Shown here: positions 1 to 64,000 of the stretch, piece by piece
How the letters are laid out: the number at the start of each line of letters is the position of its first letter
Numbering within the stretch: the stretch's first letter is position 1
Source of the DNA: Halopseudomonas litoralis
GTDB taxonomy: Bacteria; Pseudomonadota; Gammaproteobacteria; Pseudomonadales; Pseudomonadaceae
Length of the DNA stretch: 64,000 nt
NCBI RefSeq assembly: GCF_900105005.1
Contig: NZ_LT629748.1
Span: 1,054,001 to 1,118,000 of the forward strand
Direction: 5' to 3'
Position numbers and translations under genes: made by a program
The notes under the pieces: generated by a model
What the model was told of the DNA's origin: nothing
Databases searched by the model: none
The model's input: only the letters and a program-made list of their open reading frames with translations

Positions 1-444
1 GGCCACATCGAACAGTCCAAGCACGCCAAGGGTGGTGTTGAATAGCAACCGAGCGGTGGTCCGAGCACCTTTCTTGAGCTTGCCCTGGGCCAGGCTGTTG
101 GCCAGATTCGGTACGTCGGCAAGATTGGCGAATACATTGGATACCCCGGTGCGTACAAAGCGCGGGGTCGCCCATTCATAGGCATTCACAGCCGGCAGGT
201 AAACATACTCATCGAACTGCCCATTGAATCGATAGACGCGTCGATTGAAACCTTCGATCGGGTCATGGACCTTCAATGCTTCGAGGCTGGAGCGCTCGAA
301 CTGGTAACTGGTGCCTTCGGTACTGAGCGTCAAGTTGTCCAGCGCATCGTGATATTGGGGTATCGCATCGGTGGTCTGGGCTTGAGCTGCCAGGCTGGCC
401 AGCAGGGTGCAACCGGCGAGTAGTCCGCGACGGAGTTGATTCAT
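1..444 (-). CDS. mlaA: MlaA/VacJ-family phospholipid transport protein (partial, N-terminal part)
   Basis: The reading frame starts at 444 and is still open at the window edge, giving the first 148 residues. It carries the MlaA core pattern DPIEGFNR at about 76-83, then RFNGQFDEYVYLP, an R-x-GV-x-N segment, N-x-LAQGK and NTTLGVLGLFDVA. MlaA is the outer-membrane part of the Mla system, which moves misplaced phospholipids from the outer leaflet inward. The N-terminus has a signal peptide. A lipobox-like LAGC occurs at residues 9-12, but it lies before the hydrophobic stretch, so cleavage after AAQA by signal peptidase I looks more likely than lipidation. The ATG overlaps the stop of the upstream hydrolase gene (ATGA), so the two genes are translationally coupled. 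The C-terminus lies outside the window. Confidence 0.9.
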   Translation of the reverse strand, partial: MNQLRRGLLAGCTLLASLAAQAQTTDAIPQYHDALDNLTLSTEGTSYQFERSSLEALKVHDPIEGFNRRVYRFNGQFDEYVYLPAVNAYEWATPRFVRTGVSNVFANLADVPNLANSLAQGKLKKGARTTARLLFNTTLGVLGLFDVA

Positions 445-1730
445 TGTGCGCTCCCTCCCATGAATGTCAGTATCTGCGTGACCACATCCCGGTGTTGCAG
501 GTTGCCGCCATGGCCGCCGCGCGGATAGAGGAAGGCCCGTTCGCCGAAGGTGTCGGCGATGAACTGGTAGTTTTCCTTGGTGAGAATGAAATCATCGGCG
601 TTGGTCAGGGCGGCGATATCCGGGTTGTTTCTGAGGAAGGGTTCAATACTGTAGAGGCTGGTATCCCAGGCCATGTCCTCGATGCTCTTGCCCTCGTTAT
701 TGCTGCTCCAGACCGGCCATAGCTGGTTCTGCAGGTAGCAATCGAAGTCGCAGAACAGTGCGCGGCGCAGATAGGGGGTAAGCGAGGTGCTGACCTTGAG
801 TTCCTTGCCTACCGGCGCATAGCGCCCGCCCTCGGTGATGACATCGGCCATGAAGTTAAGGTCGGCGGCGGCGAAGCGGAACACCGCGCCGATCAGCATG
901 GCCAGCTCCGGATCAGTCAGCGCGTTGTCGGAGCGCTGAATATCGGCGAACAGGCTGCTCTCGATGTCGGTCACGCCGCTCTCGAAATGCCGGGCCAGCT
1001 TCTGGAAGATATGCTCATAGAAGCTGTTGCCGGTGCTGACGCCGTCGACTTGGGTACGCGACAAGGCGTCCAGCCGCCTGACCGAAGCATAGAGATCCAC
1101 CGGCGGGTTGAGCAGTAACGTGCGGGTGAAATCGAACTGCTGCAGGTCCTGATCCAGATGGGCGACGAAAGCGGCATTGAGCGCACCCAGGCTGAAGCCG
1201 GCGAGGCGGTATTCGGTGATTGCCAGGTTTTTGCTGTCTTGAGCATGCTCTGCGGCGATGGACATGGCGGTATGCAGGTCGCGGGCGTCGCTCAGGCCCA
1301 GGCCCGGCAAGCCGCTGCGCGAGGCTGCCGCGATGAAGTCGTGGTTGGTTGGCGACGACAGCACGATGACATGCATGCCCGCCTGCCAGAACACGCGCTT
1401 CAGGTAATTCAAATTGGGGCTGTCATAGCCAGAGCCCGTCCCGGCGATGAGAAATATCAGCGGTGCTGGTTCATTCTGCCAGGCCAGGCGGTAATGCAGT
1501 TGGCTGTAACGCGACAGTACCGGTGGCAAGTTGCGTTCAGGAATGACGGTAACGGCAAGATCGGTCTGACGGACATCTGCTTCGTCCGGCACCGGCGCCG
1601 CCATCAGCCGTGGCGTGCCTGCGATGGTTGCCAGAAAAGCATTACCCTCGGGGTAGTTGAAATCCTCAGCGTGGGCAAGACCGCCCAGTAAGGGGAACAG
1701 AATAAAACAGAACAACAAGCATCGATTCAT
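441..1730 (-). CDS. Exported alpha/beta-hydrolase-fold protein
   Basis: The protein is about 429 residues. The chosen ATG at 1730 has a GGGAA ribosome-binding sequence and gives a clean signal peptide ending LAHA|ED; an ATG at 1754 is also possible. The fold is suggested by LIFLIAGTGSGYDSP (oxyanion-type strand-loop), the nucleophile elbow GFSLGALNA (G-x-S-x-G, with S as predicted nucleophile), and the late GGHGGNLQH, which supplies a plausible catalytic histidine. The substrate is unknown. It is the first gene of a two-gene unit with mlaA (4-base overlap), so a role in the cell envelope or lipids is a reasonable inference but is not shown by the sequence. Confidence 0.75.
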   Translation of the reverse strand: MNRCLLFCFILFPLLGGLAHAEDFNYPEGNAFLATIAGTPRLMAAPVPDEADVRQTDLAVTVIPERNLPPVLSRYSQLHYRLAWQNEPAPLIFLIAGTGSGYDSPNLNYLKRVFWQAGMHVIVLSSPTNHDFIAAASRSGLPGLGLSDARDLHTAMSIAAEHAQDSKNLAITEYRLAGFSLGALNAAFVAHLDQDLQQFDFTRTLLLNPPVDLYASVRRLDALSRTQVDGVSTGNSFYEHIFQKLARHFESGVTDIESSLFADIQRSDNALTDPELAMLIGAVFRFAAADLNFMADVITEGGRYAPVGKELKVSTSLTPYLRRALFCDFDCYLQNQLWPVWSSNNEGKSIEDMAWDTSLYSIEPFLRNNPDIAALTNADDFILTKENYQFIADTFGERAFLYPRGGHGGNLQHRDVVTQILTFMGGSAQ

Positions 1731-1754
1731 GAGCACATTCCCGGTTGGCTTCAT

Positions 1755-1915
1755 GAACTATACCCAAGTTCGTGGCGTTTAGTTCCTCATAACGCGAAGG
1801 TAAGAGTTAGGCACACTAAAATAGGAATCATTGCTGTTTCCGCCATCTTACGTGCGCCATACCTTATTCTGAATCAAAGCCTGTCAATCAGTCTGATCAG
1901 AAGTTTCAATCAAGC
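1755..1915. other. Intergenic region before the hydrolase-mlaA unit
   Basis: This 160-base AT-richer stretch separates the small acidic protein gene from the hydrolase-mlaA pair, both on the minus strand. It should contain the promoter of the latter. A short palindrome TCTGATCAGA lies at its right end. No gene or clear terminator with a T-run was seen. Confidence 0.4.
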
Positions 1916-2101
1916 TCAATCGAGGTCGAAGTCATATTCTGACAGCTGCTTCTGCAGCCGACGCTCTTCCAGCAGATTGTCGATCTGTCTGCGCCTGGTC
2001 AGGCTGGCTTTACTGGTTGATGTTTCGGTTTCAGACGCTTCATCCTCGTCAGCGACAAAGTCTTCGTCATCCAGCTCTATATCACTTTTAGCTTTGGCCA
2101 T
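1916..2101 (-). CDS. Small acidic PA3496-family protein
   Basis: This 61-residue protein has an acidic N-terminal half (DDEDFVADEDEASE), a Ser/Thr-rich linker and a basic, helix-prone C-terminal half (LTRRRQIDNLLEERRLQKQL) ending EYDFDLD. The architecture and position right after nth match the PA3496 family, annotated elsewhere as a putative envelope integrity protein; its molecular function is not established. A GGAG sequence lies five bases before the ATG. It lies 79 bases downstream of nth and may share its transcript. Confidence 0.75.
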   Translation of the reverse strand: MAKAKSDIELDDEDFVADEDEASETETSTSKASLTRRRQIDNLLEERRLQKQLSEYDFDLD

Positions 2102-2180
2102 AACTCCACTCCACTATTGAAGATGCCATTGGCGCACCTTATAGCGGGAGTCGAGAATAAGCGGAAATAGATTTTTTGTA

Positions 2181-2816
2181 TCAGTCCGAGGTCTTGTGCC
2201 GATACTCGCACAGATCTTCTATCCGGCAGCTGCCGCACTGCGGGGTTCGGGCCTTGCAAACGTAGCGTCCATGCAGAATCAACCAGTGGTGGGCATCGAC
2301 CATAAATTCCCTGGGTACATGACGCATCAGTTTCTTCTCGACTTCGAGCACCGTTTTGCCCGGTGCGATACCGGTGCGGTTACTGACGCGGAAGATGTGT
2401 GTGTCAACGGCCATGACCGGATGGCCAAAGGCGGTGTTGAGCACCACATTGGCCGTTTTACGTCCGACGCCGGGCAGCGCTTCGAGTGCTTCGCGGCTAT
2501 CGGGCACCTGGCTGCCGTGCAATTCGATCAGCATGCGGCAGGTTTCGATAACGTTCTTTGCCTTGCTGTTGAACAGGCCGATGGTCTTGATGTATTCCGA
2601 CAATCCATCAACCCCGAGGGCGTAGATCGCTTCGGGTGTGTTGGCCACCGGATACAGCTTGTCGGTGGCCTTGTTGACGCCGACGTCGGTGGACTGAGCC
2701 GAGAGGATGACGGCGATCAACAGTTCAAAGGGCGAGTTGAAGTTCAGTTCGGTGGTAGGGTGGGGATTATCCTCACGCAGGCGACGGAAGATCTCGTAGC
2801 GTTTTTCTTTGTTCAT
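2181..2816 (-). CDS. nth: Endonuclease III
   Basis: The product is 211 residues, the usual length. It is a DNA glycosylase/AP lyase that removes oxidised pyrimidines in base-excision repair. The helix-hairpin-helix LPGVGRKTANVV holds catalytic Lys120, and VDTHIFRVSNR holds catalytic Asp138. The C-terminus carries the 4Fe-4S motif C-x6-C-x2-C-x5-C at Cys187, 194, 197 and 203. The ATG at 2816 lies one base from the rsxE stop codon and is preferred over an upstream start at 2891 that would add 25 unrelated residues. nth is the last gene of the rsxABCDGE-nth operon, an arrangement common in gammaproteobacteria. Confidence 0.97.
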   Translation of the reverse strand: MNKEKRYEIFRRLREDNPHPTTELNFNSPFELLIAVILSAQSTDVGVNKATDKLYPVANTPEAIYALGVDGLSEYIKTIGLFNSKAKNVIETCRMLIELHGSQVPDSREALEALPGVGRKTANVVLNTAFGHPVMAVDTHIFRVSNRTGIAPGKTVLEVEKKLMRHVPREFMVDAHHWLILHGRYVCKARTPQCGSCRIEDLCEYRHKTSD

Positions 2817-2817
2817 G

Positions 2818-3534
2818 TCAGTTGATGGTTCCAGTAACGCGGACCCGCTTGCTGCCACTGGCCACGGGGGCGCTGCTGCGGGTCGCTGCACGCGCTTTGA
2901 GCTGCGCGTCGATGATGTTCTTCAGGGCAATCAGCAGCCCCATGACCAGGAAGGCGCCGGGTGGGAGAATGATGAACAGCACTTCCTTGTAATTGGCGAA
3001 CACCACCCAGGTCCAGTCGGCGGCGACTGGGCCGAGCAGCAGATGCATGTTGGCAAACAGCGTGCCCTGGCCGATCAGCTCGCGCAGCATGCCCAATACC
3101 AAAAGCACCAGGGCGAAGCCCAGGCCCATCATTAAGCCATCCAAAGCTGAGGGCAGCACCGGGTTCTTCACGGCAAAGCCGTCGGCACGACCGAGGATCA
3201 CACAGTTGGTCACGATCAGCGGGATGAAAATGCCGAGAATCAGGAACAGCTCATAGGTGTAGGCCTGCATCAGCAGTTCGATACAGGTGGTGACCGAAGC
3301 AATGATCATGACGAAGGCGGGCAGCCGCACGGTGTCGGTCACGGCGCTGCGGATCAGCGATACGGCGACGTTGGAGGTGACCAGTACCAGAATGGTGGCG
3401 ATGCCCAGTCCCAGAGCGTTGACTGTGGTGCTGCTGACGCCGAGCAGGGGGCACAGGCCCAGCAACTGCACCAGACCCGGGTTGTTGTGCCATAGGCCGT
3501 CGGCGGCCAGTTCGGACAGTTTCTTGTCAGCCAT
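2818..3534 (-). CDS. rsxE: Rnf/Rsx electron transport complex subunit E
   Basis: The 238-residue protein is a polytopic inner-membrane subunit of the Rnf/Rsx complex, paralogous to RsxA and NqrD. It opens with the family's N-terminal [21 protein letters not shown] and contains [18 protein letters not shown] and [17 protein letters not shown] segments typical of RnfA/RnfE, with about six membrane helices. The Rnf complex couples electron flow between NADH and ferredoxin to ion movement; in enterobacteria it keeps SoxR reduced. The start overlaps the rsxG stop by eight bases, and the stop lies one base before the nth start. Confidence 0.96.
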
Positions 3535-4180
3535 GGGCAGCTTCCTCCGGCGTCAGTTGCAGCAAGGTATCGCGGTGTTCGCTGAAATATTCCAGGGCCT
3601 TGTGTACTGCTTGAACCACGGCGCGCGGAGTAATGGTGGCGCCGGTGAACTGGTCGAACTCACCCCCATCCTTGCGTACCGCCCAACCGTCTGGGGTGGG
3701 CATGCTCAGGCTCTTGCCGTCGAAGCTGAAGACCCAGCTGCTCTTGCCAACCTCAAGCTTGTCACCCAGGCCGGGCGTTTCCCGATGATTGATTACACGC
3801 ACGCCGGCCAGCTCGCCATTGGCCTGAATGCCCACCAGCAGGTCGATACGTCCGCTGTAGCCGTCCATGGTCACCACCGGCAGAATTACCGCAGACACCG
3901 CGCCCGCCTGTCGTCCGCGCCAGGCGGTGGCTGGGGCGGGCAGGCCCAGGAACTTGCGATCATCGATACTGAAGGCATCGTCCAGCAGATCGTTGTCATG
4001 CTGGTCATCAGGCAGTATCTCATTGAGGGCACGCATCTGCATGCGCTGCTGCTCGGCGATGATGCGCTCTTCGGTACCCTGCTGGGTGATGGCGATAAGG
4101 CCCACGGTGCAAACGGCGAACACGCCGAGAATCAGACTGTTGCGCAGCACCGAGCGGCTGGGATTGGTCACGGAATCCAT
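3527..4180 (-). CDS. rsxG: Rnf/Rsx electron transport complex subunit G
   Basis: About 217 residues from the ATG at 4180, one base after the rsxD stop; an upstream start at 4225 would run into rsxD. One N-terminal membrane helix ([17 protein letters not shown]) is followed by a periplasmic FMN-binding domain. The flavinylation motif TGATIT near residues 186-191 holds the threonine expected to carry covalent FMN through a phosphoester bond, added by ApbE. ApbE is not in this window. The segment [16 protein letters not shown] is also typical of RnfG/NqrC. Confidence 0.95.
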
Positions 4181-4181
4181 C

Positions 4182-5249
4182 TCAGTCTCCCTTGCCCAGG
4201 CCACGCTTGGCTTTGCGGTGGCCATAAGTGCGCGGGTTGGTGTAATAATCGATGGTCGGCGCGCATAGATTCATCAGCAGCACAGCAAAGGCCACCGCGT
4301 CGGGGTAGTTGCCCCACACGCGAATGACGTAAATGAGAATGCCGATACCTATGCCGAACACCAGGCGTCCGCGGTTGCTGGTGGCGCTGGAGACGGGGTC
4401 AGTGGCGATGAAGAAGGCGCCCAGCATGGTGGCGCCGCCCAGCAGATGGAACAGGGGCGAGCCATTGGAATCGGAGCCGGAGCCATTCCAGAACAACAGG
4501 CTCATCACCGCCAGTGAGCCGAGCATGCCGACCGGAGCGTGCCAGCTGTAGATGCGCTTGTACAACAGATATAGACCACCGGCCAGATAGGCCAAGGCGA
4601 CCCATTCCCAGGCCTGGCCGGCCATACTGCCGAAAGCCGGCTGCGACTGCTGCAGCTCGGCCATGGTCAGCGCGCTGTTATTCTTCAGCAGGTCCAGCGC
4701 CGTGGCCGTAGTCCAGCCGTCTACCGGCAGGCTGCCGGGCGTGAATACTCGTTGCAGTCCTTCGATCAGCCCCAACGTCGGCGACAGCGCCGGCGGCACC
4801 TGTTCGATGCCACGCCAGAGCGGCCAACTGGTCATCTCCAGCGGAAAGGACACCAGCACCATGGCATAGCCGAGCATGGCCGGGTTGAAGGGGTTCTGAC
4901 CCAGGCCGCCATACAGATGTTTGCCGAAGGTGATGGCAAAACCCGTGGCCACCAGCACCAGCCACCAGGGCGAGTAGGGCGGTAATGCCAGGGCCAGCAG
5001 CCAGGCGGTGACCAAGGCACTGCCATCATTCAGATAGAAGCCCACCGGGCGGCAGCGCAAGCGCAGGATCGCCGCTTCGAAAGCGATGGCGCAGGTGCTC
5101 GCCAGCAGGATATTGATCAGCGTGCCCCAGCCGAAGAACCAGGTCATCAGGGACAGGCCCGGCAGCGTTGCGCCCAGCACCTGCAGCATGATGGTCCGGG
5201 TACGATTGCTGCCCTGGGCGTGGGGTGAGCTCATGGAGGCCGAAATCAT
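4182..5249 (-). CDS. rsxD: Rnf/Rsx electron transport complex subunit D
   Basis: The 355-residue membrane protein is the RnfD/NqrB-type subunit. It contains the conserved KHLYGGLGQNPFNPAM segment and the covalent-FMN site region ATDPVSSATSNRGR, where the threonine of SATS is the predicted flavin attachment residue. About nine or ten membrane helices are apparent. The start at 5249 overlaps the rsxC stop (ATGA) and has GGAGAA seven bases upstream, better than the internal ATG at 5234. Confidence 0.96.
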   Translation of the reverse strand: MISASMSSPHAQGSNRTRTIMLQVLGATLPGLSLMTWFFGWGTLINILLASTCAIAFEAAILRLRCRPVGFYLNDGSALVTAWLLALALPPYSPWWLVLVATGFAITFGKHLYGGLGQNPFNPAMLGYAMVLVSFPLEMTSWPLWRGIEQVPPALSPTLGLIEGLQRVFTPGSLPVDGWTTATALDLLKNNSALTMAELQQSQPAFGSMAGQAWEWVALAYLAGGLYLLYKRIYSWHAPVGMLGSLAVMSLLFWNGSGSDSNGSPLFHLLGGATMLGAFFIATDPVSSATSNRGRLVFGIGIGILIYVIRVWGNYPDAVAFAVLLMNLCAPTIDYYTNPRTYGHRKAKRGLGKGD

Positions 5250-6988
5250 GACAGGTTCTCCTTGTCGGACATCTGTTCCTCGAAGGCTTGCTGCGCTTGA
5301 TCGAAGGCCTGCTGTAATGTCGGGATTTGTGCCTGCAGGTCAACATTATCCGGGTTGGCGGCCAATTGTTTCTGCGCTCTCTGCAGTGCCATACGCGCCG
5401 TCGCGGCTGCGACTTTAAGCTGTTTCTGTTCGGCGCTCAGCGTATTGACCTTGCGCGACTGGATGCGCGCGAGGTCCGGCTCGGCAGGTTTGGTTTCGGT
5501 AGCCTGCTCTTTCGCGGCCTGGGCTTCACGAGCCGCTTTTGCACGCGCCGCCTTCTCTGCCCGCGCCTGGCGGTCCAGCTCCCGCTGCTCAGCTTCGCGC
5601 TGCAACCGTTCCTGACGTTGCTCGAAGCGTTGCCGCGACTGCTCGGCGCGGCTGTGCTGCAGATTGATGCTGCGAATCTCTGATTTGCCGGCGCGAAAGT
5701 ACTGCACCAGCGGGATACTGCTGGGGCAGACGTAGGCGCAGGCGCCGCATTCAATGCAGTCGAACAGGTTCTGACGTTCGAGCTGCCCGTAGTCCTTGCC
5801 CATGGCAAACCAGTGCAGCTGCTGTGGCAGCAATTCCGCTGGGCAGGCTTCAGCGCACAGACCGCAGCGGATGCACGGCAGCGCCGGCGGCGGTGGTGGC
5901 AGTTCCTCACGGGTGCCGGCCAGCAGGCAGTTGCTGGTCTTGATGATCGGCGCGGCGCTGTCGAGTAGGGTAAAGCCCATCATCGGACCGCCCATTACCA
6001 GCCGATGCAGTTGTTCCTGCCGCAAACCGGCGAATGCCAGAAGATCCTGTATTGGCGTGCCAATGAGCGCTTCGACGTTGCCTGGGCGTGCCAGCGCATC
6101 GCCGGTCAGGGTAGTAATACGGCTGATCAGGGGTTTGCCCAGCATTATGGCGTCGTGGACCGCCAGGGCGGTACCGATGTTCTGGCAGAGAATGCCGATA
6201 TCAGCCGGTAGGCCACCACTGGGCACTTCCTTGCCGGTGAGGATCTGGATCAGCTGTTTTTCGCCGCCGGAGGGATACTTGGTGGGCAATACCACCACGG
6301 TCATTGGCCGTTCACCCACCGCCTCGCGCATGGCGGCGATCGCCTGGGGCTTGTTGTCCTCAATGCCGATCAGGACCTGATCCGGCTTGAGAATGTGCAT
6401 CAGCACTTCTATCCCGGACACGATCTGCGGCGCCCGGTGACGCATGCTCATGTCATCGGCAGTGATGTAGGGTTCGCATTCGGTGCCGTTGATGATCAGG
6501 GTGTCGATCTGGTGGTCAGGGCGTGAGGTCAGTTTGGCCGCAGTCGGAAAACCTGCGCCGCCCATGCCGCTGATGCCCGCGTCACGAATACGTTCCAGCA
6601 GGTCGAGCGGTTGCAGACTGTGAAAGTCAGCCACCGGATGCAGTTCGGTCCATTGATCCTCACCGTCGCATTCCAGGGTGATGGCCAGCTCGGCCAGGCC
6701 CGAAGCATGAGGGTAGGGCGCGGGCTCGATGGCACTGATGATGCCAGAACTGGGCGCATGCAGCGGGCAGCTGAGCGGGCCATTGGCCTCGGCAATCAGC
6801 TGACCCTTGAGCACCCGTTTGCCAACCTGTACTACCGGCACAGCGCGATTGCCTATGTGCTGCAGCAGCGGCAGTATCAGGCGGCTGGGCAGTGGCATCA
6901 GTTCCAGGCCACGACCAGTGGATTGGCGCTTGTTTTCCGGTGGGTGGATGCCGCCGGGAAATTCCCAGATACGCGATTGGGTGGGCAT
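5246..6988 (-). CDS. rsxC: Rnf/Rsx electron transport complex subunit C
   Basis: The product is 580 residues from the ATG at 6988, which overlaps the rsxB stop by one base (TGATG). A longer in-frame start exists, but its first 50 residues do not fit the family. RsxC is the peripheral NADH/FMN and iron-sulphur subunit. It shows the glycine-rich GMGGAGFPTA at 141-150, INGTECEPY, and two ferredoxin motifs at Cys372/375/378/382 and Cys411/414/417/421. After about residue 440 comes a long Gln/Glu/Ala/Arg-rich helical tail of about 140 residues, a variable extension typical of gammaproteobacterial RnfC. Confidence 0.96.
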   Translation of the reverse strand: MPTQSRIWEFPGGIHPPENKRQSTGRGLELMPLPSRLILPLLQHIGNRAVPVVQVGKRVLKGQLIAEANGPLSCPLHAPSSGIISAIEPAPYPHASGLAELAITLECDGEDQWTELHPVADFHSLQPLDLLERIRDAGISGMGGAGFPTAAKLTSRPDHQIDTLIINGTECEPYITADDMSMRHRAPQIVSGIEVLMHILKPDQVLIGIEDNKPQAIAAMREAVGERPMTVVVLPTKYPSGGEKQLIQILTGKEVPSGGLPADIGILCQNIGTALAVHDAIMLGKPLISRITTLTGDALARPGNVEALIGTPIQDLLAFAGLRQEQLHRLVMGGPMMGFTLLDSAAPIIKTSNCLLAGTREELPPPPPALPCIRCGLCAEACPAELLPQQLHWFAMGKDYGQLERQNLFDCIECGACAYVCPSSIPLVQYFRAGKSEIRSINLQHSRAEQSRQRFEQRQERLQREAEQRELDRQARAEKAARAKAAREAQAAKEQATETKPAEPDLARIQSRKVNTLSAEQKQLKVAAATARMALQRAQKQLAANPDNVDLQAQIPTLQQAFDQAQQAFEEQMSDKENLS

Positions 6989-7569
6989 CAGGCGGCTCCT
7001 CGCTGGGCGTCGGTGGCAATCAATTGATGCGGTGGGCGTGGTAGGTCCCAGCTCCAGGTCTGTGGGGTGACGGGAACAGCCAGCATATCGATACAGTCCA
7101 CGGGGCAGGGCTCCACGCACAGATCGCAGCCTGTGCATTCATCAACGATAACGGTGTGCATATGCTTGGCCGAACCCAGGATCGCATCTACCGGACAGGC
7201 TTGAATGCATTTGGTGCAACCGATGCATTCATCCTCGCGGATATAGGCCACTGTGCGCGGCTTTTCCTCACCGTGTTCGCCATCCAGCGGCAAGGCTTCC
7301 ACATCCAGCAGATCGGCCAGTGCCTGGATGGTGGTTTCGCCACCTGGCGGGCACTTGTTGATCGGCTCGCCGTTGGCGATGGCTTCGGCGTAGGGCTTGC
7401 AACCGGGGTGTCCGCATTGCCCGCACTGGGTCTGCGGTAGCAGAGCGTTGATCTGCTCAATGATGGGGTCGCCCTCGACCCGGAAACGGATCGCGGCATA
7501 CCCCAGCAGCGCGCCGAAGATCAGCGCCAGTACCAGCAGAATGCCTACTGCAGTAAGGACGATAGTCAT
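6988..7569 (-). CDS. rsxB: Rnf/Rsx electron transport complex subunit B
   Basis: The 193-residue protein has an N-terminal membrane anchor (residues 2-25). A 4Fe-4S domain with Cys49, 52, 57 and probably 73 follows, and then a two-cluster ferredoxin domain with Cys115/118/121/125 and Cys145/148/151/155. RsxB passes electrons between the membrane subunits and soluble partners. Its start lies one base after the rsxA stop, and its stop overlaps the rsxC start. Confidence 0.96.
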
Positions 7570-7570
7570 G

Positions 7571-8155
7571 TCAGATCCTGATCAGCCCGGTAAAGCCCAT
7601 GAACGCCAGGGACATCAAGCCGGCGGTGATCATGCCGATGGCCGCGCCACGGAAGGGGGCAGGCACGTCAGCAATGGCCAGCCGCTCGCGCAGGCCGGCA
7701 AACAGGATCAATACCATGGAAAACCCCAGCGCAGCGCCCAGGCCGAAGGTGGCGGCCTTGAGGAAGGTCTGCTCGGTACGGTTGGTGTTCAGCAAGGCGA
7801 CGCCCAACACCGCGCAGTTGGTGGTGATCAGTGGCAGAAAGATGCCCAGTACCCGGTACAGCAGCGGGCTGGTCTTGTGCACCACCATTTCGGTGAACTG
7901 CACCACCACAGCGATTACGAGGATAAAGGAAATGGTCCGCAGAAATTCCAGCTCGAAGGGCACCAGGATGTACTGGTAGGTCAGGTAGCTGAGAATCGAG
8001 GCAAGAGTCAGCACGAAAGTAGTGGCCATGGACATGCCGATGGCGGTCTCCAGCTTGCCGGACACGCCCATGAATGGGCACAGGCCGAGGAACTGCACCA
8101 GGACGAAGTTGTTCACCAGGATGGTGCTGAGCAGGATCAGGATGAATTCAGTCAT
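7571..8155 (-). CDS. rsxA: Rnf/Rsx electron transport complex subunit A
   Basis: The 194-residue polytopic membrane protein has the RnfA/NqrE hallmarks [18 protein letters not shown] and [13 protein letters not shown], with six predicted helices. It is the first gene of the rsxABCDGE-nth operon, and all seven genes are spaced by one base or overlap. The operon promoter must lie in the 263-base gap after metG. Confidence 0.96.
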
Positions 8156-8266
8156 GGTTGGTCTCGTTGGTGCTGGGGCTCATTTTTGGTTTCCTCTGCC
8201 GGGCTCCCTTTCTTTGGGTTCCCCCATCCCCGCTCCGTGCCCCGGCCCTTCGCGGAGCTCAGGCGG

Positions 8267-8382
8267 GCGAGAGGAGAGGGAGTTAGTCCCTGCAGTTAAG
8301 CAGCTCTGCATGTTCCAGCATGCCTCACGGCAGCAGAAGAATAGAAGAACACCAGAACGCAGTTACTTCCCCTCTCCCTCGC
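8267..8382. repeat. Fold-back repeat between metG and rsxA
   Basis: Two 15-base arms, GCGAGAGGAGAGGGA at 8267-8281 and TCCCCTCTCCCTCGC at 8368-8382, are near-perfect inverted copies with about 86 bases between them. The unit fills much of the 263-base metG-rsxA gap and looks like a small mobile or BIME-like intergenic element. It could also act as terminator or processing structure for metG mRNA. No coding potential was seen. Confidence 0.45.
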
Positions 8383-8418
8383 AGAAGAGGGGGAGCCAGG
8401 AGGGGGAGGAGCAGCCTG

Positions 8419-10476
8419 TCAGCTCACCCGCTGCCCCGGCTTGGCCCCGGCATCCGGGCTCAACAGATAAATCTCTTCCCCGCCAGGCCCCGCCGCCAGC
8501 ACCATCCCCTCGGACACGCCGAACTTCATCTTGCGCGCCGCCAGGTTGGCCACATACAGCGTCAACCGGCCTTCCAGCTTGCTCGGGTCAGGATAAGCAC
8601 TCTTGATGCCGGAGAACACGTTGCGCGTAGCATCGCCGATGTTCAGCGTCAGACGCAGCAGTTTGTCCGCGCCCTCGACGAATTCGGCCTTCTCGATCAA
8701 TGCGATACGCAGGTCGACGGCGGCGAAGGTGTTGAAGTCGATTTCTTTTGCCAACGGGTCCTTCTCCAGCTCGCCATTGCCGGCCGGTGCAGCGCCGGTA
8801 TCGGTGGCGGCTGCGGCCAGGTCTTCCTTGGACGACTCGATCATGGCCTCGATCTTGGCTGGTTCAATACGGGTCAGCAGCGGTTTGAATGCGTTCAGCT
8901 GGTGATCGCTCAGCATGCTGCCCAGATCACTCCAGCACAGCGGCTCTACATTCAGGAAAGCTTCGGCGTCGGCGGCCAGGGTCGGCAGCACCGGCTTGAG
9001 CAGGACGACCAACTGGCGGAACAGGTTGATGCCCAGCGAGCAGATCGCCTGGACCTCGTCCTGCTTGCCTTCCTGCTTGTTCAGCGCCCAGGGCGCCATG
9101 TCGGCAATCCAGGCATTGGCCTTGTCAGCCAGGGCCATGATTTCGCGCATGGCACGGGAGAAGTCGCGTTTCTCGTAGGCTTCGGCAATGGAGGGCGTGG
9201 CACTGATAAAGGCATCAGTCAGTTCAGGCGCCGGGTTGGCGGCGACCATCACGCCGGCGTTGCCCTTGTGAATGAAGCCCGCGCACCGGCTGGCGATGTT
9301 GACCACCTTGCCGACCAGGTCGGAGTTGACCTTCTGCACGAAGTCTTCCAGGTTCAGGTCCAGGTCTTCGACGCCGCGGCCCAGCTTGGCAGCGTAGTAG
9401 TAGCGCAGGTATTCCGGCGACAGATGATCCAGATAGGTGCGCGCCTTGATGAAGGTGCCGCGGGATTTGGACATCTTCTGACCATTGACGGTGAGATAGC
9501 CGTGCACGTTGACTGCAGTCGGCTTGCGGAAGCCGGCACCTTCGAGCATGGCGGGCCAGAACAGCGTATGGAAGTTGATGATGTCCTTGCCGATGAAGTG
9601 ATACAGCTCGGCGGTGGAATCCTTGTCCCAGAAGGCATCGAAATCCAGGTCCGGGCGACGGGCGCAGAGGTTCTTGAAGCTGGCCATATAGCCAACCGGC
9701 GCATCCAGCCAGACGTAGAAGTACTTGCCCGGCTCACCGGGGATCTCGAAGCCGAAGTAGGGCGCATCACGGCTGATGTCCCACTCCTGCAGGCCCGAGT
9801 CCAGCCATTCGGCGATCTTGTTGGCCACGGCGTCCTGCAGCGTGCCGCTGCGGGTCCATTTCTTCAGCATGTCCTGGAAGTCAGGCAGCGCGAAGAAGAA
9901 GTGCTTGGATTCCCTCAGCACCGGCGTGGCGCCGGAGATGGCCGAGCGTGGGTCTTTCAGCTCGGTGGGCTCGTAGGTGGCGCCGCACTTCTCGCAGTTG
10001 TCACCGTACTGGTCCTCGGCGGCGCACTTGGGGCAGGTGCCCTTGATGAAACGGTCCGCCAGAAACATGCCCTTTTCCGGGTCGAAATACTGGGTGACCG
10101 AACGGGTGTTGATATGGCCGGCAGCCTTGAGTTTTCCGTAGATCAGCTCGGACAGCTCGCGGTTTTCTTCGGAGTGGGTCGAATGATAGTTGTCGAAATC
10201 CACCAGGAAGTCGGCGAAATCGGCGGTGTGCTCAGCCTTGACGTTGTCGATCAACTGTTCCGGGGTGATGCCTTCCTTCTCGGCACGCAACATGATCGCC
10301 GAGCCATGGGCATCATCAGCGCAGACATACACGCACTGGTTGCCGCGCAGCTTCTGAAAGCGCACCCAGATATCGGTCTGAATGTACTCCAGCATATGCC
10401 CCAGATGGATCGAACCGTTGGCATAGGGCAGGGCGCTGGTAACGAGGATCTGGCGGGAATTGGCGTTGCTGGACAT
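8419..10476 (-). CDS. metG: Methionyl-tRNA synthetase
   Basis: The 685-residue enzyme charges tRNA-Met in the cytoplasm. The class I signature HLGH is at residues 24-27 in the context [13 protein letters not shown], and the KMSKS loop appears in full ([11 protein letters not shown]). A zinc knuckle with two C-x2-C pairs (CPKC and CEKC) is present. A C-terminal OB-fold tRNA-binding/dimerisation domain begins near residue 580 ([15 protein letters not shown]), as in the long MetG type. The ATG at 10476 is chosen because the upstream 14 residues from 10518 do not fit the family. Confidence 0.97.
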
Positions 10477-10569
10477 GGGTGCTCGGCTTCTGTTGGGTAA
10501 ACGGGTCAAAGCCGGCAATTGTACCTGTTTGGGGGGAGGAGGTCATCAGGCTGAAGAGAAGGAAGCAGA

Positions 10570-10585
10570 CCCCGGTGTACCGGGG
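10570..10585 (-). terminator. Hairpin after the GlsB/YeaQ-family gene
   Basis: CCCCGG-TGTA-CCGGGG forms a perfect six-pair stem with a four-base loop. Read on the minus strand it follows the stop of the GlsB-like gene by nine bases and is followed by a pyrimidine-rich stretch (TCTGCTTCCTTCTC). It therefore probably separates that gene from metG. Confidence 0.55.
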
Positions 10586-10594
10586 CCTGTAGAC

Positions 10595-10849
10595 TCAGGC
10601 TTTCTTGAAAATGCCCAGGGCTCTGAGAATGAAGATGAGCAGCACTGCGCCGGCTATCGAGATGATGAAGCGTATGATGACGCCGCCTTCGGCAAAGCCG
10701 ATCAGCCCGGCGATCCAGAAACCCAGCATGGAACCGACAATACCGACGATAACGTTGGCAATCAGGCCCATCTGCTCGTTGGTCTTCATGATGATGCTCG
10801 CCAGCCAGCCGACGATGCCACCGATTATCAGAGATACGATCCAGCTCAT
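10595..10849 (-). CDS. GlsB/YeaQ/YmgE-family small stress membrane protein
   Basis: The 84-residue hydrophobic protein has the family pattern IIGGIVGWLAS near the N-terminus, then GLIANVIVGIVGSMLGFWI and a final membrane segment before ALGIFKKA. It should form three membrane helices rich in glycine. The family is often induced by stress, but its biochemical role is unknown. The ATG at 10849 has AGGAAC upstream and is preferred over 10897. Confidence 0.85.
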   Translation of the reverse strand: MSWIVSLIIGGIVGWLASIIMKTNEQMGLIANVIVGIVGSMLGFWIAGLIGFAEGGVIIRFIISIAGAVLLIFILRALGIFKKA

Positions 10850-10977
10850 GTCAGTTCCTCTTCTCGCTAATGATGTCTGTAGAAGTAAAGCAGACAAGTC
10901 CAGGACTTGCTGGCAATCCTCGGCAGTTTCACCGCTTCTTGCCTAGACTGCTTGGTGAAAACCAAGAGGAGGCATGC

Positions 10978-11286
10978 ATGAAATACCTGTTCGAGGTGCA
11001 TATCAAGCAAGGCCATCGCGCGGAGGAGTATGCGGATGCCTGGGTGCGAGCTAGTGAAATAATCCAGGCTGCTCCGGGCGCGCGCGGTACCGAGTTGCAT
11101 CGCAAGATCGGTGATCCGAATGTGTTGATCGCGATCGCCAGCTGGGACAGCAAGGAACAGCGCGACGCCATGGAAGGGCAGCATGATCCGACAGTGGCGG
11201 CGATCATCCAGAGCGCGGCGCCATTCTGTGAAATTCATCCGATTGGAGAATTCCATGATCCCGAGTGGGTGGTGACGCCGAGTTGA
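10978..11286 (+). CDS. ABM-domain (antibiotic biosynthesis monooxygenase-like) protein
   Basis: The 102-residue protein resembles the dimeric alpha+beta ABM/ferredoxin-like fold. It has KYLFEVHIKQGHRAEEYADAW at the start, GARGTELHRKIGDPN-VLIAIASWDSKEQRDAM in the middle and a short C-terminal strand. Members include monooxygenases, haem-degrading enzymes and proteins of unknown role, so no substrate is assigned. A strong GAGGAGG site lies just before the ATG at 10978. Confidence 0.7.
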   Translation: MKYLFEVHIKQGHRAEEYADAWVRASEIIQAAPGARGTELHRKIGDPNVLIAIASWDSKEQRDAMEGQHDPTVAAIIQSAAPFCEIHPIGEFHDPEWVVTPS

Positions 11287-11369
11287 ACACCGCTTTGACA
11301 GCGATCCCTGAACTCTGCGACGGTGGGAAGGTCGTTTGTACCAACAGCATTCAACGGATGAGACATATC

Positions 11370-11978
11370 ATGCCCATGCAGAAATATCGACTTACCTGGC
11401 AACTGGCATTCCTGATTCTGATGGGGAGTCTGCTTTCAGGCTGCGGCATCAACAACATTCCCAGCTATGACGAACAGGTCAAGTCGGCCTGGGCCCAGGT
11501 GGAGAACCAGTATCAGCGGCGCGCCGACCTGATTCCCAATCTGGTGGAAACCGTAAAGGGCTTCGCCCGCCAGGAACAGGAGACACTGACGGCGGTTGTC
11601 GAGGCGCGGGCGCGGGCGACGTCGATCCAGATATCAGCGGACGATCTGGATGATCCTGTCAAGATGCAGGCCTTCGAGCAGGCCCAGGCACAACTGACTG
11701 GCGCGCTGAGCCGTTTGATGGCGGTGTCCGAACGCTATCCTGATCTGAAGTCCAACCAGAACTTCCTCGCGTTGCAATCGCAGTTGGAAGGCACTGAGAA
11801 CCGTATCGCCGTGGCCCGTCGCGATTACATCGCCGCGGTGCAGCAATACAACACCGAGATCCGTACCTTTCCTGGTCGTATCTGGCATAGCCTGATGTAC
11901 AGCGATATGCCGATCCGGGAGAACTTCGAGGCCACTACGGAAAACGCCGAGCAGGCGCCGCAGGTGCAATTCGAATGA
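11370..11978 (+). CDS. LemA-family lipoprotein
   Basis: The product is about 202 residues with a lipoprotein signal peptide ending LLSGC. It then shows the LemA pattern: NNIPSYDEQVKSAWAQVENQYQRR, DLIPNLVETVKGFARQE, a helical middle with LSRLMAVSERYPDLKSNQNFLALQSQLEGTENRI, and RRDYIAAVQQYNTEIRTFP. LemA proteins are helical-bundle membrane-attached proteins found next to TPM-domain proteins, exactly as here. Their function is not settled. The start at 11370 or 11376 cannot be separated. The stop overlaps the next start by four bases. Confidence 0.9.
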   Translation: MPMQKYRLTWQLAFLILMGSLLSGCGINNIPSYDEQVKSAWAQVENQYQRRADLIPNLVETVKGFARQEQETLTAVVEARARATSIQISADDLDDPVKMQAFEQAQAQLTGALSRLMAVSERYPDLKSNQNFLALQSQLEGTENRIAVARRDYIAAVQQYNTEIRTFPGRIWHSLMYSDMPIRENFEATTENAEQAPQVQFE

Positions 11979-12721
11979 GAATGATCCGGCTATTGGCGCT
12001 GGGATTGGTCTGCTGGACGGCGGGTTCGTCGGCACAGCAAGCCCCCGCTGAGCTTGCCTTGCCGCAGCTGACCGGCCGGGTAGTCGACCAGGCGGAACTG
12101 CTCAGCGCACCAGTTGAAGCGCAATTGACGCAGATGCTGGCGGGGCACGAACAGGCGACCACTGAGCAGGTGGTGGTGGTTACCGTTCCCGACCTGCAAG
12201 GGCGGAGCATCGAGGAGTTCGGTGTTCAATTGGGCCGCGAATGGGGTATCGGGCAGCAGGATGAGGATAACGGCGCGTTGCTGATTGTCTCGCGGGACGA
12301 CCGGCGTATGCGTATCGAAGTCGGTTACGGGCTTGAAGGACGGCTGACCGACGCCCAGTCTTCGATCATCATCAACCAGATCCTTGCTCCGGCGTTTCGC
12401 CAGGGGGATTTCGAAGGCGGTATCATTGCCGGGACCGAGGCGATGATCCAGGTGCTCGGCGGCGACCCGTTGCGCTCTGCCAGCGCCGCTGCGGCCGGCG
12501 AGCGGCCGCCGGCACCCTTGGTGGGCGGTCTGACCTTCTTCTTCATGATCATTCTGTTTCTCATCGGCGGTGGCCGAGGCGGCCGCGGGCGCTTTGGCCG
12601 CGCGGTGCTGGCTGGTGCCTTGCTCGGTGGTATGGGCCGTGGCGGCGGCATGGGCGGCGGAGGTGGTTTCGGTGGCGGTGGCGGCGGCTTCGGTGGCGGC
12701 GGCGCGTCGGGTGGCTGGTAA
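11975..12721 (+). CDS. TPM-domain membrane protein (YgcG type)
   Basis: The 248-residue protein has a signal peptide (ends SSAQQA), then a TPM domain of about 140 residues. The domain contains GRVVDQAELLS, VVVVTVPDLQGRSIEEFG, DNGALLIVSRDDRRMRIEVGYGLEG and LTDAQSSIIINQILAPAFRQGDFEGGI. A membrane helix follows (LTFFFMIILFLIGGG), and then a cytoplasmic or surface tail composed almost only of Gly with scattered Phe. TPM domains of this type have been linked to phosphatase activity or photosystem repair in other organisms; no role is shown here. It is coupled to the lemA-like gene by ATGA. Confidence 0.9.
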   Translation: MRMIRLLALGLVCWTAGSSAQQAPAELALPQLTGRVVDQAELLSAPVEAQLTQMLAGHEQATTEQVVVVTVPDLQGRSIEEFGVQLGREWGIGQQDEDNGALLIVSRDDRRMRIEVGYGLEGRLTDAQSSIIINQILAPAFRQGDFEGGIIAGTEAMIQVLGGDPLRSASAAAAGERPPAPLVGGLTFFFMIILFLIGGGRGGRGRFGRAVLAGALLGGMGRGGGMGGGGGFGGGGGGFGGGGASGGW

Positions 12722-12740
12722 TGCAGACAAGGGATGAGCA

Positions 12741-13358
12741 ATGACACTTCTTACCCAGGATGAGCAACAACAGGTCGCCGAGGCCATCGATCGCATCGAG
12801 CGGCATACCGATGCCGAGGTGGTGACGGTGTTGGCCGCGCAGGCGGACGACTATCACTATATTCCTTTGCTGTGGGCCGGGCTCGCGGCGTTGCTGCTGC
12901 CCGGTATCGTACTGGTGTTGACGGGCTGGCTGAGTAGCGGCGAGCTGTTACTGGCCCAGTGGTTGACCTTCATCGTGCTGGCGCTGCTGTTTCGTATGCC
13001 GAAGATCACCACGCGGTTGATTCCGCGCTCGGTGAGACATTGGCGCGCCGGCAATCTGGCTCACCGGCAATTTGTGCAGTTGGGCTTGCATCACACCAGC
13101 GGCGAGACGGGCATGTTGATCTTCGTTTCCGAAGCTGAACGCTATGTCGAAATCATGGTGGATAGGGGCATTTCCCAGCGTATCGATGACAGCACCTGGG
13201 AGTCGATCGTTGCCGATTTCACCTCGCATGTACGCGAGGGGAAGACGCTGGAGGGTTTTCTGGCCTGTATCGACGCCTGTGGTGAGGAGCTCAAGCGGGT
13301 GTTGCCTGCCACCCATGAACGCAACGAGCTGCCCAACCGCTTGGTAATCTTGTCGTAG
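12741..13358 (+). CDS. Second TPM-domain membrane protein
   Basis: The 205-residue protein has an N-terminal cytoplasmic segment (EEAIDRIERHTDAEVVTVL-like), two membrane helices (YIPLLWAGLAALLLPGIVLVLTG and LAQWLTFIVLALLFRM) and then a TPM-type half (TGMLIFVSEAERYVEIMVDRGISQRID). It begins 19 bases after the YgcG-type gene, completing a LemA-TPM-TPM trio seen in many Gram-negative bacteria. The two TPM proteins probably act together at the inner membrane; this is inferred from conserved clustering only. Confidence 0.85.
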   Translation: MTLLTQDEQQQVAEAIDRIERHTDAEVVTVLAAQADDYHYIPLLWAGLAALLLPGIVLVLTGWLSSGELLLAQWLTFIVLALLFRMPKITTRLIPRSVRHWRAGNLAHRQFVQLGLHHTSGETGMLIFVSEAERYVEIMVDRGISQRIDDSTWESIVADFTSHVREGKTLEGFLACIDACGEELKRVLPATHERNELPNRLVILS

Positions 13359-13389
13359 AATGACTGTTCGACAGAAAGGGAATCGTTTA

Positions 13390-13851
13390 ATGAAAGGTCT
13401 ACAGCAAATTCTGGGAGTGTTCGTTTTGATGGCCGGAGCGCTGGGTTCAACCCAGGTACTGGCGCAGCCGGTTGGGCTATGGAACACCGAAGATAATCAG
13501 GGGCAGGTGGAAGTCAGCCCCTGCGGCGATAAACTCTGCGGTGAACTGGTGTGGCTGGCCGAACCCATGGATAACGATGGCCAGCCCAAACTCGACCAGC
13601 ACAACCCTGATGAAACCCTGCGCAGCCGCCCGGTGCAGGGCCTGCGTATTCTCTGGGACATGCAGCCGGCAGGCGATGGCAAGACATGGGAAAACGGCAA
13701 GGCCTACGACCCGGAGAGCGGCAAGACCTATCAGGGCAAAATAACCCTCGATGGGCAGGACGTGCTCAAGTTACGCGGCTTCGTTGGCGCCCCTATTTTC
13801 GGTCGCACTTCCACCTGGACTCGCACCGACAGTCCCAGCGCGGCGCAATGA
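13390..13851 (+). CDS. Exported DUF2147 protein
   Basis: The product is about 153 residues with a signal peptide ending QVLA|QP. The mature part has the DUF2147 pattern GLWNTEDNQGQVEVSPCGDKLCGELVWL, a Gly/Asp-rich loop region and the terminal KLRGFVGAPIFGRTSTWTR. The two cysteines in PCGDKLCG probably form a disulphide bond. The function is unknown. The chosen ATG has AAAGGGAA upstream; an earlier ATG at 13360 would spoil the signal peptide. Confidence 0.85.
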   Translation: MKGLQQILGVFVLMAGALGSTQVLAQPVGLWNTEDNQGQVEVSPCGDKLCGELVWLAEPMDNDGQPKLDQHNPDETLRSRPVQGLRILWDMQPAGDGKTWENGKAYDPESGKTYQGKITLDGQDVLKLRGFVGAPIFGRTSTWTRTDSPSAAQ

Positions 13852-13860
13852 GCTGACCTT

Positions 13861-15012
13861 TTAGATTCGACGGGCCAGAATGAGCATCTTCACCGTCAAG
13901 GCCAGATAGGCCAGTGCCCAGCTAGCTGCGGACAGGCTCAGCAGCCACGGCTGGGCAAAGACCGTCGGGCCGCTGAAATAGCGCGCCACGGCGGCAATGG
14001 CGATCAGGGCCGTAATGCTCCATACCCAACCGGTGCTCGGTGGCGTTTTGCTGCTGCGTTGAAAATACAGCCGTAGCATCACGCCGGCAGACAGCGTGCC
14101 CAGCCCGCCGATGGTGACCAGATGCAATGCCGGCGCCATTGCGCTCTGATCGAAGAAGGCCACGCCGCTGGCGATGCTGCCCAGTGCCAGCCAGGCATAA
14201 CCGATACCGAAAGCCAACAGATCGGGGCGATCAGCGCAGTGCCACAACTCCCAGCGCAGACAACGGACCGCCAACACCCCGCCAGCGGCAATCAGGCAAA
14301 GACCGGACCAGCGATAGCTGAAAGTGCCGCTCAAGCCGGGCAGCAGCAAGGGCACAATGGCCAGCCCCAGCAGAATAATCAATGCCGATTCTATATGCGG
14401 CTGCAGGCGCGCCTTGGGCTCCAGTCCCTTGCGCTCCAGGGTAACGGCCGCCGCGGGGGCGATAATGCGCCCGCCCATGAACATCATCAGCAGCAATAGA
14501 CAGAGTACACCGGCGTGGAGCAGGCGACTGGCGTCCAGCTGGAGACTGGGCGCCAGGTCGGGGAAGTAACGCCAGGCGACCCGCAGCCCAAGCCAAGCGA
14601 GGGGAAGCAGACAGACCGTCAGAATCAATGGTCCGGTGATCTTGTTGCGCCACTTCTTCGCCGCATTGAAACGGGGCACCACATGCCAGGCCAGGAGCAG
14701 GGCGAAGGCCGGGGAAAGCAACAATGCGAGCCAGCTATCCGGTAGCAGCAACCAGCTGAAGCGCGCGACCAGCCACAAACCGATCAGCGGATAAAGCACC
14801 TGCCGCAGCTGATTACCCAGCGTATAGCCGGCGATCAGCGCCAGGGCGAAACCGAAAATCAGCTCATGCCCATGCCCACTACCCAGCAACCCCGGCGGCC
14901 AGCCGCTGCCAGACAGCACAGCCCAGACCGACAGTGGCACGACGCTGGCGGCTAACAGACCGGCAAGGGGAAAGAACAGCAGGAAGGCAGGGCGTTTGGC
15001 TGGGGCTTTCAT
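13861..15012 (-). CDS. nnrS: NnrS-family membrane protein
   Basis: The 383-residue polytopic protein has about 12 membrane helices and the NnrS signature GHGHELIFGFALALIAGYTLGN near residue 45. NnrS is a haem/copper-containing membrane protein associated with nitric oxide stress and denitrification in other bacteria. No nor, nir or dnr gene is in this window, and no clear ANR/DNR box (TTGAT-N4-ATCAA) was found in front of it. It is convergent with the DUF2147 gene, with a nine-base gap. Confidence 0.88.
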   Translation of the reverse strand: MKAPAKRPAFLLFFPLAGLLAASVVPLSVWAVLSGSGWPPGLLGSGHGHELIFGFALALIAGYTLGNQLRQVLYPLIGLWLVARFSWLLLPDSWLALLLSPAFALLLAWHVVPRFNAAKKWRNKITGPLILTVCLLPLAWLGLRVAWRYFPDLAPSLQLDASRLLHAGVLCLLLLMMFMGGRIIAPAAAVTLERKGLEPKARLQPHIESALIILLGLAIVPLLLPGLSGTFSYRWSGLCLIAAGGVLAVRCLRWELWHCADRPDLLAFGIGYAWLALGSIASGVAFFDQSAMAPALHLVTIGGLGTLSAGVMLRLYFQRSSKTPPSTGWVWSITALIAIAAVARYFSGPTVFAQPWLLSLSAASWALAYLALTVKMLILARRI

Positions 15013-15147
15013 CTTGTTCCAGAGATACGAAGGTGGCGCCCGATGTTAGAAGCTGTCACCACCTCATCGCAAGTCCAAGAGCTTCGTGACAAGAGCTCAG
15101 AATTTCCACGGTTTCTGGGCTTTCGCTATCTCAAGTGGTTTCTCGGC

Positions 15148-15687
15148 TCAATTGAGCACATTCTCCATTATGGTGTAGATCAGCCCGGTGGTAACGGCTA
15201 CCAGTACCAGATTGCTACCCGCCCGGTGCCATTCATAACCGGGATAGTGCGGCAAGTGCCGCAGATGTTGATGCGGCAGGCGTTGGCTCCAGCCATGGGG
15301 TATCGGGCGGCCGGTAATCAGGCGGGCGCGGGGCGGCAGGGCTGGGCCGCGGCCGATGTGGTGGCGGTTCTGGTAAATCTGCCGACGCAGCTGACCCCGG
15401 TCGGGCGCCCGATATTGGTGGCGTTGCTGGTAGATCTGCCGATGATCGGGCGGTACGGCATGGTCCCGCGGCCGGTAGCCTGAGCCGGGATGCTGTTGAC
15501 CGTAGCGGTTGTGATCACGTCCCAGGTTCTGCTGACGGTGATGGTCGCGTTGCTGCTGATGCTGTTTGAAAGCCTTGCGATGCTCGTGGGATTTGCCCGG
15601 CGCATAGGGGCCCGGAGCGGCCTGGGCCAAGGAGCCCAGCAATGCCGCTGCGGCGAAGAGGCTGATGACAAGGTGGCGTAATCTCAT
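15148..15687 (-). CDS. RcnB-like exported protein
   Basis: The 179-residue product has a signal peptide (ends LAQA|AP) and a long, very His/Gln/Arg-rich low-complexity region. It ends with the RcnB-family domain GYEWHRAGSNLVLVAVTTGLIYTIMENVLN. RcnB in Escherichia coli is a periplasmic protein for nickel and cobalt homeostasis; metal binding by the many histidines is plausible here but not shown. GAGGG lies before the ATG at 15687, which is preferred to 15768. Confidence 0.8.
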   Translation of the reverse strand: MRLRHLVISLFAAAALLGSLAQAAPGPYAPGKSHEHRKAFKQHQQQRDHHRQQNLGRDHNRYGQQHPGSGYRPRDHAVPPDHRQIYQQRHQYRAPDRGQLRRQIYQNRHHIGRGPALPPRARLITGRPIPHGWSQRLPHQHLRHLPHYPGYEWHRAGSNLVLVAVTTGLIYTIMENVLN

Positions 15688-15896
15688 GGCGGTACCCTCA
15701 TTCTGATAATGCTTAGAGCAGCTCCGGTGCCTGGAATTCCTAGCCTGAGCAAAATCAGCATATGGCATTGCGGAGCAGAGAGGCCCTTTGTAAAGACGTT
15801 TTTACTCGCCTTTACGCAAAGCAGATATTGGAGCCGCTACTTGTAATCACATCGATAGACTCGATTGATTTCATTTATTGCTGAGAGAGGATCAGC

Positions 15897-15947
15897 ATGG
15901 CGCTATCAATTCAGTTCAATGGAGCGTTAGACGATGGATGCCCTTAA
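15897..15947 (+). CDS. Possible 16-residue leader peptide
   Basis: An ATG at 15897 preceded by GAGAGAGG at proper spacing opens a short frame encoding MALSIQFNGALDDGCP. Its end overlaps the start of the next small ORF out of frame, which would allow translational coupling. With 16 residues this may be chance; only the good ribosome-binding site argues for it. Confidence 0.2.
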   Translation: MALSIQFNGALDDGCP

Positions 15948-16029
15948 GCGAATTTTCATGAGTGTGCGTATCAAACCGCAGGCCGCGGTGGTTGAAAATC
16001 ATCCCAACTTCTGGATGTATCATCAATAA
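15934..16029 (+). CDS. Possible 31-residue small protein
   Basis: The frame runs from ATG 15934 to TAA 16027-16029. It encodes a basic N-terminal half (MDALKRIFMSVRIKP) and an aromatic C-terminal half (NHPNFWMYHQ). A GGAG sequence lies nine bases upstream. It is followed closely by a hairpin that could terminate transcription. I do not recognise a family, and the size makes chance possible. Confidence 0.35.
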   Translation: MDALKRIFMSVRIKPQAAVVENHPNFWMYHQ

Positions 16030-16061
16030 GACTGGCCGAGTATTCCCATGCGGGAATAGCG

Positions 16062-16090
16062 GTGGAAAAGCCGGCATCAAGCCGGCTCTT
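16062..16090. terminator. Hairpin between the small ORF and yebG
   Basis: AGCCGGC and GCCGGCT form a seven-pair stem around ATCAA. The flanks read AAAA on the left and TCTTCTT on the right, so the structure could end transcription from both sides. It overlaps the stop codon of yebG at 16077-16079. A second small hairpin, ATTCCC-ATGC-GGGAAT, lies just before it. Confidence 0.5.
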
Positions 16091-16337
16091 CTTCCAGCAA
16101 TGCGGCGAGGACATCCGGCGAGCTCTTGAACGCTTTGGCGAACAGGTCGCGTTGCCTGGCCATGTAGATTCCCGCTTCTTCCGATTGCGCCTCGGTGATT
16201 GACGGTACCGCTTTGCGCAGGACATCACTCAGGACTTCAGCCAGTTCCAGCATCTTGTCGTGACGATCGGCTTCGGCTTTATCCATGAACAGGCGCTCCG
16301 GGTCTCTGCTGCTGCGATAGACTATTTCAACGGCCAT
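16077..16337 (-). CDS. yebG: YebG-family SOS protein
   Basis: The 86-residue protein starts MAVEIVYRSSRDPERLFMDKAEADRHDKMLELAEVL in YebG fashion and ends with an acidic EEEPA tail. YebG is a small LexA-regulated DNA-damage-induced protein; its role is still unclear. The LexA box at 16408-16423 lies 71 bases before the ATG at 16337 and strongly supports the identity and this start. A longer frame from 16382 adds 15 residues without family support. Confidence 0.9.
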   Translation of the reverse strand: MAVEIVYRSSRDPERLFMDKAEADRHDKMLELAEVLSDVLRKAVPSITEAQSEEAGIYMARQRDLFAKAFKSSPDVLAALLEEEPA

Positions 16338-16407
16338 TTTTACCCCTGGCTTGAATGTGATTCGTTGGGCTGGCAGCGACATCTGTCGCTCGGCGGTCGA
16401 TAGTATA

Positions 16408-16423
16408 CTGGGTTTTTATACAG
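16408..16423 (-). promoter_or_regulatory. LexA (SOS) box of yebG
   Basis: On the minus strand the site reads CTGTATAAAAACCCAG, a full CTG-N10-CAG with the AT-rich centre expected of gammaproteobacterial LexA boxes. It lies in the promoter position of yebG. Repression by LexA and induction by DNA damage follow from this. Confidence 0.85.
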
Positions 16424-16559
16424 TTTTGGGTTTTGATAGCGGCAGATATTGGATGAGGGGCGGATCGGCCAGGTATGCAACCGCAGGTTTGAGGCTATGT
16501 TCGGTCTGGCTAGCGGTCTTCCGGTCAGGGTGCGCCGGGTGTGAGCCGGCGCGCGGAGG

Positions 16560-17006
16560 TCACTTCCAGTCGTCCGGCTCAATGTAGCAGCTGGTGATAA
16601 CCCAGCCGATGCCGAACCGGTCCGTGAGCATGCCAAAGCCTTTGGCCCAGAAACTCGGACCGAAGGGCATGTGTGTGGTACCGCCATCGGACAAGCGATT
16701 GTAAGCCTGTTCCGCGGTCAATACATCGTCATAATACAGTTGAACGAATACGCCCTGGGCCGGCTGATAGGTGCCCGGCGGTGCATCGGACCCCATGATC
16801 ACCTGATTGGCCACGGTAACTTCGCCATGCATGATCTGATCCAACCATTCTTCTGGAACGCCGGTGCCTTCCGGTGCATCGCGGTGAGTATGCAGCTCGC
16901 TCAAGGTGCCGCCCAATTCCTGAGCGTAGAATTGCAGGGCATCCCGGCAGCTACCGGGGAAGGTAAGATATATTGCCAGGCTGGCAGGTGTTTTTGCTTG
17001 GCTCAT
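16560..17006 (-). CDS. VOC-family protein, PhnB-like
   Basis: The 148-residue protein has the glyoxalase/vicinal-oxygen-chelate layout of PhnB-like proteins. It shows LAIYLTFPGSCRDALQFYAQELGG at the start, a central MHGEVTVANQVIMGSD strand, and the closing GTTHMPFGPSFWAKGFGMLTDRFGIGWVI. Such proteins are often annotated as 3-demethylubiquinone methyltransferase-like, but this is not a methyltransferase. Its substrate is unknown. Confidence 0.85.
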   Translation of the reverse strand: MSQAKTPASLAIYLTFPGSCRDALQFYAQELGGTLSELHTHRDAPEGTGVPEEWLDQIMHGEVTVANQVIMGSDAPPGTYQPAQGVFVQLYYDDVLTAEQAYNRLSDGGTTHMPFGPSFWAKGFGMLTDRFGIGWVITSCYIEPDDWK

Positions 17007-17026
17007 GAGGTTGTCCTTTTGGTGGC

Positions 17027-17662
17027 TCAGTGATGAGGATTGGTGGCGTCGCCGCGGTTCTGTTGGGGGCTGCCGCTGCTCAGGCCGGATTCATTGGCGC
17101 TGACTTCTGCAGTTGCTGCAGCATCGGCGGCTGTCGCCGGCGCCAGATCTGCGTTGACGGTGTCTGCCAGTCGCTCGGCCATGGCGAGATGATGTTCCAT
17201 TTCTCTGAGCGCTTTTCTGACGAAGTTGCTGACATCGAAATCGTCGATGCGAACCCCGCGTCGGTACAGGCTGATAGCCTTGCGGTGAGCGGTAATCTGG
17301 TGTTCGGCGTAGGCCAGATCGAATGACTGCACTGCCTTCAGGTTCAAAAGGGTATTTCGGGCTTTGGGGGCGAGAGCATCCTCTCCGGCTACCTGATAAC
17401 CGCGGCTGGCGGCCAGCTGCTGGAGTTCGCGATTGATCGCCATATGGTCCTCAATCATCTTCTGGGCGAAGTTCTTGACCTTGTCGTTGCGGGTTCTTTC
17501 CTGCGCCAGGCGCGCAGCCTCTATTATCCCCAGGCTCTGCAACATGGCATCGTCGATGAACATGACAGGCACCGAATGGTGGCCGCCGGAGAATTTCCGG
17601 TACAAGACCGTAGCGGCGCCGACGGCCAACAGGCCACAGGTGAGATTGCGCAATGTGCTCAT
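17027..17662 (-). CDS. DUF4142 (ferritin-like bundle) membrane-attached protein
   Basis: The 211-residue protein has an N-terminal membrane segment (LTCGLLAVGAATVLY). The helical DUF4142 domain follows, with FAQKMIEDHMAINRELQQLAASRG and a later YAEHQITAHRKAISLYRRG motif, and then a low-complexity Ala/Ser/Asn C-terminus. DUF4142 proteins are predicted periplasmic four-helix bundles of unknown function. It lies 20 bases upstream of the VOC gene, so the two may be co-transcribed. Confidence 0.8.
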   Translation of the reverse strand: MSTLRNLTCGLLAVGAATVLYRKFSGGHHSVPVMFIDDAMLQSLGIIEAARLAQERTRNDKVKNFAQKMIEDHMAINRELQQLAASRGYQVAGEDALAPKARNTLLNLKAVQSFDLAYAEHQITAHRKAISLYRRGVRIDDFDVSNFVRKALREMEHHLAMAERLADTVNADLAPATAADAAATAEVSANESGLSSGSPQQNRGDATNPHH

Positions 17663-17793
17663 GAATCCTCCGCAATAGTGAATCAGTCATTGAATGCATT
17701 TGTCGGGCATCAATTACTGTGATGGGAGGCAGTTCCGGGAGTTCAGGTGGGCGGATGAGTGGTTGGGCAGACTGAACGCCTGCCCGGTCGGGA

Positions 17794-18258
17794 TTAACGG
17801 TCGGTTGTATCGGCACTGGGGTGGAAGATCATTACGCCCGCGTTATTGCGCAATATCAGCTGGGAGGCATTGTCATCAATCTCCATCTCCAGAGGCTGTT
17901 GCAGGCGCTTCTTGATGGCATCCTCGCGTGCCATCAATACCGGCTCACAGGCCATCATGGTCTGCATCAGATTGCCCACCTTGAGTGTGTCGCCTTCGAC
18001 CTGATAATCCCCGCCCATGCCATTGCAGGCATTGCTGATCCCCATGCGGTCCGGATGAAAGCTCAGCGCAATCGGCGCCCTGTCACCACCTGTAAGAGCC
18101 GTGTCGGGCTTGCCATCGGCATCAGTGGCGGATGCCAGTAGCCAAGTGTGATGAATGAGTTCGTCTACGGAAACAGAGGAGTTTGTGCTGGCGCAGCCTC
18201 CGAGCATCAGACTGAATGCGAGAGCGGCTGGCAACAGGTGGCGAATGGTAGCGGACAT
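17794..18258 (-). CDS. META-domain lipoprotein (HslJ-like)
   Basis: The 154-residue product has a lipoprotein signal (LMLGGC) and a META domain. The domain shows HHTWLLASATDADGKPD, ISNACNGMGGDYQVEGDTLKVGNLMQTMMAC and a C-terminal strand region. HslJ-type proteins are outer-membrane lipoproteins linked to heat shock or antibiotic tolerance in other bacteria; the role here is unknown. The ATG at 18258 is chosen because it gives the signal peptide. Confidence 0.85.
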   Translation of the reverse strand: MSATIRHLLPAALAFSLMLGGCASTNSSVSVDELIHHTWLLASATDADGKPDTALTGGDRAPIALSFHPDRMGISNACNGMGGDYQVEGDTLKVGNLMQTMMACEPVLMAREDAIKKRLQQPLEMEIDDNASQLILRNNAGVMIFHPSADTTDR

Positions 18259-18332
18259 GGTATCTCCAGAAAACGGGGTCGCGTTTATACTGCCTGATCC
18301 CGTTGTTATCGTCGAGTCTCGCAACGGCTGTG

Positions 18333-19460
18333 TCAGCTGCCGGAAGGGACACCACCGTAAGGAGTTTCATTGGCAGACGCCCCATTCTGAGGCACGCCGG
18401 CGACCTTGATCTCCGGCAAAGTACCACCGGCCAACTCGACACGGCGTATGGGAAAGGCGAACTGCACCTCCATATCGCGCAAGGTTTCCATCAACTGCAG
18501 ATTGATCTCCTGCTGTATGTCCATGTACCGGTTGTAGTCGGAGGTCTGTACTATGTGCACGACTTCGAAGGTCAGCCGGCTTTCCTCGAAGGCGAAAAGA
18601 TGAGCTCGATCAAACCGCGTCTGGTCGGTAGCGTCGATGATCCGTTTGACCTGAGCGCTGATCTCCCGCACCTTTTCCACCGGTGTCTGATAACTGATGC
18701 CGAAGGTGAAGACGATCCGCCGGGTGTTCATGCGCTTGTAGTTATGCACGATCTGGCTCAGCAGGTCGGCGTTGGCAATGACTATCTGCTCGCCACTCAG
18801 CGAGCGGATGCGGGTGGTTTTCAGGCCAATGTGTTCGATATTGCCCGCGACGTCGCCGAATACCACGAAGTCGCCGATCTCAAAGGGCTTGTCGATGCCG
18901 ATGGACATGGAGGCAAACATGTCGCTGAGCAGGGTCTGCACGGCCAGGGCGATGGCGATACCGCCTACCCCGAGGCTGGCGATCATGGCGGTGATGTCCA
19001 CGCCCAGGTTGGCCAGGATCGACAACAGCATCATGGTCCAGATCACGATCCGCATGATGATGCCCAGTAGAGTCGTGGTCACCAGATTGCGCGCCTTGCC
19101 GTCACGCGTCAGGCTGTCGGTCCAGAGTCTGACGGCATGATCCAGCCAGAGTGCGATCTGGAAGGCCAGAGCAACGAACCAGCCGTGGGACATGGCCGAT
19201 TCCCAGCGGGGTGACAGCTCGACCGTCTTCAGACCTATCATCAGGGCGAAGGCGAAGATCAATAGCTGACTGGTTGAGCTCAACAGCTCCGAGGCGAAGT
19301 GGAAAGCGCGGCCATGGGATACCTTGTCGCGCTGGGCCAGTTGCCGGCTGACTACTCGCAGAATGACAGATAGAAGCAGATAGGTGGCAAGGGTAACAAC
19401 AACCAGGGTTCCCAGTTGCAGCCAGAGTGAGCGGTCGGTGAGAACGTCCCAGTAGGGCAT
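18333..19460 (-). CDS. MscS-family mechanosensitive channel
   Basis: The 375-residue protein has four or five N-terminal membrane helices. The pore-lining helix and beta domain follow, with the signature ASLGVGGIAIALAVQTLLSDMFASMSIGIDKPFEIGDFV. The later segment VGNIEHIGLKTTRIRSLSGEQIVIANADLLSQ is equally typical. It should open on hypo-osmotic shock. It is larger than E. coli MscS (286 residues) because of extra N-terminal helices, like the YbdG/YnaI group. Confidence 0.9.
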   Translation of the reverse strand: MPYWDVLTDRSLWLQLGTLVVVTLATYLLLSVILRVVSRQLAQRDKVSHGRAFHFASELLSSTSQLLIFAFALMIGLKTVELSPRWESAMSHGWFVALAFQIALWLDHAVRLWTDSLTRDGKARNLVTTTLLGIIMRIVIWTMMLLSILANLGVDITAMIASLGVGGIAIALAVQTLLSDMFASMSIGIDKPFEIGDFVVFGDVAGNIEHIGLKTTRIRSLSGEQIVIANADLLSQIVHNYKRMNTRRIVFTFGISYQTPVEKVREISAQVKRIIDATDQTRFDRAHLFAFEESRLTFEVVHIVQTSDYNRYMDIQQEINLQLMETLRDMEVQFAFPIRRVELAGGTLPEIKVAGVPQNGASANETPYGGVPSGS

Positions 19461-19650
19461 GTTGAATCTCCAGTCAGTGGTTCGGCCAGTTGTTCCCCAG
19501 CCGATCAAGTCTCCTATTTCTGTCGTTGACGAGACTGATTAGTTCCGGCAGTTTCTATCCGCGGCCGCCGCTGTCCGGTCCGTTTTTGACGCTCTATTTC
19601 AATGCCTCGGCTTCTATGCGGAGGGAAAACCAGCCTTTTCGAGACTTTCG
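19461..19650. other. Divergent promoter region between mscS-like and eamA-like genes
   Basis: The 190 bases must contain both promoters. No strong palindrome or small ORF was seen. The sequence GCGGAGGGAAAA at its right end is too far from the ATG at 19651 to be its ribosome-binding site. Confidence 0.35.
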
Positions 19651-20544
19651 ATGAACGCCATTCTGTATGCGGCAACCGTTCTGATCTGGGGTACCACATG
19701 GATCGCCATCAGCATGCAGACGGGGACTGTCCCGGTGCTGGTGTCGGTGTTCTACCGCTTTGCCATCGCGGCTGCCCTCATGCTGCTGGTGCTCAGGGTG
19801 AGTGGCCGGTTGCAGAAACTGGGTCGCAGCGATCATCTGTTCTGCCTGTTGCAGGGCATGTGCGTGTTCGGCTTCAACTTTGTCTGCTTCTACACCGCCA
19901 ATGCCTATATCAACAGCGGCCTGGAGTCGGTGCTGTTCTCGCTGGCGATCCTGTTCAATGCACTGAATGGCGTGCTGTTCTTTGGCAAGCGCATTACCCT
20001 GCGGCTGATGCTGGCAAACCTGCTGGGGTTCGCCGGCATCGTCAGTCTGTTCTGGCACGATCTCATTGACGGTCAGATGTCCAGCGGCACCCTGCTGGGG
20101 ATCGGCTTGAGCATGCTCGGCACCTATGGTTTTTCCCTGGGCAATATGGTTAGCGTGCGATTTCAGCTGCGCAAGCTGGATCTGCTGACAACCAACGCCT
20201 GGGCCATGGGCTACGGTGCGCTGACCATGCTGGTGTTGGCGCTTGTTACCGGGGCCTCCTTTGCCATCGAACCGACTGCGGCCTATATCGGTTCGCTGCT
20301 GTATCTGGCGCTGATCGGTTCGATCATCGGCTTTGCCTCCTACTTCTCGCTGATCGGTCGCATCGGTGCCGGCCCGGCGGCCTATACCACGGTGATGTTT
20401 CCGCTGATTGCACTGGGTATGTCGACGCTGTTCGAGGGTTATCAGTGGACGGGCGCAGCGGTAGTCGGTCTGGTGCTGATTCTGCTGGGCAATGTGGTGA
20501 TGTTCTATCAGCCGCGAGCGGCTGCGGTGCCCGGCGAGAGTTGA
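19651..20544 (+). CDS. EamA/DMT-family transporter
   Basis: The 297-residue membrane protein has ten predicted helices in two EamA repeats. It shows the family's WGTTWIAISMQTG near the start, SVFYRFAIAAALML, and the second repeat's IGSIIGFASYFSLIGRIGAGPAAYTTVMFPLIA. Drug/metabolite transporters of this type export amino acids or metabolites; the substrate cannot be predicted. Confidence 0.9.
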   Translation: MNAILYAATVLIWGTTWIAISMQTGTVPVLVSVFYRFAIAAALMLLVLRVSGRLQKLGRSDHLFCLLQGMCVFGFNFVCFYTANAYINSGLESVLFSLAILFNALNGVLFFGKRITLRLMLANLLGFAGIVSLFWHDLIDGQMSSGTLLGIGLSMLGTYGFSLGNMVSVRFQLRKLDLLTTNAWAMGYGALTMLVLALVTGASFAIEPTAAYIGSLLYLALIGSIIGFASYFSLIGRIGAGPAAYTTVMFPLIALGMSTLFEGYQWTGAAVVGLVLILLGNVVMFYQPRAAAVPGES

Positions 20545-20648
20545 ACTCGACCGGGGTGAGTCAGATGTTCGCGGGAATGCAATAAAGCTGACATGTGGCG
20601 TCGGCATGCTGGCTGCTTCACTGCAACCCTACCGAGAACATTGACTGT

Positions 20649-22346
20649 ATGAAGAAGACCGCTCTGGCGACCCTGATCGTCGCTGCGTCCAGCATCGGGC
20701 TGACCGCCTGCCTGGATGGTTCCAATTCCTCCAGCGACAAGGTCGCGCCTATCCCGGAAGAGATTGCCCCGGATACTCGTGTACTGGTCCTGCCTTATCT
20801 GCAGAACCCCACGCAATCGGCGATCAGCGTCATTTGGTTTACCGATACCGCAGTGCCCGGTGAACTGGTGGTCGACGGCGTCGGCAGTTTTGCTTCCGAG
20901 CCGGAGCTGGTCGAGGCGTTGGGCTATGGCGAGAGCGAAATCGCCTACATCCACGGAGACAAGAACTTCGGCGGTATTCATGCCGATGTCACCGAAGGCC
21001 AGGCGCCGGCACTGCCTTACCGGCATGCGGTACGGGTAGAAGGGTTGAGCGCGGCCACCACCTACGACTATCAGGTGCGCCAGGCGGGCAGCGAGACGCT
21101 GATGGAGGCACAGTTCACCACGACGCCGGCTACGGGTGGGCGCGCCAATATTCGCTTCCTGGCCATGTCCGATATGGAAACCGAGCCGGAGTCCACCGAC
21201 AAGATCGTCGCCTGGGGCGCCAGCGCGGCGGCTGTCGGGAGTGGCAAGCTGGGGACTGATCCCGGGACCTACAACCGCATGTATCCGGTGGATCAGACCA
21301 CCGGATTCCGTGCCAACATTCAATACGCCATGGAACGTCAGCCGGATTTCTGGGTGATTGCCGGTGATCTGGTGGAGAAGGGCGGTCGTCAGCTGGATTG
21401 GGACGAGTTCTGGCGCCACACCGCGGGTGAGTGGAGCAATATCGCGTCCAGCACACCGATCTTTCCGGCTCTGGGCAACCATGAAAACTACTGGCACCCC
21501 GAGGGCGGCTCCTATTCGCCGCCAGCGGTGATGCGCTCCTATGACAAGTGGAACAGCTACTGGGAGCTGCCGCGCAACTATGGCACCGATGAGCGTTACG
21601 AGAAGCGTTACTACCGCATGGACTACGGCCCGATTACCCTGATCACGCTCGACTCGTCAAACGGTGATGACAGTGATCCTCTGAAGGACACCAACCTGGC
21701 CATTGACGGCGTGCAATCACGGGTGCCGGATTTCAACCGTGGCAGCGAACAATGGAATTGGGCCATCAACGAGCTGGCCGATGCGCAGGCCCGAGGCCAG
21801 GTGATCTTCGTGCAATTCCATCACACACCCTTCGGTACCGGGGTGCACAGCCTGCCATCAGGCAGTGCGGGCATCGCCAATAACGAGGACAGTCAGTCCG
21901 GTCAGCCGATGCGTATCTACCATGAGCTGTTCGTGCGTTATGGCGTGACTACGGTCCTCGCCGGACATGATGAGTTGCTTGAGTACGTTGAGCTGGACGG
22001 CGTGCATTACTGGGACGTCGGCTTTGCCGGTGATGGTCTGCGCGGGCCGGGGTATGCCCCAACGACCGATTATGTGCCCTTTGATCAACTGCCGGCACAG
22101 GCCCAGGCTACCCACTGGAGCGCCCATGGCGACGCCCCGGAAATCTGGAACGGCAATCAGTTGATCGATGGCGGCAAGCATTATGGCTTCCTGGAAGTCG
22201 AAGTGCGCCCCAGTGGCAACGAGGACTATGAAGTGATCATGACGCCGCGCTATGCATTTCCGCTGATGGATGAAAGTGGCACGGTGACCGGCGAGTTCGC
22301 TCATCGTCAGTACAACAAGGTGGTGCGGGTGCCGGTTGAGCGCTAG
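20649..22346 (+). CDS. Exported metallophosphoesterase lipoprotein (purple-acid-phosphatase-like)
   Basis: About 565 residues with a lipoprotein signal (ASSIGLTAC). A fibronectin-like N-terminal domain (YLQNPTQSAISVIWFTD) is followed by a calcineurin-type phosphoesterase domain with FLAMSDMETE, WVIAGDLVEKGGRQ, ALGNHENYW, IFVQFHHTPFG and TTVLAGHDELLEY. The GD, GNHE and H metal-ligand motifs are present. The usual C-terminal GHxH reads GHDE here, and the first DxH reads DME, so the metal set may be altered. The substrate is unknown, presumably phosphoesters outside the inner membrane. Confidence 0.85.
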   Translation: MKKTALATLIVAASSIGLTACLDGSNSSSDKVAPIPEEIAPDTRVLVLPYLQNPTQSAISVIWFTDTAVPGELVVDGVGSFASEPELVEALGYGESEIAYIHGDKNFGGIHADVTEGQAPALPYRHAVRVEGLSAATTYDYQVRQAGSETLMEAQFTTTPATGGRANIRFLAMSDMETEPESTDKIVAWGASAAAVGSGKLGTDPGTYNRMYPVDQTTGFRANIQYAMERQPDFWVIAGDLVEKGGRQLDWDEFWRHTAGEWSNIASSTPIFPALGNHENYWHPEGGSYSPPAVMRSYDKWNSYWELPRNYGTDERYEKRYYRMDYGPITLITLDSSNGDDSDPLKDTNLAIDGVQSRVPDFNRGSEQWNWAINELADAQARGQVIFVQFHHTPFGTGVHSLPSGSAGIANNEDSQSGQPMRIYHELFVRYGVTTVLAGHDELLEYVELDGVHYWDVGFAGDGLRGPGYAPTTDYVPFDQLPAQAQATHWSAHGDAPEIWNGNQLIDGGKHYGFLEVEVRPSGNEDYEVIMTPRYAFPLMDESGTVTGEFAHRQYNKVVRVPVER

Positions 22347-22400
22347 TTTGGCTTGTCTGGAGCGCGATCAGTTGCGTCTGCTGCAATTACTCTGAGGGGG

Positions 22401-22459
22401 GATTCTATGGTTCATGCCAACCTTTATAAGGTTTTGGGCCGATAAGCTCCTTGGTTCTG
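22401..22459 (-). mobile_element. Relic of the 3' end of an IS110-family element
   Basis: Read on the minus strand, this 59-base stretch aligns closely with the end of the transposase gene and right end of the intact element at 62340-62402. The shared pieces include codons for YRPKT, the stop region, TTGGCATGAACCATA and AGAATC. The relic keeps only about ten codons. It ends abruptly at 22459 beside a palindromic repeat unit. A few small deletions set it apart, so it comes from a related but not identical copy. Confidence 0.7.
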
Positions 22460-22505
22460 ATCGCTCCCACACGCGGGAATGCCTGTCGGGATGCTCTGCG
22501 TCCCG
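22459..22505 (+). repeat. Palindromic repeat unit (copy 1)
   Basis: The unit starts GATCGCTCCCACACGCGGG and continues with a second hairpin CGGGATGC-TCT-GCGTCCCG. It is the same two-hairpin repeat as at 46.1-46.3, 55.06 and 62.4 kb. It lies between the convergent metallophosphoesterase and wcaJ-like genes, where it may also stop transcription. Confidence 0.7.
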
Positions 22506-22567
22506 CTTTCAGCACCTTGCAGGTTATGAAACAACAGTGTTGATCCGGGGTGGGATGTGCTGTTATT

Positions 22568-23983
22568 TCAATACGCATTCTTGTTCATGAAACCTTTGAA
22601 AATGGTAAGGAAGACGATTTTCAGGTCCAGCCAGAGGGTCCAGCGGCGGATGTAGTTCAGGTCGTATTCGATGCGTTTCTGCATTTTGTCGAGGGTGTCA
22701 GTTTCGCCTCGCCAGCCGTTGATCTGGGCCCAACCGGTGATGCCGGGTTTGACTTTGTGGCGGAGCATGTAGCCGGCAATCAGTTTGCGGTATTCCTCGT
22801 TGTGGGCGATGGCGTGGGGGCGAGGGCCGACGATGGACATTTCGCCGCGCAGCACATTGATGAACTGCGGTAGTTCATCGAGGGAGGTGCGGCGCAGGAA
22901 GGCGCCGAAGGGGGTAATGCGGACGTCGTTGCGTTTGGCCTGGGTGACGATGCCGCCGTTTTCCATGACTGTCATGCTGCGGAATTTCCAGATTTCGATG
23001 GGGCGGCCGTCCATGCCGTAGCGTTTCTGTCGAAACAGCGCCGGGCCGGACGACGTCATGCGTACACCCAGGGCGATGAGCAGCATTGGCAGGGCGATGA
23101 TGGTCAGGATGATCGCTGACAGGGCAATGTCCTCGATCCGTTTGACCAGGCGGCTGGCGCCGTCCATTGGGGAGTCGAAGATGCTGATGCTGGGCAGGCC
23201 GTTGATGGATTCGCTGCGCGCGTGCAGTAGATCAAAGATGAATACATTGGGGATCAGATAGACCGATGCGGTGCTGTCGCTGAGTTGGTCGAGCAGCCAT
23301 TTGATCCTGTCCTCCGCGCCCATGGGCAGGGTTATATAGACCTTGTCGATATAACCGGCCCGCGCTGCCCCGACCACCGCCTGGAGGTCGCCCCGGATGC
23401 GCATGAAGCCCTGTTTCCTGTCGAGATAGACGGCGTCGCTGATCTGATCATCATAGAATCCGAGCAGGTCCAGGCCCATCCAGGGATTGCTGATGATGTT
23501 GTTGGCGAGGCGTTTGCCGAGGGGGCCGGCACCGACGATGGCGACGGTACGGGTGTTATAGCCATTGGCGCGCAGCGTGCGCATGATCTGGCGCAGGGCG
23601 ATGCGGTAGCCGCTGAGGATGAGCAGGCCGGTGGCGAACCAGTAGAGTTTGTCCGGGTCCGAGAGCCAGGTGTTGTGGAACAGAAAGTAGTCGGCCACGA
23701 ACATGCTGACGAAAGCCGCGCCCCAGTTGCCTGCCACCCGCCGGTGTTCACGGAAGCTATGTTCGCCCCGCCACGAACCATACAGCTGGCTTACGTCATT
23801 CAGCAGATAGAAGGTGAACAGCGCGACCAACAGATTGACCCAGTGTTGCGGTGTGTAGGGCGTGTCTCGCCATAGCATGACCAACAGCAGCGCGAGGCTG
23901 ATGACCAGGACATCCAGCCAGCGTTGGATGACTGCCAGTATGGGTTCGTTGGAGCGAATGATGCCGTCTTGATTGTTCAGCAT
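22568..23983 (-). CDS. Undecaprenyl-phosphate glucose phosphotransferase (WcaJ type)
   Basis: The protein is 471 residues from 23983 (or 487 from 24031; neither start has a strong ribosome-binding site). Four N-terminal membrane helices, a Rossmann-like CoA-binding domain (TVAIVGAGPLGKRLANN) and a fifth helix precede the bacterial sugar transferase domain. That domain has RQKRYGMDGRPIEIWKFRSM, RRTSLDELPQFINVLRGEMSIVGPRPHA and KPGITGWAQINGWRG. It should transfer glucose-1-phosphate from UDP-glucose to the lipid carrier, starting the repeat unit. It is the last gene of the polysaccharide operon. Confidence 0.93.
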   Translation of the reverse strand: MLNNQDGIIRSNEPILAVIQRWLDVLVISLALLLVMLWRDTPYTPQHWVNLLVALFTFYLLNDVSQLYGSWRGEHSFREHRRVAGNWGAAFVSMFVADYFLFHNTWLSDPDKLYWFATGLLILSGYRIALRQIMRTLRANGYNTRTVAIVGAGPLGKRLANNIISNPWMGLDLLGFYDDQISDAVYLDRKQGFMRIRGDLQAVVGAARAGYIDKVYITLPMGAEDRIKWLLDQLSDSTASVYLIPNVFIFDLLHARSESINGLPSISIFDSPMDGASRLVKRIEDIALSAIILTIIALPMLLIALGVRMTSSGPALFRQKRYGMDGRPIEIWKFRSMTVMENGGIVTQAKRNDVRITPFGAFLRRTSLDELPQFINVLRGEMSIVGPRPHAIAHNEEYRKLIAGYMLRHKVKPGITGWAQINGWRGETDTLDKMQKRIEYDLNYIRRWTLWLDLKIVFLTIFKGFMNKNAY

Positions 23984-24079
23984 TGCGGATACCTGATTGG
24001 TCCGGGGAAAGTCCCGGAGAGAAGATTCCATTTCGTGTTTCAGGAAACCTGAGTTCCTGCGGCGCGGGCGGGGTAGGGG

Positions 24080-25216
24080 TCAGCTGGCTGCCGAATGACG
24101 GTGGGGCTCGGGAGCTGTGGGTGAACCGATCATCGATTGTTCGCAGTTGAGCAGCAGGTTCTGCCATTGGCGATTGATGATGCTTGCTTCGGTTTCCCGG
24201 GCGAGCAGCAGTGCGCTCTGACTGAAGCGCTCATACAGGTCTGCATCGGTAGTCAGGCTCTGGATCCGCTCGGCGAAGCCTGCCAGGTCGCCGGGGCTGA
24301 CGGTAAAGCCATTACGGCCGTTCTGTACTATCCAGGGCAGGGCGTCGAAAGTGTCGAAGGCGACGATGGGCAGGCCCTGGCTGCGTGCTTCGATCAGCGT
24401 CTGGCCGAAGCCTTCATAGTGTGACGTCATTATGAACACGGCATGCTGTCGGAGTACCGCATCCACCTCCTTGACCGGGCCGCGAAAACGGATGGACGGG
24501 TGATCGGCCACCAGTTTTATCAATGCGCCTATTTCATTCGGATCGCCATCGCCATAGATGTCCAGCGTGTAACCTGCGGGCAGAAGATGGAATATATCGA
24601 CCATGGCTTTGAAGTTCTTCTGCCGTTCCTCCAGCCGAGCGATGGTTACCAATCGCTTGGAGCAACTGGCGGTCGCCTTGCCGGTGGCCAATTTGCAGCC
24701 CCGGGGGATGACAGCGATTCGGTCGTTGAACGAAGGGAACAAACGGCGCAGCTTGCTCTTGTCCATCTCGGTATACACCGTGTGGATATCGATATGGCGG
24801 CCTTTCAGCAGCATCGCCAGCCTGGCCACCGAAGAGCTGTAGAGGAACTCCAGTTTGTTGGATTGCACCAGAATGATGCGTGTCGAGCGTGCCACAGAGC
24901 GGGGTATGAAGAACAGGCTGGTTGGCTGAAAGACGATCAACCAGTCCTCCTCGCCAGGCTGCATTTTCAGCAGGCGATGATAGGTGCGCAGACGTTTGAT
25001 GGCCGAGCCTATCTTCCAGGGGGTGATCTTCCAGCGCGAGATCTTGTGATACTCGACGTTCGGACGGGCCTGGAAATACTCCGAGCCGTAGAGGTCGTGG
25101 TAAATTTCCACCGCACCGGTGTTGATCGAGCCGGCGATATCCTGCAGGTTGCGGATCAGCGTCTGGATACCACCGACGCCGGTGGATTTGTTGTGGTTGT
25201 AGGTGATGATTTTCAT
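24080..25216 (-). CDS. GT4-family glycosyltransferase
   Basis: The 378-residue protein has GGIQTLIRNLQDIAG near the N-terminus. The GT-B C-terminal domain carries LVTIARLEERQKNFKAMVDIF, YGDGDPNEIGAL and the donor-binding E-x7-E segment EGFGQTLIE, followed by GLPIVAF. It is a cytoplasmic retaining transferase of family 4 with unknown sugar specificity. It lies between the ManC/AlgA-type gene and the wcaJ-like gene; no membrane helix was seen. Confidence 0.88.
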   Translation of the reverse strand: MKIITYNHNKSTGVGGIQTLIRNLQDIAGSINTGAVEIYHDLYGSEYFQARPNVEYHKISRWKITPWKIGSAIKRLRTYHRLLKMQPGEEDWLIVFQPTSLFFIPRSVARSTRIILVQSNKLEFLYSSSVARLAMLLKGRHIDIHTVYTEMDKSKLRRLFPSFNDRIAVIPRGCKLATGKATASCSKRLVTIARLEERQKNFKAMVDIFHLLPAGYTLDIYGDGDPNEIGALIKLVADHPSIRFRGPVKEVDAVLRQHAVFIMTSHYEGFGQTLIEARSQGLPIVAFDTFDALPWIVQNGRNGFTVSPGDLAGFAERIQSLTTDADLYERFSQSALLLARETEASIINRQWQNLLLNCEQSMIGSPTAPEPHRHSAAS

Positions 25217-25341
25217 AGACCGGCAGACACCGAATTAGGACGAGTTGGATAGTTACGAAGGCAGCGCACCAGCAGGATCAGAGGTTAAGCCAGCGCTGCG
25301 ACTGAGGCGCGCAGGCTGAATGTCAGGTGCAACAACAGGGG

Positions 25342-26784
25342 TCACGCTTTGCTGCTGATCGGCGCTTGCTCGACCCGGCCATACCGGTCCTCGAAGCGCA
25401 CGATGTCGTCTTCCCCCAGATAGGAGCCGGATTGCACCTCGATCAATTGCAGGTCGATCACACCGGGGTTTTCCAGGGTATGTACCTGGCCGATCGGGAT
25501 ATAGGATGACTGGTTTTCGGTCACCAGATAGGTCTTGTCGCCATTGGTTACCCTGGCGGTCCCGCAGACCACGATCCAGTGTTCTGCGCGGTGATGGTGC
25601 ATCTGCAGGGACAGTTTGGCGCCGGGTTTCACGGTGATGTGTTTGACCTGATAGCGATGGCCGTGGCTGATGGAGTCATACACGCCCCACGGCCGATAGA
25701 CTTCCCGATGGCTGATGTGCTCCCGGCGCCCGGTGGTCCTGAGCTCTCCGACCAGCGTCTTGATCTCCTGCACTCGGTCCTTGTGGGCGACCAGTACGGC
25801 GTCCTTGGTTTCGACGATGACCAGATCTTCCACCCCGAGCGTTGCCACCAGACGATGTTCGGCCCTGATAAGCGTATTTTTAGAATCATGGGCCAGTACA
25901 TCGCCCTGCACGGCGTTGCCCTGGGCGTCCTTGTCGCTGATATCCCACAAAGCCGACCAGGAGCCGATATCGCTCCAGCCTGCATCGAGACTGACCACCA
26001 CCGCGTCCGCGGTGTTCTCCATCACCGCGTAGTCGATGGACTCATCGGGGCAGGCGGCGAAGGCTTCGGCATCCACTCGGGTGAACAGTAGATCGTAGGC
26101 CTTGCCCAATGCAGCTTGCTGACAGCAGGCAAGAATGTCGGGACGATGGGTTGCCAGCTCTTCCAGATAACGCGAGGCGCGGAACAGGAACATGCCGCTG
26201 TTCCAGAAGTATTGCCCGGACTGCACATAGTCGCTGGCGGTGTCGGCGTCGGGTTTTTCCACGAAGCGATTGACGCTGAAAGCCTTGTCGCTCAATTGCT
26301 CGCCTTGCTGGATATAGCCGTAACCGGTTTCAGCCGCAGTGGGGACAATGCCGAAGGTGACCAGTTTGCCGGCTTCGGCCAGGGGAATCGCTGCCTCGAC
26401 GCTCGCGTGAAAGGCGTCGATATCGGCGATGCGGTGGTCCGCTGCAAGGATCAGCAGCAACGGGTCCTGCCCGGCAGTGGCCAGCTTGATCGCCGCCAGG
26501 GCGATGGCCGGTGCGGTATTGCGGCCGCAGGGCTCGAGGATGATGCGCGCATCGTCCATGCCCAGGTGGTCCAGTTGGGCGGCAGCCAGAAAACGGTGTT
26601 GCTCGTTGCAGATCAACAGCGGCTGCGCGCAGGACAGCCCCTGAAGGCGATTGATGGTCGCCTGCAGCATGGTCATCCTGCTGTCGGTCAGAGTTAGAAA
26701 CTGTTTGGGATTGAGCTGGCGCGATAGCGGCCAGAGCCGGGAACCTGATCCGCCGGCCATTATTACGGGCTGCAACATGGTCAT
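25342..26784 (-). CDS. Mannose-1-phosphate guanylyltransferase / mannose-6-phosphate isomerase
   Basis: The 480-residue bifunctional enzyme (ManC/AlgA/XanB type) makes GDP-mannose. The N-terminal nucleotidyltransferase has [29 protein letters not shown] and FVEKPD. The C-terminal cupin isomerase half has the [12 protein letters not shown] segment, [22 protein letters not shown] and [14 protein letters not shown]. Together these catalyse F6P to M6P and M1P + GTP to GDP-mannose; the mutase between them (AlgC) is not in the window. The start overlaps the stop of the upstream mannosyltransferase-like gene (ATGA). Confidence 0.95.
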
Positions 26785-27926
26785 ACTCCTGCGAGGGTTG
26801 AAGAGGAAATCAGCTGAAATTCATGTATGGCCGCGTCGACTGTCCGAGAAAACCGCTCGCGGAACAGCTCGACCGAGAAATGTTCGGCCTGTTCTCGGCA
26901 GCTGTCCGGACTGATACTGTGACCGACGTTCTCGAATCGCTCGATGGCCTGGATGAGTGATTCGGAGGTTTGCTCAGGAAAAAAGAAGCCGGTTTTGCCG
27001 TCGATGACGGTTTCCAGTGCGCCGCCTTTGCCGTAGGCGATGACGGGCGTACCGCAGGCCATGGCTTCGACGGGGGTAATGCCGAAATCCTCTTCGGCGG
27101 CGAAGACGAAGGCCTTGGCGTCCTGCATGTAGCGCTTCATCTGGACAAAAGGCAGAAACCCGGTGACCGAGATGTTGCTGGCGCCAGCAGCACTGGCGCG
27201 TACCTTGTCGAGGTCCGGGCCGTCTCCGATGATCACCAGATGCCGGTCAGGCATATGCCGGAAGGCTTCGGCGATCAGCTCCATGCGCTTGTACGGCACC
27301 ATGCGCGAGGCGGCGACGTAGAAATTCTGCTTGTCTCGTTGCAGGCTGAAGTCATTGATATTGACTGGCGGATACACCACCTCGGCGGGGCGGCGATAGC
27401 ACTTCTGTACGCGTCGGGCGATGAATTCGGAATTGGCGATGAAGATGTTCACGCCCAGCGAGGAGCGTGCGTCGAAGTTGCGGATATAATGCAGTGACCA
27501 GCGGGCAATCCAGTTCTTCAGGCCTTTGCTGAGCCCCGATTGCATCAGGTACTGATGCTGCAGGTCCCAGGCGTAGCGCACCGGCGAGTGGATGTAACAG
27601 ATATGCAGCTGATCCGGTCCGGTCAGTACGCCCTTGGCCACAGCGTGGGAGCTGGAAATGACCAGGTCGTATCGGCTCAGATCGAACTGCTCGATGGCCA
27701 GAGGCATGAACGGCAGGTAGCTGCGATATCGGGTTCGGGCAAAGGGCATGCGCTGGATGAACGAGGTGGTGGCCTGTTTGCCATTGAGAAAGGCACGCTG
27801 ATCGTCCTGCAGAAAATCGATCAGGGAAAACAGGTCTGCCTCCGGATAGAGCTGCAATATCTGCTCGACCACGCGTTCTGCGCCGGAATAGACGGTGAGC
27901 CAGTCGACGACGACGGCAACTTTCAT
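26781..27926 (-). CDS. GT4-family glycosyltransferase, WbaZ-like mannosyltransferase
   Basis: The 381-residue protein begins [29 protein letters not shown] and has [19 protein letters not shown], typical of the WbaZ/GT4 mannosyltransferase group. The GT-B C-domain shows [32 protein letters not shown] and the E-x7-E region [25 protein letters not shown]. It probably adds mannose from the GDP-mannose made by the overlapping downstream gene; that specificity is an inference. Confidence 0.88.
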
Positions 27927-27974
27927 GGCGGATTCCTTGCTGAGATGGATAGTGACACGAAGAAAGGGTTCGGG

Positions 27975-28976
27975 TCAGCGGGCTTGCAGTCTGTGCAATG
28001 CGGCGCTGACCAGGTTGGCGGTTTTGTCCCAGGTGAAATTCCGTGCTTGTTGCATGCCCTTGGCGGCGAGACTGCTGCTGAGTTCCGAATTGCCTGCCAC
28101 AGCAATCATCGCCATGGAAATGCTTTCGATATCGCGCGGGTCGATATAGAGCGCGGCGTTGCCGCCGACTTCCGGCATGGATGAAATCGCCGAAGTGATC
28201 ACCGGTGTGCCGCAGGCCATGCTCTCGGCTACGGGCAGGCCGAAACCCTCATAGAGCGACGGGAAAACCGTGGCGATGGCGCCGCGGTACCAGGCTGCCA
28301 GTTGGGTTTCGGAAACGCGGCCGGTGAATACCACCTGTCCCGCCAGGCCTTTACGGTCGATCAATCGTTGCAGTTCGACGTCGGTGCTGCCGGTGAAGAC
28401 CAGTTTGCTGTCGCGGTACAGGCCGCTCTGGCTGAAGGCCTGCACCAGTCGCTTTTCGTTTTTGTGCCCCTTGCGGTTGCTGCAGCAGAAGAAATAGGCA
28501 TAGCCGGGCTGCATGGGTGCGACGTCGGCATGGAATATGTTGCTGACGCCGTTGCCCACCACCGTTACCCGTTCGGGATCGCAGTCTGCCCATTCGATAA
28601 TGCGCCCGCGGGAAAACTCCGAGACCGTCAGTACCCGCTCGGCCTGATGGATCGCCGGGCGGATGACGCATTGGTAGTAGAGCTTCTTCAAGCGCGAGCT
28701 GTTGTGTTCTATATCGATATGATTGAGGTCGTGGATAGTGAAGACAAAGGGCACCTTGCTGCCTGACGGCGGAATGAAACCGGGGCTATACAACGCCTTT
28801 GCATCACTGCCGGCGAGCCAGCGGCCCAGCTTGAGAGAGGACGCAAAAGACGCCGGATGGCTTGCATCGTCAAACAAGTGGCTGAAGTTGAGACGGACCT
28901 GCAACTCCGTGGCGAACCGGCCAATACCGTTCTGGCCAATCCATCTGGAATCAAAGGCTATGTGCGAATGTTCCAT
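27975..28976 (-). CDS. GT4-family glycosyltransferase
   Basis: The 333-residue protein has IAFDSRWIGQNGIGRFATEL, FVFTIHDLNHIDI, VLTVSEFSRGRIIEW and VVGNGVSNIFH. The C-terminal GT-B domain has LVFTGSTDVELQRLI and [33 protein letters not shown]. This is a family 4 retaining transferase of the WbaZ/MtfB-like type. Its start overlaps the end of the polymerase-like gene by 26 bases. The sugar is unknown. Confidence 0.88.
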   Translation of the reverse strand: MEHSHIAFDSRWIGQNGIGRFATELQVRLNFSHLFDDASHPASFASSLKLGRWLAGSDAKALYSPGFIPPSGSKVPFVFTIHDLNHIDIEHNSSRLKKLYYQCVIRPAIHQAERVLTVSEFSRGRIIEWADCDPERVTVVGNGVSNIFHADVAPMQPGYAYFFCCSNRKGHKNEKRLVQAFSQSGLYRDSKLVFTGSTDVELQRLIDRKGLAGQVVFTGRVSETQLAAWYRGAIATVFPSLYEGFGLPVAESMACGTPVITSAISSMPEVGGNAALYIDPRDIESISMAMIAVAGNSELSSSLAAKGMQQARNFTWDKTANLVSAALHRLQAR

Positions 28977-30258
28977 ACCGGCTCCGGAAAAATTGAGGGG
29001 ATTTCAGACTCACACAGAGCTGGTCAAAGTAGAAAAACAGCGCCAGCACCGGCAGTAGCCAGAAGGGGTAGAAGACGATCTGATTGAAATGCCCGGCCCA
29101 GAGCAGGGTCAGCACGATGTAGATCACCAGTTTCCTGAACAGCTGCGACGGTTGCGGTGAAGATAGCTGCCGGAGTTTGCTGCTGATGACCCAGGCCCAG
29201 AGGCTCGCCGCGAGCAAGATCACCAACGTGCCGATCAAGCCGTAGCTCATGATCACCATCTGCAGACTGGAGTCGACCTTGGTGCCGCCTTTGAGGTGTC
29301 CGATGGCAAAATTGTAGCCGTGCCCGAGCAGCGGATGCTGGGCAATAAGGTCCATGCCGGTGTCGAATGCCTTGAGGCGTGACAGCGCGGAACTGTCATC
29401 GCGGGTGGTGACAAAGCGTTCGACCACCCGGTCGACCTGGCTTTCGAATACATACACCAGCGCCAGGACGAGAAAGGGTGACAGCAGCAGGAAATACACA
29501 TGCGACGGTGCTATGCCAATGCGCTTGCTCTGGTACTGGGTGACAGTGCTGAGCATCTTCAGGCCGAACACGCAGCCGAAGGCCAGCAGTGCGAGGGAGA
29601 TTCCCGAACGGGAAAAACTGAACAGCAGGGCGACGACCATCATCAGAAAGACGGCAAGATAACCGCTGCGCTGTATAACCAGTGTCGCCATCAGCAGTGG
29701 CAGCACTATGATGGTGCCGAAGAAGTTCGGGTCCAGATAGGTGGAGACCAGGCGAAACTGGTGCGGGTCGCCGGTGAAGTTGATGCCCATCTGTTCCAGC
29801 TTGAGCCACAGGACCGTCGAGTCGGGGTAGATGATCAGCAGGATGAAGCTGAACAGAGTCGCTGCGCCATAGGTAATGACGAAGGCCTTGGTCATTCGGG
29901 TGATATCGTCGCGAAATATCCAGTGCAGTGCGACGCCGGCGGCGAAGCCCGAGAGAATCATGGCGCTGAGGCGAATGTTGTAGAACATCGATTCGGTCAC
30001 CAGTCCGTAGTGATAGATGCCGACACCCAAGGAGAAGGAGTTGATGCTCAGCAGGAACAGCACGGCCCGTGAGGTGATCACCCGTTTGAAATTCTTGATC
30101 AGAATGGGTGCTGCGCACAGATAGATCACCAGTTCGCTGGCGTTCAGGTTGCCGAATGTTCCGGCTATCGGAACGAAACGTGGCAGATTGCCGAGCACGA
30201 CAAACAGGAACACCAGCAACAGAAATGCGCTGTTCAGCCGAATATAAGTGAGTTTCAT
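28951..30258 (-). CDS. Wzy/O-antigen-ligase-like polysaccharide polymerase
   Basis: The 435-residue polytopic protein has about ten to twelve membrane helices and a large loop with LISTYLDPNFFG-like, RSGISLALLAFG, LSRLKAFDTGMDLIAQHPLLGHGYNFAIG and later helices. The HPLLGHG element is the common motif of the O-antigen ligase/polymerase (Wzy_C) superfamily. It most likely polymerises lipid-linked repeat units in the periplasm. Ligase and polymerase cannot be told apart by sequence alone; the cluster context favours polymerase. Confidence 0.82.
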   Translation of the reverse strand: MKLTYIRLNSAFLLLVFLFVVLGNLPRFVPIAGTFGNLNASELVIYLCAAPILIKNFKRVITSRAVLFLLSINSFSLGVGIYHYGLVTESMFYNIRLSAMILSGFAAGVALHWIFRDDITRMTKAFVITYGAATLFSFILLIIYPDSTVLWLKLEQMGINFTGDPHQFRLVSTYLDPNFFGTIIVLPLLMATLVIQRSGYLAVFLMMVVALLFSFSRSGISLALLAFGCVFGLKMLSTVTQYQSKRIGIAPSHVYFLLLSPFLVLALVYVFESQVDRVVERFVTTRDDSSALSRLKAFDTGMDLIAQHPLLGHGYNFAIGHLKGGTKVDSSLQMVIMSYGLIGTLVILLAASLWAWVISSKLRQLSSPQPSQLFRKLVIYIVLTLLWAGHFNQIVFYPFWLLPVLALFFYFDQLCVSLKSPQFFRSRYGTFAHSL

Positions 30259-31478
30259 GGGTTCTGGACTTCAGATGGCCCCACGGCCTGGGCCGGCTTG
30301 TCGGTGTGGCTGTGGCTCAGGTTCTGATAATTGCGCAGGTAGCGGGCAGCGATGTTTTCCTTGGTGAACTGTCTGGCCCAGGCCTGACAATGCATGCGGG
30401 TCTGTTGTTGGTCCTGGCTGACCAGCTGTTCCACCGCTGCAACGAAGGCGTCGATGTCGGTGGCTTCGCAGGCGTAACCGGTTTCGCCCTGGCTGATGAT
30501 TTCGGGGATGCCGCCGGAACGTGAGCCGACCACGGGGACGCCATGGGCATTGGCCTCAAGTACTACCCGGCCGAGCGGTTCTGCCCATTGCGACGGCACC
30601 AGCAGGATGTCGATCGCCGGATAGAACTCCTCTGGTGGGATATGCCCCAGCCAGGCTACATCCAGGCCCGCGTGGGTCAGTTGCAGCTTTGTCATATAGC
30701 GACTGTCACCACTGCCCGCGATGAACAGGCGGTATGCCGGGCCGAGCCGCCGACAGACCTGCAATGCCGTCTCGATGCCTTTGGCCGGTTCAAGTCTGCC
30801 GATGTAGCCGAGGGTGATGGTACCGGCCGGCGATGTCTGACGCTCCGCCAGCGCCGGTTGAGTTACCGGGTTATAGATCACCTCGGCGGATACCTGGCGG
30901 AAATACCCCTGTCTCTGGTGCAACGTCCGTACATGATCGCTGACCGCCACATACTTTCCCACGCTGTGGGACCGCCATTTCTTGATCACGGAGAACAGCC
31001 GGCCGGACAGCGAGTCCGGGCTCTGGTGTTGGTTGGCGGCATACAGCATGCAGTTGGGGTGGATCAGGTAATAATCCCGTGAGGTATGTATGACCGGGAC
31101 GCCCTGCGCGTGCGCGGCGTCCCAGGCGGCGACGGAGAACCCGGCCAGATTGTTGGTGTGCAGTACATCGGGCTGAATCTGTTTCAGCAGCCGGGAGACA
31201 TCGGCACGTGCCAGCGGGTTATAGATATCCAGCAGGTGCCACAGCAGACGCAGCGGTCGGCTGGGGTTGCCGGCAAAGGGCCAATAGAGATTTCTCAAGG
31301 GCAATCGATACAGGGTTACGCCATTCAGCTGATCGATGCTCTCGGTTGCCTCGTGCAGGGTAATCACGCTGACGCTATGCCCGCCATCGACCAGTGACTC
31401 TGCCAGCAACTGGACCGACACTTCGGCGCCGCCGATCTTGTACGGGTGGTACAGGGTATTGAGGATGGCGATCTTCAT
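30255..31478 (-). CDS. GT4-family glycosyltransferase
   Basis: The protein is 407 residues from ATG 31478, one base after the ugd stop. It starts MKIAILNTLYHPYKIGGAEVSVQ, then DVLHTNNLAGFSVAAWDAA, LGYIGRLEPAKGIETALQV, FIAGSGDSRY and a donor-site segment EPLGRVVLEANAHGVPVVGSRSGGIPEI. This places it in GT family 4 (GT-B fold). It overlaps the polymerase-like gene by four bases. Its acceptor and sugar are unknown. Confidence 0.88.
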   Translation of the reverse strand: MKIAILNTLYHPYKIGGAEVSVQLLAESLVDGGHSVSVITLHEATESIDQLNGVTLYRLPLRNLYWPFAGNPSRPLRLLWHLLDIYNPLARADVSRLLKQIQPDVLHTNNLAGFSVAAWDAAHAQGVPVIHTSRDYYLIHPNCMLYAANQHQSPDSLSGRLFSVIKKWRSHSVGKYVAVSDHVRTLHQRQGYFRQVSAEVIYNPVTQPALAERQTSPAGTITLGYIGRLEPAKGIETALQVCRRLGPAYRLFIAGSGDSRYMTKLQLTHAGLDVAWLGHIPPEEFYPAIDILLVPSQWAEPLGRVVLEANAHGVPVVGSRSGGIPEIISQGETGYACEATDIDAFVAAVEQLVSQDQQQTRMHCQAWARQFTKENIAARYLRNYQNLSHSHTDKPAQAVGPSEVQNP

Positions 31479-31479
31479 C

Positions 31480-32802
31480 TCAGCGTCCGGTGGCGTAGTA
31501 GTTGAAGCCTTTCTTCTGCATGCGTTTGGGGTCGTACAGATTGCGACCGTCAAAAATCACGGGTTCATTCAGGTATTCACGAATCAGCTCGAAATCCGGC
31601 GCCTTGAAGGCCTGCCAGTCGGTCACGACAATGAGCGCATCGGCTCCCTTGAGAGCCGACTCCTTGGTGCCGCACAGCTGCAGATCATCGCAATGCAGAT
31701 ACAGGCGCTGGGTTTCTTCCATGGCTTCGGGGTCATAGGCCCGGACCCGGGCGCCGGCTTGCCAGAGCGCCTCCATCAGTACGCGGCTGGGTGCTTCGCG
31801 CATGTCATTGGTATTGGGTTTGAAAGCCAGCCCCCAGATGGCGAAGGTCTTGCCGCAGAGGTTGCCCTGAAAGTGGCGGGAGATCTTTCGAAACAGCATG
31901 GTTTTCTGTTCCTTGTTGCGGGACTCGACGGCTTTGAGGATGCGCGCGTCGAAATCGATGATCTCCGCCGTGCGAATCAGCGCTTGAACATCTTTGGGGA
32001 AGCAGGAGCCGCCATAGCCGGCACCGGGATAGATGAAGTGATAGCCGATGCGCGGGTCCGAACCTATGCCCTGGCGCACCATTTCAATATCGGCACCGAG
32101 CAGCTCGGCAAGATTGGCCATCTCGTTCATGAAGCTGATCTTGGTCGCCAGCATGCAGTTGGCGGCATACTTGGTCAGCTCCGCGCTCTGCACACCCATG
32201 ATGATGATTTTCTCATGATTGCGATTGAAAGGCGCATACAGCTCGCGCATCACTTCTTCGGTGTCGCTGCTGTCGGTACCGATGATGATGCGATCGGGCC
32301 GCATGCAATCGGCGACCGCTGAACCTTCCTTGAGAAATTCGGGGTTGGACACCACATCGAAGGACAATGCCGGGTTGTCCCGACCGGCGAGTATGCCATC
32401 GACCGTCTCGCGCACCTGGCGGGCAGTGCCCACGGGTACGGTGGATTTGTTGATGATGATGCGGTGCCCATCCATATGCTCGGCGATGCTGGTCGCCACG
32501 GCGAGCACGTACTGCAGGTCGGCGGAGCCGTCTTCATCCGGCGGGGTGCCGACCGCGATGAACTGCACGTTGCCATGCAGTGCCCCGGCGGCTGCGTCGG
32601 TGGTGAATTTCAGTCGGCCAGCGGCATGGTTATCCCTGACCAGACTTTCCAGGCCGGGCTCGTAGATCGGGATCTCGCCTTGTTTGAGACGTTCTATCTT
32701 GTCGGGGTCGACATCCACACACACCACGTGATGGCCGACTTCCGCCAGCACGGCGCCTTGCACCAGGCCCACATAGCCGGTGCCGAATACGGTTACTTTC
32801 AT
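31480..32802 (-). CDS. ugd: UDP-glucose 6-dehydrogenase
   Basis: The 440-residue enzyme oxidises UDP-glucose to UDP-glucuronate with two NAD+. The Rossmann motif GTGYVGL is at residues 7-13. The substrate-binding segments [11 protein letters not shown] and SNPEFLKEG are present, and the catalytic cysteine is Cys267 in GGSCFPKD. The context suggests it supplies glucuronate for the exopolysaccharide. GDP-mannose dehydrogenase (AlgD) is a related possibility, but the length and [11 protein letters not shown] pattern favour Ugd. Confidence 0.93.
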
Positions 32803-32840
32803 GGTCGTTCCTCGTCGTCAGAGCAGATTGGCTGGGGATT

Positions 32841-35066
32841 TCACGCCCGTTCCGATTTGTATTCGTAGAAATAGTGGCCGTACTGACTGTATCCATAGGC
32901 GGATGACTTCTTGACGACGGCATTGAAGATGGCGCCCTTGAGCTGGATGTCGTCCTGCTCGAAACAGCGTTTGGCTGCTTCGATTTCCCGGGCCGTGTTC
33001 TGGCCGAAGCGCGTGACCAACAGGGAGATGCCGGCTTGGCGACCGACGATGGAGGCGTCGGTGACCGCCAGAATCGGTGGGGTATCGATGATGATGAGGT
33101 CGTACTGGTCGTTGATCTCCTCAAGGAAGCGGCGGAAATTCTCGTGCATCAACAGCTCGGACGGGTTCGGTGGAATACGCCCGCGGGCGATCATGTGCAG
33201 TCTGTCGATTTCGGTATGCTGGATTGCCGTCTCGGTATCGATGCGGGCGGTCAGCCGATCGGACAAACCATCCTTCGCCGGCAGGCGGAACACCTTGTTG
33301 AGGTAGCCTTTGCGCATATCGGCATCGATCAGCAGAACCTTCCGCCCCGCCTGCGCCATGGTGGCGGCGAGGTTGGCGGCGACGAAGGATTTACCCACGG
33401 AGGGGCTGGGGCCGGAAATCATCAGCACGTTGTTTTTTGCCTCGGCGTGGGCGAAATGCAGGCTGGTGCGCAGCCGGCGCAGGGACTCCACGGCCAGGTC
33501 GGCGGGATTCTGCATCGCCAGCAGCAGGGTGTCGTGCCTGGCCGCCCGGCTGTTGCTGCGCAGATTCTTCTCCAGGTGCTCCTGGTCCTTGCTGAAGGGG
33601 ATGGCGGCATACACCGGCAGGCCGAGTTGCTCGATGATTTCCGGGTTCTCCACGCCGCTGTTGTGGATCTGCCGCAGCAGCACCAGGGCGACGCCAAGAA
33701 ACCCGCCGAACAGGGTGGCCAGCACAGTGATCAGCGCTTTCTTCGGTTTGACCGGGCGGGTTACGCTGGCGTCGGCGGCGTCGATGATGCGCACGTTGCC
33801 CACCGTGCCGGCGCGCAGCACGTCCAGCTCCTTGGAGCGGTTGAGCATCGCGGTATACACCTCGGTGGTGACGGCGACATCCCGGGACAGGCGCAGCAGT
33901 TCCTGCTGGGTCTCGGGTAGCTCATCCACCTTCTTGCTCAGTTCGTTGCGCTGGCGCTGCAGCTGCTGGGTCTGCTCGAGCAGAATCTGGTAGGAGGGGT
34001 GTTCACCGGTAAAGCGACGCTGCAGCTCGGTGCGCTTGAGGTCCTGTTCGGAGATCAATGTGTCCAGTTCGATGATCTGATTCAGCACCGACTGGGTCTC
34101 GATGGAGATATCCACCGATTTACTGCTCATCTGGAAGTCATTGAGCACCTGCTCGTAACGCTCCAGCTCGGAGCGTATCAACGGCAGCTGCTCACGCAGA
34201 AATTCCAGGCTCTGCGCGGCTTCGGCAGAATTGCGCTCGACATTCTGACGCACGTACAGCCGACTGACCTCATCCAGAACGCGAATGGAATGGTGATGAT
34301 CGGCATGTTGCAGGCTGAGACTGATGATGCCGGAATCTCGAGCGCGCTCGCTGGCATTCAGTTCGTTCTGGTAATGCATGATGGTGTTCAGCAGACGATT
34401 TCTTGTCACGGTGAACCGGGTGCCGGGGCGCGCCTGGAGCGTGGCGATCTGCACCTTGAAGCCGTTCTGGTCAATCTGCTGCCCGGTCTGACCGGTCAGC
34501 AGTTGCTCGTCGTGCCTATCGTAGAGACTGAAATAGTCATGTTCGCCAGCCACCAGGGTGAGAGCGCTGTCCAGGTAGTCCGGAGGAACATCCAGTTGAA
34601 AAATGTCCAACTCCTCGCCGCCCCAGGCATATTCGGACAGGCCGAACCAGGGCAGGGCCAGCTCGCCGGAAAAGTGCGGCCGGAAGCGTCGCGCTGCCCA
34701 TTCTCCAATGAAGGGGAAGTAGTCGGGCGACGCTACTGTATCCAGCTTGAGATTCCTGACGGCCTGGCCGATCACGGCTCTGGATTTGATCAGTTCGATC
34801 TCGGTAACGGACTTGGAGGGGCCGCCGAATACATCCGACAGCTCGGACATTCCCGCCAGGCCACCGCTTTTTTCCTCGATCTGGATCAGTGCGTTGGCTT
34901 GGTATATCGGGGTGGCCAATAGGGCGTAGGTCATGCCGATCAGGGCGAAGACCAGCGTCAGGCCGGCGATGATCCATTTGCCGTCAATAAGTGCGCCGAA
35001 AAGGACCGCCAGGTCGATCTCGTCGGTATTGCTCTGATTCCGGTAGGGAGAGGTAGTGTTTTGCAT
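32841..35066 (-). CDS. Wzc-type polysaccharide co-polymerase / tyrosine autokinase
   Basis: The protein is 741 residues from ATG 35066, which has AAGGGAA upstream; the frame continues to 35222 without family resemblance. It has a Wzz chain-length domain between a first membrane helix (31-51) and a second near residue 440 before the kinase. A long coiled-coil periplasmic part lies between them. The BY-kinase domain has Walker A GPSPSVGKS (552-560), Walker A' LLIDADMRKG and Walker B LIIIDTPP. A C-terminal cluster of six tyrosines lies in 724-736 for autophosphorylation. It sets chain length with the polymerase. The expected phosphatase Wzb and outer-membrane Wza are not next to it. Confidence 0.94.
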   Translation of the reverse strand: MQNTTSPYRNQSNTDEIDLAVLFGALIDGKWIIAGLTLVFALIGMTYALLATPIYQANALIQIEEKSGGLAGMSELSDVFGGPSKSVTEIELIKSRAVIGQAVRNLKLDTVASPDYFPFIGEWAARRFRPHFSGELALPWFGLSEYAWGGEELDIFQLDVPPDYLDSALTLVAGEHDYFSLYDRHDEQLLTGQTGQQIDQNGFKVQIATLQARPGTRFTVTRNRLLNTIMHYQNELNASERARDSGIISLSLQHADHHHSIRVLDEVSRLYVRQNVERNSAEAAQSLEFLREQLPLIRSELERYEQVLNDFQMSSKSVDISIETQSVLNQIIELDTLISEQDLKRTELQRRFTGEHPSYQILLEQTQQLQRQRNELSKKVDELPETQQELLRLSRDVAVTTEVYTAMLNRSKELDVLRAGTVGNVRIIDAADASVTRPVKPKKALITVLATLFGGFLGVALVLLRQIHNSGVENPEIIEQLGLPVYAAIPFSKDQEHLEKNLRSNSRAARHDTLLLAMQNPADLAVESLRRLRTSLHFAHAEAKNNVLMISGPSPSVGKSFVAANLAATMAQAGRKVLLIDADMRKGYLNKVFRLPAKDGLSDRLTARIDTETAIQHTEIDRLHMIARGRIPPNPSELLMHENFRRFLEEINDQYDLIIIDTPPILAVTDASIVGRQAGISLLVTRFGQNTAREIEAAKRCFEQDDIQLKGAIFNAVVKKSSAYGYSQYGHYFYEYKSERA

Positions 35067-35074
35067 AAATTCCC

Positions 35075-35088
35075 TTGCGCACGCGCAA
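35075..35088 (-). promoter_or_regulatory. Palindrome at the ribosome-binding site of the wzc-like gene
   Basis: TTGCGC-AC-GCGCAA is a six-pair inverted repeat whose minus-strand right arm runs straight into the AAGGGAA ribosome-binding site of the tyrosine-kinase gene. It could be an operator or a translational control site. Nothing else in the 200-base gap (35067-35267) was recognised. Confidence 0.3.
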
Positions 35089-35267
35089 AAATGAAGATGG
35101 TGGTAAAGCTCTGGCATGGCCTTCTTCAGGCACGCTACCGCCCCAGGATTTGCAGTTGGATCCTGAAAACTGTTGAATTTCTTGTAGGGGTCAAACATCT
35201 CAGGCGGGCATACGGCAGCCACAACGGCTACTGCACGTTTGAGATAAACAGTTGATAAAAGGCTTCG

Positions 35268-36365
35268 TTACTGTCGGAGCATGTTTTCCAAAGCCACAGT
35301 CCAGGTTTCAGGCTTTTGGTGATGTCCGATGCGGTGGGTGTACAGGGGTAAAACCAATTCTTCCACAGACCCCGGCCGCAGGGATGGGCAGGAGTGCGTG
35401 GCTGCTTCGATAGTATGCTGGATCGATCTGTTGGTAATGTCTTGTCGCCAGTCAGGAAGCAGGGGTCGAGAAAAATCCGAGGTCACTATCTGATACAGAA
35501 GAATACCCAGCGAATAGATATCACTGCGCTGGGATATTCCGCCGTTGCGGTAGGTTTCCGGGGCCCGATAGAAGCAGTGGCAGCTGCTGTGGTGTTCTGC
35601 AAGGGCGGGATCCATCAGGGTGTTGCTCGGCGTGGTGATGCGAATCTTGCCTTCCTCGGAAACGATCAGATTGGCCGGTTGCAGAAATGAATGGACCTTG
35701 CCCTTGACATGCTGCACGGACACTTCTTTTGCCACACTCATGAACAGGTGGAGACGTTGTTCCAGGGGCATGACATCCAGGTGGTGTTGCCCGGCCCAGG
35801 CTTCCAGGCTGGCACCTCCTGATGGGTGGAACGCAGGCGCGCCCGGCTCTGAGTGTGCTTGTGCCTCATATGTCACTCCATCGGTGCCGAGGTCGCCAGA
35901 CGGGTGCAGGGAAATCACATCCAGATGATGATAGGCGACGGGCGGCGGCATGATACGGGCGCGAGTAAACAGCGAGGTGTTCATGGCTGCACGCGAATGC
36001 GATGGAATGATGTCGCAATCGGGCTCGGCTTCCATTTTTCTTACCGGTCCCTTGATGCGGTAGCCGACTCTGGGAATGGTGATCAGTTGCAGGGCGTTAT
36101 CCCCCAGCGCCTTGCGCAGCTTGGCCATGGCGTTTGCCAACACATTATCGACAGTAACCCGGCCGCCCCAGACGGACTGCAGCAACTCCCGCTTGGTAAC
36201 CACTTGATCAGCGTGCTCAAGAATTTTTGCCAACAATGACAATGGCCTGCGTTCGATAGCTACAACAATTCCATCAATTTGCAGCTCGAACTTTGCTTCA
36301 TCGAATTCCGCTGTACCGAAGAAGTATCGGTACAGCCTGGCGGGTCGTTTGTGCTGTGAATCCAT
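35268..36365 (-). CDS. Winged-helix DNA-binding domain fused to a degenerate Ser/Thr kinase domain
   Basis: The protein is 365 residues from ATG 36365 (GGAG upstream). Residues about 10-105 form an OmpR/ToxR-type winged helix: DGIVVAIERRPLSLLAKILEHADQVVTKRELLQSVWGGRVTVDNVLANAMAKLRKAL and IPRVGYRIKGPV. From about 185 the sequence follows the C-lobe of eukaryotic-type kinases: GGASLEAWAG, VHSFLQPANLIVSEEGKIRI, YRAPETYRNGGISQRSDIYSLGILLYQI. The HRD aspartate is replaced (HSF), the DFG position reads PSN and no glycine loop or lysine is seen. It should therefore be a pseudokinase that binds a ligand or partner. Its place beside the polysaccharide operon suggests it regulates it. Confidence 0.8.
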   Translation of the reverse strand: MDSQHKRPARLYRYFFGTAEFDEAKFELQIDGIVVAIERRPLSLLAKILEHADQVVTKRELLQSVWGGRVTVDNVLANAMAKLRKALGDNALQLITIPRVGYRIKGPVRKMEAEPDCDIIPSHSRAAMNTSLFTRARIMPPPVAYHHLDVISLHPSGDLGTDGVTYEAQAHSEPGAPAFHPSGGASLEAWAGQHHLDVMPLEQRLHLFMSVAKEVSVQHVKGKVHSFLQPANLIVSEEGKIRITTPSNTLMDPALAEHHSSCHCFYRAPETYRNGGISQRSDIYSLGILLYQIVTSDFSRPLLPDWRQDITNRSIQHTIEAATHSCPSLRPGSVEELVLPLYTHRIGHHQKPETWTVALENMLRQ

Positions 36366-36590
36366 ATGCTGTCTCCTTGCTGCAAGCATCACGCAGGGTA
36401 TTAAGGCAGAAGTTCGATGAATGCGCTGTGTACGTTAGTCATTCGTTATTGATCGGTTACGGCCGGCGTTACTGATTCGTGAAGGCATGCCGGCTGGTTT
36501 CATGCCTGAATGGATCGGGTAAACGGGTACAGGCAATCCTGCAGTTGCCGCGCCGACGCAGGTGTATCCTCATTTGATTGGGGTGAAAAT
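36366..36590. promoter_or_regulatory. Divergent promoter region with an inverted repeat
   Basis: This 225-base gap lies between the winged-helix/pseudokinase gene and the TupA-like gene, which point away from each other. AGGCATG at 36483-36489 and CATGCCT at 36501-36507 form a seven-base inverted repeat with an 11-base spacer. That is a possible binding site, perhaps for the adjacent winged-helix protein. The assignment is tentative. Confidence 0.35.
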
Positions 36591-37577
36591 ATGGACATTA
36601 TTCGCAAGCGTGCTGACAAGGTGCCCCAAAAGGCGCAATCGTCGTTGGCTGAGTCAGTTGTCGGTCTGCTTCCGGAATGGGTGGAGTACCAGCTTCGGTA
36701 CCTGAAGAGACATGGGACCTTATGCAATTTCAATCACCCGAAAAAGTTGTCGGAAAAGTTGCACTACCGGATGCGGTATCCATTACCCCAATTCTCCCAT
36801 CTGGCGGATAAGGTCCTGGCTAGAGAGTATATTCGAGATATTCTGGGCGAGAACTTTAACGTCCCGCTCTACACGGCAGTGGAATGGATAACTGCGTCAC
36901 ACTTTGAAAATTTACCCGACAGTTTTGTAATGAAGACCAATAACAGCAGTGGGTCGGTTCGTATTGTCTTCGACAAATCCCGGGAAGATATCGGCGAACT
37001 GGTCGCCTTGGGTAACTCCTGGCTGCGGGAGGATTTTTCCAAACGTCGCGGGGAGCGGCATTACAAGGCGATCCGCCCTCAGGTTCTGTTCGAGAAGGCC
37101 TTGCTGACACCCGATGGGCCACCAGCAGATTACAAGGTGCACGTGTTCAATTCGGCGGAGGGGAACAGTTATCTGTTTCTGCAGGTCATCAATGGCCGCT
37201 TTGGCCGGATGACCCAGAACCTGTTCTCGGAGGATTGGCGCGACCTGCCCTTTCGGCTCGGCGACACCCTGCCTCCCAGTAACGACCCATTTATCACCAT
37301 GGCGCCGACCAATCTGGGCGAGATACTTGATGCAGCCAGGCGGCTGGCGCAACCTTTCGGCTATTGCCGGGTGGATATGTACCTCTTTGAAGGGTGTATC
37401 TACATCGGCGAAATCACCTTTACACCAGGCGCAGGGGCTTTCAAGTTGCACCCGGCAGAATGGGATCTGAAATTGGGCACGTTGTTTCGCTGGCCGGAGA
37501 TACCGATGCCGGCAATGGCTGGCGCCGCAAAGGAGCGCGCCAGTCATTTTCATGATGCGTTGAACGAGCTGGGGTGA
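36591..37577 (+). CDS. TupA-like ATP-grasp ligase
   Basis: The protein is 328 residues from ATG 36591. It has the TupA-like ATP-grasp pattern: KLSEKLHYRMRY and LADKVLAREYI in the N-domain, SFVMKTNNSSGSVRIV as the ATP-binding strand-loop, LFEKALLTPDGPPADYKVHVFN and CRVDMYLFEGCIYIGEITFTPGAGAF near the metal site. The family is named after TupA of teichuronopeptide synthesis, where amino acids are joined to a glucuronate polymer. The neighbouring ugd makes UDP-glucuronate, so amidation of glucuronate residues by an amino acid is a sensible but unproved role. Confidence 0.82.
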   Translation: MDIIRKRADKVPQKAQSSLAESVVGLLPEWVEYQLRYLKRHGTLCNFNHPKKLSEKLHYRMRYPLPQFSHLADKVLAREYIRDILGENFNVPLYTAVEWITASHFENLPDSFVMKTNNSSGSVRIVFDKSREDIGELVALGNSWLREDFSKRRGERHYKAIRPQVLFEKALLTPDGPPADYKVHVFNSAEGNSYLFLQVINGRFGRMTQNLFSEDWRDLPFRLGDTLPPSNDPFITMAPTNLGEILDAARRLAQPFGYCRVDMYLFEGCIYIGEITFTPGAGAFKLHPAEWDLKLGTLFRWPEIPMPAMAGAAKERASHFHDALNELG

Positions 37578-37579
37578 AC

Positions 37580-39655
37580 ATGGAAAAGCACAACAATGGC
37601 GCGGAGGTTGCAGGCGGATCGTTTCGCGGCGATATAGAAGGGCTGCGGGCACTTGCGGCTTTGCTGGTGGCGATCTTCCATATCTGGATGAACAAGGTAT
37701 CCGGTGGGGTGGATGTGTTCTTCGTGGTCTCCGGGTATCTGATCACGCTTTCGTTGCTGAGACAGCATGAACAAGAGGGCAGGGTGCGCCCAGTGATCTT
37801 CTGGGCTGGCCTTGCAAGACGGCTGTTGCCGTCTGCACTGCTGGTGATCGCTGCGGTGCTGGTGGGTACCTGGTTGCTGTTGCCACGCTCATTATGGATG
37901 TCATCGATGAAGGAAAGTCTGGCGGCCATGTTCTATCTGGAAAACTGGCTGCTGGCGCTGAATTCGGTGGATTATCTGGCGCGCGACAATCTGCCCAGCC
38001 CGGTGCAACATTATTGGGCGCTATCGGCGCAGGGACAGTTCTATGCCCTGTGGCCGTTCGTGATCATGCTGGCGCTGTGTGTGAGCAGTTGGCTGGCGAT
38101 GAGTCGTCGTCGCGCGTTGTTGCTGACCTTTGCAGGTGTTTTCATTGTCTCGTTGATGTTTTCGGTGATGCATACGGCGGCAAATCAGACCTTCGCTTAC
38201 TTCAACACCTTTGCCCGGGTCTGGCAGTTTGCCCTCGGCGGGCTGATGGCGGTCACGCCCTGGGTTGCGGTCGATCGTGATATTCGGCGGTTGATGGGTT
38301 GGCTGGGGCTGGCGGCGGTTATCAGTTGTGGCTTCGTGCTGGATGTATCGCTGAGCTTTCCGGGTTATGCGGCTTTGTGGCCGTCACTGGGGGCGGCACT
38401 GGTGCTGGCTGCCGGGGCGGATACGGTTTCTGGCAGTGCGCGGGCGTTACTGTCGGCCCGGCCGCTACTCTGGCTGGGTGGCATCAGTTACGCCTTCTAT
38501 CTCTGGCACTGGCCGGTGATGATCTTCCTGCGCGCTACCTTTGGCGAGCTGGCAGTCGCCTGGTATGGCGGTGTGGCCATCATGTTACTGTCCCTGTTGC
38601 TGGCTTATGGCACCACGCGGCTGGTCGAGACGCCGCTTCGGGCGCAGCTTGGCCGGCGCTCACCTGGTTTTGCCTATGCCGCGGCGGTGGTGGCGGTGGC
38701 GCCTTTGGTGCTGGTGATACTGTTATGGCGCAATGACGTTCGTGAGATGACCGAAGACTACCGCGTGCCGGACATAGTGGATGCCACACGCTATCCCGGT
38801 GCCCGGGCGCTGGCGGAAGCAGATTTGCAGCATGCGGCGGCGGATGGCGACATCATTCCCGAGCCGTTCATGGCCAGCAGGGATGTGCCCAAGCCTTATC
38901 GGGAAGGGTGTCATCAGAACCTGTACGGCACGGAGGCGACACCCTGCAATTACGGCCACGCGGATGGCGCGCTGACGATTGCGGTGGCTGGCAGCTCCCA
39001 CGCTACCCATTGGGTGCCCGCACTGGATGATCTCGCCGAGCAGCGGCATTGGCGATTGGTGAGCTATACCAAGAACGGTTGCCGGTTTACTGCTTTGGCA
39101 GATGAGTCACCGGACAACCGGGAGAATTCCTGTGCGCTGTGGAATGACAACGTGCTGGAGGCCATTGAGCAGTTGGAGCCGGATTTCGTTTTCACTACTG
39201 GAACGGTAGCGGCGACCGACACCCGGCCTGAACATATGCCCGAGGGTTATGTCCAGCAATGGCAGAAGCTGGGCGCCATGGGGCGGAAGATCCTTGCCGT
39301 ACGCGATACGCCTTTCATGGGTTTTCACGTACCCACCTGCGTGGACATGAACGGTGCAGATTCACCCCTTTGCTCGCGTCCGCGAGACGCTGCGCTGGAG
39401 CCGGCGCTGGCCTTGGATCAACTGAGCAGGACGGGCGAGCATGTTCACTTCATTGATATGAGCAACTATTTCTGCACTGTCGATATCTGCCCGGCAGTGG
39501 CTGGCAACATATTGATATACAAAGATAAAAGTCATATATCAACGGTGTATATGAAGTCGCTGAGCAGCTTCCTGGCGCAAGCGATCGATAGGGCAATGCA
39601 GCCGCGTACTGATCGCCGCCTTGCCGAACGCCACGAAACAACACTGGGTTTATAG
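37580..39655 (+). CDS. OafA/YrhL-type acyltransferase with C-terminal SGNH domain
   Basis: About 691 residues. The ATG at 37580 follows the previous stop by two bases; a GTG at 37574 that overlaps the stop is the alternative. The acyltransferase-3 domain begins FRGDIEGLRALAALLVAIFH and has GGVDVFFVVSGYLIT, with ten or eleven membrane helices to about residue 375. A periplasmic SGNH domain follows with AVAGSSHATHWVPAL and the late DKSHIS (Asp-x2-His type). Such enzymes O-acetylate lipopolysaccharide or exopolysaccharide. It is coupled to the TupA-like gene, so both probably modify the same polymer. Confidence 0.92.
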   Translation: MEKHNNGAEVAGGSFRGDIEGLRALAALLVAIFHIWMNKVSGGVDVFFVVSGYLITLSLLRQHEQEGRVRPVIFWAGLARRLLPSALLVIAAVLVGTWLLLPRSLWMSSMKESLAAMFYLENWLLALNSVDYLARDNLPSPVQHYWALSAQGQFYALWPFVIMLALCVSSWLAMSRRRALLLTFAGVFIVSLMFSVMHTAANQTFAYFNTFARVWQFALGGLMAVTPWVAVDRDIRRLMGWLGLAAVISCGFVLDVSLSFPGYAALWPSLGAALVLAAGADTVSGSARALLSARPLLWLGGISYAFYLWHWPVMIFLRATFGELAVAWYGGVAIMLLSLLLAYGTTRLVETPLRAQLGRRSPGFAYAAAVVAVAPLVLVILLWRNDVREMTEDYRVPDIVDATRYPGARALAEADLQHAAADGDIIPEPFMASRDVPKPYREGCHQNLYGTEATPCNYGHADGALTIAVAGSSHATHWVPALDDLAEQRHWRLVSYTKNGCRFTALADESPDNRENSCALWNDNVLEAIEQLEPDFVFTTGTVAATDTRPEHMPEGYVQQWQKLGAMGRKILAVRDTPFMGFHVPTCVDMNGADSPLCSRPRDAALEPALALDQLSRTGEHVHFIDMSNYFCTVDICPAVAGNILIYKDKSHISTVYMKSLSSFLAQAIDRAMQPRTDRRLAERHETTLGL

Positions 39656-39676
39656 AAGAGCGCCGCACAGGTTGCC

Positions 39677-39703
39677 AGTCCGGGACGCTTTGCGTCCCGG
39701 ACT
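39677..39703. terminator. Bidirectional hairpin terminator between the acyltransferase gene and glmS
   Basis: AGTCCGGGACGC-TTT-GCGTCCCGGACT is a perfect 12-pair stem with a three-base loop between two convergent genes. The GGGACGC/GCGTCCC core equals the second hairpin of the dispersed palindromic repeat, so this may be a half unit that now serves as a terminator. Confidence 0.7.
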
Positions 39704-39729
39704 TATTGAAGTGCTGCAGGTTCGGGGGT

Positions 39730-41556
39730 TTATTCCACCGTCACCGACTTGGCCAGGTTTCTGGGTTTGTCGACGTCGGTGCCTTTGACCAGTGCTACGT
39801 GATAGCTGAGCAGTTGCAGCGGAATGGTGTAGAGGATAGGGGAAATCACCTCATCGACTTGCGGCAGGCTGATGGTTTCGCTGTCGTTGCCAGGCTGCTC
39901 AATGGTTTCACAGGCGAAGGTGATCAGCTGGCCGCCGCGGGCGCGGACTTCCTCCAGATTGGACTTGAGCTTTTCCAGCAAGCTGTCGCTGGGGGCGACG
40001 CTGACCACCGGCATGTCTTCGTCCACCAGCGCCAATGGCCCATGCTTGAGCTCGCCGGCGGCGTAGGCTTCGGCGTGGATGTAGGAGGTTTCCTTGAGCT
40101 TGAGCGCACCTTCCATGGCAATCGGATAATGCGGTCCGCGACCGAGGAAGAGGGCGTGGTGCTTGTTGGCGAAGCGTTCGGCCAGGGTGGTGATGGCCGG
40201 CTCCAGCGCCAGGACCTGGGTGACCAATGCCGGCAACTGGCGCAGGGCGGCAACGTTGTCGGCGACTCGCTGAGCTGATGCCCCGCGTACCTGGATCAGC
40301 GCGGTGGTCAGCCACAGCAGTGCCACCAGTTGGGTGGTGAAGGCCTTGGTCGAGGCGACGCCGATCTCGGGGCCGGCGTGGGTCAGCAGACGCCAATCGG
40401 CTTCGCGCACCAGCGAGCTGCCGGCGACGTTGCAGATTGCCAGGCTGGCGAGGTAACCCTGGTCCTTGGCAACGCGCAGGGCGGCCAGGGTGTCGGCGGT
40501 TTCACCCGACTGGGAGAGGGTGATCAGCAGCGTATTGGCGGGCACCACGACGGTGCGATAGCGGTATTCGCTCGCCACTTCGACCTGACAGGGCAGGCCG
40601 GCCTGGGATTCAATCCAGTAACGCGCGACCAGACCGGCATGATAGCTGGTGCCACAGGCGACGATATGGATGTTCTGCACAGTCGCCAGGCGCGTTTCCG
40701 CATCCGGGCCGAGAATCGCTGTCAGCACATGATCATCACCGAGTGTGCCGCTGAGGGTATTGTTGATGGCCTCGGGCTGCTCGAAGATTTCCTTGAGCAT
40801 GTAATGCCGGTATTCGCCTTTGTCCAGGCTCAGCGCAGCATGCTCGTAGCGTTTTATCGGGCGCTCGACAACGCGGTGCTCAGCATCCCAGATCTCGCAT
40901 TGGCTGACGGTCAGACGGGCGTGATCGCCTTCGTCCAGATAGCGGAAGCGGTCGGTGACCTGCAGCAGCGCCAGCGGGTCGGAGGCTATATAGGATTCGC
41001 CGCTGCCTTCGCCGATGACCAGCGGGCTGCCCATGCGTGCGCAATACAGGTTCTGCGGTTCATCCTCGTGGATCAGCGCCAGCGCGTAAGCGCCATGCAG
41101 TTCGCCGAGAGTGCTGCGAAAGGCCTGCAACAAATCACGGCTCTGGCTGTAATGCCAGGCAATCAGGTGTGCGACGACTTCGGTATCGGTCTCCGAGGTG
41201 AATACGTAGCCCAGGTCGGTCAGTTTGCGGCGCAGCGGCGAGTGGTTCTCGATGATGCCGTTGTGCACGATCGCCAGTCCCTTGGAGATATGCGGGTGAG
41301 CATTGTGCTCGGCGGGTTTGCCATGGGTTGCCCAACGGGTATGGGCAATGCCCAGCGGCCCCTTGGCTGGGGTGGCATCGAGGGCGCGCTCCAGTTCGAT
41401 TACCTTGCCGGTGGCGCGCACCCGTTGAATGCCGGTGTCTTCGGCAAACACCGCAACGCCGGCCGAATCATAGCCTCGATATTCGAGCCGGTGCAGGCCT
41501 TCGAGCAGGATGGAGGTGATATTACGCTGGGCGATTGCGCCGACGATTCCGCACAT
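39730..41556 (-). CDS. glmS: Glutamine-fructose-6-phosphate aminotransferase (isomerising)
   Basis: The 608-residue enzyme makes glucosamine-6-phosphate, the entry step to UDP-GlcNAc. After the initiator methionine, Cys2 of MCGIVGA is the glutaminase nucleophile. The N-terminal glutaminase domain has TRWATHGKP and HNGIIENH. Two SIS domains follow, with ACGTSYHAGLVARYWIE, SGETADTLAAL and EAYAAGELKHGPLALVDEDMPVV, and the C-terminus KSVTVE is typical. The start at 41556 fits the required N-terminal Cys. No glmS ribozyme is expected or seen. Its place next to the polysaccharide region may be accidental. Confidence 0.97.
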   Translation of the reverse strand: MCGIVGAIAQRNITSILLEGLHRLEYRGYDSAGVAVFAEDTGIQRVRATGKVIELERALDATPAKGPLGIAHTRWATHGKPAEHNAHPHISKGLAIVHNGIIENHSPLRRKLTDLGYVFTSETDTEVVAHLIAWHYSQSRDLLQAFRSTLGELHGAYALALIHEDEPQNLYCARMGSPLVIGEGSGESYIASDPLALLQVTDRFRYLDEGDHARLTVSQCEIWDAEHRVVERPIKRYEHAALSLDKGEYRHYMLKEIFEQPEAINNTLSGTLGDDHVLTAILGPDAETRLATVQNIHIVACGTSYHAGLVARYWIESQAGLPCQVEVASEYRYRTVVVPANTLLITLSQSGETADTLAALRVAKDQGYLASLAICNVAGSSLVREADWRLLTHAGPEIGVASTKAFTTQLVALLWLTTALIQVRGASAQRVADNVAALRQLPALVTQVLALEPAITTLAERFANKHHALFLGRGPHYPIAMEGALKLKETSYIHAEAYAAGELKHGPLALVDEDMPVVSVAPSDSLLEKLKSNLEEVRARGGQLITFACETIEQPGNDSETISLPQVDEVISPILYTIPLQLLSYHVALVKGTDVDKPRNLAKSVTVE

Positions 41557-41610
41557 GGCAGGGATTCCTTTTCGCAAAGATCGCAGTGTATCACCGCTTC
41601 TGCTGTCTGA

Positions 41611-43173
41611 TTACCGGCGATTGAAGCGCTCCACCAGGTCGCTCTGGTGCGTCGCCGTGGCGGCCAGTTCCAGATTGAGTTCGGTACTGCGGCGCGCCTG
41701 GGTTGCGGTCTGGTCGGACAGCGCGGCGATGTTGGTGATGTTGTGGTTGATTTCCTCGACCACGGCACCTTGCTCTTCGGCAGCGCTGGCGATCTGGCCG
41801 GTCATGTCACTGACCTGCCCGATGGCCCGGCGGATATTAGTCAGCGCATCGTCGACCTGCGTCACCTGGGCGACACCCAGATCCGCCTGCTCGCTACCGG
41901 CATGCATGGTGCTGACCGCACGACCGGTGGCTTGCTGCAGGTTGGCGATCAGTCCATGGATCTGTTCAGTTGCATCGGCGGTACGCTTGGCCAGGGCGCG
42001 GACTTCGTCCGCCACCACGGCAAAGCCGCGACCCTGTTCTCCGGCGCGGGCGGCTTCGATGGCAGCATTGAGCGCCAACAGGTTGGTCTGTGCAGCGATA
42101 CTCTGGATCACGTCCACCACGGTGCCGATTTCCTGGGCGTCGTCTGCCAGCTGCGAGGCCAGGGTTGCCGCAGAACCGACCGAGGCGGAGAGCATCTCGA
42201 TAGCATCGCGGGCCTGACCCGCCAGCATGCTGCCCTGTTCGGTCTGTTGATGGGCGCTGTTGGCGGCATCTGCAGCGCGGTGGACATTGCTCGCAACTTC
42301 CTGGGTGGCGGCGGACATTTCATTGATGGCGGTGGCCACCATGTCGGTTTCGTTGCGCTGGCGCTCCAGCTGTTCACTGCTGCTTTTTGATAGATTGCTG
42401 ACATCCTGGGCCTGACGCCGCAGTACCCGTGTACCGTCGGCAACCCGGGTGATGCAGGTTCGCAATTGAGCCTGCTGGCTGTTCAGGGCCATCTCCAACT
42501 GACCGAGCGGCCCGGAGTGATCGGTGTACATCTGCGCCAAAAAGGGATCGCTGATGGTGTTTTCCGCGCCCTCGGTCACCATGCGCAACAGAGTACGGTC
42601 GCGCACTTTTTTCAGCACGAAGCCGGCAGGGCCAGCGATCGCTGCGGCCGGCAATAGCCCCCAGGGCCCGAGAAAATGCACGGCCAGCCCGCCGAGCACA
42701 CTCAGCAGCGCGGCGGGCAGCAGAACCTGCAGCAGGGCGGCCCAGTCGAAGGGAAGAGCCTTCTTGCCCGCGTTGAGCTGGGCAAAAAGGCGCGTGGCAC
42801 GCGCTACCTGCTCGGGAGTGGTCTTGGTGCGTACGGACTCGAAGCCGACGAGCTGGTCGTTCTCGCGAATCGGCGTGATAAAGGCATTGACCCAGTAATG
42901 GTCGCCATTCTTGCAGCGGTTCTTGACGATACCCATCCAGCTGTGGCCCTGCTTGAGGTCATTCCACAGATGGGTATAGACCGCGTGGGGCATGTCGGGG
43001 TGGCGGACGATATTATGCGCCTGGCCGATCAGCTCCTCGCGGGTAAAGCCAGAGATATCGATGAATTCATCGTTGCAGTAAGTGATTACGCCTTTAAGGT
43101 TGGTGGTGGAGATCAGTCGCTGGTCGGAGCTGAATGTTCTTTCCCGCTGGGTAACGGGCAGGTTTTTGCGCAT
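41611..43173 (-). CDS. aer: Aer-type PAS-domain methyl-accepting chemotaxis protein
   Basis: The protein is 520 residues from ATG 43173 (AGGA upstream). An N-terminal PAS domain ([43 protein letters not shown]) is expected to bind FAD and sense redox or energy state. A hydrophobic double segment near 155-205 anchors it to the inner membrane. The C-terminal signalling domain has the MCP hairpin tip [34 protein letters not shown]. It should direct aerotaxis. The divergent neighbour is acnA, the same pair as in Pseudomonas aeruginosa. Confidence 0.93.
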
Positions 43174-43306
43174 GGGTTTTCCTGGAGCCTCGTGGAGACG
43201 GTTCGCAATTGTTCTTTTATGTAGGCTATTCTCAAGGCTATCGACCGAACCGCCGGGTTCTTGAATGACTCGTCGGTATTGAGTATTTCCAAGAGGAGGC
43301 ACCTTG

Positions 43307-46042
43307 ATGTCATCGATCAACAGTTTGCAGACCCTGAGCAGTCTACAGGTAGGTGGCAGAACCTATCAGTATCATTCCTTGCCTAAGGCAGGAGAACTGT
43401 TGGGTGAAATCAACAGGTTGCCGGTGTCATTGAAGGTATTGCTGGAGAATCTGCTGCGTCATGAGGACGGTGATACCGTCACGCGAGAGGACATCCAGGC
43501 GATGGCTGACTGGATGATCAATCGGCATTCGGATCGGGAAATCCAGTACCGGCCGGCGCGGGTGCTGATGCAGGATTTCACTGGCGTACCGGCCGTGGTG
43601 GATCTCGCGGCCATGCGCGATGCGGTGGCGCGGGCCGGCGGTGACCCGCAGCGCATCAACCCGCTGTCGCCAGTGGACCTGGTGATCGACCACTCGGTGA
43701 TGGTGGATCATTTCGGCGATGCTGCGGCGTTTCAGGGTAACGTGGCGATGGAGATCCAGCGTAACGGTGAGCGCTATGCCTTTCTCCGTTGGGGACAGAA
43801 GGCCTTCAACAACTTCCGAGTGGTACCGCCGGGTACCGGTATCTGCCACCAGGTGAATCTGGAATATCTGGCGCAGAGCGTCTGGGCAGCGGAGGTTGAC
43901 GGCCAGAGCTGGGCCTACCCGGATACCCTGGTGGGCACTGATTCGCATACCACCATGGTCAACGGTCTGGGGGTATTGGGTTGGGGCGTCGGCGGTATCG
44001 AGGCCGAAGCGGCGATGCTCGGGCAGCCGGTGTCGATGCTGATTCCCGAAGTGGTGGGCTTCAAGCTGACCGGCAAGCTGCGCGAAGGCATGACCGCCAC
44101 GGATCTGGTACTGACCGTGACGCAGATGTTGCGCAAGCACGGTGTAGTGGGCAAGTTCGTTGAATTCTACGGTGATGGTCTGGCCGATCTGCCACTGGCT
44201 GATCGCGCGACCATTGCCAACATGGCGCCGGAATACGGTGCCACCTGCGGTTTCTTCCCGATTGATGAGATTACGCTCGGCTATCTGCGCCTGACCGGAC
44301 GGCCCGCGGAAGTGGTCGAGCGGGTGGAAGCCTACAGCAAGGCGCAGGGAATGTGGCGTGAACCGGGGCATGAGCCGGTGTTCACCGACACCTTGCATCT
44401 GGACATGAATGAAGTGGAGCCGAGTCTGGCCGGGCCGCGCCGACCCCAGGATCGCGTGCGGCTGTCCGATGTGCCCAAGGCATTTGATGAGCTGCTGGCA
44501 CTGCAGACTTCTGCTGTACGCGATGTGGAACGCCTGGAAGATGAAGGCGGTGGTGGAACCGCTGTCGGCGGGCCGAGCGCTGAAGTGTGCGTGACGATTG
44601 ATGGCGAAGAACATGTGCTGAAGAACGGGGCAGTCGTCATCGCGGCGATTACTTCCTGCACCAACACCTCCAACCCCAGTGTGATGATGGCGGCCGGGCT
44701 GCTGGCCAGGAAGGCCATTGAACGTGGCATCCAGCGCAAGCCCTGGGTGAAGTCGTCATTGGCGCCGGGGTCCAAGGTGGTGACCGATTATCTTGAGCGT
44801 GCGGGACTGACGCCCTATCTCGACCAGTTGGGCTTCAACCTGGTCGGTTATGGCTGCACTACCTGTATCGGCAACTCCGGTCCGTTGCCGGAACCGATCA
44901 GCCATGCGATCAGCGAGCATGATCTGGTGGTGTCGGCGGTGTTGTCGGGCAACCGCAACTTTGAAGGACGGGTGCATCAGCAGGTCAAGGCCAACTGGCT
45001 GGCGTCGCCGCCGCTGGTGGTGGCCTATGCATTGGCCGGAGACAGTCGGCTCGACCTGCAGGAAGAACCGCTGGGGTTGGATCGGGATAACAAGCCGGTA
45101 TACCTGCGCGACCTGTGGCCGTCCAACGCCGAAATCGCCGAGGCGGTGGCCCTGGTGGAAGACAGCATGTTTCGCAGTCGTTACGCCGATGTGTTCACCG
45201 GTGACGAACACTGGCAGTCGATCGCTGTGAGTGGCGGCGATACCTATAACTGGGACGGCCAGTCGACCTACGTGCAGAATCCGCCATATTTCGAGCGGAT
45301 CGACCAGCCGATAGAGCCCTTGCAGCCGATTCATCAGGCGCGTGTGTTGGCGGTGTTCGGCGATTCGATCACCACCGACCACATTTCTCCGGCGGGTAAT
45401 ATCAAGTCCAGCTCGCCTGCAGGTGAGTACCTGCAGCGGCTGGGTGTGAAGCCGGAGGACTTCAACTCCTATGGTTCGCGGCGTGGCAACCATGAAGTGA
45501 TGATGCGCGGGACCTTCGCCAATATCCGTATTCGCAACCGCATGCTGGGTGGTGAGGAGGGCGGTTTGACCATCCACACGCCCAGTAGTGAGCGTATGTC
45601 GATCTATGATGCGGCCATGCGTTATCAGCAAGAAGGCACGCCGCTGGTGGTGCTGGCGGGCAAGGAGTACGGCACCGGTTCAAGCCGCGACTGGGCGGCC
45701 AAGGGCACCAATCTGTTGGGCGTCAAGGCGGTGATTGCCGAGAGCTTCGAGCGTATTCACCGCTCCAACCTGGTTGGCATGGGTGTGCTGCCGCTGCAGT
45801 TTGTAAACGGCCAGAATGCGCCGACCCTGCAGCTGGACGGACATGAGGTGCTGGATATCCCGGGCATCGACGATAACCTGCGACCGGGACAGATACTCAA
45901 GATCAAGGCCACCCGCAGCAACGGTCAGCAGATCGAGTTCGAAGTGGTGTGCCGGATCGATACCAGCAATGAAGTGGACTATTTCAAGGCAGGAGGGATT
46001 CTGCACTACGTGTTGCGGGAGTTGTTGGCGGAGGGGAAGTAG
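43307..46042 (+). CDS. acnA: Aconitate hydratase A
   Basis: The 911-residue enzyme interconverts citrate and isocitrate in the citric acid cycle. It shows [40 protein letters not shown], the 4Fe-4S ligand regions [11 protein letters not shown] and [12 protein letters not shown], and in domain 4 [11 protein letters not shown]. The length is that of AcnA/IRP-type aconitases. A strong GAGGAGG precedes the ATG at 43307. It lies divergent from aer, with promoters in the 133-base gap. Confidence 0.97.
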
Positions 46043-46383
46043 CAGAAGCGTCCAAGCCCGCCACCTGCACGGCGTGAAAAACGGGGCGGGGAGCATCCCA
46101 CATGCATTCCCACGCAGGAGCATGAGAACGATCGGGGGGGCGTGGTGGGGTGGCGCTCTGAGTGCAGGTGGGCGCGGAGCTTCCCCCAACCGATGGTTCC
46201 CACGCTCCAGCGTGGTAACCGCGCCGTGGACGCTCCAGCGTCCGGACCTGCCGCCTGCACGGCGTGAAAACCGGGACGCAGAGCGTCCCACATGCATTCC
46301 CACGCAGGAGCATGGGAACGATCAGGTCTGAGGCCAGCCTCGATATTCGATGGCTTGCTCTGCGTGAGAACCGGTGCCTGGTT
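46043..46383. repeat. Cluster of three palindromic repeat units after acnA
   Basis: This 341-base gap holds no gene. Two direct copies of an 87-base unit lie at 46047-46133 and 46237-46323, exactly 190 bases apart and about 85 percent alike. Each ends in the minus-strand sequence GATCGTT(C)TCATG or GATCGTTCCCATG. A third unit, GATGGTTCCCACGCTCCAGCG and its GGACGC-TCCA-GCGTCC hairpin, lies between them at 46192-46243 in the opposite direction. All belong to the dispersed repeat of this genome. Between convergent acnA and the ABC exporter gene they may also protect mRNA ends. Confidence 0.8.
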
Positions 46384-48216
46384 TCAGCACTCCTCCCCAA
46401 TAAACCCACCCGACTGCCTGGCCCATAGCTGGGCATACAGGCCGCCCTGGCTGACCAGTTCGGCGTGGCTACCATCTTCAACGATACGTCCCTGATCCAT
46501 GACGATCAGTCGGTCCATTTCGGCGATGGTGGACAGGCGGTGGGCGATGGCGATGACGGTTTTGCCTTGCATCAGGGTGTTCAGGTTTTCCTGAATCGCG
46601 GCTTCGACTTCAGAGTCCAGCGCCGAGGTGGCTTCGTCGAGAATCAGGATGGGCGCGTCCTTGAGCATGACGCGGGCGATGGCGATGCGTTGACGCTGGC
46701 CGCCGGAGAGTTTCACGCCGCGTTCGCCGACATGAGCATCATAGCCGCGGCGGCCCCTGGCATCACTGAGTCCGGGGATGAAGCTGTCCGAATGGGCGTC
46801 GCGTGCAGCTTGCTTCATCATTTCTTCGGTCGCGTCGGGACGGCCATAGAGAATGTTGTCGCGGACCGAGCGATGCAACAGCGAGGTATCCTGGGTCACC
46901 ATGCCGATATGCTCGCGCAGGGAATCCTGACTGACCTCGGCGATATTCTGCCCGTCAATGAGAATCCGTCCACCCTCGACGTCATAGAAGCGCAGCAGCA
47001 GATTCACCAGGGTGGATTTACCAGCACCGGAGCGGCCGACCAGGCCGATTTTTTCGCCGGGGCGGATGTGCAGGTGCAGGTCATCCATCACGCCCTCACC
47101 CTTGCCGTAATGAAAGCGCACGTGATCGAAACGGATCTCGCCCTGGGCGACTTCCAGTCGGCGCGCGTCGGGCGCATCCTTGACCAGTTGCGGGCGGGAG
47201 ATGGAGTTGATGCCGTCCTGCACCGTGCCGACGTTCTCGAACAGCGCCGATATCTCCCACATGATCCACTGCGACATGCCCCACAGCCGCAGGACCAGGC
47301 CCACGGCAACTGCCACGGCGCCCACGCTGATACTGCCCTGCAACCACAGCCAGATCGCCAGCCCGGTAGCGCTCGCCAGCAGCATGCCGTTGAGCACATA
47401 GAGCGAGACGTTGACCAGGGTGACCAGCCGCATCTGGCGATAGACGGTGTCCATGAAGCCGGTCATGCCTTCACGGGCATGGGTGGCCTCGCGGCGGGCG
47501 TGGGAGAACAGTTTCACCGTCTGGATGTTGGTGTAACTGTCGACCACGCTGCCGGTCATTACCGAGCGGGCGTCGGCCTGGGCTTCGGCGACCTTGCCCA
47601 GCCGCGGGATGAAATAGCGCATCATCAACACGTAGCCCGCCAGCCAGGCGAGCATGGGCCCCATCAATCGCCAGTCCGCCAGACCCACCACCAGCAAAGT
47701 GCCGAGAAAGTACACCACCACATAGTTGAGTACGTCGATCAGCTTGATCACGCATTCGCGCACGGCGAGGGCGGTCTGCATCATCTTGGTGGCAATACGG
47801 CCGGCAAACTCATCCTGATAGAAGGCCATCGACTGCTTGAGCAGATAACGGTGTACCAGCCAGCGGATGCGCATCGGGTAGTTGCCCATCAGCGTCTGAT
47901 AGCTGAACAGCGAGTTGGTCAGGATCAGCAACGGCAGCAGCCCCATGACCACCAGGAACATGCCGGTAAGCTTCCAGCCTTCGTTCTGCAGGAAGGTGCT
48001 GCGGTTCTGATTGGACAGCCAATCGACAATGTTACCGAGGAAACTGAACAGCCAGACCTCGGTGATCGCGATGCTGGCCATGAGCAGGGCGGCGATGATC
48101 AGGAATGGCCAGGAACCCCTGGTGTAATGCAGACAGAACGCCAGCAGGGTACCGGGTGGCTCGGAGGGTTCCTGTGCGGGGAAAGGGTCTAGACGTCGTT
48201 CAAACCAGCGGAACAT
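46384..48216 (-). CDS. ABC transporter, fused permease/ATPase (exporter type)
   Basis: The 610-residue half-transporter has six membrane helices in the first 340 residues and then an ATPase domain. That domain has Walker A GLVGRSGAGKST, the Q-loop region, signature LSGGQRQRIAIARVML, Walker B ILILDEATSALDSE and the H-loop IAIAHRLSTIAEMDR. It resembles multidrug/lipid exporters of the MsbA/LmrA class and probably works as a homodimer. The substrate is unknown. ATG 48216 is preferred to 48252. Confidence 0.92.
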   Translation of the reverse strand: MFRWFERRLDPFPAQEPSEPPGTLLAFCLHYTRGSWPFLIIAALLMASIAITEVWLFSFLGNIVDWLSNQNRSTFLQNEGWKLTGMFLVVMGLLPLLILTNSLFSYQTLMGNYPMRIRWLVHRYLLKQSMAFYQDEFAGRIATKMMQTALAVRECVIKLIDVLNYVVVYFLGTLLVVGLADWRLMGPMLAWLAGYVLMMRYFIPRLGKVAEAQADARSVMTGSVVDSYTNIQTVKLFSHARREATHAREGMTGFMDTVYRQMRLVTLVNVSLYVLNGMLLASATGLAIWLWLQGSISVGAVAVAVGLVLRLWGMSQWIMWEISALFENVGTVQDGINSISRPQLVKDAPDARRLEVAQGEIRFDHVRFHYGKGEGVMDDLHLHIRPGEKIGLVGRSGAGKSTLVNLLLRFYDVEGGRILIDGQNIAEVSQDSLREHIGMVTQDTSLLHRSVRDNILYGRPDATEEMMKQAARDAHSDSFIPGLSDARGRRGYDAHVGERGVKLSGGQRQRIAIARVMLKDAPILILDEATSALDSEVEAAIQENLNTLMQGKTVIAIAHRLSTIAEMDRLIVMDQGRIVEDGSHAELVSQGGLYAQLWARQSGGFIGEEC

Positions 48217-48404
48217 GGGAGCAGCCTGTGAGAAACAGCAAAGGCCGCGCATTATGCGCGCTGAGGGGAGGGTCGCTCAAGTGTGGTGGCGTCTGGTTGT
48301 GGTGTCCAGGAGACTTTCCCGGAGCTGTGCTCCACAATGCAGTGAATAATTCAGGGCATAGGTGATCCATGACCTGGTGGAGCATGTTGTTGGGAAGAGT
48401 GTTG

Positions 48405-49187
48405 ATGACTGATCGTGAAATCCTGGTGGACAAGCGCCGCGACAATTATGGCACGCTGCGCGTCACCGAGAATCGGGAAGGTTATCGCTTCCTCTATTTT
48501 GGCGAGCAGACCGAGCAGAGCTGTGTCTTCATAACAGACCCCGCCTGGCTGGAATATGACTACACCCGGGCCATGCTGTTGGGCACATTCTGGTGTGGCC
48601 GCGAGGCGGATATGACTCTGCTGGGCTTGGGCGGCGGGGCCTTGGCCAACTGTCTGGTACGGCATTTTGCCCCGCATACTGTGAGCGCGGTCGAGTTGCG
48701 CGGCGAGGTGTTGGCGATGGCCCGGGAATGGCTGGGTTTGTCGGATGACCCGCAGCTGCAGGTCAGCATCGGTTGTGCCGAGAAGCATGTTGCCGCAGCG
48801 CCGGCCAGCTGCGACCTGTTGTTTGTCGATCTTTATATGGAAGGCGGACTGTCGCGGCTGCAGTTGCAGGCGGAGTTTTTCCGTCATTGCCAGCAGGCGC
48901 TGCGCCCCGGCGGCGTGCTGGTGATCAACCAGTGGCAGATGGGTGATACCGGTTTGCCTTACGCTGCGCCATTGCTGAGGGACCTGTTTGGTGATGATTA
49001 TCTGCAGGTACAGGTCGAAGAGGGCAATATCATCCTGTTCATTCCTGCGGCGGGCGATCCACCGCTGACGCTGGACCGGTCAGTGATGACTGACTGGGCG
49101 GCAGCGTTGGAGCCGGCGCTGGGCTATGCGCTCAAGCCATATATCAATGACCTGTGCCGTGCGAGGGACAACCCCGGTCCTCTTTGA
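48405..49187 (+). CDS. Spermidine-synthase-fold methyltransferase-like protein
   Basis: The 260-residue protein (ATG 48405, GGGAAGAG upstream; an in-frame ATG at 48369 exists) has the SpeE-type Rossmann pattern. It shows YDYTRAMLLGTFW, TLLGLGGGALANCLVRHFAP, VSAVELRGEVLAMAREWLGL and CDLLFVDLYMEGG. The motif I GLGGG and acidic motif II (VEL) suggest binding of S-adenosylmethionine or its decarboxylated form. True spermidine synthase has a GGGDG motif that is not exact here, so the reaction is uncertain. Confidence 0.75.
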   Translation: MTDREILVDKRRDNYGTLRVTENREGYRFLYFGEQTEQSCVFITDPAWLEYDYTRAMLLGTFWCGREADMTLLGLGGGALANCLVRHFAPHTVSAVELRGEVLAMAREWLGLSDDPQLQVSIGCAEKHVAAAPASCDLLFVDLYMEGGLSRLQLQAEFFRHCQQALRPGGVLVINQWQMGDTGLPYAAPLLRDLFGDDYLQVQVEEGNIILFIPAAGDPPLTLDRSVMTDWAAALEPALGYALKPYINDLCRARDNPGPL

Positions 49188-49190
49188 GGA

Positions 49191-49682
49191 TCAGCCTGTG
49201 GTGAGTTGCTGTCCGGTGAAGTGCAGCAGGTTTGTGCAGCGCCGGCACTGATACTGGCGCCCACGGCGCACCAGCGCATGGCGCTGAGGCGTGAAGGGGA
49301 TGCCGTCGGGGCAACCGCAGCGGTATAGGTAGCGGGTCGTACGCCGTTGCGGGACGGCGTAATAATGGCAGCGGTTGGCGGGCAGGCCGAACAGGCCGGT
49401 CATCAGTGTCTGCCATTCACGTCCATGCGGACGGATGCGACCGCCGTGCAGGGCATGGGCTATCAGGTGGGCCGCCTCGTGGGGCACGGTCTGCAGCAGG
49501 AAATCATGGAGGTTATCCCGGTACATCTGGGCATTGAACCGTAACAGGTTGCGGTTCAGGTAGGCGACGCCGGCCTTCTGACCGCGCAGGTCGAGAGTGA
49601 CGCTGGGGCGCTCGAAGGGTCTGGCGAAATGCTGTTCGGCGAGCTGGTAGCAATGTTCAAGGCGGTGCAGTATCTGGTTCAT
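49191..49682 (-). CDS. SprT-family zinc metalloprotease-like protein
   Basis: The 163-residue protein has the SprT-like layout: GVAYLNRNLLRFNAQM, the zinc motif HEAAHLIAH (HExxH with a third His four residues on), GREWQTLMTGLFGLPANRCHYY and a C-terminal zinc ribbon with Cys pairs (CGC and CRRC). SprT/SPRTN-related proteins are candidate DNA-protein crosslink proteases or remain uncharacterised in bacteria. It lies three bases from, and convergent with, the SpeE-like gene. Confidence 0.88.
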   Translation of the reverse strand: MNQILHRLEHCYQLAEQHFARPFERPSVTLDLRGQKAGVAYLNRNLLRFNAQMYRDNLHDFLLQTVPHEAAHLIAHALHGGRIRPHGREWQTLMTGLFGLPANRCHYYAVPQRRTTRYLYRCGCPDGIPFTPQRHALVRRGRQYQCRRCTNLLHFTGQQLTTG

Positions 49683-49764
49683 GCGGCATTATAGAGGCAT
49701 GGACCAGCCGGTTGGTAGAGGTCTGAGCGGTTGCGGGTGAGTGTGGTGTAGCGCGGGATCGCTT

Positions 49765-50232
49765 TCAGAATATCCCGCTATCCAGCCCCGCGGCCATGTA
49801 CAGGCCCAACTCTTCGGCATCCTCGATAAAGCGCTCCTGCCATTCGCCGCGCAGTACCAGAGGATCGCGGGCCCAGGTCCAGCGCAGGCCGGTGATGATG
49901 CTTTCCACGGCGCGGCGGGTGCCGGTGCCGTCCATGCCGGCGCGGATGTAGAGCGCGCAGGGCAAACCTTGTTTTTCTTCCAGCACCGGGTAGTAGCAGC
50001 GGTCGAAGAAGTCCTTCAGCGCGCCGCTCATGTAGCCGAGATTTTCCGTGGTGCCGAGGATGATGGCGTCAGCCTGCAATACGTCGTCCGGGGTGGCCTG
50101 CAGCGGAGCTACCCAGCGGGTGTCAACGTTTTCGATATCGGGACTGGCCGCCCCGCGCAGCAGGGCATCCACCAGTTTTTGCGTATTGTCCGATGGGGCA
50201 TGGGCGACCACCAACAGGCGTTTTTTTGGCAT
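49765..50232 (-). CDS. Flavodoxin-fold NAD(P)H-dependent FMN reductase-like protein
   Basis: The protein is 155 residues from ATG 50232 (AAGGAGAA upstream). It starts KKRLLVVAHAPSDNTQKLVDALL, a flavodoxin-like phosphate loop, and has the second loop ADAIILGTTENLGYMSGALKDFFDRCYYP typical of NADPH-dependent FMN reductases. It probably binds FMN and reduces quinones or flavins in the cytoplasm. An in-frame extension to 50352 lacks family features. Confidence 0.85.
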   Translation of the reverse strand: MPKKRLLVVAHAPSDNTQKLVDALLRGAASPDIENVDTRWVAPLQATPDDVLQADAIILGTTENLGYMSGALKDFFDRCYYPVLEEKQGLPCALYIRAGMDGTGTRRAVESIITGLRWTWARDPLVLRGEWQERFIEDAEELGLYMAAGLDSGIF

Positions 50233-50369
50233 GGTTTTTCTCCTTGTGACAACTGGGGCTGGGTGCTCTGCGTCAGTGTAGGCGTTTGGGCTGTTGATTG
50301 GCGAGATGCGCAATCCTGATATAGGTTGGTTAGGAGGTTTCTCAAATATCAATCAGATCAGAGGCTTGC

Positions 50370-51668
50370 ATGCTGCGGATTGTGACAACCATCAGTGCGC
50401 TGTTGGCCGGTATCGCCCTGCTGTTGATGGGATCCGGCTTGCTCAATACCCTGGTGCCGCTGCGCGGCGCGACCGAAGGATTTTCCGACCAGACCCTGGG
50501 CCTGTTCGGGTCCGCCTATTTTGCCGGTTTCATGCTGGGCACCTGGTTGTGCCCCAAGCTGATCCGGCGCATGGGGCATATTCGCGCTTTCGCCTTCTTC
50601 GCCTCGGCCACGGCGGGGTGCATCATCCTGCATGTGATCCATGTCGACATGCTGTTCTGGCTGCTGCTGCGCCTGGTTACCGGTACGGTGTTGGTCGGCG
50701 TGTATACCTCGATTGAAAGCTGGCTGAACACCGGGGCGCCCAAGGAGCGTCGGGCACGGGTGTTTGCGGTGTATATGGCGGTCAATCTCGGTGCGCTGGC
50801 ATTGTCTCAGCAACTGCTGCAGATGGACAATCCGCTGGCCAACCTGATGTTCGGCATAGCGGGCTTCTTCGTTATCATCGCGATCATGCCGGTGGTGGCG
50901 ACACGGCTGCCGCAGCCGGAAATCGTAGAGACCACCACGCTGTCGCTCAAGGCGCTATGGCGCGCTGCACCGGCGGCCTGTGCCGGCGCGATGTTGTCGG
51001 GATTGGCAATGGGTGGTTTCTGGGGGCTGGGCGCGCTTTACGCAGGCCGTGTGGGGATGGATACCGGGCAGATCGCCAGTTTCATGTCGCTGGTGATCGT
51101 CGCCGGGGCGTTGTTTCAATGGCCGATGGGCGTTCTGTCGGATCGGATTGATCGGCGTCTGGCACTGGTGATCGTTGCCGGTATTGCCGCCGTTGGTGGC
51201 TTGCTGATGGCATTGCTGGGCAGCTCCGGTATCTGGTTATTAGTGGGCGCGGCGATATTCGGCGCAGGTTCGTTTTCGGTTTATCCGACGGTGGTGGCGC
51301 ACTTGATCGACCATCTGCGCAAGGAGGAAGTGCTGTCTGGCAATGCCGGACTGCTGATGTTGCAGGGTGTCGGCTCGGCAATTGGCCCGGCCCTGGCCGG
51401 CTGGCTGATGGGCATCACCTCAATGCTGATGCTGCCACTGTACTTCGCGGTAATGTTTGCTGCCAGCGCGCTGTTCAGCCTGCTGAGCTGGCGTGATAAC
51501 CATGATCGGATTGTCGAGGAACCTGCTCACCAGATCAGCATGATGGGCACCTCGCCTGAAGCACTGGAAATGGTGGTGGACGAGCAGAAACCGGACGAAA
51601 CGCCGGTGGAGGAGGAAATGGCCGATCCGGTGAACACCGAAGCGGGCGATGGAAATTTCGCCCGCTGA
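50370..51668 (+). CDS. MFS transporter, YcaD-like
   Basis: The 432-residue protein has twelve membrane helices. The first half has TLGLFGSAYFAGFMLGTWLCPKLIRRMGHIRAF, with the MFS motif A between helices 2 and 3. The second half has GVLSDRIDRRLALVI. The C-terminal 50 residues are acidic and hydrophilic (EEPAHQISMMGTSPEALEMV and later Glu-rich residues). The substrate is unknown. GAGGC precedes the ATG. Confidence 0.88.
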   Translation: MLRIVTTISALLAGIALLLMGSGLLNTLVPLRGATEGFSDQTLGLFGSAYFAGFMLGTWLCPKLIRRMGHIRAFAFFASATAGCIILHVIHVDMLFWLLLRLVTGTVLVGVYTSIESWLNTGAPKERRARVFAVYMAVNLGALALSQQLLQMDNPLANLMFGIAGFFVIIAIMPVVATRLPQPEIVETTTLSLKALWRAAPAACAGAMLSGLAMGGFWGLGALYAGRVGMDTGQIASFMSLVIVAGALFQWPMGVLSDRIDRRLALVIVAGIAAVGGLLMALLGSSGIWLLVGAAIFGAGSFSVYPTVVAHLIDHLRKEEVLSGNAGLLMLQGVGSAIGPALAGWLMGITSMLMLPLYFAVMFAASALFSLLSWRDNHDRIVEEPAHQISMMGTSPEALEMVVDEQKPDETPVEEEMADPVNTEAGDGNFAR

Positions 51669-51674
51669 TGGCGC

Positions 51675-53579
51675 TTACTTGCGGTCGACCTGATAGATCG
51701 CCGTGGTGCCGCTGACTTCGTTGCCGACAATCAGCAGCGGTTCGCCGTTGGGTGACTGCTCGGCGGAGACGAATGCCAGGCCTTCCGGCCCCAGGTCACC
51801 GGTCTGCTCCAGTAGCTCGGGCGATTCTTCCAGGTCTGCTTTCCAGTCTTCACGGGTATTCAGATAGTCCTGGAACTGCGGTGCGAAGGGATCAGTGATG
51901 TCGAATACCATCACGCCACCCATGCGCTCCAGGCCGATAAAGGCGAAGGTCTGCTCGCCAATGCGGCCCAGGGTGATGCCCTCCGGCTCGGGGCCCTTGG
52001 CATCGCTGCGGCTGTCGAGGGTGCCGACCTCATCGTGACCGGTATTGAAATACAGGTCGCAGGGAATGTCCCGGGCGGCGCGCAGCTGACAATCATGCTC
52101 GGTCTGGTTGGCCAGGAACTGCTCGAAGAAGTCGCCGGAATCCCACACCTGCTTGCCGTTCTCATCCCAGATCGAGAAGGAGCGGGCGCCATAGGAATAC
52201 AGTTCGTCGTACATCAGCAGGTTGCCGGCGGGGTTGGCTGTGCCGCTGGCGTCGAACAGCATGGGGCTGCCATCGGTATTCTGGCGATAGCCGTTCACCC
52301 AGCTGATATTCAACCGGCCCAGCTCCTCATCTTCACGGCAATCGCCGGGGTCGGCAGCGGTGGCGCCACAGTAGCTGAAGATCTCGGGGTTGAGCAGGGC
52401 GCCGCCAGCCAGTGCGGCTAGTTGCGGCGGCAGGTCGTCATCGGCGCGGCGACCGAAGCCGTCGGTGTGCACCAGGTGCTTGACGCGGAACTCTTCGACA
52501 AAGCCTTTACTGGCATCACCTGCCCAGTAGCCATCATCATCTTCGCCCCAGGCGCGGGCGTCGCCTTCGTTGGCCGAGACGATATAGGTCTTGCCGTCGA
52601 CGTTGTAGCTGCTGATGGCGTCAGGGTGATACATGCCGACCACGCCGGGCCGTGGCTCGATACGAATCAGATCGCCTTCATCATCGCTGGCGTCGATGCC
52701 GTTGCCTTCCTTGTCATAGTCTTTGAAGCCCAGTGGCAGGATGTCGGTGACGGTCGCGTTGGCGATATCCAACTTGGCGAAGGCGTTGTTTTCCTGCAGG
52801 GAAACCCAGGCGGTGCTGCTGTCGGCGGATACGGTGATGTATTCCGGCTCCACATCGCGCGCGACGCTGGCGATGTTGTTGTGGCTATAGGTCAGGCTGT
52901 TATCGGACGGCCCGTAGATGCGTACGCCTGCGTCGAGCAGCTCCTGTCTTTTGTCATTGAAACTGGCAAAGCCAGCGGTGCGGACGGCACCGAAGCGGTT
53001 GGCATCCGCCTGGATTTCGATGACGCTGATCGAGCCTTCGGGATCGATTGAATAGTCGTCATTCGGTTCGCCTTCATTGGCGACCAGGACGTATTTGCCA
53101 TCAGGCGTGAAAGTGACCATGTCGGGCAGGGCGCCGACCGGTTTGCTGTCCAGCAGCTGGAGCGTGGTGGCGTCATACAGCTCTACGGAGCCCGGGTCGG
53201 TCTTGACCGCGGCTTCGACGGCCACGGCGAGCAGGCCGTTGTGCCAGGATACGCTGTTGACGGTGGCGTTCTCGACGCTGGCTACCAGGGAGGTCATGTA
53301 CTCCAGGTTGGCTGGGTCGGCGGCATTCAACACATCAACGGCGCCGGAGAGAGCGTTGACCATGAATATCTGCTGGTTGATCGGGTCGAAGGCGGGGATT
53401 TCTGCCGCGCTCTTGCCGAACTCGCCAGTGGAGTAGCTGCCAATTTTGCTCAGCTCGACGCTGACCGGTGCGCTGTTGTCGCCACCATGGTTGCGGTCAT
53501 TATCGCTGTCACTGTCCAGACAGCCAGTGAGGCTTACCGCAACGGCTGCAGCGAGTGCAGTCAAAGTCCATCTATTCAT
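51675..53579 (-). CDS. Choice-of-anchor I secreted lipoprotein
   Basis: The 634-residue product has a lipoprotein signal (VSLTGC), followed by an Asp/Ser-rich linker (LDSDSDNDRNHGGDN). The large repetitive beta domain follows the choice-of-anchor I family, which is a beta-propeller by analogy: AEIPAFDPINQQIFMVNALSGAVDVLNAADP, VTFTPDGKYVLVANEGEPNDDY, YIVSANEGDARAWGEDDDGYW and GPEPEGITLGRIGEQTFAFIGLERMGGVMVFDI. Relatives include alkaline-phosphatase-like and surface proteins. No catalytic site is evident. It is probably outside the inner membrane and Ca2+-binding acidic loops are likely. Confidence 0.85.
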   Translation of the reverse strand: MNRWTLTALAAAVAVSLTGCLDSDSDNDRNHGGDNSAPVSVELSKIGSYSTGEFGKSAAEIPAFDPINQQIFMVNALSGAVDVLNAADPANLEYMTSLVASVENATVNSVSWHNGLLAVAVEAAVKTDPGSVELYDATTLQLLDSKPVGALPDMVTFTPDGKYVLVANEGEPNDDYSIDPEGSISVIEIQADANRFGAVRTAGFASFNDKRQELLDAGVRIYGPSDNSLTYSHNNIASVARDVEPEYITVSADSSTAWVSLQENNAFAKLDIANATVTDILPLGFKDYDKEGNGIDASDDEGDLIRIEPRPGVVGMYHPDAISSYNVDGKTYIVSANEGDARAWGEDDDGYWAGDASKGFVEEFRVKHLVHTDGFGRRADDDLPPQLAALAGGALLNPEIFSYCGATAADPGDCREDEELGRLNISWVNGYRQNTDGSPMLFDASGTANPAGNLLMYDELYSYGARSFSIWDENGKQVWDSGDFFEQFLANQTEHDCQLRAARDIPCDLYFNTGHDEVGTLDSRSDAKGPEPEGITLGRIGEQTFAFIGLERMGGVMVFDITDPFAPQFQDYLNTREDWKADLEESPELLEQTGDLGPEGLAFVSAEQSPNGEPLLIVGNEVSGTTAIYQVDRK

Positions 53580-53689
53580 TATTCGGTTCCCGAGAAGAAA
53601 TTTGCTCCATATTTGTACGCACGTGTTATTGCATTCCTGTGGCGTTTGGATGGCTGTTTAATGTCTCCCGGGATGGCTACACTCGTGGG

Positions 53690-54304
53690 ATGATCAAACC
53701 AACAGCGCAGGACCTGTTACCGACAGGCTTTGATAATTGCGTACTACAGTTGCTTGAAGCGAACCCGGAGGGTGTGAGCGAGTTCGTATTGATCAGGCAT
53801 CTGGCTGATGTCTTCCCTGAGTCCGTGTTTGCTGTGCCGGGAGTATTGCGTGATCCGTTGCAGATGTTTCAGGCGCATTTTCTGCTGTTTCATTCCTTGT
53901 ATCGGTTGTCGGATGTGCTGGCCGTGTCGCAGCAGGAACTGTCGATCAATGTGTTGCGCATTGCGCTGGGCTCCCGACGTGCCTGTCATCCAGGCGTGGA
54001 GATCAATGATTCGATTCGGACTTATTACCTTGATTGGGACCAGTGGCTGGAAACCAGCGCCGGGGATGTGGAGCGCCTGCTGGATCAGTTCTGGCAGGGG
54101 CGGCGGGCGCCGGTAACGGAGCGGGAAGTGATCTGGGCGAGGGAGTTTTTCGGACTGACTGCGCTGGACGATGGTGGGTCGGTAAAGCCTCGTTATCGCC
54201 GTTTGATGATGCGACATCACCCGGACCGTGGCGGCAGTACCGAGCAGGGCCGTGAAATCAATAAGGCTTACTTAATTCTTAATCGCTATTACCAGTTGGA
54301 GTGA
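53690..54304 (+). CDS. DnaJ-related protein with C-terminal J domain
   Basis: The protein is 204 residues from ATG 53690. The N-terminal 120 residues match the DNAJ-related domain (CVLQLLEANPEGVSEFVLIRHLADVFPESVF, MFQAHFLLFHSLYRL). The last 60 form a short J domain with PRYRRLMMRHHPDRGGS and EINKAYLILNRYYQLE, which holds the HPD motif needed to stimulate a DnaK ATPase. It is probably a specialised co-chaperone; its client is unknown. Confidence 0.87.
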   Translation: MIKPTAQDLLPTGFDNCVLQLLEANPEGVSEFVLIRHLADVFPESVFAVPGVLRDPLQMFQAHFLLFHSLYRLSDVLAVSQQELSINVLRIALGSRRACHPGVEINDSIRTYYLDWDQWLETSAGDVERLLDQFWQGRRAPVTEREVIWAREFFGLTALDDGGSVKPRYRRLMMRHHPDRGGSTEQGREINKAYLILNRYYQLE

Positions 54305-54348
54305 AGCTGCAAATCTCTCTAATGAGATGGGTTCTATTTGCTGCGTAT

Positions 54349-54362
54349 TTGACTATAGTCAA
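54349..54362. promoter_or_regulatory. Perfect palindrome upstream of the Yip1-family gene
   Basis: TTGACTATAGTCAA is a perfect 14-base palindrome about 93 bases before the ATG at 54455. It may be an operator, or it may overlap a promoter element because TTGAC and TATAGT resemble sigma-70 boxes. No regulator is assigned. Confidence 0.4.
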
Positions 54363-54371
54363 GGACGAGAT

Positions 54372-54428
54372 GGCTGCGGCGGTATGTCGCAGCCTCTGTC
54401 GCAGACGTCGCCAATGCTGGCGCTGCGA
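54372..54428 (+). promoter_or_regulatory. Structured leader of the Yip1-family gene
   Basis: Two stem-loops can be drawn by eye in the 5' region. The first pairs GGCTGCG (54372-54378) with CGCAGCC (54388-54394). The second pairs TCGCAG (54399-54404) with CTGCGA (54423-54428) and encloses CGCCA-ATGC-TGGCG. They lie 27 or more bases before the ATG. They might be an mRNA leader with a control role or a terminator for the upstream J-domain gene; no T-run follows. Confidence 0.4.
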
Positions 54429-54454
54429 GACAATAATAATACGGAGGTCAGACC

Positions 54455-55054
54455 ATGATCCAAAATGTCGTAGGGCTGTTCACCAATCCCGACCGGGCCT
54501 GGCGCACTATCAAGGGCCAGGAGACCGTTATCGGGCCCCTCTATCTGGTTCACGTATTGGCACTCGCCGCCATCCCCGCTGTTTCCGCTTATATAGGCAC
54601 TACCCAGATGGGCTGGACAATCGGCACCCTGGAACCCGTCAAGCTTACCCAGGCCAGCGCATTACAGATGACTGTTCTCACCTGGCTGGCGATGCTTGCT
54701 GGTGTCGCGGTGATGGGCGCGTTCATCCATTGGATGTCGCGTACGTATGACTCCAGCCCGACGCTGAGTGACTGCGTCGTTTTTGCCGCCTATACGGCAA
54801 CCCCCTTGTTTGTGGCAGGTCTGGCCGCGCTCTATCCCAACCTGTGGCTGGCGATGATCGTCGGGACCGCGGCTATCTGTTATACGGCGTATCTGCTGTA
54901 CCAGGGTATTCCGATATTCATGGGTATTTCCCAGGAGGAGGGCTTCCTGTTCTCCAGTTCGATTCTGGCTGTAGGCCTGGTGGTGCTGGTGGGCATGATG
55001 GCCACTGCGGTAATTTTCTGGGGGTTGGGCATCGGCCCTATTTATCTGCGTTGA
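54455..55054 (+). CDS. Yip1-family membrane protein
   Basis: The 199-residue protein has five predicted membrane helices and the bacterial Yip1 N-terminus ([43 protein letters not shown]). The later segments [33 protein letters not shown] also fit. The function of bacterial members is unknown. A good GGAGGT lies before the ATG. A palindromic repeat unit follows the stop. Confidence 0.85.
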
Positions 55055-55059
55055 TCTTT

Positions 55060-55111
55060 GATTGTCCCACGCTCCCGCGTGGGACGGCCTGCCGGGACGC
55101 TCTGCGTCCCA
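55060..55111 (+). repeat. Palindromic repeat unit (between the Yip1-family gene and ttcA)
   Basis: GATTGTCCCACGCTCCCGCG and the following GTGGGAC form the first hairpin (CCCACGC-TCCC-GCGTGGG). GGGACGC-TCT-GCGTCCC forms the second. It lies six bases after the Yip1-family stop and may act as its terminator. Its first hairpin has the same core as the one next to the IS110-family element. Confidence 0.75.
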
Positions 55112-55188
55112 ATCCCGTCCAGCTTTTTACATTGCTTGCCCCTTGTTTCAAGGTAAAATGCTGGGTTTCGAGATTCCAGGTTCCAGCC

Positions 55189-56013
55189 ATGTCCAGTCTG
55201 AGTGTCAACCAGAACAAGTTGCAGAAGCGTCTGCGGCGTTTGACTGCCGAAGCGGTCACCGATTACAACATGATCGAGGAAGGTGACAAGATCATGGTGT
55301 GCCTCTCGGGTGGCAAGGACAGTTACACCATGCTGGACATGCTGCTGCATCTGCAGAAAGTCGCGCCGATCAATTTTGAACTGGTCGCGGTGAACCTGGA
55401 CCAGAAACAGCCGGGCTTCCCCGAGGTAGTGCTGCCCGCCTACCTGGATGAACTGGGCATTGCATATCATATCCTCGAGCGGGACACTTACTCGATGGTC
55501 ATGGAAAAAGTGCCGGAGGGCAAGACCACCTGCTCGCTGTGCTCACGCCTGCGCCGGGGCAATCTGTACACCTTTGCTGACGAGATTGGCGCAACCAAGA
55601 TGGCGCTGGGGCACCACCGTGACGATATTGTCGAGACCTTCTTCCTGAACATGTTCTACGGCGGCAATCTCAAGGCCATGCCGCCAAAACTACGTTCGGA
55701 CGATGGTCGCAATGTGGTGATTCGGCCGCTGGCCTATTGCAGCGAAAAGGATATCGAAACCTATTCCCAGCTGCGCGAATTCCCGATCATCCCGTGCAAT
55801 CTGTGTGGCTCACAGGAAAACCTGCAGCGTAAGGTGGTCAAGGACATGCTGCAGACCTGGGATCGGGAAACCCCTGGCCGGGTAGACAATATCTTCCGCT
55901 CGCTGCGGCACGTGCAACCATCGCAACTGGCCGATGCCAAACTGTTTGACTTCGCCAGCCTGACGGTGGATACCAGCGCGGCCCCGCGTTTTGTCGATGT
56001 GATGAATCTCTGA
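55189..56013 (+). CDS. ttcA: tRNA 2-thiocytidine(32) synthetase TtcA
   Basis: The protein is 274 residues from ATG 55189. It has the PP-loop ATP site [15 protein letters not shown] near residue 40, the paired CxxC motifs CSLC and CNLC for the 4Fe-4S cluster, and [19 protein letters not shown]. TtcA activates cytidine 32 of certain tRNAs with ATP and adds sulphur. The open frame extends far upstream through the Yip1-family gene, but only the part from 55189 fits the family. Confidence 0.96.
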
Positions 56014-56019
56014 TCCGAG

Positions 56020-56700
56020 ATGCCCATGCGCAATTATCGCTGGCTTGAAGAGTACTGCCTGAACCGCTTCGGCTCACGGGAGGCGCTGGAGGCACGAATG
56101 CCGACACCGCCTCCTGTCGAGGACTTGCGCGCATTGAGTGATGACCGCTACCTGTCGACCATTGCTTTGCGGGTGTTTCGCGCGGGCCTCAAGCACAGCG
56201 TTGTGGATGCGCGCTGGCCGGCCTTCGAAGAGGCGTTCTTTGGTTTCGATCCGCATAAGGTGGTCCTGATGAGCAGCGAGCACATCGAGCGATTGATGCA
56301 GGACAAGCGGCTGATCCGCCATCTTGCCAAGTTGCGCAGTGTGCCGCGCAATGCTCAGATGGTGCTGGACCTCAATCATGAGTACGGCTGCATGGGTAAT
56401 CTGATCGCGGATTGGCCGAGCGATAATATTGTCGGCCTGTGGCGGTTGCTGGCCAAACGTGGCAATCAGCTCGGCGGGCTGTCGGTGCCGCGCTTTCTAC
56501 GCATGGTCGGCAAGGACACTTTCGTTACCACTGACGATGTGCTGGCCGCGCTGAAGGGCATGGGTGTGCTGGATCAGACCAAGGCCACCAGCCAGCGGGA
56601 CCTGGCATTGGTGCAGGAGGCTTTCAATCGCCTGGCCAGTGACAGCGGTCGTCCGTTGAGCCAGCTGTCGGCAATGCTGGCTTTCACAGTGAATCATTGA
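56020..56700 (+). CDS. DNA-3-methyladenine glycosylase I-like protein
   Basis: The 226-residue protein resembles the Adenine_glyco (Tag) family: DDRYLSTIALRVFRAGLKHSVVDARWPAFEEAFFGFDPHKV, LMQDKRLIRHLAKLRSVPRNAQMVLDL and a helix-hairpin-helix-like RFLRMVGKDTFVTTDDVLAAL. It lacks the N-terminal zinc-binding RCxW segment of E. coli Tag, so it is a divergent branch. It should excise alkylated bases, although this is untested. It starts six bases after ttcA, and co-transcription is likely. Confidence 0.8.
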   Translation: MPMRNYRWLEEYCLNRFGSREALEARMPTPPPVEDLRALSDDRYLSTIALRVFRAGLKHSVVDARWPAFEEAFFGFDPHKVVLMSSEHIERLMQDKRLIRHLAKLRSVPRNAQMVLDLNHEYGCMGNLIADWPSDNIVGLWRLLAKRGNQLGGLSVPRFLRMVGKDTFVTTDDVLAALKGMGVLDQTKATSQRDLALVQEAFNRLASDSGRPLSQLSAMLAFTVNH

Positions 56701-56791
56701 GTTACAAGCGAAGTCTGAACCTGAGTCTGGAAACTTGACGTTAAGTCCTTGTCAGGGCAAGGTTGTCGGGTAGTCGGGGCGAGGTTCTTGC

Positions 56792-57292
56792 ATGCGCGCT
56801 ATTCATCTGCTGGTGGTGTTGTCGTTGGCTGTTTTAGGCGGGTGCGCCAGCGCCCCGCAGACCGTCACGCCGCCGATTCCGAGTACGCCGCCCCCAGCCC
56901 CGAGCGCCAGCGCTGCCAGTCATGACGAGTTGCTGTTTCATGCCTTCAGTCTGGTGGGCACGCCATACCGTTACGGTGGCAGTTCGCCCGAGACGGGCTT
57001 CGACTGCAGCGGTCTGATCAATTATGTATACCGTGAGGCCGCAGGTGTGGCCCTGCCGCGCACGACCGCCGGGCTGAGTGCTTTGCCGGATACTACTCCG
57101 GTACGGTCGCTGATGCCGGGCGATCTGGTGTTGTTTTCCACGAGCGGCAAACGGGTTGATCATGCCGGTATCTATGTTGGCGATGGCCGATTCTTGCATG
57201 CGCCGAGTACCGGTGGCCGGGTTCGGGTGGATGATCTTCAGGCCAGCTATTGGCAACGTGCCTACGCCAGTGCACGTCGGGTTCTGAACTGA
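56792..57292 (+). CDS. NlpC/P60-family lipoprotein peptidase
   Basis: The 166-residue product has a lipoprotein signal (AVLGGC), a Pro/Ala/Ser linker and an NlpC/P60 domain. The catalytic Cys is in GFDCSGLINYVYRE, the His in VDHAGIYVGDG and the third polar residue in FLHAPS. It should cut peptide stems of peptidoglycan (DL-endopeptidase type), anchored to the outer membrane. Confidence 0.92.
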   Translation: MRAIHLLVVLSLAVLGGCASAPQTVTPPIPSTPPPAPSASAASHDELLFHAFSLVGTPYRYGGSSPETGFDCSGLINYVYREAAGVALPRTTAGLSALPDTTPVRSLMPGDLVLFSTSGKRVDHAGIYVGDGRFLHAPSTGGRVRVDDLQASYWQRAYASARRVLN

Positions 57293-57300
57293 CATCCTGG

Positions 57301-57372
57301 TTCTTATAGGAGTGGGCTTGCCCACGAACGGCCCGCAGAAAAGCTTCGCGGCCAAGGGCACCTCCTACAGAA
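57301..57372. repeat. REP-like fold-back (GTAGGAG / CTCCTAC type)
   Basis: The stretch starts TATAGGAGTGGGCTTGCCCA and ends GGGCACCTCCTACAG. The outer arms (TAGGAG and CTCCTA) and inner hairpin GTGGGCTTGCCCAC match the common Pseudomonas REP/BIME layout. It lies between two convergent genes and has no coding role. Confidence 0.65.
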
Positions 57373-57392
57373 CTCACTCCCGCATCAGGGTG

Positions 57393-58472
57393 CTACAGTG
57401 GCTGCACCCGGTCGATCAGCCGGTCCTTTTCCATCAGCTCCAGAAACTCATCGCCCAGGCGTTGGCTTTCGGCCATGGCTCGGCGCCAATATGTCTCGCG
57501 TCCGGCATCGTCACCGACAAAACGGCGATAATCCCGCCGGTCCGGCAGCTTGCCGTAGGGCAGGCTGGCCAAATAGGTCGGTGATGGCGCCGCCAGTAAC
57601 ACGTCACCAATCTGCCCGACGTTTGCCTTGCGCCATGGCAGGGCCTTGTCGAACCAGCCGGGCACCACACGACCCAAGAAATGCGGATACAGCACCACGC
57701 CGGGCGCGCGCCAGGGCAGGTCGAGGTGATAGTCGAGCAGCCCGCCGTCGCGGTAGACGCCCTGGCTGGCGCCGGGGATATCCCGGACCGCTTCCATGAC
57801 CATGGGGATCGAGCCGGAAGCCAGCAGCGCGGGCCGCAGGTTGTCGGCGGTCAAGGGCACGTAGCTGGTGACAAAGTCCTGCAGCTCGGCCAATGGTGGG
57901 CGAAGCCGCTGGTCATGCAGAATTATCCGCTCGAAATAGTGTTTGAGATGACGGCGGCCGAGGAGATTGGCGCCGATGACACCACCGAGGCCCAGTCCCA
58001 GACGCGAGGGGTGATCGTGCTGTAATAGGCGCAGGCTTTTTACCGCGACGACATTCAGGTGATACGCTGGATTGCTCAGAATGCTCTGGTCCTGGCCATC
58101 CAGCAGCTCGTCCAGCATCCGCCCGCAACGGCGGCTGATCTCCGTCACCGTAATGCCCTTGGGAAAACACTGGGCGGTATACAGCTCGCCCAGTCGGCGC
58201 AACCCTTCTACCGGGTCCGGCAGGCAGGCGCTGGCGAATCTCCAGCTGCCGATCGAGGCGCCGATCAGACTGCGCGGTTGCGGTGCGCGAGGCAGCCAGT
58301 CACCGAAGATGGCCATATCCAGACCCTGAATGCCCAGTGCCTTGGGCCCCCCGGCAGCGCCTGGAATGAGGTGTACGTCGGCCGGCTGCAAGCCGTGGCT
58401 GCGGATATGCTCAAGCGCTCGTTCACCAGCGCGCAGCGTGAGGGCAGGTTGGGCAATATGGATGGCGGTCAT
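57393..58472 (-). CDS. Patatin-like phospholipase-fold protein
   Basis: The 359-residue protein has the patatin elements: a glycine-rich oxyanion segment PGAAGGPKALGIQGL, the nucleophile elbow GASIGSWR (G-x-S-x-G) and the catalytic Asp in RDGGLLDYH. These form a Ser-Asp dyad expected to hydrolyse acyl esters. Neither signal peptide nor membrane helix is evident, so it is probably cytoplasmic. The substrate is unknown. Confidence 0.8.
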   Translation of the reverse strand: MTAIHIAQPALTLRAGERALEHIRSHGLQPADVHLIPGAAGGPKALGIQGLDMAIFGDWLPRAPQPRSLIGASIGSWRFASACLPDPVEGLRRLGELYTAQCFPKGITVTEISRRCGRMLDELLDGQDQSILSNPAYHLNVVAVKSLRLLQHDHPSRLGLGLGGVIGANLLGRRHLKHYFERIILHDQRLRPPLAELQDFVTSYVPLTADNLRPALLASGSIPMVMEAVRDIPGASQGVYRDGGLLDYHLDLPWRAPGVVLYPHFLGRVVPGWFDKALPWRKANVGQIGDVLLAAPSPTYLASLPYGKLPDRRDYRRFVGDDAGRETYWRRAMAESQRLGDEFLELMEKDRLIDRVQPL

Positions 58473-58487
58473 GCGGTTCCATGCACG

Positions 58488-58508
58488 GGCTCGAGATCGA
58501 CTCGAGCC
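58488..58508. promoter_or_regulatory. Inverted repeat between the patatin-like and PepSY genes
   Basis: GGCTCGAG-ATCGA-CTCGAGCC is a perfect eight-base inverted repeat with a five-base spacer, placed between divergent genes. It may be an operator. ATTTT follows on the plus strand, so a terminator is possible in form, but no plus-strand gene ends here. Confidence 0.45.
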
Positions 58509-58521
58509 ATTTTAAGGTTCA

Positions 58522-58549
58522 ATTCAGTTTCTCTGTCTATTATTCAGTT
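58522..58549 (+). promoter_or_regulatory. Direct repeat ATTCAGTT before the PepSY-two-component operon
   Basis: Two copies of ATTCAGTT at 58522-58529 and 58542-58549, 20 bases apart (two helical turns), lie 27-54 bases upstream of the first ATG. OmpR-family regulators bind direct repeats on one face of DNA, so these are candidate autoregulatory sites for the downstream response regulator. This is an inference. Confidence 0.35.
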
Positions 58550-58575
58550 GTATTCAAACAACGGAGCGACATGAT

Positions 58576-58884
58576 ATGAAAAAACTTATTGCACTGTCTT
58601 GCGCAGCTTTTCTGGGTCTGGGTTCGGCTGCCGTTTTCGCTGATGATGATGTCAGTTCCGCCGAAGCGGCCAAACTGGCTGAAGAAGGCAAGATCCAAAC
58701 GCTGGAAAGCCTGGAAGAAAAGGCCCTGTCAGTCAAGGCTGGTGAGATCACCGACCGTGACCTGGAGCACGAATATGGTCGCTACATCTACAAGCTGGAT
58801 GTGCGTGCCGCAGACGGCACCGACTGGGATATCGACATTGATGCCAGCACTGGAGAAGTCCTCAAAACAGAGCAAGATGACTGA
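58576..58884 (+). CDS. Exported PepSY-domain protein
   Basis: The 102-residue protein has a signal peptide (ends AVFA|DDD). A PepSY-like domain follows with [62 protein letters not shown]. It is periplasmic and may bind ligands or sense signals for the linked kinase. It is the first gene of a four-gene operon, and the stop overlaps the next start. Confidence 0.88.
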   Translation: MKKLIALSCAAFLGLGSAAVFADDDVSSAEAAKLAEEGKIQTLESLEEKALSVKAGEITDRDLEHEYGRYIYKLDVRAADGTDWDIDIDASTGEVLKTEQDD

Positions 58885-59209
58885 TCTGGTTTGGGTAATG
58901 AAGCCAGCCGCCTTGTGCGGCTGGCTTTGTTTTGGCTTGATGGTGGGCTGGTTACCCCAGGCATCGGCTGATGAGGTAGATCACGATGAGGCGCTGGAGT
59001 TGGCGGAGCAGGGGGTGATCCTGCCTCTGCAATCACTGATTGGCGATGCCTTGGGCCGTTACCCCGGCCGCTTTCTCGAGGCCGAACTTGAATACGACGA
59101 CGGCCGGTATATCTACGAGCTGGAAATAGTCACCCGCGATCGGCGAGTGCTGGATCTTGAATACGACGCCGTGAGCGGCAAATTGCTTGATGTGGATGAG
59201 GACGACTGA
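58877..59209 (+). CDS. Second exported PepSY-domain protein
   Basis: The protein is 110 residues from ATG 58877, which overlaps the previous stop by eight bases; ATG 58898 gives a shorter signal peptide and is an alternative. After the signal (ends QASA|DEV) come [20 protein letters not shown] and [37 protein letters not shown], parallel to the first PepSY protein. The two probably arose by duplication. The TGA overlaps the response regulator ATG by one base. Confidence 0.85.
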
Positions 59210-59880
59210 TGCGGCTGCTGCTGGCTGAAGACAATATTGCCCTGGCTGATACGCTCAGTGCCAGCCTGAAACAGGCCGGTTATGCGGTGGATTGGCGAGC
59301 TGATGGCCGCGATGTGCAGCTGCTCGGCGAACAGGAGCCTTATGATCTTTGTGTTCTCGATCTGGGACTGCCCGGGCGCGGCGGCCTTGAAGTCTTACAG
59401 GCCTGGCGCGAGCAGGGCAGCGCCATGCCGGTGCTGGTGCTCACCGCACGGGGTAGCTGGACCGAGCGCGTCGAAGGTCTGCGCGCCGGCGCTGATGATT
59501 ACCTGACCAAGCCTTTTCATCCTGAAGAGCTGCTGTTGCGTATCCAGGGGCTGTTACGCCGCAGTCATGGCCGTGAGCCGCAGAATCAGCTGCGCGCGGC
59601 GGGCCTGACCCTTCATGAAGACAGCCAGCAAGTGTCCGGCCCGGGGCTGGATGCGGCGCAGTTGTCGGCCAGTGAGTTTCGGCTGTTGCGCTGCTTCATG
59701 CTGCAGGCGGGGAAGCTGGTATCCAAGGCCAAGCTGGCAGAACACCTATATGACTATGAAGCCGAGCGCGACTCGAACGTGATCGAGGTGCAGATCAATC
59801 ATCTGCGGCGCAAGCTGGGCAAACAGGCGATCGAGACCCGGCGTGGTCAGGGCTACGTGCTGGTGGGCCTGGATTCGTGA
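59209..59880 (+). CDS. OmpR-family response regulator
   Basis: The 223-residue regulator has an N-terminal receiver domain with the acidic pocket LAEDN and phospho-acceptor Asp51 in [12 protein letters not shown]. The later TARGSW and [14 protein letters not shown] hold the conserved Thr and Lys. The C-terminal winged helix carries [31 protein letters not shown] and [16 protein letters not shown]. It belongs to the PhoP/QseB-like group and probably controls its own operon. Confidence 0.94.
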
Positions 59881-61184
59881 AGTCCATCGGTCGCCAGCTT
59901 GGCGGTGGCTTGCTGCTGGTGCTGCTGCTCACGGTGATGCTGGTCGGCCAGGGCAGTGTCTGGCTGTTCGATCGGGCGCTGCGGGATTATCTGAGTAACG
60001 ATCTGCAACGGGAGACCGACGCGTTGCTGGCGGCGCTGATGCCGGGTGCGGATGGGTTGTATCTCGACCTGCAGCGCGTCAGCCCCGATTACCAGCGACC
60101 CTTTTCCGGGCGCTATTTCGTGTTGCAGACCACGGAGCGCTGGCGTTCACGTTCGTTGTGGGATCAGCGCCTGCCACTGGATGCTGAAGGATTGGAAAAT
60201 ACTTTGATACCCGGTCCGGCGGGGCAACGATTGCTGGTGCATTCGGGGCGCTTCAGCAAGTTGGGTGAGTCGGTGAGCATCAGTGTGGCGATGGACTATC
60301 AGCCGCTGCTGCAGGCGTTTTCCCGCGCCAGATTGTGGCTCTGGAGTCTTGGTGGCCTGGCAGTGGTTGTCAGTCTGTTGATTCAGCAAGGGCTGTTGCG
60401 CCGTGCATTGCGACCGCTGCATCGCTCCCGCCGCGAGCTGTCGGAATGGCACGCCGGCCAGCGGCTGGTGCTCAGTGATGACGTGCCGCAGGAGCTTGTG
60501 CCTCTGGTTGGCCAGATCAATCACCTGGGCGCACAGGTCGAACAGACCATTCAGCGTTCGCGCAAAGGTGTTGGTGATCTTGGTCACGCATTGAAAACGC
60601 CGTTGGCGGTGACCGAGAGTCTGGTGCGTCAGGCTGATCTGGACGCTGAAGCGAAGCAGGCTATTACCGCGCAGCTGGAGGGTATCCGTCGGCAATTGGA
60701 GCGGGCATTGCAACGCTCGCGTCTGGCGCCGGAGAGTCAGGCGGGAAAACGGTTCAGTCCCCGGCAGGATCTGCCCTGGCTGATGGACTCGCTGCGGCAG
60801 ATACACGGTGAACGGGTACGTATAAGCGCCCCGGAGAATGCGGGCGCAGAGTGGCCCTTCGAGCGCGAAGACATGCTGGAATTGCTGGGTAATCTGCTTG
60901 ATAACGCCTGCAAGTGGGCGGACGGTCTGGTGCGGGTAGATTGGCAGTTGAGTGGTCAGCTGTTACAGCTGCAGGTAGAGGACGACGGCCGGGGGATTGA
61001 TGGCGCAGATAGAGACAGGGTGTTGCGCCGCGGTACCCGGCTGGATGAAAGCGTCAGCGGGCATGGGTTCGGTCTGGCGATCGTCGGCGATCTGGTCGAG
61101 GTATATGGTGGAGAGCTGGAGCTGCAGGACAGCGAACTGGGTGGACTGGCCGTGCGGGTGAGACTGCCTGTGTCGCGCAGATAA
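59877..61184 (+). CDS. PhoQ-like sensor histidine kinase
   Basis: The 435-residue kinase has two membrane helices (about 10-32 and 155-175) around a periplasmic sensor of about 120 residues. The dimerisation helix has phospho-acceptor His237 in [13 protein letters not shown], an H-box form found in PhoQ-type kinases. The ATPase domain shows [10 protein letters not shown] (N box), VEDDGRGID (G1) and GHGFGLAIV (G2). It overlaps the regulator by four bases. The signal is unknown; PhoQ-like proteins sense cations or peptides. The linked PepSY proteins may contribute. Confidence 0.92.
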
Positions 61185-61211
61185 CAACCACTCCCCACCC
61201 TAGATCGTTTG

Positions 61212-61221
61212 TATGGTTCAT
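61212..61221 (+). repeat. Left subterminal inverted repeat of the IS110-family element
   Basis: TATGGTTCAT is the exact reverse complement of ATGAACCATA at 62388-62397. It lies two bases inside the left junction and the right copy lies four bases inside the right one. Confidence 0.8.
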
Positions 61222-61400
61222 CTGCAGGTCCAAAATGGACCTGTCAGGGTGGAGGGGCTCAATCGTTTTCCGGCCTTTCGGCACGGACTGTGGGAGATTT
61301 CGCCCCACCCTCACCATAAACGCCAATAGAGAATCCATCGGCAGAGCCAAGCCGCTCAGACCGACGATACGTCGCAAGCCAGCGTCTGGTGAGCCCTGAC
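61222..61400 (+). ncRNA. Predicted bridge RNA of the IS110-family element
   Basis: The left noncoding region folds by eye into three parts. First is a 5' hairpin, CAGGTCC-AAAAT-GGACCTG (61225-61243). Second is a stem AGGGTGG (61246-61252) with CCACCCT (61305-61311), extended by GGC/GCC. It encloses an internal loop with ATCGTT (61262-61267) on the 5' side, an apical CCGGCC-TTTC-GGCaCGG hairpin, and GTGGGA (61290-61295) on the 3' side. Third is a stem CACCA (61312-61316) with TGGTG (61387-61391), plus ACGC/GCGT, around a loop carrying AGAATC (61330-61335). This is the order known for IS110 bridge RNAs: 5' stem, target loop, donor loop. ATCGTT equals the left target half and GTGGGA is complementary to TCCCAC on the right. 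AGAATC equals the element's right end. Exact RNA ends are unknown. Confidence 0.72.
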
Positions 61401-61434
61401 AAGTCAAAGACTACTTTAGCTTGGAGGACGCGCC

Positions 61435-62373
61435 ATGACAAAATCTGTTGAATCTATCCTGGTGGGTATCGATGTCAGCAAGGCGGAGCTGGTGATCGCT
61501 CGCAGTGACGCCCCTCAGATCGACACGATCAACAACTCCCCCAGCGCTATTAAGCGCTGGTTGAAGTCGTTGCCGCAGGGCTCAAGGATCGCGCTGGAAG
61601 CCACCGGAATTTATCATCGGCAACTGGCCACGCTGGCTCATGCAGCAGCACACCCGCTCTACTTACTGGATGGTTATCGGCTCAGCCGTTACCGCGATGG
61701 GGTAGGTACCCGGGCCAAGACCGACCCGTCTGATGCCAGACTGATCCTGCGTTATTTGAGCAACGAGCTTGAGGAGCTCAAGCCTTGGATCCCTGCCCAT
61801 GATGCGTTTTACCGCATCCAAAGCCTGATGCGCCGTCGAGCCTCGCTGGTTCATACCCGAGTAGCGTTGAGCCAGAGCTTGCAGGATGTACCTGAGTTGA
61901 AGCAGGCGAGCAAACAGCTGGATACCCATATCCGTCGCGTTGAGCTGCTGATTACCCAGCGCCTGAAGCAGGCCTTGGCAGACGTAGGCTGGGACGCAGA
62001 TGCAAAACGCTGCATGGACATCGAAGGCATTGGCGAGCTGAGCTCAATGGCACTCGCCAACACCTTCCACCGAGGTCGCTTCAAGAGCAGTGACGCCTTC
62101 ATCGCTTACCTGGGGATGGATGTCAAAGTCCGAGACTCTGGCAAGCAGGCAGGCCGACGAAAACTCACCAAGAAAGGCGACCCGGAATTACGCCGCCTGC
62201 TCTACAACGCGGCTATGGCTGCCCGTAAAACCGCTGCCTGGAAGGCGTTATACGAGACCTATCTATCACAGGGACTCAAGCCCATCCAGGCGCTGATCAA
62301 GCTGGCAAGAAAGTTGGCGCGCATTGCCTTTGCCTTGATGCAGAATCAAACGGTTTATCGGCCCAAAACCTGA
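61435..62373 (+). CDS. IS110-family transposase (DEDD recombinase)
   Basis: The 312-residue enzyme has the N-terminal RuvC-like DEDD domain with Asp13 (GIDVSK), Glu55 (LEATG), Asp97 and Asp100 (KTDPSDA). A coiled helical middle (about 120-185) leads to the C-terminal Tnp20 domain with MDIEGIGELSSMALAN, AFIAYLGMDVKVRDSGK and GDPELRRLLYNAA. Ser235 is the likely catalytic serine. All key residues are intact, so it may be active. It uses RNA-guided cut-and-paste through a circular form in characterised relatives. GGAGG lies before the ATG. Confidence 0.95.
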   Translation: MTKSVESILVGIDVSKAELVIARSDAPQIDTINNSPSAIKRWLKSLPQGSRIALEATGIYHRQLATLAHAAAHPLYLLDGYRLSRYRDGVGTRAKTDPSDARLILRYLSNELEELKPWIPAHDAFYRIQSLMRRRASLVHTRVALSQSLQDVPELKQASKQLDTHIRRVELLITQRLKQALADVGWDADAKRCMDIEGIGELSSMALANTFHRGRFKSSDAFIAYLGMDVKVRDSGKQAGRRKLTKKGDPELRRLLYNAAMAARKTAAWKALYETYLSQGLKPIQALIKLARKLARIAFALMQNQTVYRPKT

Positions 62374-62401
62374 TAAAAGGGGTTGGCATGAACCATAGAA
62401 T

Positions 62402-62459
62402 CTCCCACGCTCCCGCGTGGGAATGAATGCTGGGATGCTCTGCGTCCCAGTTCTGGCGT
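62402..62459 (+). repeat. Right part of the palindromic repeat split by the IS110-family element
   Basis: CCCACGC-TCCC-GCGTGGG (62404-62421) and GGGATGC-TCT-GCGTCCC form the two hairpins of the dispersed repeat. Its first seven bases, GATCGTT, lie on the other side of the element at 61203-61209. Confidence 0.8.
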
Positions 62460-62476
62460 TGTGCAGGTGGTTGGTC

Positions 62477-62529
62477 GGGACGCAGGAGCGTCCAGGGCTT
62501 GGCTCCCACGCTGGAGCGTGGGAGCCATC
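62477..62529 (-). repeat. Inverted copy of the palindromic repeat unit
   Basis: GGGACGC-AGGA-GCGTCC and CCCACGC-TGGA-GCGTGGG lie in the opposite direction to the previous unit, forming a head-to-head pair. It lies between the IS and the transporter gene's end. Confidence 0.75.
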
Positions 62530-62556
62530 AGCTGAGGCGATCAGTTGGGAGCTAGC

Positions 62557-63879
62557 TCAGAGCACCATCGCCGCCAGCCAGCCGAAGGCGATCAGCGGCA
62601 GGTTGTAGTGCAGGAAGGTGGGCACCACGGTATCCCAGATATGGCTGTGCTGGCCATCGGCATTCAGGCCGGCAGTGGGTCCGAGTGTGGAGTCGGAAGC
62701 CGGCGAGCCGGCGTCGCCCAGTGCGGCAGCGGTGCCGACCAGAGAGATAATCGCCAGCGGGCTGAAGCCGAGCTGCATGGCCAGAGGCACGTAGATGGCG
62801 GCGATGATCGGAATGGTCGAGAAGGACGAGCCGATACCCAGCGTGATCAGCAGTCCCACTATCAGCATCAGCAAGGCGGCCAGCGCCTTGTTGTCACCGA
62901 TGGCGGTGGCGGAACTGGTGACCATGGTCTCGATGTGGCCGGTGGCTTGCATTACCGAGGCGAAGCCGTTGGCGGCGATCATGATGAAGCCGATCATGGC
63001 CATCATCTTCATGCCTTCGGTAAACAGATTGTCGGCCTCGCGCCAGCGCACTACACCCGACACGGAGAACACGATGAAGCCAGCCAGCGCGCCCATGATC
63101 ATCGAGTCCAGCCACAGCTGGATGGAGAAGGCAGCGATCACGGCGATCAGGGCTACCAGCAGCGTCTTGGGTGTGTAGCCGACCTTCTCAGCTGACTCAC
63201 CGGTATTGCCCACCGCAGCGGCGGCGTACTCACGGCGCTTGCGGTAGCTGAAGAAGGCTACCCCCAGGCCGAACAGCATACCCAGCGCCGGCAGCGCCAT
63301 GGCATGCATGACGTTGAGGCCGGTGATATCCAGACCACCATCCTGAACGTTGGCCAGCAGGATGTCGTTGAGGAAGATGCCACCGAAACCCACCGGCAGA
63401 AACATGTAGGGCGTGATCAGACCGAAGGTGAGGACGCAGGCGACCAGGCGGCGGTCCAACCTCAGCTTGCCCATGACGAACAGCAGCGGCGGCACCAGCA
63501 ACGGAATGAAGGCAATATGGATCGGCAGGATGTTCTGCGAGGCCATGGCTACTGCCAGCAGCATGACCAGCAGGATGAGGCGCAGTTTGCCGGTACCACC
63601 CTCGCGCTGGCTATTGATCATATTCAGCGCCCGGTCAGCCAGCGCCTGGGCGGTGCCTGACTTGGCGATGGCCACCGCGAAAGCGCCGAGCAGGGCGTAG
63701 CTCAATGCAACGTTGGCACCTTTACCCAGGCCTTTCTGAAAGGTCTCAAGGGTCGCGTCCAGGCTCAGACCACCGAGCAGACCGCCGGTGACTGCGCCGA
63801 TGATCAGCGCGACGACTACGTGCACTCGGCACAGACTCAGAATCAGCATTACTGCAACTGCAACGACCACTGCGTTCAT
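62557..63879 (-). CDS. Na+/H+ antiporter-family (YuiF-like) transporter
   Basis: The 440-residue polytopic protein has about twelve helices. It shows [23 protein letters not shown] at the start, a [26 protein letters not shown] segment and the C-terminal [44 protein letters not shown]. This matches the Na_H_antiporter (NhaC/YuiF-like) group. Members are sodium/proton antiporters or amino-acid (histidine) transporters, so the substrate is open. Confidence 0.85.
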
Positions 63880-63951
63880 GGTTACATCCTGTGTGAAAAA
63901 ATGACTTGCAAAGGGGCAGGGCGCGTACTCTGCCGGATGGCCGGGATGCTG

Positions 63952-64000
63952 TCAAAAGATACGGATGAAATCGTCGGGGCGGGGGTTCTCATCAAGCGTC
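63952..64000 (-). CDS. Possible C-terminal end of an upstream gene (partial)
   Basis: The last 49 bases on the minus strand hold an open frame that ends TLDENPRPDDFIRIF followed by TGA at 63952-63954. It ends 72 bases upstream of the transporter start and runs off the window. The residue pattern looks like a real protein tail, but no family can be named from 15 residues. Confidence 0.35.
   Translation of the reverse strand, partial: TLDENPRPDDFIRIF

Follow-up and report, generated by a model that had tools for sequence, protein, structure and literature searches.

The element and its copies in the host genome

In the window, the whole 64,000-nucleotide stretch of DNA analyzed here, an IS110-group insertion sequence spans positions 61210-62403, with boundaries taken from a comparison of its copies in the host genome. 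A sensor histidine kinase gene (59877-61184) ends 25 bases ahead of it; the 25 NCBIfam models listed for this gene all fall below cut-off, and the best among the matches listed is PhoQ. The element has the layout of the IS110 group rather than that of IS1111, with 225 bases ahead of the ATG, 30 past the stop codon and no long inverted repeats, and only a short inverted match (AACCATA/TATGGTT) surrounds the donor. The gene, the element ends and the flanking target halves are the following.

61204-61209, + strand: left half of the target (LT, ATCG) and target core (TT); these letters also begin 16 exact unoccupied sites of the genome
61210-61217, + strand: left end of the element and right donor TGTATGGT, containing the -10-like hexamer TATGGT; boundary from nine copies
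61435-62373, + strand: intact IS110 recombinase gene, 312 aa, with DEDD_Tnp_IS110 and Transposase_20 domains (domain, NCBIfam and PDB searches)
62383-62388, + strand: -35-like hexamer TTGGCA in the right end, 17 bases from TATGGT once the ends are joined
62395-62403, + strand: right end of the element, left donor ATAGAAT and donor core CT (copy comparison and sequence)
62404-62425, + strand: right half of the target (RT, CCCAC, 62404-62408) and the remainder of the REP palindrome (sequence)

The initial annotation of this DNA had read the site in the same way, as ATCGTT, element and CCCAC, and its coordinates and letters agree with those given here. Across the single 3.99 Mb contig of the host genome, the left end of the element is found in nine places and the right end in eight. 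All nine copies share the same left end and the same guides, and eight of those share the same right end, which the ninth (L009) has lost. By protein, four copies are identical, one is slightly different, one stands at 95.5% identity, one is split over two frames, one is interrupted past residue 281 and one is shortened. At the left junction the sequence is ATCGTT/TGTATGG, and at the right junction it is AATCT/CCCACGC. Seven of the nine copies have ATCG as the left half of the target (ATGG in L004, ACCG in L006), and the core preceding the left end is TT in eight and CT in one (L007). A reading of the latter copy as a trace of mixed-core repair was dropped, since its REP could already have carried CT before insertion. 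The right junction AATCT/CCCAC recurs in all eight copies that retain it, followed by a complete palindrome arm in seven and a broken one in L006, and all eight are inserted in one REP-type palindrome. Neither target duplication nor variation in the insertion point was found over the nine left and eight right junctions, with one T assignable to either element or target. Elsewhere in the window, a 63-bp stretch on the minus strand (22397-22459) matches the 3' end of the element at 85% and is a solo right-end relic beside a decayed REP.

The recombinase matches both IS110 domains, the RuvC-like DEDD domain and Transposase_20 (E about 4e-18), as well as the NCBIfam model NF033542, "IS110 family RNA-guided transposase", with 174.1 bits against a cut-off of 140. 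Only two PDB sequences match to E 0.01, namely ISCro4 (E 2e-20) and IS621 (E 5e-18). Residues D13, E55, D97, D100 and S235 are invariant in all 16 aligned proteins, and S235 aligns with the serine in the YESG stretch of the IS621 chain; from a two-residue offset, it probably corresponds to S241 of IS621.

REP sites in the host genome

The host genome contains 16 exact unoccupied ATCGTTCCCACG sites and none that reads ATCGCTCCCACG. Twelve of the 16 continue into the complete palindrome arm GCGTGGGA and two into GCGTGGTA, with one changed base, while the remaining two have a broken arm (L079) and a different arm (L090). When up to one mismatch is allowed, 52 genome sites match ATCGYTCCCACG vs. 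28 for the reversed control pattern. Eleven of the exact unoccupied sites (L077-L087) lie within 17 kb (G000 contig 1, 2021534-2038608), and four of these are spaced 212 bp apart in a tandem array. The window itself has other REP-like palindromes at 46108-46317, 55065-55084 and 62504-62523; with up to three mismatches, seven palindrome matches occur in it, including the element's own at 62403, against 0.67 expected.

Bridge RNA fold

The sequence between the left end and the recombinase gene can be folded into the following structures.

61225-61243, + strand: 5' hairpin of the bridge RNA, CAGGTCC/GGACCTG (61225-61231/61237-61243) (fold and sequence)
61242-61249, + strand: closing helix, 5' strand (alignment covariation)
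61251-61309, + strand: target-binding loop, with basal stem 61251-61258/61302-61309 and upper hairpin 61270-61286 (fold, covariation and RNA model)
61310-61393, + strand: donor-binding stem-loop, with outer stem 61310-61316/61387-61393 and inner stem 61320-61323/61382-61385 (fold, covariation and RNA model)
61394-61401, + strand: closing helix, 3' strand (alignment covariation)

Fold, covariation and RNA model agree on two guide-bearing internal loops, the target loop first and the donor loop second, and the structured RNA extends to about 61404. The 5' hairpin is the one that the initial annotation had drawn; its two stem-loops are also present, with limits now refined to those listed and with a closing helix added around them. 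The stability of the 61211-61400 fold is modest evidence alone (z of -2.48 against dinucleotide shuffles, 2 of 200 of which were equally stable). An Rfam search of 60000-64000 returned no match up to E 1, so the covariance search proposed in the initial annotation was made with a model built from 41 relatives, the window excluded. The sole match of this model in the 64 kb is 61238-61404 (125 bits, E 1.3e-24), and its nine matches in the whole genome are the nine element copies. Distant IS110 elements of the genus, at about 25-31% identity (L020-L026, L034), do not match it.

Covariation within the stems was assessed on 42 aligned left ends (alignment A3), with the qualification that the choice of helices derived in large part from the consensus fold of this alignment itself. 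In four named helices, 94.9% of cells pair, and 12 of 20 pairs are changed on both sides vs. 4.9 in shuffles (0/500 as high); further pair types number 18 vs. 15.3 (23/500 as high). Pairing falls to 25-42% once the strands are shifted by 1-3 columns. For the closing helix (alignment columns 44-52 with 234-242), 91.8% of cells pair over the 42 sequences and six of nine pairs are changed on both sides vs. 3.3 in shuffles (0/500 as high), while its pair types are not above shuffles (9 vs. 8.7, 281/500 as high). It is also partly present in the window's own fold. These alignments point to a covarying closing helix that encloses both stem-loops. The 5' region is as long as that of the window in 16 of the 42 sequences, partial in four and absent from 22.

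Target guides and insertion sites

Within the two loops, the segments assigned as guides are as follows.

61262-61267, + strand: left target guide ATCGTT, equal to LT plus core in six of the nine own copies, with one mismatch in the other three
61290-61299, + strand: right target guide GTGGG, core-pairing AG and handshake ATT, complementary to CCCAC (RT), the donor core CT and donor AAT
61326-61335, + strand: left donor guide ATA-GA-GAATC against donor ATAGAATC (sequence; assigned by analogy with IS621)
61367-61378, + strand: right donor guide AT...CAAG, discontiguous like that of IS621 (sequence; IS621 pattern as given in the text of PMC11208158)
61379, + strand: donor-loop handshake position, equivalent to P166 of IS621, with C facing target position 7 (G) (covariation)

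The first loop thus carries ATCGTT and, at 61290-61296, GTGGGAG, as the initial annotation had it. To compare guides with sites, we assembled 116 insertions: that of the window, which alone represents the nine own copies, and 115 from relatives about 46-75% identical in protein. The relatives came from 398 genomes drawn evenly across the family, with up to five candidates scored in each; a later search round kept 80 of 196 loci, and plasmid searches returned only relatives below 60% identity. Left out of the set were G377:C24, two loci of G383, G303:C1:5566960 and the truncated L019 and L068-L071. One batch of named rows comprised 54 new rows, 19 duplicates and nine without a recognizable end motif, which were dropped (L150, L153, L156, L157, L158, L162, L163, L166, L204); among these, L163 has ATAGGATCT and several others lie at contig ends. 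Removal of four of 120 rows for short or ambiguous flanks (L174, L186, L187, L213) left the 116. The search patterns required T9 of the left junction, AATCT at the right end and AG-A past the right guide, and the left-end start in relatives was itself a search motif and is shared by construction; no constraint was placed on the donor-loop handshake base, on C8 of the target core or on the remaining guide letters. A strand-bias comparison over all insertions was not retained, as the end motifs select for one outcome in advance. Left guides were located from alignment A3, which was made blind to insertion sites. Anchoring by short motifs had left 50 of 116 rows without placement, or eight in a second version that misplaced others (L120, L126, L144, L139, L064, L188, L190), and A3 was used instead. 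The right-guide anchor of two pairs (L109/L110 family) was corrected for the right-guide and family-level counts.

Over the 52 distinct guide-site pairs among the 116 insertions, the left target guide matches LT at 5.69 of the 7 positions lying outside the core, vs. 3.68 in shuffled pairs (sd 0.18, maximum 4.33 in 5000), the shuffles ignoring relatedness of the elements and, like the test, allowing both registers for the left guide. Collapsed to 36 guide families, agreement is 5.75 vs. 3.60 (maximum 4.36 in 20,000 shuffles, relatedness again not kept). The window's own left guide agrees at five of seven positions, ATCG and one distal base, and fits only one base off the aligned anchor, with two U linker bases rather than one. 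Agreement is poor in L182 and L188 (2 of 7) and in L072, L110, L119, L120, L202 and L211 (4 of 7); L182 would agree in full in the register one base the opposite way, outside those allowed in the test. This covariation of the loops with insertion sites in 36 guide families is not predicted by a purely regulatory role, in which the upstream structure would be a regulatory 5' UTR or antisense RNA site for recombinase translation and the loop-site matches would be incidental. Such a role has a precedent in ISPpu9: the text of PMC8450116 describes a structured 5' UTR there, together with two RNAs of about 180 nt, as affecting transposase expression. The structure here lies just upstream of a GGAGG stretch resembling a ribosome site (61423-61427). 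As a replacement for guidance we consider it very unlikely, although a regulatory side role may exist alongside the guide role.

The right target guide follows RT in the same manner: a CCCAC guide meets a CCCAC site in 32 of the 52 pairs and a CCTAC guide a CCTAC site in 17, with two cases of a CCCAC guide on a CCTAC site, tolerable as G.U, and one of CAACG on CGACG, with one G.U. That the recombinase itself recognizes REP palindromes, with the guide likeness arising from a conserved element in a conserved repeat, fits the older attribution of REP targeting to the transposase (as worded in PMC1525189) and the REP-like appearance, by eye and uncounted, of many relatives' sites, yet it is exceedingly improbable given that sites vary in step with guides: CCTAC vs. 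CCCAC (Fisher test on the two-by-two part of the counts, p 1.2e-11 for pairs and 6e-9 for families); L149, which has an unusual right half (CGACG) in its site and whose left guide (6 of 7), donor-loop handshake base and right guide, altered to match with one G.U, all track that site; and L048, with 75% protein identity, in which left guide and left target both differ.

That both target guides covary with their insertion sites is well supported by these comparisons of sequence. The initial annotation had proposed an RNA-guided inserter aimed at a genomic palindromic repeat, and it had named the places where this could fail. Elements with the same guides occupy the same kind of site rather than unrelated ones, the drawn stems covary, loop guides agree with insertion sites in aligned relatives far above shuffled pairs, and the eight copies are in one REP-type palindrome; the proposal is thereby supported in its main point.

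Donor guides, handshake and core

The letters of the donor guides fit the element's own ends, a fit that is to be read with the donor being nearly invariant in the clade and partly a search motif. The four bases flanking the donor on each side tend to be inverted copies of one another (3.0 of 4 over 19 distinct pairs from 42 elements; shuffles 2.43, sd 0.16, maximum 3.0 in 5000), a pattern that resembles the short inverted repeats known in the IS110 group. In 46 of the 52 guide-site pairs, the donor-loop handshake base is Watson-Crick complementary to target position 7 (C-G 43, T-A 2, G-C 1), the six misses being C-C in four, C-T in one and C-A in one; shuffles average 39.8 (0/5000 as high), and at family level the count is 31 of 37 (p 0.015). 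In the clade assembled here, this supports handshake pairing, more weakly than the target guides are supported.

The initial annotation had further remarked that the 3' guide pairs across the actual right junction. This pairing is real, as GTGGGAGATT is the reverse complement of AATCTCCCAC, which spans that junction. In IS621, a handshake guide pairs with the donor strand following top-strand exchange, according to the text of PMC11208158. By that anatomy, the pairing comprises the right target guide (GTGGG), the core-pairing AG and the A (then TT) of the handshake guide, and it presents no anomaly. The core of the window element is mixed, TT in the target and CT in the donor, and the CT in both cores typical of IS621 was not found in it. 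Among the 52 distinct pairs, the remaining 51 all have CT as target core, and they cover the 115 insertions counted from relatives. The left guide of the window reads UU and the right guide AG, which meets the first core base of the target as G.U. In IS621, a joint change of the core to GT, AT or TT in target, donor and RNA generally lowers efficiency, according to the text of PMC11208160.

Relation to known systems

There are published precedents both for bridge RNAs in IS110 elements and for Pseudomonas IS110 elements that target REP (PMC1525189), the latter known since 2006, and the principle is known from E. coli. As described in the texts of PMC11208160 (Durrant 2024) and PMC11208158 (Hiraizumi 2024), IS621 of E. 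coli shares with the window element the recombinase domains and serine, a bridge RNA in a left end that is longer than the right, a target loop before the donor loop, a left guide to the bottom strand and a right guide to the top, and an 11-base target in REP elements. Also shared are donor positions 6-14, ATCTTGTAT (the IS621 letters being pieced together from named residues), the discontiguous right donor guide and the handshake positions. The sequence match to IS621 is E 5e-18, REP sequence and guides differ, and the left donor guide of the window is ATA, two bases and GAATC. The points that set it apart from IS621 as described are its TT target core against a CT donor core, where IS621 has CT in both, and a closing helix around both loops, which those texts do not mention for IS621. 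Our literature searches, which covered text only and were not worded for these features, returned no description of a closing helix or of a natural mixed-core element.

ISPpu9, ISPpu10 and ISPa11 likewise encode pseudomonad IS110 transposases and have all their copies in REP (7/7, 7/7 and 6/6, as reported in PMC1525189). ISPpu9 and ISPpu10 are likened to the window element here by description rather than by sequence; the bridge RNA of ISPpu10 is drawn in an extended-data figure of PMC11208160, a drawing that might already carry the closing helix. ISPa11 differs in being treated as an IS1111-type element with its RNA downstream, in the text of PMC11187229. The seekRNA of ISEc21 and IS1111 elements, described there, embodies the same principle under another name, with other elements and other targets, and natural re-direction through exchanged guide segments is reported for it.

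Proposed mechanism and implications

The stretch 61210-62403 is very probably an insertion sequence of the IS110 group whose movement relies on recombination guided by a bridge RNA. Its membership of the IS110 group and an IS621-like mode of working are well supported, with the CT core of the target as the single departure among the features tested; the circle, transcript, binding and recombination set out below are proposed from homology and anatomy. The element would circularize with its ends joined as ATAGAAT-CT-TGTATGG, which would set TTGGCA 17 bases ahead of TATGGT. The two hexamers, with 9 of 12 consensus letters, could act across this predicted junction as a promoter that drives an RNA of about 180 nt out of the left end. 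This is consistent with the texts of PMC11208158 and PMC11208160, in which the IS621 RNA is expressed from the circle junction. The recombinase would bind this RNA. At the REP site ATCG-TT-CCCAC, the first loop would pair with both strands, the bottom one through ATCGTT and the top one through GTGGGAG; in the second loop, ATA..GAATC and AT..CAAG would pair with the donor ends. With ATCGTTCCCAC as target and ATAGAATCTTGTATGG as donor, the top strands would be cut past the core and then exchanged.

A more specific reading is offered tentatively, with more doubt than confidence: the clade may represent a bridge-RNA variant with a helix clamping both loops and with the 5' stem-loop region missing in 22 of 42 sequences, in which the window element has moved to a TT target core and a forward-biased reaction. 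With TT encoded in the left guide and CT in the right, pairing with the target loop would be better for the top-strand product (10 bases, AATCTCCCAC) than for the initial site, and this better pairing would bias the reaction forward.

A natural mixed-core element and a closed RNA would help the engineering of bridge recombinases, in which site choice is restricted by the CT core. Within one genome, nine copies and 16 unoccupied sites offer a ready target map. The concerted change of guides, sites and one handshake base in the clade assembled here provides an independent natural test of the bridge-RNA model.
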